DNA from: Alphaproteobacteria bacterium
Lineage (GTDB): Bacteria; Pseudomonadota; Alphaproteobacteria; Rhizobiales; Beijerinckiaceae
Assembly: GCA_016869435.1 (NCBI GenBank)
Contig: VGEB01000021.1
Coordinates: 1 to 33,605 of the forward strand
Length of the DNA stretch: 33,605 nt
Direction of reading: 5' to 3'
The notes under the pieces were generated by a model. The model had not been told where the DNA came from, did not search any database, and saw only the letters and a program-made list of their open reading frames with translations. Both the position numbers and the translations under genes were made by a program. This document shows positions 1 through 33,605 of the stretch, piece after piece (the first letter of the stretch is position 1; each line of letters begins with the position of its first letter).

Positions 1-35
1 ACAAGGACCTGATGGCCTTTCTGAAATCCTTGTGA
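1..35 (+). CDS. C-terminal end of an unidentified protein (possibly cytochrome c)
   Basis: The first 35 bases read in one frame as KDLMAFLKSL followed by TGA. An ending of the type (D)LxAFLKSL is common at the C-terminus of class I cytochrome c domains and di-haem cytochrome c peroxidases, where it forms the last helix. The rest of the gene lies to the left of the window, so the haem motif cannot be seen. Ten residues cannot prove a family. The call rests on the pattern and on the in-frame stop shortly before the inverted repeat at 45-108. Confidence 0.35.
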   Translation, partial: KDLMAFLKSL

Positions 36-44
36 AGGAGAAAA

Positions 45-108
45 TTATGTTGCGGCGAATCCGGTACAGCCAATGGAAAAAGGCGCTATCGGGAACGCCG
101 CAACATAA
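45..108. repeat. 13-bp perfect inverted repeat, possible mobile-element remnant
   Basis: TTATGTTGCGGCG at 45-57 is exactly repeated in inverse orientation at 96-108, enclosing 38 bases. A further copy of the outer ten bases lies at 116-125, in the same orientation as the right arm and inside the permease coding sequence. The permease reading frame leaves its expected sequence at the right arm and stops within the enclosed segment. This looks like the ends of a small non-autonomous element or an excision scar. A hairpin terminator is less likely because the loop is long and no T-run follows. I do not recognise the element family. Confidence 0.5.
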
Positions 109-961
109 CTAGCAACGCAACATAATCGGCCCAGCGTCCCTCGATGGCAAGATAGACGGTCGCCGGTATCCAGACGACGAATGTTCCCAGCACTGGAACG
201 ATCGACAGCAGCCCCATGATCAGCGACCAGAAGGCGGGCGCGGGAAACCCGAGCCACCAGAACATGAAGCCGCCCAGCGCGCCCTGAAGCGCGGCGACGA
301 CAAGCGTGCCATATATGATGGCGTAGATTGTGTCATGCGCGCGCTGGACGAGCCGGTCCGTTTCGGCCTCCGAGAAGGGCGACAGGCGCCTTAAGAGGTC
401 GAGCCCCGCGGCGCGGTCGCGAAGGAAGAAGAACAGCAGATAGAAGGCAAGCGCGATCGTCAGAACCTGGCCTGTCGACTGTCGGACGACAGTCGCGCCA
501 GCGTTGGCGAGAGTCGAGGCCAGTTGCTGCAGAGCAGCGGGCAGATCGATCTGCGCGCCGATCAATTCGTAAAGGCGTTGCAGCCAGGGATGTTCGGCAA
601 GGAATTTTGGCCAGTCGCCTTTAGCGATTTCCCCCTGAATATAGAAAGCGCCGAGGATCGCCTCATTGATCAAGCGTTGCGATACGAGCAGAAGCGGCGC
701 GACGACGATCAGGGCGACGATCAGGACGGACAGCGTCGCCGCGATCGAAGGACGCAACCAACGTTCGATGAAGCTCTGCGCTCGTGAAAAGACCACCGCC
801 ATGACGACCGCCCATGTCAAGGCGGAGAGAAAGGGAGCCGCGATCCAGAAGGTAAGCGCGATGAAGACGAGGGTGATAACGAGCCGCGCCAGAAAGGATA
901 TGTCGACGTCAAGCCGCAGCCGCTGCGCGCCAGTTGACTTGGCGTCTGTTCCCTCAGACAT
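86..961 (-). pseudogene. AI-2E/PerM-family permease, C-terminally truncated
   Basis: This is a membrane protein of 291 residues in the AI-2E transporter (PerM/YdiK) superfamily. It shows two N-terminal transmembrane helices (about residues 18-60, LVITLVFIALTFWIAAPFLS region), a third near residue 80, a long soluble middle part, and the family's C-terminal helices including the LLSIVPVLGTFVVWIP segment. Relatives are usually about 350 residues or more and continue with further helices. Here the frame reaches WADYVALLV and then ends in MLRRSR exactly where the inverted repeat at 96-108 begins, so the last helices are lost. The ATG at 961 is preferred over an upstream TTG at 976 because GGGAG lies about seven bases before it and the TTG overlaps that ribosome site. 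Substrate is unknown, and a shortened protein could still be made. Confidence 0.7.
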
Positions 962-1020
962 CGCAAGCTCCCTCAATCCGAGGCGATAGTCGGGTCGCTT
1001 GGGCCAATTGGCAAGCTCAA

Positions 1021-1043
1021 GGAAAGCGCGCCGGCCAGCGCGC
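1021..1043 (-). terminator. Weak hairpin after the small minus-strand ORF
   Basis: GCGCGC at 1026-1031 pairs with GCGCGC at 1038-1043 around a six-base loop, starting two bases beyond the TAA of the small ORF. On the minus strand it is followed by only three T residues. It could be a weak terminator; the GC-rich background makes chance stems common. Confidence 0.3.
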
Positions 1044-1044
1044 C

Positions 1045-1122
1045 TTATGACTCAGACGACGTTTTCAACTTCGCGATCGCGATGGATACCGAGACCGCGA
1101 TGCAGAGCAGACGCGCGAACAT
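1045..1122 (-). CDS. Possible 25-residue single-span membrane peptide
   Basis: On the minus strand an ATG at 1122 is preceded by GGAGG eight bases upstream and opens a frame of 25 codons ending in TAA. The product begins MFARLLCIAVSVSIAIAKLK and ends TSSES: a short positive start, a hydrophobic stretch of about 14 residues and a polar tail. That is the shape of a small membrane protein or a bare signal-like helix. A hairpin follows the stop. It lies between pnp and the permease gene, which starts 83 bases further on in the same direction. No homologue is recognised. A strong ribosome site is the main support; chance is possible. Confidence 0.4.
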   Translation of the reverse strand: MFARLLCIAVSVSIAIAKLKTSSES

Positions 1123-1307
1123 GGCGATAACCTCCATAGGGAGAGATATTCACTCCAAATCCATCACGCCATATTCTCGCGCAGAATTCCGTGCGCACGC
1201 GCAATTCGCGGGAGGACTGTGGGGATGGGCGGCGCGTCTCACTAAAAACTTTAAAAGACGCAGGACTCCGGCGTCCTTCTTGACGAGCGCGGGCGAAGGC
1301 CGCGCCC
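1123..1307. other. Intergenic stretch without recognised genes
   Basis: Between the small ORF and the pnp terminator I see no convincing gene. Open frames on both strands are short, lack ribosome sites and have no family-like sequence. The promoter of the small ORF and of the downstream permease presumably lies here, because the pnp terminator at 1308-1339 separates them from pnp. No clear -35/-10 pair could be chosen. Confidence 0.4.
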
Positions 1308-1339
1308 AAAAAAGTCGGGCGGCCTTCGAAGGCCGCCCG
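1308..1339 (-). terminator. Rho-independent terminator of pnp
   Basis: Positions 1316-1339 are a perfect 24-base palindrome (CGGGCGGCCTTC and its complement). On the minus strand it is followed directly by GACTTTTTT, giving a strong GC stem and six T residues at 1313-1308. It lies just beyond the pnp stop codon and is the clearest intrinsic terminator in the window. Confidence 0.88.
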
Positions 1340-1347
1340 AAATGGCT

Positions 1348-3504
1348 TTATTCTCCGCCGCCCGCCGCGGCGGCTTCGCGCTCGGCCTTTTCCTTGGCCT
1401 CGAGGTCTTCGCCGGTCTCCTGATCGACGACGCGCATCGAGAGGCGCACCTTGCCGCGGTCGTCGAAGCCGAGAAGTTTGACCTTCACGCGATCGCCTTC
1501 CTTCACGACGTCGGTCGTCTTGTTCACGCGCTGCTTGGAGAGCTGCGAAATGTGGACGAGGCCGTCCTTGGCGCCGAAGAAATTGACGAAGGCGCCGAAG
1601 TCGGCGGTCTTCACCACGGTGCCCTCATAGATCATGCCGACCTCCGGATCGGAGGCGATCGATTTGATCCAGTTGATCGCGGCCTTGATCGAATTGCCGT
1701 CGGCGGAGGCGACCTTCACCGTGCCGTCGTCCTCGATGTTGATCTTGGCGCCGGTCTTCTCGACGATCTCGCGAATGACCTTGCCGCCCGAGCCGATCAC
1801 GTCGCGGATCTTGTCGGTGGGGATTTTCATCGTCTCGATGCGCGGCGCGAATTCGCCGAGCTCGGCGCGCGAACTCGCGATCGCCTTCGCCATTTCGCCG
1901 AGAATGTGCAGGCGGCCGTCCTTCGCCTGCGCGAGCGCGACCTTCATGATCTCTTCGGTGATGCCGGCGATCTTGATGTCCATCTGCAGCGACGTCACGC
2001 CATTGGACGTGCCCGCCACTTTGAAGTCCATGTCGCCGAGATGATCTTCGTCGCCGAGAATGTCGGAGAGCACGGCGAAACGCTTGCCTTCGAGGATGAG
2101 GCCCATGGCGATGCCGGCGGTCGGCGCCTTGATCGGCACGCCGGCGTCCATCAGCGCCAGCGAAGTTCCGCAGACCGTCGCCATCGAGGAGGAGCCATTG
2201 GACTCGGTGATCTCGGAGACGACGCGCAGCGTGTAGGGAAACTCCGCGGCGGCCGGCAGCATCGGGCGGATGGCGCGCCAGGCGAGCTTGCCATGGCCGA
2301 TTTCGCGACGGCCGGGCGAACCCATGCGGCCGGTCTCGCCGACGCTATAGGGCGGGAAGTTATAGTGGAGGAGGAAGCGCTCCTTATAAGTGCCTTCGAG
2401 CGAATCGACATATTGTTCGTCTTCGCCGGTGCCCAGCGTCGCGACGACGAGCGCCTGAGTCTCGCCGCGGGTGAACAGCGCCGAGCCATGGGTGCGCGGG
2501 AGAACGCCGACTTCGGCGACGATCGGGCGCACGGTTTTCACGTCGCGGCCGTCGATGCGCAGGCCGGTGTCGAGAATGTTGTTGCGAACGACCTTGGCCT
2601 GAAGCGCCTTGAAGACTTCGCCAACCTGTTCCTTGCTGAACTTCGGCTCGGCGCCTTCGGGGAAGAGCGCGGCCGTGACCTTCGCCTTGACTGCGTCAAC
2701 GGCGGCGTAGCGCTCCTGCTTGACGGTGTGCTTATAAGCTTCGCGCAGTTCGGCTTCCGCGATCTGGGCGACGGCGTTGGCGACATCGGTCGTGTCGGCG
2801 AGGACGAGATCGCGCGGGTCTTTGGCGGCGCGTTCGGCAAGCCGGATGATCGCGTCGATCACAGCCTGGAAGCCACGATGACCGGTCATCACCGCGTCGA
2901 GCATCGTCTCTTCGGAGAGTTCCTTGGCTTCCGACTCGACCATCAGCACGGCGTCCTGGGTGCCGGCGACGACGAGGTCGAGCGTCGAGGTCTTCATTTC
3001 CTCGATTGTCGGATTGAGCTTCAACTGGCCGTTGATGCAGCCGACGCGCGCGCCGCCGACGGGTCCCATGAACGGCACGCCCGAAAGGGTGAGCGCCGCC
3101 GAGGCCGCGACCATGGCGAGGATGTCGGGATCGTTTTCGAGATCGTGAGACAGCACCGTCACGATCACCTGGGTGTCGTTTCGATAGCCGTCGGGAAAGA
3201 GCGGGCGGATCGGGCGGTCGATCAGGCGGGAGATCAGCGTCTCGCGCTCGGAGGGACGGCCCTCGCGCTTGAAATAGCCGCCGGGAATGCGGCCCGCGGC
3301 GAAGGCTTTTTCCTGATAGTTGACGGTGAGCGGGAAAAAGTCCTGGCCGGGCTTCGGCGCCTTGGCGGAAACGACGGTCGCGAGCACCGTCGTTTCGCCC
3401 CAACTCGCCATCACGGCCCCGTCGGCCTGACGGGCGACCTTGCCGGTCTCGAGCACGAGCTTGCGCCCGGCCCAATCGATTTCTTCGCGGTGGATATGGA
3501 ACAT
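1348..3504 (-). CDS. pnp: Polyribonucleotide nucleotidyltransferase (PNPase)
   Basis: PNPase degrades RNA 3' to 5' by phosphorolysis, releasing nucleoside diphosphates, and is a core degradosome enzyme. The 718-residue product has full family length. It starts [20 protein letters not shown], followed by the first RNase PH domain (to about residue 145, with [11 protein letters not shown] and [11 protein letters not shown]), the helical linker, and the second RNase PH domain (about 310-540, with [14 protein letters not shown] and the catalytic-region segment [15 protein letters not shown]). A KH domain follows near residue 570 ([11 protein letters not shown]), then an S1 domain from about 620 ([17 protein letters not shown]), and a charged tail. 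It lies downstream of rpsO on the same strand, the usual bacterial pairing. The 200-base leader contains hairpins that could be RNase III or autoregulation sites. A strong terminator follows. No defect is seen. Confidence 0.98.
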
Positions 3505-3633
3505 GCTGGTCTTTCTCTGATGAACCTGCGGTTCGTCATGAGCAAGACGGCGGGAAGCTGCGGCAGCGATGTTCTTTAAAGCGTCGACGCAGCGTCCGGC
3601 GATCCTGCCATGACTTTACGCTTTGGTCGTGGC

Positions 3634-3652
3634 GAGCGTCCCTTTGACGCTC
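3634..3652 (-). promoter_or_regulatory. Hairpin in the rpsO-pnp intergenic leader
   Basis: GAGCGTC at 3634-3640 and GACGCTC at 3646-3652 form a perfect seven-base stem with a five-base loop, about 130 bases upstream of pnp. In enterobacteria the equivalent leader is a double-stranded RNA cut by RNase III, after which PNPase represses its own mRNA. A similar role here is inference from position only. Confidence 0.4.
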
Positions 3653-3661
3653 TCGTAAATC

Positions 3662-3692
3662 GCGAAGCGGCGCATCGGCGCGCCGCTTTCGC
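3662..3692 (-). terminator. Hairpin immediately after rpsO, partial terminator or processing site
   Basis: GCGAAGCGGCGC at 3662-3673 pairs, with one bulged base, with GCGCCGCTTTCGC at 3680-3692 around a short loop, 12 bases beyond the rpsO stop. On the minus strand it is followed by GATTTACG, so the T-run is poor. It probably attenuates transcription into pnp or protects the rpsO 3' end rather than stopping it completely. Confidence 0.5.
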
Positions 3693-3704
3693 TTAAGCTA
3701 GCGG

Positions 3705-3974
3705 TTAGCGGCGGATGCCGAGTCGCTCGATGAGGCTCTTGTAGCGCGGCTCGTCCCGCACCTTGACATAGTCGAGGAGCTGGCGGCGCTGGGAGACGAG
3801 CTTCAAAAGTCCGCGACGCGAATGATTGTCCTTCGCATGGGTCTTGAAGTGTTCGGTCAGATTGGCGATCCGCTCGGTGAGAATCGCGACCTGCACTTCG
3901 GGCGAGCCCGTGTCGTTCGTCTTGGTGGAATATTCCTTGATGAGCGCCTGCTTGCGCTCCGCCGTGATCGACAT
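3705..3974 (-). CDS. rpsO: 30S ribosomal protein S15
   Basis: The 89-residue product is the normal length for S15, a primary 16S rRNA-binding protein of the small subunit platform that also contacts 23S rRNA. Diagnostic stretches are the N-terminal [25 protein letters not shown] region, [19 protein letters not shown], and [13 protein letters not shown]. The ending LIERLGIRR is typical. The start ATG at 3974 has AAGGA six bases before it. The gene precedes pnp in the same orientation with a structured spacer of 200 bases. The upstream terminator at 4047-4076 suggests its promoter lies between 3975 and 4046. In other bacteria S15 represses its own translation through a leader structure; that is not demonstrable here. 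Confidence 0.98.
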
Positions 3975-4046
3975 CGGATGTCCTTGTTTTTGAGGGTGAT
4001 CCGCGTTCCGCGGCCAGGGCCGGGATGTCGTCCAGCAGGGTCGCGC

Positions 4047-4076
4047 AAAAACGGAGCCGCCCCGGCGGACCGGGGC
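4047..4076 (-). terminator. Rho-independent terminator of the LOV operon
   Basis: GCCCCGG at 4059-4065 and CCGGGGC at 4070-4076 form a perfect seven-base stem with a four-base loop. On the minus strand GGCTCCG and five T residues (4051-4047) follow. It lies 45 bases after the stop of the LOV gene and upstream of rpsO, so it would end the LOV-SRPBCC transcript. Confidence 0.65.
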
Positions 4077-4120
4077 GTGCGGGGGCCTTATAGCAGAAAT
4101 GCAGGAGATGGATAGGGGGC

Positions 4121-4573
4121 TTAGGCCTTCTCCAGCGCCTTCAGTCGTTGCCCCAGCTTGTTGATCTCCGCTTCAGCGCGGACAAGCTCGGTCACGTCAT
4201 ATTGAACGCCAAGATAGTAGATCACCGCGCCGCGGCTATCGAGCAGCGGCGTGATATTGAGCTTATTGAAGAACAAATCGCCGTTTTTCCGATAATTGCG
4301 CAGCGTCACTTCAATGTGTTCGTGCTTGCGGATGGCCTCCCGCAGGGGAGCGAGCCCTTCCTGATCCCGGTCGTCGCGCTGCAGGAAGCGGCAATTGCGG
4401 CCAATGATCTCCTCCTGGCCATAGCCGGTCATGTTTTCGAAGGCTTTGTTCGCGTAGACGATCGGCGCGTCGCTTTGATCCGGATCCGCCAGCGTGACGC
4501 CATTGACGCATGAATCGAGAATCTGCGTCAAAATCTTGGGGATGATTCCGCCATCTTTCTGAACAACGAACAT
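4121..4573 (-). CDS. Short LOV-domain blue-light photoreceptor
   Basis: This 150-residue protein is almost entirely one LOV (PAS-fold) domain. It has the flavin-binding signature GRNCRFLQ with the photoactive cysteine at residue 61, nearby arginines (62, 66, 69), the flavin-contacting asparagines in the [17 protein letters not shown] segment (93, 103), and the signalling glutamine in [11 protein letters not shown] (124). These residues are what the family needs to form the light-induced cysteinyl-flavin adduct. A C-terminal helix (about 128-150, [20 protein letters not shown]) looks like a coiled-coil dimer helix. There is no kinase, GGDEF, EAL or HTH output domain, so it must signal through a partner. 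GAGG overlapping the stop of the upstream SRPBCC gene serves as ribosome site, giving translational coupling with an 11-base gap. Confidence 0.92.
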
Positions 4574-4584
4574 TTTTTCTGACC

Positions 4585-5112
4585 TCAGTTTGATGGCGAC
4601 GCGCCTGCGGTTTCGCTTGAACTTGCGCCGCCTTCGATCAGCGCGCGAATATTCTCGACGATCTGCTCGGCGCCGTCCTGCAATGCGGCGCGAATCAATT
4701 TCACGAAAGGTCGCATCGATAATTCGATCTCGCGGAGCTCGAAGGTGAAAATCAGCAGGGTTTCATGCGACTCGCATTCGAATTCGTAGGCGGACGAGAA
4801 GGGTTCAGAAATTCCTTCCAATGCGAGAAGGCGCGGAGGTTCGATGGCCGTGATTTCAAATGTGCTCTCGCTGCGGATGCCTCGCTCCATGGTGACTTGA
4901 CGCGCCGTCATGCCGACGCGGAACGGCGCGCTTTCAAGGGGCTCCAGCTCCACGACTTGCGGAGACCATCGCTGGTAATTCGTAAAAAAATCACGGGCGA
5001 CAAAGTTGAAAACACAATCCCGCGGCCGTGAAATCGCGGTTCTGGCGACGCCGGCGACGGGCGCCGGACGAGGTGCGCTCAATCGTGGCAGATTTACGTT
5101 AAGTCCCAACAT
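4585..5112 (-). CDS. SRPBCC-family (START-like) protein
   Basis: The 175-residue product fits the SRPBCC/polyketide cyclase-like helix-grip fold. It has an early VFNFVARDFFTNYQRWSP segment (the common start of the fold, where a substrate helix follows VFxxVxD), beta strands with alternating hydrophobic residues, and a long C-terminal amphipathic helix (MRPFVKLIRAALQDGAEQIVENIRALIEGG). Members bind lipids, polyketides or other hydrophobic ligands; no catalytic residue can be assigned. I chose the ATG at 5112 (MLGLNVNLPRL) because the upstream extension to 5229 does not resemble the family; AAGG lies eight bases upstream. The gene is first in an operon with the LOV photoreceptor, which starts 11 bases after its stop. 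A light-linked role is inferred from that coupling alone. Confidence 0.75.
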   Translation of the reverse strand: MLGLNVNLPRLSAPRPAPVAGVARTAISRPRDCVFNFVARDFFTNYQRWSPQVVELEPLESAPFRVGMTARQVTMERGIRSESTFEITAIEPPRLLALEGISEPFSSAYEFECESHETLLIFTFELREIELSMRPFVKLIRAALQDGAEQIVENIRALIEGGASSSETAGASPSN

Positions 5113-5321
5113 GCGACGACCTTGCTGGCGATGGCTCTCAGACGAACTAGGCGTTTTCAAGCAAGTGACAAGGGCGATCCAGGCGACAGCGTCTGCGCCG
5201 TCGAAAAACGGCTGCAACTTGGCGAACATTGACCGTCTTCAGTGGTTCGGGGCGCCCATCTAATGGATCGAGCTGCGCGTCGCGCGGCTGAAAGGACCTA
5301 ATCCAAACCAGCGAGTTGGCG
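5113..5321. promoter_or_regulatory. Divergent promoter region, SRPBCC-LOV operon and hydroxylase gene
   Basis: About 210 bases separate the two divergently transcribed units and must contain both promoters. No strong consensus -35/-10 pair or extended palindrome stands out. Short open frames here lack ribosome sites. A regulator acting on both genes would bind in this interval. Confidence 0.4.
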
Positions 5322-6131
5322 ATGACCCCTGCGCCACATGCCGAGAACCTGTTGCTTGTCGCGGTGTTCTGTCTTTTCGCGACCCTCCTCGTCCTGGAGA
5401 AATTCCGTCCTTACAAGAAGTTCGCGGGCGCCGGGCTGAAGGCGTCATTCTCCACGAACACCTCTGCTTTCCTGATCAACAATGTCATCATGAACCTCTT
5501 GTCAGTTTCGAGCCTGCTCGTCGTGGCGTCGAATTATTCGAGCTATGGCCTGCTCTCGAGCCTGCCCGACGCGCCGTTGAAATGGATCGCAAGCTTCGTT
5601 TTGTTCGATCTGGCGGTGTATGCGTGGCATTATCTGGGGCACAAGTCGGAAGCGCTTTGGCTGTTTCACAAGATCCACCACAGCGACAAGAGCTTTCACG
5701 TCACGACGGGGCTGCGCTTTCACGTCTTCGATCAGTTGCTAGAAGTCCTCGTGAAATGCGTCTGCGCCATCGTCATCGGCGCGCCCGCATATGTTGTGGT
5801 TTTGTGCGAGCTTGCGCGCATGTTCTTCGTGCTCTTTCACCATGCCAACATCGCGATTCCTGGAGAGAAAATCCTCTCCTATTTCATCATCACGCCGTCT
5901 CTGCATCGAGCCCATCACTCAACATTGCGCAGCGAGCACGATAGCAATTATGGAATCGTACTCGCGATCTGGGATATTATCTTTGGCACGCGAAAGGTTC
6001 TGACGCCGAACTCCATCGGCCTTGAACTGATCGAGGCGGAAAACTTCCTGCAGCTCTTTAGTTTGGCCTTTCTCACCGAGCGGCGGCTCGCGCGCGTCGT
6101 GCATCTTGTTCCTCGAAAACCGCACCCTTAG
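5322..6131 (+). CDS. Membrane fatty-acid hydroxylase / sterol-desaturase family protein
   Basis: The 269-residue integral membrane protein carries the histidine clusters that bind a non-haem di-iron centre in the fatty acid hydroxylase superfamily. They are HYLGH (HxxxH, near residue 105), HKIHH (HxxHH, near 118) and HRAHH (HxxHH, near 194), plus FHHANI. Hydrophobic helices surround them (NLLLVAVFCLFATLLVL at the start, WIASFVLFDLAVYAWHY before the first cluster, VVVLCELARMFFVLF later). Family members hydroxylate or desaturate fatty acids, sterols, carotenoids or hopanoid-type lipids; the substrate here is not evident. The ATG at 5322 is used rather than a TTG at 5316; the ribosome site is weak. 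It is divergent from the SRPBCC-LOV operon, so a shared light or lipid-related role is possible but unproven. Confidence 0.88.
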   Translation: MTPAPHAENLLLVAVFCLFATLLVLEKFRPYKKFAGAGLKASFSTNTSAFLINNVIMNLLSVSSLLVVASNYSSYGLLSSLPDAPLKWIASFVLFDLAVYAWHYLGHKSEALWLFHKIHHSDKSFHVTTGLRFHVFDQLLEVLVKCVCAIVIGAPAYVVVLCELARMFFVLFHHANIAIPGEKILSYFIITPSLHRAHHSTLRSEHDSNYGIVLAIWDIIFGTRKVLTPNSIGLELIEAENFLQLFSLAFLTERRLARVVHLVPRKPHP

Positions 6132-6286
6132 CCGTGTGCGCCCGGGCAAAGCCGCGCGGTTGGAGAGGATCATTGTTCCGCCGGTCGACGCTTTGATTGC
6201 ATCCGCTGACTCTAATGAGCTGCATCTCCAAATCGTCCTGGGCAATATTACGTCAGGCGACGATTATTCAGCCCGAGCCTCGAGCC

Positions 6287-8065
6287 TTAGGCGCCCTTAT
6301 CCGGCCGGAGCATCTGGGCGTCGCCGCGCAGCATGCGGGTGATGAAGGCGCGCGCCGCCGGCTTCTCGTTCTCCGAGGTCAGTCCCGACAGCAGGCCGAG
6401 CGCGCCGCCGATGGTGACGCCGACAAGCGCGCACAGCGCATAGATTTCGATGCGGTCGGGGGCCTCGGCCGTCGCCAATGCGCCGAAAAGCCCGACGGCG
6501 CCGCCGCAGAGCGCGAAGAGCGCCTCGCGATCGCCCGCGCGGGGCCAGAAGGCGAGAGCAAGAGACGGGGCGAGGCAGGCGGCGGACACGGCGAGCGCCG
6601 CGGCGACCAGCGCGCCGGGCGTGAAGACGCCGGCGACGGCGGCGACGTAAGCGAGCGTCGACACGATCACGAGCGTGATGCGATTGACGGCGAGACGCCG
6701 GCTCGTCAGGTCGATCTCCCCGCGCAGCCGATACAGCGCGTCATGGCCGAATGCCGTCCCGCAGGCTTGCAGGCTCGCCGTGGCGAGCGCGAGCCCGAGC
6801 GCCACCAGCGCCGAGGCGAGAAGGCCGGTCGACGCCGCGCCGAGCTCGGCCGCCTGGGGCAGGAAGCCGAGCAGAAAGTCCCCGTCGATCGGGCGGATAT
6901 CCGCTGCGGCGAGCGGCGCGCCGGGGGCGTATCCTCTCGCGGCGCAGGCGCGCTGCGCCTCGGAGGGCCCGCGCGCCGAATAGCCGCAAATGCTGATCAA
7001 CCCGCGCTCGCTCGCCTGATAGACTGCTTGCGGCAAACGCTCCGGCGGCTGCCCCGCGGTCGCGCGGGCGAGCGAAAGCGCCGAGGCGCCGATCGCCGCC
7101 GCCGCCAGCAGCGCGATGACGACGCCCCAGAAGAGGGCGGCGACGCCGGCGCGGCGCGCGCTTCGCTTGTCGGCCGTCGTCACCGAGGCAGCGAGCACGG
7201 GGGCGAGCGTCGCCAGCCCGAGCGCCGTCGCCAAAGTGGTGGCGAGCTCGATGGGAACGCCAAGCTGGCCCGGCGTGACTCTCCAGTCCGCCAGCAGATT
7301 CGACGCCTGCGTCCAGGCGTCGCCGCCGAAGATCAGGCCGGCCGGTAGAGCGTCGCGGACGCTGAGCGCCGCGATCGGCCAGCCGAAGGCCAGCGTCGCC
7401 ACGCCGGCGGCGGCGGCCGCCGCCCACATGACCCCGGACAGCCCGCCCGGACCGGCGATGATAAGGCTCGTCGCGGCGACGAGGAACGCCGCGAAAGCCC
7501 GATTGGCGCCGGTGAGTTCGACCAGCGCATTGACCGCGATCAGGCCGCCGGCGGCGGCGAGCAAAGTCGAGGACAGCGCCACCGCGCCGATGAAGCCGAC
7601 TCGTGTCGCGGCGCTCTGGAATCGCGCGCAGAGCAGCTCGGAAATCGAAAAAACCCCGGTCTTGCGCAGCAGCGGCCCCAGATAGAGTCCCGCCACGGCG
7701 AGCCCGACGAAGACGCCGGCGATCACGCCCGTCGACCAGCTGCTTCCAGCGAGCCGCGCGCCGAAGGGCAGCATCAGCGCGACCACGATCGCGGCATTGG
7801 CGAAGCCGGCATAGGCGGCGGGCAGCGCGCGGCCGGCGGTGTAATAGACCGACACCCGCATCGAATGCAGCAGGAAGCCGAGCGTCGCGAGACCAAGAAT
7901 GGTGAAATACGGCGGCGCGGCGCCGACGAAACGCTCCGGCGCGCCCACGCGATCGAGCAGCGCCGCAAAAGCGTAAGCCAAGAGGAAGCTTGCGGCCGTG
8001 AAGGCGATTTTGGCGTCGAGATTGGCTCGATCGAGCAGCGCCTGCTCGCTGGACCTATCGCTCAT
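6287..8065 (-). CDS. Sodium:solute symporter family (SSS) transporter
   Basis: The 592-residue protein has at least a dozen hydrophobic helices and SSS features. These include an early YYTAGRALPAAYAGFANAA stretch (the family's conserved TM1 loop), FSISELLCARF (equivalent to the TL/FPEFLxxRF motif), and a glycine-rich core LIIAGPGGLSGVMWA. A long extramembrane loop (about residues 340-395) contains CGYSARGPSEAQRACAARGY, whose two cysteines could form a disulfide if the loop is outside the cell. Members take up acetate, proline, pantothenate or other solutes with Na+; the acetate/ActP-like branch is my best guess from length and loop size. It follows the exbB-like gene on the same strand with a 69-base gap and has GAGG seven bases before its ATG, so it may be co-transcribed. 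Confidence 0.82.
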   Translation of the reverse strand: MSDRSSEQALLDRANLDAKIAFTAASFLLAYAFAALLDRVGAPERFVGAAPPYFTILGLATLGFLLHSMRVSVYYTAGRALPAAYAGFANAAIVVALMLPFGARLAGSSWSTGVIAGVFVGLAVAGLYLGPLLRKTGVFSISELLCARFQSAATRVGFIGAVALSSTLLAAAGGLIAVNALVELTGANRAFAAFLVAATSLIIAGPGGLSGVMWAAAAAAGVATLAFGWPIAALSVRDALPAGLIFGGDAWTQASNLLADWRVTPGQLGVPIELATTLATALGLATLAPVLAASVTTADKRSARRAGVAALFWGVVIALLAAAAIGASALSLARATAGQPPERLPQAVYQASERGLISICGYSARGPSEAQRACAARGYAPGAPLAAADIRPIDGDFLLGFLPQAAELGAASTGLLASALVALGLALATASLQACGTAFGHDALYRLRGEIDLTSRRLAVNRITLVIVSTLAYVAAVAGVFTPGALVAAALAVSAACLAPSLALAFWPRAGDREALFALCGGAVGLFGALATAEAPDRIEIYALCALVGVTIGGALGLLSGLTSENEKPAARAFITRMLRGDAQMLRPDKGA

Positions 8066-8134
8066 TCATAGCCTCGCGCAAATCAAAAGCGGGCAAACTC
8101 TAAACGAGGAGGTTTCGCGGGCCAAGATGGGGCG

Positions 8135-8737
8135 TTAAGCAATCGAATTCGCATAAGACATGATGTAGCGGCTCATTTTTTCTCTTAAGTCGCCAAAAGC
8201 CATGACCATCCGGTTGTAGCCGATCGCGGCCGGGATGGCGGCGGCGAGCCCATAGGCGGTCGCGGCCAAGGCGTCGGCGATGCCGGGCGCGACGACGGCA
8301 AGACTCGTGTCCTGGGTCTGGGCGATTCCTGAAAAGCTCGACATGATGCCCCAGACGGTGCCGAAGAGGCCGACGAACGGGCCTGCCGAAGCGACGATGG
8401 CGAGAACGGGAAGCCCGCCTTCGGCCTCGAGCATGAATTCTCCTGCAGCCCGGCTCATCTGCTGGAGCACGCGTTCGCGCTTCTGGCGACTCGTCTCGTT
8501 GGGCAATTCGGTCTGCGACGCTTCCCGCGCCGCGTCGGCGATCGGCCAAAGAACGCCGATATCGCCGCCTCTCCGCGCGCGATCCAGCGCTTTCGATAGC
8601 CGCACCAGCACAAAGACGCCGTCGATAAGGAGCACCCAGGTCCAAACCGCTGCGGCGAGAAGCAGCGCCATCACCACTTTGCTTACTGGTCCGGCGTAGA
8701 TAAACATGCCGAGCGGCGACATGGGCGCGAGATTCAT
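8135..8737 (-). CDS. MotA/TolQ/ExbB-family proton channel protein
   Basis: The 200-residue product is a TolQ/ExbB-type inner membrane proton channel subunit. It has an N-terminal helix (VVMALLLAAAVWTWVLLIDGVFVL), a cytoplasmic loop with ETSRQKRERVLQQM, and the family core LPVLAIVASAGPFVGLFGTVWGIMSSF (third-quarter helix with the conserved GLFGTVWGI). The last helix is ALAATAYGLAAAIPAAIGYN. These proteins use the proton gradient to energise TonB or TolA. The ATG at 8737 has AGGAG eight bases upstream, which favours it over an upstream start that would run into tonB. The tonB-like gene ends 32 bases before it. The normal third partner, ExbD/TolR, is not encoded next to it, so ExbD must come from elsewhere or be absent. 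Confidence 0.9.
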   Translation of the reverse strand: MNLAPMSPLGMFIYAGPVSKVVMALLLAAAVWTWVLLIDGVFVLVRLSKALDRARRGGDIGVLWPIADAAREASQTELPNETSRQKRERVLQQMSRAAGEFMLEAEGGLPVLAIVASAGPFVGLFGTVWGIMSSFSGIAQTQDTSLAVVAPGIADALAATAYGLAAAIPAAIGYNRMVMAFGDLREKMSRYIMSYANSIA

Positions 8738-8769
8738 CGGAACGCTCTCCTGCGTGTGCGGCGCTAATT

Positions 8770-9615
8770 CTATTGAAAGGTGATTCCCTGTCTCGCGTAT
8801 ACCGGCCGGCAACTGCTCGGGCCGCGCGAAGACGCGACGATGCGCCGCGCCAGCGCCGCATGCGCGGCGCTTCCGCCAGAGACCGAGATGCCAGAGATGC
8901 CGCCGCCAGAGTTCACATAGAACGTGACGTTGACCGTCGCCGGTCCAAGACTCGTGGTGGCAGGCGTATGTCCGCGAATTGAAGCGTAGATTTGAGCGAG
9001 GCAGGTCGTCTGCGAACCGCCGGAACCGTCGCCGCTGCCACCCGGCAGTCCAAAGCGGCCGGCTACCCGCGCGGTGCCGGACCCTTGGCCGGTTCCTCCG
9101 GGAAGGCCATAGCGGCGATCGCTCTCGCCCGCCCGACGACCACTGCTTGCGGCTTGTCGTTGCTCGCGAACTTTCTGTTCAACTTTCTTGGGTTTCTCGG
9201 GCTTTTCTTTTTTTTCTACTTTTTTTGCGATCTTCTTCTCCGGCGCTGGAACCGCTTCAGGCTCCATAATAAGCGGCGGAGGCGGCTCCTCGGACATCAA
9301 TTCCTCCAGCTCCTCCTCAGGAAGAGCCGCCGTTTCGATCGGCGGCGCTTCGTCAAGCGAATCGCCCTCTGGCGCCGGATCGCCGGCCTCGAGAGAAACC
9401 CCTTCGGGAATGAGCTCCGCGTTTATGCCGCCGAGGTCCACGACGTCCTGTGGCCAGTAAATCCCTGATGCGAAGTAGGCGAGCATTACCGCGATGACCG
9501 AAACGGCGGAGACGGGATGCAGCCAACGAGGCCTGAGCGGCGGGCGTTCTTGCGCGCTGCTCTGCCTACTCACAGAAATCTTATCCACTTGCGAAGCGCT
9601 CCGCCGATGCGCCAT
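8770..9615 (-). CDS. TonB-like energy transducer
   Basis: This 281-residue protein has TonB/TolA architecture: a short cytoplasmic start and one membrane helix (about 31-53, HPVSAVSVIAVMLAYFASGIYW). A periplasm-spanning region follows that is first acidic, then rich in proline and lysine (EEPPPPLIMEP, PAPEKKIAKKVEKKEKPEKP). Two glycine-rich near-repeats come next (YGLPGGTGQGSG and FGLPGGSGDGSG). A C-terminal TonB-type domain (TVNVTFYVNSGGGISGISVSGGS) carries two cysteines (TTCLAQ and SSCRPV) that may form a disulfide. TonB transmits energy from ExbB/ExbD to outer membrane receptors. It is upstream of the exbB-like gene in the same direction. The lysine region contains A7 and A8 runs, unusual in this GC-rich genome. 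No receptor gene is adjacent, so the cargo is unknown; a TolA-like role is the alternative. Confidence 0.82.
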   Translation of the reverse strand: MAHRRSASQVDKISVSRQSSAQERPPLRPRWLHPVSAVSVIAVMLAYFASGIYWPQDVVDLGGINAELIPEGVSLEAGDPAPEGDSLDEAPPIETAALPEEELEELMSEEPPPPLIMEPEAVPAPEKKIAKKVEKKEKPEKPKKVEQKVREQRQAASSGRRAGESDRRYGLPGGTGQGSGTARVAGRFGLPGGSGDGSGGSQTTCLAQIYASIRGHTPATTSLGPATVNVTFYVNSGGGISGISVSGGSAAHAALARRIVASSRGPSSCRPVYARQGITFQ

Positions 9616-9616
9616 T

Positions 9617-9632
9617 TATGATCTGCATCATA
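9617..9632. promoter_or_regulatory. Perfect 6-4-6 palindrome upstream of the tonB-like gene
   Basis: TATGAT and ATCATA flank four bases (CTGC) directly before the tonB-like start codon at 9615, in the spacer shared with the divergent pseudouridine synthase gene. Its size and place suit a dimeric repressor operator, for example of a metal-responsive regulator. It does not match a Fur or Irr box I could name, and a 12-base palindrome can occur by chance. Confidence 0.3.
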
Positions 9633-9720
9633 CGCTCGAAGCTTGGCGCTTCAAGCTGCGGCGAAGGGGTGCGGCTTTGTGCGGCGCCGGGATGGCGCCG
9701 CGCCGCCGTATCTGATCGAC

Positions 9721-10821
9721 ATGCGGCCCCCTATGGCCGATAAGGCCGCCATGACCGCCAGTCCGAAACCGCAGACGCCGGCCGCCGCGTCCGGCGTCTC
9801 CACCGCCGTCGTCGCCGAGGACGAGGCGGGGATGCGGATCGATCGCTGGTTCAAGCGTCGCTATCCAACGCTCGCTCTGTCGCATCTCGCCAAAATCTGC
9901 CGAAAGGGCGAGGTGCGCGTCGACGGCAAGAGGGTTGAAACCTCGACGCGGCTCGAAGAGGGCCAGAAGGTTCGTGTGCCGCCCTTGAGGATCGAGGCGC
10001 CGGCCCCCGCAGTTCGGCCCGCGCGGCCAGGCGACGCGCAAGCCCTGCAGGCGATGACTCTTTTCGAGGACAAGGATGTCCTCGTGCTCAACAAACCATA
10101 CGGCCTCGCGACGCAGGGTGGTTCAGGTCAAACCCGCCACATCGACGGCATGCTGGAATCGCTCGCTAAGGGCGATACGCGGCCGGTGCTGGTGCATCGC
10201 CTCGACCGCGACACGTCAGGCGTGCTGCTCGTCGCCAAAAACCGGAGGATGGCCGCCGAACTTGGCGAGATTTTTCGTTCGCGGCAGGCCAAGAAAATCT
10301 ATTGGGCGCTTGTCGAAGGCGTGCCAAAGCCAGCGCAGGGTCGCATCTCGCTTTATCTCGCGAAAGGCGCCGGCATGGAAAAATCGAGGGGCGGCGCGAG
10401 GGAGCTTGAGAAAATGCGCGTCGCCAAGCATGGCGAGTCCGACGCCCAGCATTCCCTGACCTATTACGCCATCGTCGACAAGGTGGCGCCGCGTTGCGCC
10501 TGGCTGTCGATGAAGCCGCTGACTGGCCGCACGCATCAGCTTCGCGCGCATGCGGAGGCGATCGGCCACCCGATTTTTGGCGATCCCAAATATGGCCATC
10601 GCCCCGACGACGAGGTCCGCAGGCGCGATCCGCTGCGGGCGATGCCGGAGGGACTCGAGCGCAAGCTGCATCTGCTCGCGCGGCGGCTGATCTTGCCGCA
10701 TCCCAAAGGCGGCGTGATCGACGTGACCGCGCCGCTGCCCGACCATATGGAAAAAAGCTGGGAGCTTTTCGGCTTCGACGTGAAGCGCCCCGACCCGATC
10801 GAGGACGCGCCGGACGCGTGA
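9721..10821 (+). CDS. RluA-family 23S rRNA pseudouridine synthase (RluC-like)
   Basis: The 366-residue protein isomerises specific uridines in RNA to pseudouridine. It has an N-terminal S4 RNA-binding domain (MRIDRWFKRRYPTLALSHLAKICRKGEVRVDGKRV), then the RluA catalytic core with HRLDRDTSGVLL near residue 160 (containing the catalytic aspartate). Further family motifs are VLNKPYGLATQGGSG and TGRTHQLRAHAEAIGHPIFGDPKYG. The RluC/RluD branch fits best; the exact 23S position is not deducible. The start is uncertain: ATG codons at 9721, 9733 and 9751 are in frame and none has a strong ribosome site. In relatives this gene lies just upstream of ATP12. Here the two are separated by about 2.1 kb of inserted and duplicated DNA, and a broken second copy lies at 12731-12910. 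Confidence 0.93.
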   Translation: MRPPMADKAAMTASPKPQTPAAASGVSTAVVAEDEAGMRIDRWFKRRYPTLALSHLAKICRKGEVRVDGKRVETSTRLEEGQKVRVPPLRIEAPAPAVRPARPGDAQALQAMTLFEDKDVLVLNKPYGLATQGGSGQTRHIDGMLESLAKGDTRPVLVHRLDRDTSGVLLVAKNRRMAAELGEIFRSRQAKKIYWALVEGVPKPAQGRISLYLAKGAGMEKSRGGARELEKMRVAKHGESDAQHSLTYYAIVDKVAPRCAWLSMKPLTGRTHQLRAHAEAIGHPIFGDPKYGHRPDDEVRRRDPLRAMPEGLERKLHLLARRLILPHPKGGVIDVTAPLPDHMEKSWELFGFDVKRPDPIEDAPDA

Positions 10822-10822
10822 G

Positions 10823-10930
10823 GCGCCTTCGCTCGCGACAGGCTCGCCGCCACGCTCGCGGCGGCCGAGGGCGTCATGTTCGTTGAACAGCCGCAGGAGG
10901 CGCGGGGCGCACTGCGTGCGCTGTGCGGCA
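10823..10930 (+). pseudogene. Fragment of a duplicated ATP12 chaperone gene
   Basis: Starting one or two bases after the pseudouridine synthase stop, about 100 bases align closely with the internal part of the intact ATP12 gene at 13403-13510. Shared stretches include GGCGTCATGTTCGTTGA and CAGCCGCAGGAGGCGCGGGG. Scattered substitutions and a small deletion near its end show that it is an older, decaying copy. The junction with the upstream gene tail falls in the short shared sequence CGCCTT, suggesting a deletion through microhomology. It has no start and cannot make a protein. Confidence 0.85.
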
Positions 10931-10942
10931 TGATGCGGGGGA

Positions 10943-11191
10943 TTACTTTTTATCGCCCTCTATGGGTCCAAAGGGTGCAATTGGCGGATTGGAGTATGGT
11001 CCTCGATAGGGTTGCTCCGTAGTTGGAGGCGCACGATCTTCGCGCACCTCCACGCTGTATAGGCGTTTATCCGGATCAATCGGGACAACTCCGTATGACT
11101 CGTTGAGGTCCTCGACGGCGACGCCCAACTGGGCTGCCGCCTCCGCTAGGGTAGGCGGCCCGTTGGAGCTCGTAACGGTCATTAACGCCAT
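10943..11191 (-). CDS. Small protein resembling the subtilase propeptide region
   Basis: This 82-residue, mostly polar protein follows the subtilase by 24 bases on the same strand. AAAGGA lies seven bases before its ATG, so it is very likely co-translated. Residues 13-30 form a predicted helix (TLAEAAAQLGVAVEDLN), followed by a proline-rich tail. I see no membrane segment or signal peptide. By eye, residues 29-74 align with residues 43-104 of the subtilase, ahead of its protease domain. LNESYGVVPI matches LDSNFVAVPL, YSVEVREDRA matches FAVRGFLDAE, and YSNPPIAPF matches FADPRIEPF. I infer a detached propeptide-like inhibitor, folding helper or substrate for the protease. An alternative is a ribosomally made peptide precursor cut by the subtilase. 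The family is not recognised. Confidence 0.75.
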   Translation of the reverse strand: MALMTVTSSNGPPTLAEAAAQLGVAVEDLNESYGVVPIDPDKRLYSVEVREDRAPPTTEQPYRGPYSNPPIAPFGPIEGDKK

Positions 11192-11215
11192 ATCGCGTTC
11201 CTTTGGCGAAGCCGT

Positions 11216-12595
11216 TCAGGAAACTCGCTCTTCCGCGCGTTCGCTTACTGCGGCGACGCCGAAGCTTGTCGCTGCCGCCGCGGGATCGATGATTCCAAAG
11301 CCATAATCCGAGTTCCACCCGCGCTGACCCGCGAGAGCCGCGCGCGCGCTTTGCCTCAGAGTCTGGATCATGACGCTCGGCGCGACGCTGCTCAACGCCG
11401 CTTTGGTTCGCAACGCCGCCACACAGCCTGCCGCCACCGGGCAAGCTGCGGACGTGCCACTGTCGGGGGAGCCCACGCCAAACGCCTCTGATCCTTTGAA
11501 ATGCGTGTAGGCGGTGACATCCGGCTTTTCCTGATACATGCCCGGAATAGACGGACCTTGCGATGAATAGCCGACCCGCTTGTCGGTCGTATCGCAACCA
11601 GCGATCGTCAGTACTTCGCTATGGGCGCTCGCGCCCATGATTGTATGTCTCGTTCGGCCCTGACAGCGGCCATCCGCGCAATCCGTTCCGCAGTTGCCTG
11701 CTGCGAAAACAATGTCGGCGCCCGCGCGCGCCAGCGTCGAAACGACGACATTGAAGGGATGGTTCGGATTGTCGAGAAAGCGGCCAGGATGACCGGCCGG
11801 AAAATCCCAACTCGGGTGAAAAATGCCCCAGCTGTTCGTCGAAACGAGCGCTTTATATTTGCGCGCGCCAGTCGGCGAGAAGGCGACGCCCCAATTGACC
11901 AGCAGTTGAGCGAAACCCATCAGAGCGACGCTCAAGAAGCCGCCCATGACGCTGCCGCCAGGCGCGCTTCCTCGCAGAATGGGAAAGTCGAGCAATGTCG
12001 CCTTTGGCGCCGCGATGAGTGCGTCAAACGCGCACATTGTGCCATGTCCGACCGGGTGTGCGCCGGGCGCCGTCGGCACGCCCGGAGCCGACCAGGAATT
12101 TGCGGCGTCGAATTTCGGCGCAAAACCAAGCTTGGCTGTCAGATGAGGAAGGTTGATGCCCGTATCCATCACCGCGATCGCGACGCCATCGCCGCTTAAT
12201 CCCTGGGCCGCGAGCGCAGCAACGTTCAGTTTGGCCGCAACGGCCGCAGCGTCCCCAACTGGAGGCGCGCCGCCGCAGGTGATGAAGGGTTCGATCCTCG
12301 GATCGGCGAAGAGCGGATTTCCGTCGGCCGTCGTTGGAATCGCTTCCGGGCTTTCGGCGTCGAGAAAACCGCGGACCGCGAAAGACTCTGAGCGCTCGGG
12401 CGCGAACGATTCGAGCGCCGGCTTGGCGGCGGCGCCTCCGAGCGGCACAGCCACAAAATTGGAATCCAGGGTAATGCCGCTTGGCGCGCGCGCCCGCGAC
12501 AAGTCAGTCGGCGCCTTGCCTTCGAGGCCGGCGGCCGCCGATTCTTGCAATGGCTCCTGCTTGGGAAGAACGACAATGACGGGAATACGCATCAT
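11216..12595 (-). CDS. Subtilisin-like serine protease (peptidase family S8)
   Basis: The 459-residue protein is a subtilase with the full catalytic set: aspartate 144 in AVMDTGIN, histidine 184 in GHGTMCA, oxyanion-hole asparagine 301 in FAAGNCG, and serine 382 in SGTSAACP. The last departs from the usual GTSMAAP but keeps the GTS core. About 105 residues precede the protease domain and include LFADPRIEPF and TCGGAPPVG. The first residues (MMRIPVIVVLPKQEP) do not look like a signal peptide, so the enzyme is probably cytoplasmic. Cysteines cluster near NCGTDCADGRC (301-311). GAAGGAG lies six bases before the first ATG. The small propeptide-like gene follows by 24 bases. The pair sits opposite in strand to its neighbours and between broken copies of the flanking genes, a sign of insertion or rearrangement. 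Confidence 0.93.
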   Translation of the reverse strand: MMRIPVIVVLPKQEPLQESAAAGLEGKAPTDLSRARAPSGITLDSNFVAVPLGGAAAKPALESFAPERSESFAVRGFLDAESPEAIPTTADGNPLFADPRIEPFITCGGAPPVGDAAAVAAKLNVAALAAQGLSGDGVAIAVMDTGINLPHLTAKLGFAPKFDAANSWSAPGVPTAPGAHPVGHGTMCAFDALIAAPKATLLDFPILRGSAPGGSVMGGFLSVALMGFAQLLVNWGVAFSPTGARKYKALVSTNSWGIFHPSWDFPAGHPGRFLDNPNHPFNVVVSTLARAGADIVFAAGNCGTDCADGRCQGRTRHTIMGASAHSEVLTIAGCDTTDKRVGYSSQGPSIPGMYQEKPDVTAYTHFKGSEAFGVGSPDSGTSAACPVAAGCVAALRTKAALSSVAPSVMIQTLRQSARAALAGQRGWNSDYGFGIIDPAAAATSFGVAAVSERAEERVS

Positions 12596-12730
12596 AAGGC
12601 TCCTTCAAATGAGAAAAAAAAATCGATTGGCTTCGACAACCGTCGCGAATGAAGGCCAAAATGAAAAAACGCGCGTCGTCGAGCAATCGGCTATATAACG
12701 TTTGGCGCGATCACCGGTTCCAGACGAAAG
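12596..12730. promoter_or_regulatory. Upstream region of the subtilase operon
   Basis: These 135 bases are richer in A and T than the surroundings, including an A9 run at about 12613-12621, and separate the subtilase start from the decayed pseudouridine synthase copy. The subtilase promoter should be here. No clear consensus promoter or gene is visible. Confidence 0.35.
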
Positions 12731-12910
12731 GCGCCGGCAGGGAAAAATCGAAGGGCGGCGCGAGGGAGCTTGAGAAAATGCGCGTCGTCGCCAAGCATGG
12801 CGAGTCCGACGCCCAGCATTCCCTGACCTATTACGCCATCGTCACAAGGTCGCGCCGCGTCGCGCCTGGCTGTCGATGACGCCGCTGACCGGCCGCACGC
12901 ATGCGTGAGG
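12731..12910 (+). pseudogene. Fragment of a duplicated RluC-like pseudouridine synthase gene
   Basis: About 175 bases align closely with positions 10367-10541 of the intact gene. Shared stretches include GGCGCGAGGGAGCTTGAGAA and CATTCCCTGACCTATTACGC. A 3-base insertion, two single-base deletions and several substitutions break the frame. After GGCCGCACGCAT the copy jumps straight to the natural end of the gene (GCGTGAGGCGCC), losing about 275 bases. From there it runs into the ATP12 gene. It therefore keeps what looks like the ancestral junction between the two genes. Confidence 0.88.
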
Positions 12911-12959
12911 CGCCTCTTGGAGCGCGTCAGGCGCTTCGGGCCTCATGCAAGGACTGATG

Positions 12960-13772
12960 ATGTCTAAGGAGCCGACCGGCATCGACGCCGATTTCTTCGT
13001 CCCCGACGCCGAGCGCGACCCGGTGAAGGCCGCGCGCGACCCGGCGCGGGCCCTTCCGAAGCGCTTCTACAAAGAGGCGGTCGCCGCGCCGACGGAAGGC
13101 GGATACGGGATTTTCCTCGACGGCCGGCGGGTCAATACGCCGGCGAAGCGTCCGCTGGTCACGCCTTCGCGCGCGCTCGCCGAAGCGCTCGCCGGCGAGT
13201 GGGGGGGCCAGGGCGAGACGATCGATCCAGCGACGATGCCCCTGACGAAGCTCGTGAACACAGCGCTCGACGGGGTTGAGGCGCAAATGGCCGAAGTCGA
13301 AGCCGAGGTCGCCAAATATGCTGCTTCGGACCTCGTCTGTTACCGCGCTGGCGAGCCGGAAAGTTTGGCCGCGGCGCAATCCGCAGCGTGGGATCCGCTC
13401 GTCGCCTTCGCCCGCGACAGGCTCGGCGCCAAGCTCGCGCTGGCCGAAGGCGTCATGTTCGTTGAGCAGCCGCAGGAGGCGCGGGGCGCTATCGCCTGCG
13501 CCCTGCGCGCATATGTGGGCGAGGACGCCGGCGCGCCGTTCAGGCTCGCGGCTCTGCATGTGATGACCACGCTCACCGGTTCGGCGGTCATTGCTCTCGC
13601 GACGGCGCTGGGTGAACTGGACGCGGCCAGGGCCTGGGACGCCGCCAATGTTGACGAAGACTGGCAGATGCGCGCCTGGGGCGCGGACGCCGAAGCCATG
13701 GCTCGGCGGGCCGCGCGCTATCGCGAGTTGGACGCCGCCGCGACTGTGTCGCGACTTTCGACGCCGGAGTGA
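12960..13772 (+). CDS. ATP12-family F1-ATPase assembly chaperone
   Basis: This 270-residue protein belongs to the ATP12 family. In mitochondria it protects the F1 alpha subunit before it joins the hexamer; the alphaproteobacterial homologues are assumed to do the same for ATP synthase. Typical features are RFYKEA near residue 35, [34 protein letters not shown]-type sequence (split motif, residues about 46-80), and [14 protein letters not shown]. Later come [24 protein letters not shown] and the C-terminal [17 protein letters not shown] stretch. The start at 12960 (MSKEPTG) has AAGGA six bases upstream; ATG codons at 12945 and 12957 are alternatives. It follows a decayed copy of the pseudouridine synthase gene and precedes the nuo operon. 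Length and motifs are intact. Confidence 0.93.
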
Positions 13773-13842
13773 GGGACCCGCCCGAATTTCAGGCGCCTTC
13801 GTTCAAGGCTGCGGCCAAATTGCCTGCCGGGCGCTTCCTCTC

Positions 13843-13871
13843 TTGCTTTGCACAATGGCCTTTGTTACGGA
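13843..13871 (+). promoter_or_regulatory. Weak candidate promoter of the nuo operon
   Basis: TTGCTT at 13843 and TACGGA at 13866 are 17 bases apart and lie about 90 bases before nuoA, in the only sizeable spacer (13773-13959) upstream of the operon. The -10 match is poor, as is usual in alphaproteobacteria, so this is a suggestion only. Confidence 0.22.
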
Positions 13872-13959
13872 ACGCGCGGCCTGGAGTCGTTCTAAGGAAA
13901 ACAGCCAAGGAAACGCTCCCGCGACCGGCCCTTGCCCCGCCGAAGTCGGACAAGACTCG

Positions 13960-14325
13960 ATGCCCCTGCTGCTCGAACAATATCTGCCGCTGGTGATTTT
14001 CATCGCGCTTTCGGCGGTGATCGCCGGCGCCCTGCTCGTCGCGCCCTTCCTGCTGGCCTTCAAGGCGCCGGACCCCGAAAAAATGTCCGCCTATGAGTGC
14101 GGCTTCAACCCGTTCAATGACGCACGCATGAAATTCGACGTGCGCTTCTATCTCGTGTCTCTCCTTTTCATCGTCTTCGATCTCGAAGTGGCGTTTCTCT
14201 TTCCCTGGGCGGTGGCCTTCAAGGAAGCGGGCGCCTTCGGCTTCTGGTCGATGATGGTCTTCCTTGGCGTGCTCACCGTCGGCTTCGTCTACGAGTGGCG
14301 CAAGGGAGCTCTGGAATGGGATTGA
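13960..14325 (+). CDS. nuoA: NADH-quinone oxidoreductase subunit A
   Basis: NuoA is a small membrane subunit at the junction between the hydrophilic arm and the membrane arm of complex I. The 121-residue product has three membrane helices and the family signature [43 protein letters not shown] (positions about 40-83, given here in parts: [22 protein letters not shown]). I chose the ATG at 13960 ([12 protein letters not shown]). The frame stays open much further upstream, but that sequence is not NuoA-like. The ribosome site is weak. nuoB starts inside the last codons of nuoA, so the two are translationally coupled. First gene of the 14-gene operon. Confidence 0.96.
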
Positions 14326-14906
14326 TCGAGAAGGAAGCCGCGCGCCAGACCCTGGTCGCGCCGCAGCCCAAAGGGCTGATCGATCCGCGCACCGGCAAGC
14401 CGGTCGGCTCGGACGACCCGTTCTTTCTACATCTCAACGACGAACTCGCGGACAAGGGGTTTTTCGTCACCGCGACCGACGACGTGATCAACTGGGCGCG
14501 CACCGGCTCGCTGATGTGGATGACCTTCGGCCTCGCCTGCTGCGCCGTCGAGATGATCCAGGCGGCGATGCCGCGCTATGATCTGGAGCGCTTCGGCTTC
14601 GCGCCGCGCGCCAGCCCGCGCCAGTCGGACTGCATCATCATCGCCGGCACGCTGACGAACAAGATGGCGCCTGCGCTGCGCAAGGTATACGACCAGATGC
14701 CGGAGCCGCGCTACGTGATCTCAATGGGCTCCTGCGCCAACGGCGGCGGCTACTATCACTATTCCTATTCGGTGGTGCGCGGCTGCGATCGCATCATTCC
14801 GGTCGACGTTTATGTGCCGGGATGCCCGCCTTCGGCCGAGGCGCTGGTCTACGGCATGCTGCTGCTGCAGAAGAAAATCCGGCGCACAGGCACGATCGAG
14901 CGGTAG
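14316..14906 (+). CDS. nuoB: NADH-quinone oxidoreductase subunit B
   Basis: NuoB carries the terminal iron-sulfur cluster N2, which passes electrons to quinone. The 196-residue product shows the cluster cysteines in GLACCAVEM, in [12 protein letters not shown], and in [11 protein letters not shown], as expected. The ATG at 14316 overlaps the nuoA end by ten bases and has AGGGAG about seven bases upstream. An upstream in-frame ATG at 14295 is less likely. The protein has normal length and no defect. A double palindromic repeat, not a gene, separates it from nuoC. Confidence 0.97.
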
Positions 14907-14931
14907 CACGTGAAAGTGAAGGGGTGTCCGC

Positions 14932-15050
14932 CCTCGTCCTTCGAGACGCCCGCTTGCGCGGGCTCCTCAGGATGAAGGCGGGTTTGGGTCAAGCAATTTC
15001 CTGATCCTGAGCAGGCGGCGCAGCCGCCGTCGCGAAGGGCGAGGAAATTG
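14932..15050. repeat. Two adjacent palindromic intergenic repeat units between nuoB and nuoC
   Basis: Unit one (14932-14978) has CCTCGTCCTTCGAGACGCC, an inner stem GCCCGC/GCGGGC (14948-14963) and CTCCTCAGGATGA. This layout recalls the REP-like palindromes scattered between genes in Bradyrhizobium and related Hyphomicrobiales, in which TCCTGAGG and CTTCGAGACG halves flank a GC stem. Unit two (14994-15050) is a diverged copy in the opposite orientation, with outer arms CAATTTCCT/AGGAAATTG and an inner stem GGCGGC/GCCGCC. The pair could form strong RNA hairpins within the nuo mRNA. Confidence 0.75.
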
Positions 15051-15070
15051 CGCACGCCAAGGAATCCAGA

Positions 15071-15679
15071 ATGTCGGCTGAATTGGAGACTCTCGGCGCG
15101 AAGATCAGCGGCGCCTTGCCCGGCGCGGTCACGGCCGTGAAGGTCGCCTATGGCGAACTCACGCTGACCGTGCACCGATCGCGTTGGCTCGAGGTTGCGA
15201 CGCATCTGCGCGATGATCCGGACTGCCTCTTCGCCTGTTTCATCGACATCACCGCGGCGGACTTTCCCGAGCGCGCCGATCGTTTCGAGGTCGTCGCGCA
15301 TCTTTTGTCGCCAAGGCACAATCGCCGAATTCGCATCAAGACGCCGGCGTCTGAAGATGCGCCAGTCGCCTCATTGACCACGCTCTATCCCGGCGCGGAT
15401 TGGTTCGAGCGCGAAACTTACGATCTCTTCGGCGTGATTTTTTCCGGTCATCCCGATCTGCGCCGCATCATGACCGACTATGGCTTCGACGGTCATCCGC
15501 TGCGCAAGGACTTCCCGATGACCGGCTTCGTTGAAGTGCGCTACGACGACGAGCAGAAGCGCGTCGTCTATGAGCCGGTGCGGCTCAGCCAGGAATACCG
15601 CAATTTCGATTTCCTCTCGCCTTGGGAGGGCGTGCAATACGACCTTCCCGGCGACGAAAAGGCGAAGGGGCAGTCGTGA
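15071..15679 (+). CDS. nuoC: NADH-quinone oxidoreductase subunit C (30 kDa type)
   Basis: The 202-residue protein is the 30-kDa-type peripheral arm subunit, which has no cofactor and packs beside NuoD near the quinone site. The family signature is in the [20 protein letters not shown] region and in [20 protein letters not shown]. nuoC and nuoD are separate genes here, unlike the fused NuoCD of enterobacteria. The last codons (KGQS) fall in the first GGCAGTCG repeat of the inserted element that follows, so the extreme C-terminus may be altered from the ancestral one. AAGGA lies a few bases before the ATG. Confidence 0.96.
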
Positions 15680-16137
15680 GTTGGCAGTCGGCAGTCGGCG
15701 ATCGGCAGTAGGACAAGGGCGATCGTGCCGAGCGAGAGGCCGATAGAAGAGAACATCAGATCGTATCGCGATCTGCGGGTATGGAAGGAAGCGATGGACC
15801 TAGCTGTGGAATGCTACGCTTTGACCAAGGGATTTCCGAAGGAGGAGATCTTTGGTCTGACGTCGCAGATCAGGCGCGCAGCTGCTTCGGTTCCGGCCAA
15901 TGTCGCTGAGGGCTACGGGCGTGATAGCGCAGGCCAATACGTCAATTTCCTGCGCACGGCCCAAGGCTCCTTGAAGGAATTGGAGACACATCTCCTATTG
16001 GCGGAGCGGATCGGCTTGCTCACGTCGAACGCAGTCGAGAAACCTCTCTCCAGATCGGAAGGCGTAGGAAAAATGCTGCGGGGCTTGATCCGATCGATCC
16101 AACGGTCGTCTAGCCCGACTGCCGAAGCCCGACTGCC
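15669..16137 (+). mobile_element. Inserted element with four-helix-bundle gene, framed by GGCAGTCG repeats
   Basis: GGCAGTCG occurs at 15669, 15683 and 15690, and a shortened copy near 15704. The reverse complement CGACTGCC occurs at 16116 and 16130. These inverted clusters enclose a gene for an S23-type four-helix-bundle protein, between nuoC and nuoD, which are normally adjacent. The same kind of protein is known from intervening sequences in 23S rRNA genes. The arrangement suggests a small mobile unit whose ends are short repeat clusters. The transfer mechanism is unknown. Confidence 0.65.
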
Positions 16138-16579
16138 GATGCGGCCGAAGGACGCAAGAAATGACCGACCAGCCCGCCCCCGCTTCACAAGGACTTCGCA
16201 ATTTCAACATCAACTTCGGGCCGCAGCATCCGGCCGCGCATGGCGTGCTGCGCCTCATCCTCGAGTTGGACGGCGAGGTCGTCGAGCGAGTCGATCCGCA
16301 TGTGGGCTTCCTGCATCGCGGCACCGAGAAGCTGATGGAGGCGCGCACCTATCTGCAGAACGTGCCCTATCTCGATCGGCTCGACTATTGCGCGCCGATG
16401 AATCAGGAGCATGCCTTCTGCCTTGCGATCGAGCGTTTGCTCGGCGTCGAGGTTCCGCGTCGCGGCCAGCTCATCCGCGTGCTTTACGCCGAGATCGGCC
16501 GCCTGCTGTCGCATTTGCTCAACGTCACCTCGCAGGCGATGGACGTCGGCGCGCTCACCCCGCCGTTATGGGGCTATGA
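15725..16579 (+). CDS. Four-helix-bundle protein (S23/IVS type), reading through into nuoD
   Basis: The first 120 residues or so match the four-helix-bundle family first described from 23S rRNA intervening sequences. Features are [51 protein letters not shown] (split motif: [25 protein letters not shown]), [23 protein letters not shown], and a last helix ending [10 protein letters not shown]. The start is probably the GTG at 15725. Members usually end shortly after the last helix, but here no stop occurs in the repeat cluster. The frame then runs about 420 bases into nuoD in a different frame, giving 284 codons with an arginine-rich tail of no likely function. The stop was therefore probably lost at insertion or later. 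Relatives with avd-type function assist retroelements; no reverse transcriptase is present here. Confidence 0.75.
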
Positions 16580-17369
16580 AGAGCGCGAAAAGCTGATGGT
16601 GTTCTATGAGCGCGCCTCGGGCGCGCGCATGCACGCCAATTATTTCCGGCCCGGCGGCGTCGCGCGCGATCTGCCCGACCAGCTGGTCGAAGACATCGGC
16701 GCCTTTTGCGATCCGTTCCTGAAGGTCGTCGAGGATCTCGACGAACTCTTCATCGGCAACCGAATCTTCAAGCAGCGCAATGTCGACATCGGCGTCATCT
16801 CTCTCGAAGACGCCTGGAAATGGGGCTTCTCCGGGGTGATGGTGCGCGGCTCGGGCGCGGCCTGGGATCTGCGCAAGTCGCAGCCTTACGAATGCTACGA
16901 GGAGATGGAGTTCGACATTCCGGTCGGCAAGCATGGCGATTGCTACGACCGCGCCGTGATCCGAATGGAAGAGATGCGGCAGTCGACCTCGATCATGAAG
17001 CAGTGCGTCGAGAAGCTGATGCGCGCCGATGGCCGCGGCCCGGTGATGACGCAAAATCACAAGATCACGCCGCCGTCGCGCGGCGAGATGAAGCGGTCGA
17101 TGGAAGCCTTGATCCATCATTTCAAGCTTTTTACTGAAGGCTTCCATGTGCCGGCCGGCGAAGTCTACGCCGCGGTCGAAGCGCCCAAGGGCGAATTTGG
17201 CGTCTATCTGGTGTCGGACGGCGGCGACAAGCCCTATCGCTGCAAACTGCGCGCGCCCGGCTTCGCGCATCTGTCCGCCATGGATTTTCTCTGCAAGAAC
17301 CACATGCTCGCCGACGTCTCGGCGATATTGGGTTCGCTCGACATCGTTTTCGGGGAGGTCGATCGCTAA
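16161..17369 (+). CDS. nuoD: NADH-quinone oxidoreductase subunit D (49 kDa type)
   Basis: NuoD lines the quinone-binding cavity together with NuoB. The 402-residue product has the expected [18 protein letters not shown] start, with the quinone-site histidine in the HPAAHG loop. It also has [33 protein letters not shown], and the C-terminal [15 protein letters not shown] and DIVFGEVDR. The ATG at 16161 has AAGGA eight bases upstream, just beyond the right boundary of the inserted four-helix-bundle element, so its ribosome site has survived the insertion. The nuoE start overlaps the nuoD stop (TAATG). Intact and full-length. Confidence 0.97.
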
Positions 17370-17983
17370 TGTCCGTCCGTCGTCTCGCCGAAAAACAGAC
17401 AGAGAGCTTCGAGTTCACGCCCGAGAACAAGGCGTGGCTCGACAAGCAAATCGCCAAATATCCCGACGGCCGACAGGCGTCCATGGTCGTGCCGGCGCTG
17501 TGGCAGGCGCAAAAGCAGAACGACAATTGGCTGCCGCAGGCTGCGATCGAAAACGTCGCCAACGCGCTCGGTATGGCGAAGATTCGCGTGCTCGAAATCG
17601 CGACCTTCTATTCGATGTTCAACCTGGAGCCGGTCGGCAAGTTTTTCATTCAGCTTTGCGGCACGACGCCGTGCCTGCTCGCCGGCTCCGATGACATCAT
17701 CGACGTGCTGCAACGCAGGGTCGGTCCACAGCGGCGCGTGACCGACGACGGGCTGTTTTCCTGGCTCGAAGTCGAGTGCCTCGGCGCCTGCTGCAACGCG
17801 CCGATGGTGCAGATCAACGATGATTATTACGAGGACCTGACGGCCGAGAATTTCGAGAAGCTTCTCGACAATCTCGCCGCCGGTCGACCGGTGAAGACCG
17901 GCTCGCAGATCGGCCGCGTCTCTTCGGAGCCGGTCGGCAAGCTGACGAGTCTCACGTCGCTCTATGGCGACGGCGCGAAGTAG
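17369..17983 (+). CDS. nuoE: NADH-quinone oxidoreductase subunit E (24 kDa type)
   Basis: NuoE carries the [2Fe-2S] cluster N1a beside the flavin subunit. The 204-residue product has the thioredoxin-like ferredoxin pattern: cysteines in [12 protein letters not shown], and in [17 protein letters not shown]. An N-terminal helical region precedes these, with [14 protein letters not shown] and [14 protein letters not shown]. Its ATG overlaps the nuoD stop by one base. The tail after about residue 165 ([19 protein letters not shown]) is a typical alphaproteobacterial extension. No defect seen. Confidence 0.97.
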
Positions 17984-18002
17984 CGGAGGGAAGAGGAAAA
18001 CC

Positions 18003-19307
<1,305 letters not shown>

Positions 19308-19312
19308 GAAAT

Positions 19313-19606
19313 ATGGCCCAAGAACCTGACAATCTCGTTCTTGAGTTGTTGCGTGGGATGCGCGGGGACATTGCGGACCTTCGCGAAGGCATGCGTGGAA
19401 TGCAGAACGACATTCGCGGCGTTCGCAACATGCAGGACAGTCATACCTTGCGTTTCGACTTTCTCGAAGAACGCATCGAGACGCTTCGCGAAGCGACGAT
19501 GACCGCGCTTGGCTTTGCCGTGAACGCGGATGAAAAGCACAAGAAAATCGAAGTTCGCCTGGCGGAGCTGACCGAACGCGTCGAGAAATTGGAGAAGGCG
19601 AAGTGA
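19313..19606 (+). CDS. Small coiled-coil protein between nuoF and nuoG
   Basis: This 97-residue, strongly charged protein has heptad-like hydrophobic spacing: [23 protein letters not shown] near the start, [13 protein letters not shown] in the middle and [19 protein letters not shown] at the end. That suggests an elongated parallel coiled coil. There is no membrane helix, cysteine or enzyme motif. The ATG at 19313 lies five bases after the nuoF stop and has GGAG at the nuoF end as ribosome site. A GTG at 19304 is an alternative. Its TGA overlaps the GTG of nuoG (GTGA), so it is translated as part of the operon. It is not a known complex I subunit. An assembly or scaffold role, or an acquired hypothetical gene, are both possible. 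Confidence 0.75.
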
Positions 19607-21663
19607 CCAAGATTCTCGTCGATGGCGTCGAAGTGGACGTGCCGGGAGACTTCACGCTGCTGCAGGCCTGCGAGCAGGCGGGCGTCGAGGTCCCGCGCTT
19701 TTGCTATCACGAGCGCCTGTCGATCGCCGGCAATTGCCGCATGTGCCTTGTCGAGGTGAAGGGCGGGCCGCCGAAGCCGCAGGCCTCCTGCGCCATGTCG
19801 GTGAAGGATTTGCGCCCCGGTCCGAACGGCGCGCCGCCTGAAGTCTTCACCAAATCGCCGATGGTGAAAAAGGCGCGCGAAGGGGTGATGGAGTTTCTGC
19901 TCATCAACCATCCGCTCGACTGCCCAATCTGCGATCAGGGCGGCGAATGCGATTTGCAGGATCAGGCGCTGGTCTTCGGCGTCGACAGTTCGCGCTATCA
20001 CGAAAACAAGCGCGCGGTCGAAGACAAATATATCGGCGTCCTGGTCAAGACCGAGATGAACCGCTGCATCCATTGCACGCGTTGCGTCCGCTTCACGGCG
20101 GAAGTCGCCGGCACTGGCGATATGGGCGCGATCGGCCGCGGCGAGGATATGGAGATCACCACCTATCTCGAAAGCGCCATGACCTCGGAGCTCCAGGGCA
20201 ATGTCGCCGATCTTTGTCCGGTCGGCGCGCTGCTGCCCAAGCCGCAAAGCTTCCGCGGCCGGCCCTGGGAATATCAGAAGACCGAGACGATCGACGTGAT
20301 GGACGCGCTGGGCTCGGCGATCCGCGTCGACTCGCGCGGGCGCGAAGTCATGCGCATTCTGCCGCGCATCAACGACCTCGTGAACGAGGAGTGGATTTCC
20401 GACAAGACGCGCCAGATCGTCGACGGACTGAAGACCCAGCGTCTCGACCGGCCCTATATCCGTGAGAACGGGCGGCTTCGTCCCGCCTCCTGGCAGGAGG
20501 CGCTCGCCGCCGTCGCTGCAAAGACGAAAGCGACGTCGCCGTCGCGCATTGGCGCGCTTGTCGGCGATCTCGCCGCAGTTGAAGAAACCTTCGCGCTGAA
20601 GGCCCTTGCCGAGCAGCTTGGAACGCCGAACCTCGATTGCCGCCAGGACGGCGCCAAGCTCAATCCGAAATTCGGCCGCGCCTCTTATCTCTTCAATGCG
20701 ACGGTCGTCGGTATCGAACAGGCCGACGCGGCACTGATCATCGGCGCCAATCCGCGCAAGGAATCGCCTGTTCTCAACGCGCGACTCCGCAAGCGCTGGC
20801 TGAAGGGCGACTTCAAGGTTTCGCTTGTCGGCGAGCGCGCCGATCTGACCTATGGTTACGACTACCTCGGCGCCGGTCCCGATTCGCTGTTGCAGTTCAT
20901 CCGATCCGCGAAGCCTGCGGAGAAGCTGCTCGTCATCGTCGGGCAGGGCGCGTTAGCGCGCGACGACGGCGAGGCGACTCTCACGCTCGCCGCTCAGGCG
21001 GCGCAAAATCTCGGCGGCCTCGGCGAGGGCTGGAACGGATTTTCGGTGCTGCATACGGCGGCCGCGCGCGTCGGCGCGCTCGATCTCGGCTTCACGCCGG
21101 GCGCAGGCGGATTGGATGCGCGCGCCATGGCGAAGGCCGGCGCGCTCGATCTCATCTTTAACCTCGGCGCCGACGAACTCGCGATCGAGCCCGGCGCCTT
21201 TGTCGTATACATCGGCACGCATGGCGACCGCGGCGCGCATCGCGCCGACGTGATCCTGCCCGGCGCGGCCTATACGGAAAAGTCGGGCCTTTACGTCAAC
21301 ACGGAAGGCCGCGTGCAGCGCGCGTTTCGCGTCGTCTTCCCGCCCGGAGAAGCGCGCGAGGACTGGGCGGTGTTGCGCGCGCTTTCAGGCGCGCTCGGCA
21401 ATCCGCTGCCCTTCGACTCGCTCGCGGCGCTGCGCCGCCGGCTCGTCGAGGCGCATCCCCACTTCGCGCATGTGGATGAGATCGCCTCGGGCGACGCCGC
21501 GCAGGTCATGGCTCTCGCCAATCATCCGGCGGTGGCGATGAAGGACGCCTTCGTTCCGGCGATCGCGAATTTCTACTTCACCAATCCGATCGCCCGCGCG
21601 TCGGCGGTCATGGCGGAATGTTCGGCGCTGGCGCAGGGCCGGCTTGCGGAAGCGGCGGAATAG
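19603..21663 (+). CDS. nuoG: NADH-quinone oxidoreductase subunit G (75 kDa type)
   Basis: NuoG is the largest hydrophilic subunit and carries clusters N1b, N4 and N5. The 686-residue product opens with a ferredoxin-like domain ([19 protein letters not shown], with a later cysteine in QASCAMSV). It continues with the His/Cys N5 region ([18 protein letters not shown]), then the N4 cysteines ([12 protein letters not shown] and [10 protein letters not shown]). From about residue 220 a molybdopterin-oxidoreductase-like domain follows without an active cofactor site. Translation starts at a GTG overlapping the TGA of the coiled-coil gene. The C-terminus [21 protein letters not shown] is typical of alphaproteobacterial NuoG. 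Length is normal. Confidence 0.97.
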
Positions 21664-21674
21664 GAGCTTTGGAC

Positions 21675-22724
21675 GTGAGCGACGGTTGGATGAGCGCCAT
21701 TTCAGATTTCTTCATCGCGTATCCGCTTCTTCTCGCGCTCGTGAAGAGCGTTCTGCTGGCGGTCGCGCTGCTTATCTATGTGGCGTACGTCATCCTCGCC
21801 GACCGCAAGATCTGGGCGGCGGTGCAGCTGCGGCGCGGTCCCAATGTCGTCGGCCCCTGGGGGCTGCTGCAGAGCTTCGCGGATTTCATCAAATTCGCGC
21901 TCAAGGAGCCGGTGATTCCGGACGTCGCCAACAAGGGCATTTTTCTCTTCGCGCCCTTCATCATGGCGACGCTGTCGATCGCCGCCTGGGCGGTCATTCC
22001 GGTCGCCGACGGCTGGGCGGTCGGCGACATCAACGTCGGCATCCTTTACATTTTCGCGCTGTCCTCGCTCGGCGTTTACGGCGTCATCATGGGCGGCTGG
22101 GCGTCGAACTCGAAATATCCGTTTCTTTCGGCGCTGCGGTCGGCGGCGCAGATGGTCTCCTATGAGGTTTCGATCGGCTTCGTGATCATCACGGTGCTGC
22201 TCTGCGCCGGTTCGCTCAATCTGACCGACATCGTCGCCGCGCAGGATACGCCGTTCGGCATGGCCGGCTGGTACTGGCTGCGCCTCTTCCCGATGTTCGT
22301 CATCTTCTTCGTCTCGGCGCTCGCCGAGACCAATCGTCCGCCGTTCGATCTCGTCGAGGCGGAATCGGAGCTCGTCGCCGGATTCATGATCGAATATTCG
22401 GCGACGCCGTATGTTCTGTTCATGCTCGCCGAATATGTGGCGATCGTCACGATGTGCGCGCTGCTGACGATCCTGTTCTTCGGCGGCTGGCTGCCGCCGA
22501 TCAAGATCGCGCCGTTCACCTATGTGCCGGGCGTGATCTGGTTCGTGCTGAAGGTGAGCTTCTTCTTCTTCTTCTTCGCCATGGTGAAGGCTTTCGTGCC
22601 GCGCTATCGCTACGATCAGCTGATGCGTCTGGGCTGGAAAGTCTTTCTGCCGATCTCCCTCGCCATGGTCATCATCGTCGCCGCCGTCCTGCAGTTCTGG
22701 CCGGCGGGACCGGCAGGCGTTTGA
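21675..22724 (+). CDS. nuoH: NADH-quinone oxidoreductase subunit H
   Basis: NuoH is the membrane subunit that forms the entry to the quinone chamber. The 349-residue product has about eight helices and the family signatures [24 protein letters not shown] (near residue 40), LKEPVIP, and [24 protein letters not shown] in the loop facing the quinone site. I chose the GTG at 21675, eight bases after AGGAG; an ATG at 21690 is an alternative. nuoG ends 11 bases upstream. Conserved acidic residues of the quinone-site loop are present. Confidence 0.97.
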
Positions 22725-22731
22725 GGCTGTC

Positions 22732-23220
22732 ATGAAACTCGATCAAGCCGCCAAGTCGCTTTTCCTTTCGGAGTTCGTCGGCGCATTCCTGCTGTCGATG
22801 CGCTACTTCTTCAAGCCGAAAGCGACGATCAACTATCCGCATGAGAAGAATCCGCAATCGCCGCGCTACCGGGGCGAACATGCGCTGCGCCGTTATCCCA
22901 ACGGCGAGGAGCGCTGCATCGCCTGCAAGCTCTGCGAGGCGATCTGTCCGGCGCAGGCCATCACCATCGAAGCCGGACCGCGCCGCAACGACGGTACCCG
23001 CCGCACGACGCGCTACGACATCGACATGGTGAAATGCATCTATTGCGGCTACTGCCAGGAGGCCTGTCCGGTCGATGCGATCGTCGAGGGGCCGAATTCG
23101 GAATTCTCGGTCGAGACGCGCGAGGAGCTTTACTACACCAAGGAGCGTCTGCTCGAGAACGGCGACCGCTGGGAGCGCGAGATCGCGCGCAACATCGCAA
23201 TGGACGCGCAATACAGGTAA
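22732..23220 (+). CDS. nuoI: NADH-quinone oxidoreductase subunit I
   Basis: NuoI carries the two [4Fe-4S] clusters N6a and N6b that link the flavin end to NuoB. The 162-residue protein has both ferredoxin motifs complete: [16 protein letters not shown] and [16 protein letters not shown]. The [18 protein letters not shown] lead-in and the C-terminal region [20 protein letters not shown] are standard for the alphaproteobacterial and mitochondrial (TYKY) type. It starts seven bases after nuoH. A 52-base spacer follows before nuoJ. Confidence 0.98.
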
Positions 23221-23272
23221 CTCGAAGAGACGCGAACGAACACGCCGTATCGGCGGAGCAAGGACAAAGAAC

Positions 23273-23875
23273 GTGCAGGCCGTATTTTTTTACCTATTCG
23301 CGTCGATCATGATCGCCTCGGCGGGCGTCGTCATCTTCGCGCGCAATCCGGTGCATTCGGTGCTCTTTCTCATCCTCGCCTTCTGCAACGGCGCGGGACT
23401 GTTCCTGCTCGCCGGCGCTGAATTTCTGGCGATGATCCTCATCGTCGTCTATGTCGGCGCGGTCGCGGTGCTGTTTCTGTTCGTCGTCATGATGCTCGAC
23501 GTCGACTTCGCCGAGCTGAAGCAGGGCTTCATCAAATATCTGCCAGTTGGCGTGGCGGTCGGAATCGTCGTGCTCGCGGAATTGGGCATGGTGGCGATCG
23601 GCTGGACTTCGGCGCCCTCGGCCGCGGACGCCGTCGCCAATCCGATCATTCCGCAAATGAGCAACACCGCGGCGCTCGGACAGATCCTCTACACGAAATA
23701 TGTGATCTTCTTTCAGGCCTCGGCCCTGGTGCTGCTTACCGCGATGATCGGCGCGATCGTGCTGACACTCCATCACAAGCCCAATATCAAGCGCCAGAAG
23801 ATCGAGGAGCAGAACGCCCGCACGCGCGAGAACGTGATCGAAATCAAGAAAGTTCCGTTCCGGACCGGCGTCTAA
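23273..23875 (+). CDS. nuoJ: NADH-quinone oxidoreductase subunit J
   Basis: NuoJ is a five-helix membrane subunit in the proton-pumping arm. The 200-residue product shows [29 protein letters not shown] (in parts: [19 protein letters not shown]) and the conserved third helix [25 protein letters not shown] ([19 protein letters not shown]). That helix forms the pi-bulge gate between quinone site and pumps. The start is a GTG at 23273 with AAGGA eight bases upstream; the frame is open earlier, but that sequence is the tail of nuoI in another frame. The hydrophilic C-terminus ([20 protein letters not shown]) is usual in this group. Confidence 0.96.
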
Positions 23876-23886
23876 CGAGGACATCC

Positions 23887-24198
23887 ATGCTGACCATCGG
23901 CCTTACGCATTACCTCGTCGTCGCGGCGATCCTGTTCACGCTCGGCATCGCCGGAATCATCCTCAACCGCAAGAACATCATCGTTATCCTCATGTCGGTC
24001 GAACTGATTCTTCTTTCGGTCAATCTGAACTTCGTCGCCTTCTCGCAGTCGCTGTCCGATCTCACCGGTCAGGTGTTCGCGCTCTTCGTGCTCACCGTGG
24101 CGGCGGCCGAGGCGGCGATCGGCCTCGCGATCCTCGTCGCCTTCTATCGCAATCGCGGCACGATCGCGGTCGAAGACATCAATTCCTTGAAGGGCTGA
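23887..24198 (+). CDS. nuoK: NADH-quinone oxidoreductase subunit K
   Basis: NuoK is a three-helix membrane subunit with two conserved glutamates needed for proton transfer. In the 103-residue product they lie in [17 protein letters not shown] and [21 protein letters not shown]. The start [26 protein letters not shown] is canonical. It begins 11 bases after nuoJ, and nuoL starts six bases after its stop. Confidence 0.98.
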
Positions 24199-24204
24199 CC
24201 CGGA

Positions 24205-26226
24205 ATGATTTACGCCATCGTCTTTCTTCCGCTCGTCGGCTTTCTGATCGCAGGCGCGTTCGGTCCCTGGATCGGGGCGCGCGCCTCGGAATTCGTCACG
24301 ACCAGCCTGTTGATGATCTGCGCCGTATTGTCGTGGATCGTCTTTTTCAACGTCGCGCTCGGCCATGACCACGGCTATGCGCCGATCATCGGCAACTGGA
24401 TGACCGTCGGCGCGCTCAAGATCAATTGGGCGCTGCGGGTCGATACGCTGACGGCGGTGATGCTGGTCGTCGTCAATACGGTGTCGAGCCTCGTGCATCT
24501 TTATTCGATCGGCTACATGCATGAGGATCCGGATCGTCCGCGCTTCTTCGCCTATCTGTCTCTCTTCACCTTCGCCATGCTGATGCTGGTGACGGCCGAT
24601 AATCTCGTTCAGATGTTCTTCGGCTGGGAAGGCGTCGGACTCGCCTCCTATCTCCTCATCGGCTTCTGGTATCAGAAGCCTTCGGCGAACGCGGCGGCGA
24701 TCAAGGCGTTCGTCGTCAACCGCGTCGGCGACTTCGGCTTTGCGCTCGGCATTTTCCTCGTCTTTCAGTTGACGAAGTCGCTCACCTTCGACGAAGTCTT
24801 CGCCGCCGTGCCGGGCCTCGAAGGCGAGAAGATTCTCGCCTTCGGGCTGAACGTCGATGCGCTGACGCTTGCGGCCTTCCTGCTCTTCATCGGCGCCATG
24901 GGCAAGTCGGCGCAGTTCTTCCTGCACACATGGTTGCCGGACGCGATGGAAGGTCCGACGCCGGTTTCGGCGCTCATCCACGCCGCGACCATGGTGACCG
25001 CGGGCGTCTTCATGGTCGCGCGTCTGTCGCCGATTTTCGAATATGCGCCGGCCGCGCTCGCCTTCGTCACCATCATTGGGGCGGTGACCGCCTTTTTTGC
25101 CGCGACCGTCGGTCTCGTCCAAAACGACATCAAGCGCGTGATCGCCTATTCGACCTGTTCGCAGCTCGGCTACATGTTCGTCGCCGAAGGGGTCGGCGCC
25201 TATTCGCTCGGCATCTTCCATCTCTTCACCCACGCCTTCTTCAAGGCGCTGCTGTTTCTTGGCGCGGGCTCGGTCATTCACGCGATGCATCATGAGCAGG
25301 ACATGCGCAACATGGGCGGCCTGCGGAAGGACATACCGTTCACCTTCGCGATGATGACGATCGGCACGCTGGCGCTGACAGGCTTCCCTTATACGGCGGG
25401 CTACTTCTCCAAGGACGGCATCATCGAGGCGGCCTTCGCCGCCGGCGAACATCACACGACGGCGATGATCGGCTTCATCTCGACCGTCGTCGCCGCGGGA
25501 TTGACCTCGTATTATTCGTGGCGTCTGGTGTTCATGACCTTCTTCGGCCATCGCCATGCGCATGAGGTCGCGGTCAACCATTCGCATGACGAACCAGCGA
25601 CCAAGGACGATCATGCGCACAGCCACGACGATCACGGACATGACGATCACGGACATCATGCGCCGCATGAATCGCCGCTGACGATGCTGATTCCGCTGGC
25701 GGTGCTCGCAGTCGGGGCGCTTGGCGCGGGCTATGTCTTCGAGCCGGATTTCGCGGGCCACGCCTACGCCGAGTTCTGGAAGGGCGCGATTTTTACCGGC
25801 GAGCACAACGAGATTCTACATGAGATGCACGCCATCCCCGCATGGGCCGGCTATGCGCCGACCGCGATGATGGTTTTGGGTTTCCTCGTCTCGCTCTATG
25901 TCTATGTGCTGAAGCCCGGAACCGCGCAGGCGCTGGCGCGAGCCTTCCCGCGTCTTTACCGATTCCTGCTCAACAAATGGTATTTCGACGAGCTCTACGA
26001 CTTCCTGTTCGTTCGGCCGGCCTTCGCCATCGGCCGGCTGTTCTGGAAGGGCGTCGACGGCGCGATCATCGACGGTCTGGGACCCGACGGCGTCGCGGCG
26101 CGGGTCGCCGACGGCGCGCGGTTCGCCGTGCGTCTGGAGACCGGCTACGTCTACCATTACGCATTCGCCATGCTCATCGGCGTCGCGGCCGTCGCCACTT
26201 ATTTCATCGCCGGAGGATTGCGCTGA
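24205..26226 (+). CDS. nuoL: NADH-quinone oxidoreductase subunit L with histidine-rich loop
   Basis: NuoL is the distal antiporter-like proton-pumping subunit with a long lateral helix. The 673-residue product shows the core motifs [19 protein letters not shown] (with the key glutamate), [43 protein letters not shown] (in parts: [21 protein letters not shown] and [14 protein letters not shown]), and [13 protein letters not shown]. At about residues 448-492, between late helices, is an unusual stretch very rich in histidine and aspartate ([31 protein letters not shown]). Some rhizobial NuoL proteins have similar loops; a metal-binding role is possible. The nuoM start overlaps its stop (ATGA). 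Otherwise typical. Confidence 0.97.
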
Positions 26227-27734
26227 TGTTCGGTTTCGGCATTCTCTCCGGGGTCGTTTTCCTGCCGCTGGTCGGCGTCGCCTTCCTGCTCACCCAGAAG
26301 GGCGACGATGAAGCGAGCCTGCGCAATATCCGCTGGGCGACGCTCGCGACCACGCTGGCCACCTTTGCTCTGTCGCTTTTCATCTGGTCGGGGTTCGATA
26401 CGACGACCGCGGCCTTTCAATTCGTCGAGGAGAAAAGCTGGTTCGGCTCGGGCCTCGTCTACAAGATGGGCGTCGATGGCTTTTCGATGCCCTTCGTTCT
26501 CCTGACGACATTCCTGATGCCCTTCGCCATTCTCGCCTCGTGGACTTCGGTCGAGAAGCGCGTCAAGGAATATATGATCGCCTTCCTCGTGCTCGAGACG
26601 CTGATGGTCGGCGTGTTCTGCGCGCTCGATCTCGTGCTGTTCTATCTCTTCTTCGAGGGCGGCCTTATCCCGATGTTCCTCATCATCGGCATTTGGGGCG
26701 GCAAGCGTCGCGTCTATGCGAGCTTCAAATTCTTTCTCTATACGCTCGTCGGCTCGCTTCTCATGCTAGTCGCGATCCTCGCCATGTATGGCAAGGCCGG
26801 CACGACCGACATCGCCGTGCTGCTGAGGACGGATTTCCCCAAGGAGATGCAAACCTGGCTCTGGCTCGCCTTCTTCGCCTCCTTCGCGGTGAAGATGCCG
26901 ATGTGGCCGGTGCACACCTGGCTGCCTGACGCCCACGTCGAGGCGCCGACGGCTGGCTCGGTGATTCTTGCGGCGATTCTCCTGAAAATGGGCGGCTACG
27001 GCTTCATCCGCTTTTCGCTGCCGATGTTTCCGGACGCCTCGACCCATTTCGCGCCGCTCATTTACGCGCTTTCGGTGATCGCGATCGTCTACACCTCGCT
27101 CGTCGCGCTGGTTCAGGAAGACATCAAGAAGCTCATCGCCTATTCGTCCGTGGCGCATATGGGCTATGTCACGATGGGCCTCTTCACGCTCAATCCTCAG
27201 GGCGTGCAGGGCGCGATCTTCCAGATGATCAGCCACGGCTTCGTCTCCGGCGCCCTGTTCCTTTGCGTCGGCGTGATCTACGACCGCATGCATACGCGGG
27301 AAATCGCGGCCTATGGCGGCCTCGTCAACCGCATGCCGGTCTACGCCTTCGTCTTCATGCTGTTCACCATGGCCAATGTCGGCCTGCCGGGGACGACGGG
27401 CTTCATCGGCGAATTCCTGTCGCTGACCGGCGCCTTCCAGGCGAACACTTGGGTCGCGCTGCTTGCGACGAGCGGCGTCATCTTCTCCGCCGCTTACGCG
27501 CTTTATCTTTACCGTCGCGTGGTCTTCGGCGCCTTGGAGAAGGCGAGCCTGATGAACATCACCGATCTCACGGCGCGTGAGATCGCGATCTTCACGCCGC
27601 TCGTGCTGCTCACGATCTATTACGGCGTGCAGCCGCAGCCGATCTTAAGCGCGACGCAGGCGTCAGTCGACAATCTCATCCAGACCCATACGGCGCTCAT
27701 CGACGCGATTAAGCTCGCAGCCGCTGGCCAATGA
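26226..27734 (+). CDS. nuoM: NADH-quinone oxidoreductase subunit M
   Basis: NuoM is the middle antiporter-like proton pump of complex I. The 502-residue product has the expected motifs: [21 protein letters not shown] with the essential glutamate, [33 protein letters not shown] (in parts: [20 protein letters not shown]), and [16 protein letters not shown]. The last third contains [19 protein letters not shown]. The ATG at 26226 overlaps the nuoL stop by one base, so nuoL and nuoM are coupled. Earlier in-frame codons belong to another frame inside nuoL. Confidence 0.98.
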
Positions 27735-27747
27735 CGGATCGCTGACG

Positions 27748-29181
27748 ATGCCTTTCTTCGTTCAACTCGCGCATCATTTCCTTCCCGAGACCATCCTCGC
27801 GGTGGGCGTGATGGTTCTCATCCTGATCGGCGCCTGGCGCGGCGAGCGCGGTTTCGGCCTCGTTGACGAAATGGCGGTCGGAATCCTGGGTCTTGCCCTG
27901 GTGACGATCGCGTTGTCGAAAACCCCCGATGCCAGCGTTTTCGACGGGGCCTATATCGATGACGGCTTTGCGCGCTTCATGAAGGCGCTGACCCTTATCG
28001 GCGCGATGGCGTCGATATTGATGTCGGTCGACTGGCTGCAGCGCAACGGGCTCGAAAAATTCGAATATCCGGTGCTCATCATTCTCTCGACGCTCGGCAT
28101 GTTGCTGCTGATTTCGGCCGATAATCTGATCGCGTTCTATCTCGGCCTCGAGTTGATGTCGCTCGCTCTCTATGTCATGGCCGCCTTTGCGCGCGACGAT
28201 GGCAAATCGTCGGAGGCGGGGCTGAAATATTTCGTTCTCGGCGCGCTCTCATCGGGCATGATGCTCTATGGCGCGTCGCTGCTCTATGGCTTCGCCGGAA
28301 CAGTGTCGTTCACCGGCATCGCCGCCGTCGTCTCGTCCTCGGCGCCGATCGGCGTGATTTTCGGACTTGTCTTCGTCCTGGCCGCCCTCGCGTTTAAAAT
28401 GTCGGCGGCGCCTTTCCATATGTGGACGCCCGACGTCTATCAGGGCGCGCCGACTCCGGTTACCGCCTTCTTCGCCTCCGCCGCCAAGATGGCGGCAGTT
28501 GCGATTACCCTGCGCCTTGTCTTCACCGCCTTTCCGGGCGTGAAGGACCAGTGGCGCCAGATCGTCGTTTTCATCTCCATCGCATCGATGCTGCTCGGCT
28601 CTTTCGCGGCCATCGGCCAGGAGAACATCAAGCGGCTGATGGCCTATTCCTCGATCGGGCACATGGGCTTTGCGCTGATCGGTCTCGCCGCCGCCGACGA
28701 GGCGGGCGTGCGCGGCGTCGCGATTTATCTGACGATCTATCTGATCATGACTCTCGGCACATTCGCCGCCATTCTGGCCATGCGCGTGCAAGGCCGATAT
28801 GTCGAGAACGTCTCCGATCTCGCCGGCCTGTCGCGCACCAATGGCTGGATGGCGTTTTTCCTGGCGATGCTGATGTTCTCGCTCGCCGGCGTGCCGCCGC
28901 TGGCCGGCTTTTTCGCGAAATATTACGTGCTTCTCGCCGCGGTCGACGCAGGGCTCTTCGGCCTTGCGGTGATCGGCGTTTTAGCCAGCGCGGTCGCGGC
29001 CTACTATTATTTGCGGGTCGTGAAGGTCATGTATTTCGACGAGCCGGCGCCGGCCTTCGATCGCGCGCCGATGGCGGTCCGCGCCGTGCTCGCCGTCTCG
29101 ACGCTGGCGCTGCTCGGATTTTGGGTCTATCCCACGCCGGTCATGGATGCGGCGGCGGCCGCGGCCAAATCGCTTTTCTAG
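27748..29181 (+). CDS. nuoN: NADH-quinone oxidoreductase subunit N
   Basis: NuoN is the proximal antiporter-like pump and the last of the 14 subunits. The 477-residue protein contains FYLGLELMSLALYVMAAF with the key glutamate and lysine-bearing AALAFKMSAAPFHMWTPDVYQGAPTPVTAFF (in parts: LAFKMSAAPFHMWTPDVYQG). It also contains LMAYSSIGHMGFALIGLAA and AGVPPLAGFFAKYYVL. It starts 13 bases after nuoM. birA follows by 15 bases with its own ribosome site, so the transcript very likely continues into birA and rnj. Confidence 0.98.
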   Translation: MPFFVQLAHHFLPETILAVGVMVLILIGAWRGERGFGLVDEMAVGILGLALVTIALSKTPDASVFDGAYIDDGFARFMKALTLIGAMASILMSVDWLQRNGLEKFEYPVLIILSTLGMLLLISADNLIAFYLGLELMSLALYVMAAFARDDGKSSEAGLKYFVLGALSSGMMLYGASLLYGFAGTVSFTGIAAVVSSSAPIGVIFGLVFVLAALAFKMSAAPFHMWTPDVYQGAPTPVTAFFASAAKMAAVAITLRLVFTAFPGVKDQWRQIVVFISIASMLLGSFAAIGQENIKRLMAYSSIGHMGFALIGLAAADEAGVRGVAIYLTIYLIMTLGTFAAILAMRVQGRYVENVSDLAGLSRTNGWMAFFLAMLMFSLAGVPPLAGFFAKYYVLLAAVDAGLFGLAVIGVLASAVAAYYYLRVVKVMYFDEPAPAFDRAPMAVRAVLAVSTLALLGFWVYPTPVMDAAAAAAKSLF

Positions 29182-29196
29182 GAAGGACACGCGCGC

Positions 29197-30000
29197 TTGG
29201 AGCTTGGATCACTGTCGCGCGCCCGCGGCGTGCGCCTCCTGGCGTTGGACAGCGTCGATTCAACCAATGACGAAGCCCGCCGCCTGATCGAGACGGGCGA
29301 GCGCGGGCCGCTATGGGTCGTCGCCGCGCGTCAAACCCGCGGCCATGGCCGCCTTGGACGCGAATGGATTTCGCCGGCGGGCAATCTCCATGCGAGCTTC
29401 ATTCTCAGCGATTTCGGCGAGAGCGCCGTCGCGCCGCAGCTCGGCTTTGTCGCAGCCGTCGCGGCGCTGCGCGCGCTGCGCGCCGCTACGGGCGAAGCGA
29501 GCCGCTTCGCGCTCAAATGGCCGAATGACGTGCTGCTCGACGGCGCCAAGCTCGGCGGAATTTTGCTTGAGAATATTGTCGCGCCGACCGGTGACACGCG
29601 CGCGCCGCGCGCCGCGGTCGCGATCATCGGCATTGGCGTCAATTGCGTCGAGGCGCCGAAGGGGCTGCCGTTTGAAGCGGGCGTGTTGACGTCGATCGGC
29701 GCGCACGCGCCCGACGCCGCGGCGCTCTTTGCCCATCTCTCCGACGCGCTCGTCGAAACGCTCGACCTTTGGCGCGGCGGCGAGGGTTTCGCTCGACTCC
29801 GCGAGACGTGGCTCAAGGACGCCGCCTATCTCGGCGCCGATATTCGCGTCGAGCTGCCGCGCGAGACCGTCGAGGGGCGCTTTGCGACGATCGACGCGAC
29901 CGGCCGGCTGGTGCTGGCGACGCCAGGCGGCGAGCGCGTCGTGGAAGCCGGCGACGTCACGCTCGGGCCGCGGCGGATCGCGTCGGGAGGCGTCGCATGA
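29197..30000 (+). CDS. birA: Biotin-[acetyl-CoA carboxylase] ligase
   Basis: This enzyme activates biotin with ATP to biotinyl-AMP and attaches it to the carrier protein of acetyl-CoA carboxylase. The 267-residue product has the catalytic-domain motifs DSVDSTNDEARRL (residues 19-31), the biotin/AMP loop RGHGRLGREW (48-57), and FALKWPNDVLLDGAKLGGILLE. A small C-terminal SH3-like domain follows, with EGRFATIDATGRLVLATPGG. It lacks the N-terminal helix-turn-helix found in E. coli BirA, so it is a ligase without direct repressor function. The start is a TTG at 29197, supported by AGGAAGGA eight bases upstream. rnj overlaps its stop (ATGA). Downstream of nuoN is its usual place in many alphaproteobacteria. 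Confidence 0.95.
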   Translation: MELGSLSRARGVRLLALDSVDSTNDEARRLIETGERGPLWVVAARQTRGHGRLGREWISPAGNLHASFILSDFGESAVAPQLGFVAAVAALRALRAATGEASRFALKWPNDVLLDGAKLGGILLENIVAPTGDTRAPRAAVAIIGIGVNCVEAPKGLPFEAGVLTSIGAHAPDAAALFAHLSDALVETLDLWRGGEGFARLRETWLKDAAYLGADIRVELPRETVEGRFATIDATGRLVLATPGGERVVEAGDVTLGPRRIASGGVA

Positions 30001-31667
30001 CGACGCCCGAAACCGACCTCGTGTTCCTGCCGCTTGGCGGGCTCGGCGAAGTCGGCATGAACATGGCGCTCTATGGCTATGGCCCGCCGCAGAAGCGCAA
30101 ATGGCTGATGGTCGATTGCGGCCTGGGCTTTCCCGGCCCCGAGTTGCCCGGCGTCGATCTTGTCTTTCCCGATATCGCCTTCGTCGAGAAGATCGCGCGC
30201 GATCTCGTCGGCATTTGCATCACTCATGCGCATGAGGATCATATCGGCGGGCTCGCGACATTGTGGCCCCGACTCAACTGCAAGGTCTTCGCCACGCCTT
30301 TTGCGGCGGGTCTCCTCGAAGTGCGGCGGCTGAGCGAACCCGGCGCGCCGAAAATCGACATCGCCCTGACGCATGCCGGCGCAAAGCTCGATCTCGATCC
30401 ATTCGAGGTCGAATATGTCGCGGTCGCCCACTCGATTCCGGAAGCGAATGCGCTGGCCATCCGCACGCCGCTCGGCCTGCTGCTTCATACCGGCGACTGG
30501 AAGATTGATCCGGAGCCCGGCGTTGGGACCCGCATCGACGAGGCGCGGCTGCGTGCGCTCGGCGATGAGGGCGTTACCGCGCTCATCTGCGACTCGACCA
30601 ATATCCTGCGCGAAGGCGACAGTTTCTCTGAGGCCGACGTCGCGCGCACGCTGCGCACGCTGATCGCCGAAGCGTCGGGCCGTGTGCTGGTGACGACCTT
30701 CGCCTCCAATATCGCGCGGCTGCGCGCCATCGCCGAGGCGGCGCAGGCGTGCGGGCGCACCGTCGTCGTCGCGGGGCGGGCGATGGATCGCGCCATTCAG
30801 GTGGCGCGAGACTGCGGCTATCTCGACGGCTTGCCGGGCTTTCAGGCACCGGAACTGCTGCCGACGCTGCCGCGCGACAAGATCGTAGTCATCGCTACCG
30901 GCAGCCAGGGCGAAACCCGCGCCGCCATGGCGCGGGCGGCGGCGAACGATCATCCGGCGATCAAGCTGGTTTCCGGCGATCGGGTGATTTTTTCATCGCG
31001 CGTCATTCCGGGAAATGCGCGCGACGTCTTTCGCGTCATCAACAATCTGTGCGATCTCGGCGTCGAGGTCATCACCGACCACGACCATCTCGTGCATTGC
31101 TCCGGCCATCCGCGCCGCGGCGAGGTCGCGCAAATGTATGAGTGGATCCGGCCGCAGATCGCCGTGCCGGCGCATGGCGAGGCGCATCATTTGACCGAAC
31201 ATGCGGTTTTCGCGAGAGCGCATGGCGCTTCGCAAGTCGTTTCGGCGCGCAATGGCGACATCGTGCGCTTGGCGCCCGGCGCGCCGGGCGTGATCGGCGA
31301 GGCGCCGCACGGACGGCTGATGAAGGACGGCGATGTCGTCATCAACGAGGACGACGGCGCCGTGCGCGACCGCGCGCGGCTTTCGTTCGCCGGCGTCGTT
31401 TCCATCGCGCTCGCCGTCGATCGCAAGGGCGAACTCGTCGGCGATCCTGACGTCGTCTTCGCCGGCGTGCCGAAACGCGGCAAATTCGGCGAGGACATGG
31501 GCGACGTCATCGACGAGGCGCTGTTCGCGGCGTTCGAGGGCTTATCGCGCGGACGACGCCGCGACGCCGACGCCGTTTCAACGGCCATCGAGCGCGCCGT
31601 GCGCGGCGCGGTCGCGTCGGTCTGGGGCAAGAAGCCCACGGTTCATGTGATGGTCGTCGCCGCCTGA
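29997..31667 (+). CDS. rnj: Ribonuclease J
   Basis: RNase J is a metallo-beta-lactamase/beta-CASP nuclease with 5'-exonuclease and endonuclease activity in rRNA maturation and mRNA decay. The 556-residue product begins LVFLPLGGLGEVGMNM and has the zinc motif THAHEDHIGG (histidines 77, 79 and 82, aspartate 81), HTGDWKIDPEP and DSTNILREGDSFSE. Then come the beta-CASP motifs ATGSQGETRAAMARAA and SGHPRRGEVAQMYEWIRPQIAVPAHGEAHHL (in parts: SGHPRRGEVAQM and VPAHGEAHHL). A C-terminal domain follows. The start ATG at 29997 overlaps the birA stop, indicating translational coupling. Alphaproteobacteria commonly have this RNase J, which adds to PNPase in the same window. Confidence 0.96.
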   Translation: MTTPETDLVFLPLGGLGEVGMNMALYGYGPPQKRKWLMVDCGLGFPGPELPGVDLVFPDIAFVEKIARDLVGICITHAHEDHIGGLATLWPRLNCKVFATPFAAGLLEVRRLSEPGAPKIDIALTHAGAKLDLDPFEVEYVAVAHSIPEANALAIRTPLGLLLHTGDWKIDPEPGVGTRIDEARLRALGDEGVTALICDSTNILREGDSFSEADVARTLRTLIAEASGRVLVTTFASNIARLRAIAEAAQACGRTVVVAGRAMDRAIQVARDCGYLDGLPGFQAPELLPTLPRDKIVVIATGSQGETRAAMARAAANDHPAIKLVSGDRVIFSSRVIPGNARDVFRVINNLCDLGVEVITDHDHLVHCSGHPRRGEVAQMYEWIRPQIAVPAHGEAHHLTEHAVFARAHGASQVVSARNGDIVRLAPGAPGVIGEAPHGRLMKDGDVVINEDDGAVRDRARLSFAGVVSIALAVDRKGELVGDPDVVFAGVPKRGKFGEDMGDVIDEALFAAFEGLSRGRRRDADAVSTAIERAVRGAVASVWGKKPTVHVMVVAA

Positions 31668-31684
31668 GCGCGCGAAAACGCGCT
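31667..31684. terminator. Short hairpin between rnj and the convergent secreted-protein gene
   Basis: AGCGCG at 31667-31672 pairs with CGCGCT at 31679-31684 around a six-base loop, starting at the last base of the rnj stop codon. No T-run follows on either strand. Its place between two convergent genes suggests it may help end both transcripts, perhaps with Rho. Confidence 0.35.
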
Positions 31685-31697
31685 GAGGCGGACTGGC

Positions 31698-32009
31698 TTA
31701 AAAGGCGTAAAACTTCTGCGTCTTGCCGTCAGTCGTCGTGATCGTGAATCCGCTGACGTAAAAGCAGTCATGCGCGCCCGGCAGCTTGAACTTTTCGTCT
31801 TTCTTCATGACCTTGCCGTAAATCTTGGAACTTGTTGGCGCAGCGCATTCGCCGCCGTCGATTGACACGGCTTTGACGGCGACCTTGTCTTTCTTGACCT
31901 TGCATTCGACTTCGCCGTCGAATTTTTTGTTGCAGTCGAACGCTTCGTCTCCCGCCCAGGCGATGGTCGGCGACAGAAGAATTGCAGCGAGAAGCAGAAG
32001 TTTTTTCAT
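31698..32009 (-). CDS. Small secreted four-cysteine protein
   Basis: The 103-residue product starts MKKLLLLAAILLSPTIAWA, a clear Sec signal peptide with an expected cut before GDEAFD. The mature part of about 84 residues is lysine-rich and has four cysteines (FDCNKKF, VECKVKK, GGECAAP, HDCFYVSG), enough for two disulfides in the periplasm. I do not recognise the family. The ATG at 32009 has GGAG six bases upstream; longer versions of the frame would bury the signal peptide. It is convergent with rnj and divergent from the methyltransferase gene. Confidence 0.82.
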   Translation of the reverse strand: MKKLLLLAAILLSPTIAWAGDEAFDCNKKFDGEVECKVKKDKVAVKAVSIDGGECAAPTSSKIYGKVMKKDEKFKLPGAHDCFYVSGFTITTTDGKTQKFYAF

Positions 32010-32228
32010 GAGTTGCTCCATCATTTGCTGAGCAGGCGCGCGCGTCAAACAGCGCCTGAGAAACAGAGGCCCGCTTCGCCCAGCCGGCAGGTCGGCAGTT
32101 TTCCCAAGCACGGAAGCATAAAGGTTATGTGACAATGTCCGGCCTTTCGCTTTGGCGAAGCCGTCGCCCTTCTTTTCAGTCGCGGCGGCGGGGCCGGGCG
32201 GATACGCTGGAGGTGGAGCGAATCGCGC
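32010..32228. promoter_or_regulatory. Divergent spacer, secreted-protein gene and methyltransferase gene
   Basis: About 220 bases separate these divergent genes and should contain both promoters. I see no clear consensus elements, no controller-protein gene and no obvious C-box repeats of the kind found upstream of some restriction-modification operons. Confidence 0.35.
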
Positions 32229-33389
32229 ATGGACGGTCGGCCCAGCTATTACGAATTCTTCGCCGGCGGGGGCATGGCCCGCGCCGGGCTCGGCGAGGGC
32301 TGGCGTTGCCTCTTCGCCAATGATTTCGACCGCAAGAAAGCCGAGAGCTACCGCGCCAATTGGGGTGGGGAGGAACTTTGCGTCGGCGACGTGCGTGACT
32401 TATCCACAGCGCAATTGCCCGGCCGCGCCGATCTCGTCTGGGCGTCCTTCCCCTGTCAGGATTTGTCGCTCGCCGGCGCCGGCGCCGGATTGAAGGGCGA
32501 GCGGTCGGGGACGTTCTGGCCTTTCTGGGCTTTGATGAAAGAGTTGCGCAGGGAGGGGCGCGCGCCCTCGCTGATCGTTCTTGAAAATGTCTGCGGCGCG
32601 CTCACCTCGCATGGCGGCAAGGATTTCACCGAAATCTGCAAAGCGCTGGCCCAGGAGGGCTACAGATTCGGCGCGCTGGTCATCGACGCGGCGCTGTTCG
32701 TTCCGCAATCGCGTCCACGGCTCTTCATTGTGGCCGTGCGAAAGGATGTGGCGATATCAATTTCTCTCGCCCCTTCACATTCCGGGGCAGGAAGCGCCTT
32801 CCATACGCGCGCATTGCTGACGGCATATGAGCGATTGCCGCGAAGGCTGAGCGAGGACTGGCTCTGGTGGCGCCTGCCCGCGCCGCCGTCGCGCAACACG
32901 AAGCTCGCGCAGATCATTGAAGATGCGCCGCGCGATGTCGACTGGCACAGCGGCGCCGAGACGAAGGCGCTCATCGCTATGATGAGCGAGGTCAATCTTG
33001 CGAAAATCGAAGAGGCGAAGCGCGCCGGCCGCAAAATGGTTGGAACGCTCTATCGCCGCACACGCTATCAGAATGGCGTCAAAATGCAGCGCGCCGAAGC
33101 GCGTTTCGACGATATCGCCGGTTGCCTGCGCACGCCGGCGGGCGGCTCAAGTCGGCAGTATGTGCTGGTGGTCAATAAGGGCAGGGTGCGCTCGCGGTTG
33201 ATGTCGGCGCGGGAGACTGCGGCGCTGATGGGGCTGCCGGACGAATACATTCTGCCGGAGAATTACAACGAGGCCTATCACTTAACGGGTGACGGTGTCG
33301 TTGTTTCGGTAGTGCAGTACATATCGGAGCATATCCTAAAGCCTTTGTTTCCCGTTCCAAATGTCAAGAACAGTAGAGATGCAGCATGA
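32229..33389 (+). CDS. DNA (cytosine-5-)-methyltransferase
   Basis: The 386-residue enzyme transfers a methyl group from S-adenosylmethionine to carbon 5 of cytosine in a specific DNA sequence. Motif I is YYEFFAGGGMARAGLGEGW (residues 7-25), motif IV has the catalytic cysteine 76 in SFPCQDLSLAG, and motif VI is LIVLENVCG (glutamate 119). Motif VIII is FVPQSRPRLFIVAV, and motifs IX-X are at the end (LRTPAGGSSRQY, and YHLTGDGVVVSVVQYISEHIL). The variable target-recognition region lies between about residues 190 and 300. The ATG at 32229 follows GGAGGTGGAG. The next gene overlaps its stop by ATGA, the usual spacing of a co-translated partner, so this is probably the modification half of a type II restriction-modification system. 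The recognition site cannot be read from the sequence. Confidence 0.95.
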   Translation: MDGRPSYYEFFAGGGMARAGLGEGWRCLFANDFDRKKAESYRANWGGEELCVGDVRDLSTAQLPGRADLVWASFPCQDLSLAGAGAGLKGERSGTFWPFWALMKELRREGRAPSLIVLENVCGALTSHGGKDFTEICKALAQEGYRFGALVIDAALFVPQSRPRLFIVAVRKDVAISISLAPSHSGAGSAFHTRALLTAYERLPRRLSEDWLWWRLPAPPSRNTKLAQIIEDAPRDVDWHSGAETKALIAMMSEVNLAKIEEAKRAGRKMVGTLYRRTRYQNGVKMQRAEARFDDIAGCLRTPAGGSSRQYVLVVNKGRVRSRLMSARETAALMGLPDEYILPENYNEAYHLTGDGVVVSVVQYISEHILKPLFPVPNVKNSRDAA

Positions 33390-33605
33390 CAATTACGCCA
33401 TGCGAAAAGAATCCCGAGTTGAAGCAGCGCATTGAGGAATTCGCTGAAATCCTTAAGACCAAGGCCCATCTTCTCGCTAATTTTGGTTTGTCGGAAAGCG
33501 ACTTTTATAACTCTGGTTTGTTTAGGGGTTCCATTGAGCGAGTCCGTGGGCAGTTCTCTGCAACAATGCGTGAGAAACGAGAATTCGTTAGGCGCGTTCT
33601 GAGTT
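33386..33605 (+). CDS. Unidentified gene coupled to the methyltransferase, possibly its endonuclease (incomplete)
   Basis: An ATG at 33386 overlaps the methyltransferase stop (ATGA), and the frame stays open to the window edge, giving the first 73 residues. It begins MTITPCEKNPELKQRIEEF and is helical and charged, with no motif that I can name. The DNA is clearly richer in A and T than the rest of the window (TTTTATAACTCTGG, AATTTTGGTTTG), consistent with recent acquisition. Many type II restriction genes follow their methyltransferase in this way, so a restriction endonuclease is the leading guess. No PD-(D/E)xK or HNH motif is visible in the part present. Confidence 0.7.
   Translation, partial: MTITPCEKNPELKQRIEEFAEILKTKAHLLANFGLSESDFYNSGLFRGSIERVRGQFSATMREKREFVRRVLS

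What the first reader, a model, noticed from the sequence alone, without database searches (positions are those of the whole stretch)
10943..12595. Cytoplasmic subtilase paired with a stand-alone copy of its own propeptide-like region
The 82-residue protein encoded 24 bases after the subtilase shares three collinear motifs with the subtilase's N-terminal region: LNESYGVVPI/LDSNFVAVPL, YSVEVREDRA/FAVRGFLDAE and YSNPPIAPF/FADPRIEPF. Subtilases are often folded and inhibited by propeptides, but these are normally part of the same chain. A separate gene product built from the same sequence could be an inhibitor in trans, a decoy or a regulated substrate. Because the protease has no visible signal peptide, it probably acts inside the cell, where tight control would matter. 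A two-gene protease/immunity-like or conflict module is possible. Function is inference; the resemblance was seen by eye.
Basis: partly seen in the sequence, partly recalled or inferred. Interest (0 to 1): 0.8.

Follow-up and report, generated by a model that had tools for sequence, protein, structure and literature searches.

The report
Protease with separate propeptide-like partner
A protein-cutting enzyme that seems to work inside bacterial cells has its own built-in safety domain, and a neighbouring small gene encodes a second, stand-alone copy of that domain that probably acts as its lock; the pair recurs across many distant microbes but has not been tested in the laboratory.

Summary
The 82-residue protein and the subtilase's N-terminal region are homologous: profile-profile E 4.8e-10, score 57 against at most 21 for 200 column shuffles; the front part of the domain and the last-strand motif each match on their own. 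Plain BLAST cannot see this.

The two-gene unit is real. Of 80 close relatives of the subtilase fetched from genome contigs of many phyla, 69 carry the small gene nearby on the same strand. Searches that start from the small protein mostly lead back to the subtilase. The subtilases keep their own N-terminal domain, so this is not a split propeptide. The one clade seen to have lost catalytic residues also lacks the partner.

Best explanation: a probably cytoplasmic subtilase with a propeptide-like domain in cis, plus a paralogous, probably cleavage-resistant inhibitor in trans. No member matches Pfam Inhibitor_I9.

It resembles eukaryotic stand-alone propeptide mimics and SpeB-Spi; the papers I searched showed no bacterial subtilase counterpart. 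New variant of a known kind.

The parts
11216..12595 (-). Subtilase gene (S8), 459 aa, no evident signal peptide
   Evidence: Peptidase_S8 E 1.3e-19 over residues 135-434; coordinates; N-terminus
12275..12595 (-). Cis propeptide-like N-terminal domain of the subtilase, residues 1-107
   Evidence: profile-profile match to the small protein family, E 4.8e-10 and 2.7e-9
12284..12310 (-). FADPRIEPF motif of the cis domain (last strand)
   Evidence: aligned opposite YSNPPIAPF of the small protein
11294..12193 (-). Catalytic S8 domain, residues 135-434
   Evidence: Pfam match
12164..12166 (-). Catalytic Asp144
   Evidence: D in 78 of 78 relatives
12044..12046 (-). Catalytic His184
   Evidence: H in 75 of 78 relatives
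11450..11452 (-). Catalytic Ser382
   Evidence: S in 76 of 78 relatives
11199..11204 (-). AAAGGA, likely ribosome-binding site of the small gene, in the 24-base gap
   Evidence: sequence upstream of the ATG
10943..11191 (-). Small partner gene, 82 aa, stand-alone propeptide-like protein
   Evidence: family present in 73 distinct loci including the window; homologous to the cis domain
10964..11002 (-). GPYSNPPIAPFGP tail motif of the small protein, presumed to reach the active site
   Evidence: G at +4 after the motif Ile/Val in 45 of 73 and P at +5 in 35 of 73 family members; role inferred

Best explanation
This is a two-gene protease-inhibitor unit. Gene 1 makes a probably cytoplasmic subtilase whose N-terminal domain occupies the place of a propeptide and probably folds and first silences the enzyme in cis. 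Gene 2 makes a paralogous stand-alone copy of that domain, which probably binds the mature protease in trans, lays its tail along the active-site cleft and keeps it off until the inhibitor is removed or out-titrated. The cis tail usually carries a hydrophobic residue at the expected cleavage position and the trans tail usually a Gly, often followed by Pro, which would make the trans copy hard to cut. SHOWN by computation: homology of the two domains, conserved gene linkage, retention of the cis domain, conserved triad. INFERRED: propeptide fold, inhibition, mode of binding, the cleavage register, cytoplasmic site of action.
For: Profile-profile homology with controls. The small gene lies near the subtilase, same strand, in 69 of 80 subtilase-first loci; over all 73 distinct pairs it is downstream in 69 (median gap 27 bases) and upstream in 4. 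The clade that lost H184 (3 of 3) and S382 (2 of 3) also lacks the small gene. In L034 the adjacent copy is a broken remnant, but an intact copy lies 4.3 kb away. The distance matrices of small protein and catalytic domain correlate: r 0.84 for 73 pairs; r 0.59, Mantel p 0.0005 for 37 non-actinobacterial pairs. Tail difference: cis +4 is L/I/V/A/F/M in 65 of 80, small +4 is G in 45 of 73. No third conserved neighbour was recognised. Published precedents where a stand-alone propeptide mimic inhibits a subtilase (PMC6993865).
Against: No direct evidence of binding or inhibition. No match to Pfam Inhibitor_I9: 0 of 73 small proteins (E up to 1) and 0 of 78 subtilases (E up to 0.1), and hhalign against I9 sequences stays inside the shuffle range. 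Eleven of 80 relatives lack an adjacent intact small gene; eight of them have an intact triad, so the partner is dispensable for some. G at +4 is missing in 28 of 73 small proteins and P at +5 in 38 of 73. One small gene, L144, has no subtilase of this family within about 10 kb. The dead-protease clade is one evolutionary event, not three. Common descent of both genes inside shared lineages inflates the distance correlation.
Confidence: 0.62

Rival explanations
1. The small protein is mainly a folding chaperone in trans, needed to make active protease, with inhibition only a by-product, as ORF2 does for the Aeromonas sobria protease ASP.
For: [quoted passage not shown] Propeptides of subtilases commonly do both jobs (PMC6993865 introduction).
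Against: ASP is called propeptide-deficient (title of its ref. 17), whereas these subtilases keep an N-terminal domain of their own. Eight relatives without an adjacent intact partner keep an intact triad.
Confidence: 0.2
2. The small protein is a substrate or precursor that the subtilase trims, releasing the conserved tail or leader as a signal or product.
For: Conserved short tail of the type GPFSDPRIEPFGP; a gene pair of protease and small protein is common in peptide maturation (recalled).
Against: Conservation is spread over the domain and is shared with the protease's own N-terminus; no conserved transporter or modifying enzyme was recognised beside the pair.
Confidence: 0.08
3. A positive regulator or allosteric subunit: the small protein replaces the cis domain or stabilises the mature enzyme.
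For: Same linkage data; two homologous domains per enzyme could form a swap (inference).
Against: No data for it; the stand-alone propeptide mimics named in the introduction of PMC6993865 are described as inhibitors or regulators of a subtilase.
Confidence: 0.07
4. Chance resemblance and chance neighbourhood.
For: Single-sequence BLASTP sees nothing.
Against: Shuffle, reverse and off-target controls, match without the last strand, 69 of 80 loci.
Confidence: 0.01

Closest known systems
[quoted passage not shown]
   Same: A small separate gene product resembling a subtilase propeptide; SUB1-ProM is encoded in a syntenic locus next to subtilisin-like genes and inhibits SUB1 (PMC6993865; abstract passage, other passages and the introduction read).
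   Different: All those named there are eukaryotic. Here the hosts are bacteria and one archaeal MAG, and the partner is recognisably homologous to the N-terminal domain of the neighbouring protease. No I9 sequence match. Inhibition untested.
SpeB-Spi of Streptococcus pyogenes (C10 cysteine protease)
   Same: A bacterial protease gene with an adjacent gene for an inhibitor described as a propeptide analogue (passages of PMC2873492).
   Different: Different protease class; the present protease is a subtilase without an evident signal peptide.
ASP-ORF2 of Aeromonas sobria
   Same: Subtilisin-like protease with a partner encoded just downstream that reaches and inhibits the active site (passages of PMC5638518).
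   Different: ASP is propeptide-deficient and secreted; ORF2 is a chaperone. Here the protease keeps its own N-terminal domain. ORF2 itself was not compared by sequence.
Intracellular subtilisin Isp1 and inhibitor IPI of Bacillus subtilis
   Same: Intracellular subtilase with a protein inhibitor (passages of PMC3901451).
   Different: IPI has an Ig-like fold (Pfam PF12690); Isp1 has an 18-residue propeptide. No small protein here matches PF12690.

Membership tests
Subtilase family (Pfam Peptidase_S8) | Match above the curated cut-off and intact Asp/His/Ser triad | tested here: met
   71.1 bits against 21.8; D144, H184, S382 conserved in 78, 75 and 76 of 78 relatives
MEROPS I9 / Pfam Inhibitor_I9 (PF05922) | Sequence profile match | tested here: not met
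   0 of 73 small proteins at E up to 1 and 0 of 78 subtilases at E up to 0.1; own genome 0 matches; hhalign E 0.16 (small) and 0.12 (cis), reached by 8 and 3 of 100 shuffles
MEROPS I9 / Pfam Inhibitor_I9 (PF05922) | Propeptide fold: two helices on a four-stranded sheet | not testable with these tools
   structure prediction interrupted and then switched off; only a compatible order of conserved blocks is seen
MEROPS I9 / Pfam Inhibitor_I9 (PF05922) | Inhibits a subtilase | not testable with these tools
   needs purified proteins
ASP-ORF2 external chaperone system | Protease lacks its own propeptide-type domain | tested here: not met
   N-terminal domain found in the subtilases and homologous to the partner
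IPI / BsuPI inhibitor (PF12690) | Pfam match | tested here: not met
   not among the families matched by any of 73 members at E up to 1
SpeB-Spi protease-inhibitor pair | Protease is a C10 cysteine peptidase | tested here: not met
   the protease is S8
Type VII secretion mycosin (TIGR03921) | NCBIfam cut-off | tested here: not met
   51.1 bits against 278.75
Known anti-phage defence proteins (PADLOC-DB) | Match of the small protein and window subtilase | tested here: not met
   none for P0001, P0002, P0003; the Streptomyces subtilase P0004 matches a 'subtilase' model, E 1.7e-7, over residues 329-434 only

The most novel reading that the evidence does not exclude
A transferable cytoplasmic protease-antidote module: a self-processing subtilase, perhaps gated by its conserved cysteine cluster (C107, C302, C306, C311), is held inactive by a paralogous, cleavage-resistant antidote. 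Loss of the antidote would unleash broad proteolysis as a dormancy or cell-death response.
Probability: 0.12. Interest if true: 0.85.

Novelty: new variant of a known kind. Interest (0 to 1): 0.62.

Why it matters
Subtilases are usually controlled by a propeptide in the same chain. Stand-alone mimics of such propeptides are known one by one from eukaryotes. Here is a whole prokaryotic family of two-gene units in which the homology between the built-in and the separate domain is still readable, so the step from a cis propeptide to a trans regulator can be studied directly. It also gives a testable function to a small protein family that no library searched here recognises and to a group of subtilases that seem to work inside the cell.

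Tried and rejected
Single-sequence comparison of the two window proteins: no signal at the N-terminus. Pfam, NCBIfam and PADLOC for the small protein: nothing convincing. PDB sequence search with the small and cis profiles: no propeptide. The small profile's best hit (8vd6_A, named CAP REPEAT, E 9.2e-4) is a sum of five weak copies of one 21-position repeat and was discarded; the next has E 0.54; the cis profile's only hit has E 0.49. I9 as a sequence family: tested twice with 22 and 51 sequences, not significant. Phage or viral origin: no relatives in the phage and viral collections. A third conserved neighbour: the widest shared clusters looked like overlapping or antisense shadow frames (judged by eye from coordinates and composition, not tested), so none was accepted; 42 loci were compared, genes were not called properly and a rare partner could be missed. 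Mycosin membership rejected.

Weak points of my own counts. The iterated HMM probably took in two subtilase N-termini (L031, L032, E below its inclusion threshold), so its weak hits to subtilases are not independent evidence; the hhalign tests used only small-protein rows on one side and only cis rows on the other. In one search the second half alone scores E 1e-9, but over 16 columns, that is, the last-strand motif. The cis alignment held 60 rows: of 85 subtilases, those whose start or Asp motif my patterns did not find were dropped, as were the window's duplicate L001 and the distant L005; one search repeats the test with 71 small and 75 cis rows (E 2.7e-9, 55 columns). One cis tail (L004) was misplaced by the pattern and is counted as it fell; L005 had none. 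The 80 genome loci are the best 80 of 110 confirmed relatives of 121 pattern matches, so the rates hold for close relatives only. The genome searches with the small profile scored only part of the first-look candidates (up to 13 per genome, 27, 150, where 8 of the 12 genomes had more), so their counts are lower bounds; one search used a single sequence. The hydrophobicity check is crude: of 22 stretches around I9 domains of other subtilases, not aligned to their starts, only 5 reached the same level. The tree is a quick tree with SH-aLRT support only.

Full report
What is there. The window is contig 21 of a 3.16 Mb draft genome. On its minus strand lie a 459-residue subtilase (11216-12595) and, 24 bases after its stop, an 82-residue protein (10943-11191), each with a plausible ribosome-binding sequence. 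The subtilase matches Pfam Peptidase_S8 over residues 135-434. The small protein matches nothing in Pfam or NCBIfam.

Is the resemblance real? BLASTP of the two proteins finds nothing in the N-terminal region. With families it is clear. I collected relatives of the subtilase from genome contigs (110 confirmed, best 80 kept), two more from plasmid records (L004, L005), and small-protein relatives from a plasmid record and a genome of the same family (L003, L002). The profile of 73 small proteins against the profile of 60 subtilase N-termini gives hhalign probability 96.6, E 4.8e-10, score 57.1 over 78 columns. Controls: 200 column shuffles, best 20.95; reversed profile 12.5; slices of the subtilase beyond the N-terminal domain at most 20.5; all four combinations of actinobacterial and other rows still give E 6.6e-6 or better. 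A repeat with 71 and 75 rows gives E 2.7e-9 over 55 columns. The match is not just the conserved last strand: without it E 4.2e-4 over 41 columns, and the first half alone E 2.3e-4, each with 0 of 60 shuffles as high. The second half alone gives E 1e-9, but over 16 columns that are the last-strand motif itself.

What the domain looks like. The small family reads: strand-like vLlTVrl, helix-like tLedAlreLgL, then D..YGLVpiDP, strand-like LYavrV, a variable stretch, and (v)F.DPrIEPfGP. The cis domain reads MRVLIqL, a variable stretch, LD.sF.PV.lP, a linker, ylVRGeI.dd, a variable stretch and VfaDP.Ie..lTCgG. This order is compatible with the subtilase propeptide fold, two helices on a four-stranded sheet, which PMC6993865 describes also for the stand-alone mimic TgMIC5 (passage); the match is an inference from pattern, and the strand order is recalled. 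Against Pfam Inhibitor_I9 there is no significant match: 0 of 73 small proteins and 0 of 78 subtilases, and hhalign with 51 I9 sequences scores within the shuffle range (8 and 3 of 100 shuffles as high). PMC6993865 notes that three known stand-alone members also lack significant sequence similarity, so this lowers 'it is an I9 protein' but not 'it works like one'. No structure could be predicted.

Linkage. Of the 80 genome-contig loci found through the subtilase alone, 69 carry the small gene in the same neighbourhood; with the window, L002, L003 and L004 there are 73 distinct pairs. All 73 are on the same strand; in 69 the small gene follows (median gap 27 bases, 65 within 150) and in four, two cyanobacteria, a Kuenenia MAG and a Methanophagales MAG, it precedes (gaps of 1, 2, 12 and 325 bases). 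Record titles of the loci span alpha-, beta- and gammaproteobacteria, Magnetococcales, Myxococcales, acidobacteria, Holophagales, Verrucomicrobia, actinobacteria, cyanobacteria, Bacteroidia, Siphonobacter, Kuenenia, Nitrospinota and a Methanophagales archaeon; several are MAGs, whose binning I did not check. Starting from the small protein instead: 4 of 398 genomes of the window's phylum have it, the window's own included, and the other three have the subtilase beside it. In the order of Streptosporangium 66 of 200 genomes have it; of 30 loci examined 27 have the subtilase within 1.5 kb, two have it on the same strand 6.2 and 4.3 kb away, and one (L144) has none within about 10 kb. In the window's family 2 of 149 genomes, its own included, have it by a single-sequence search, a patchy distribution that suggests horizontal transfer. 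Candidate limits make these prevalences lower bounds.

Exceptions and what they say. Twelve of the 85 loci lack an adjacent intact small gene. Whole-genome searches of these twelve genomes or records (one a plasmid record; in eight only the first 150 candidates were scored) found an intact small gene only in the genome of L034; the two weak hits in the genomes of L083 and L044 are the subtilases' own N-terminal domains, which is one more sign of the homology. On a quick tree of 84 catalytic domains the absences fall in five places. One of them, three Methylobacterium sequences, has lost His184 (3 of 3), Ser382 (2 of 3) and the cysteines 107, 302, 306 and 311 (3 of 3): a dead protease without a partner, as expected if the partner serves the active enzyme, but this is one event. 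In L034 only a remnant stands beside the subtilase while an intact copy lies 4.3 kb downstream. The other absences keep an intact triad, so the partner is not indispensable. Distances of the small protein and the catalytic domain run together (r 0.84 over 73 pairs; r 0.59, Mantel p 0.0005, over 37 non-actinobacterial pairs), as expected of genes that travel together.

Mechanism. Step 1 (shown): the protease keeps its own N-terminal domain, so the small protein is an additional copy, not a split-off propeptide. Step 2 (inferred from position and from knowledge of S8 enzymes): the cis domain folds and silences the enzyme and is cut off. Counting from the motif Ile/Val, the cis chain has L/I/V/A/F/M at +4 in 65 of 80, with T/I/V at +5 in 66 of 80; the small proteins have Gly at +4 in 45 of 73 and Pro at +5 in 35 of 73. 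If, as I recall for subtilisin BPN', the last propeptide residue lies four after the equivalent Val, the cis tail has a good cleavage residue and the trans tail a poor one. The register is an assumption. Step 3 (inferred): the small protein binds the mature enzyme and holds it off. The chains start directly on a strand-like motif; 5 of 81 N-termini reach a hydrophobicity of 2.2, each on a short stretch such as MRIPVIVVLP (a crude measure). This suggests action inside the cell, where such a lock would be needed. Rivals are listed with what would refute them.

Comparison with what is known. PMC6993865 (abstract passage, other passages and the introduction read) names three I9 stand-alone proteins and TgMIC5, all eukaryotic, and reports SUB1-ProM next to Plasmodium subtilisin genes. 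PMC5638518 (passages) describes ASP with downstream ORF2. PMC3901451 (passages) describes IPI and Isp1. PMC2873492 (passages) calls Spi, encoded beside SpeB, a propeptide analogue. My searches of the open-access library (listings only except the four papers named) showed no bacterial subtilase with a separately encoded homologue of its own propeptide-type domain; subscription papers and preprints were not covered. I rate it a new variant of a known kind.

Surroundings. The pair interrupts rluC and ATP12, which are neighbours without an insert in 11 of 11 relatives of the genus examined (of 35 other genomes with an ATP12 match). It is flanked by a 118-base partial copy of ATP12 (86% identical) and a 179-base partial copy of rluC (94%), each closer to this genome's own gene than to those relatives. 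The pair was thus probably gained or moved together with a local duplication.

Noticed in passing
window 10807-10910 and 12725-12902: Partial copies of ATP12 (source 13386-13489) and of rluC (source 10361-10536) flank the pair in swapped order; in 11 of 11 examined relatives rluC and ATP12 are directly adjacent. A scar of duplication or insertion.
   Followed up: partly
window subtilase residues C107, C188, C302, C306, C311, C385: Six conserved cysteines (each in 68 to 77 of 78 relatives): C188 is four after His184, C302 next to Asn301, C385 three after Ser382, C107 at the end of the cis domain; C107, C302, C306 and C311 are lost together with triad residues in one clade. Possible metal site or redox switch.
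   Followed up: partly
window 15725-16576, between nuoC and nuoD: A reading frame matching 23S_rRNA_IVP (E 4.3e-36) sits between the complex I 30 kDa and 49 kDa subunit genes and overlaps the start of the latter; just upstream, around 15680-15710, a CGGCAGT-like unit seems to recur by eye, though the repeat finder lists nothing there.
   Followed up: no
L044, L072, L083 (Methylobacterium): Pseudoprotease branch of the family: no catalytic His, Ser lost in two of three, no partner gene.
   Followed up: partly
L034 about 5170-5260 and L146 8404-8937: Broken small-gene remnant beside the subtilase (seen by eye in the frames) and an intact copy 4.3 kb downstream on the same strand.
   Followed up: partly
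A5 subtilases with C-terminal extensions: Four of 78 relatives match a PPC domain and one a CARDB domain, domains usual in secreted proteins (recalled), which sits oddly with the lack of an evident signal peptide.
   Followed up: no
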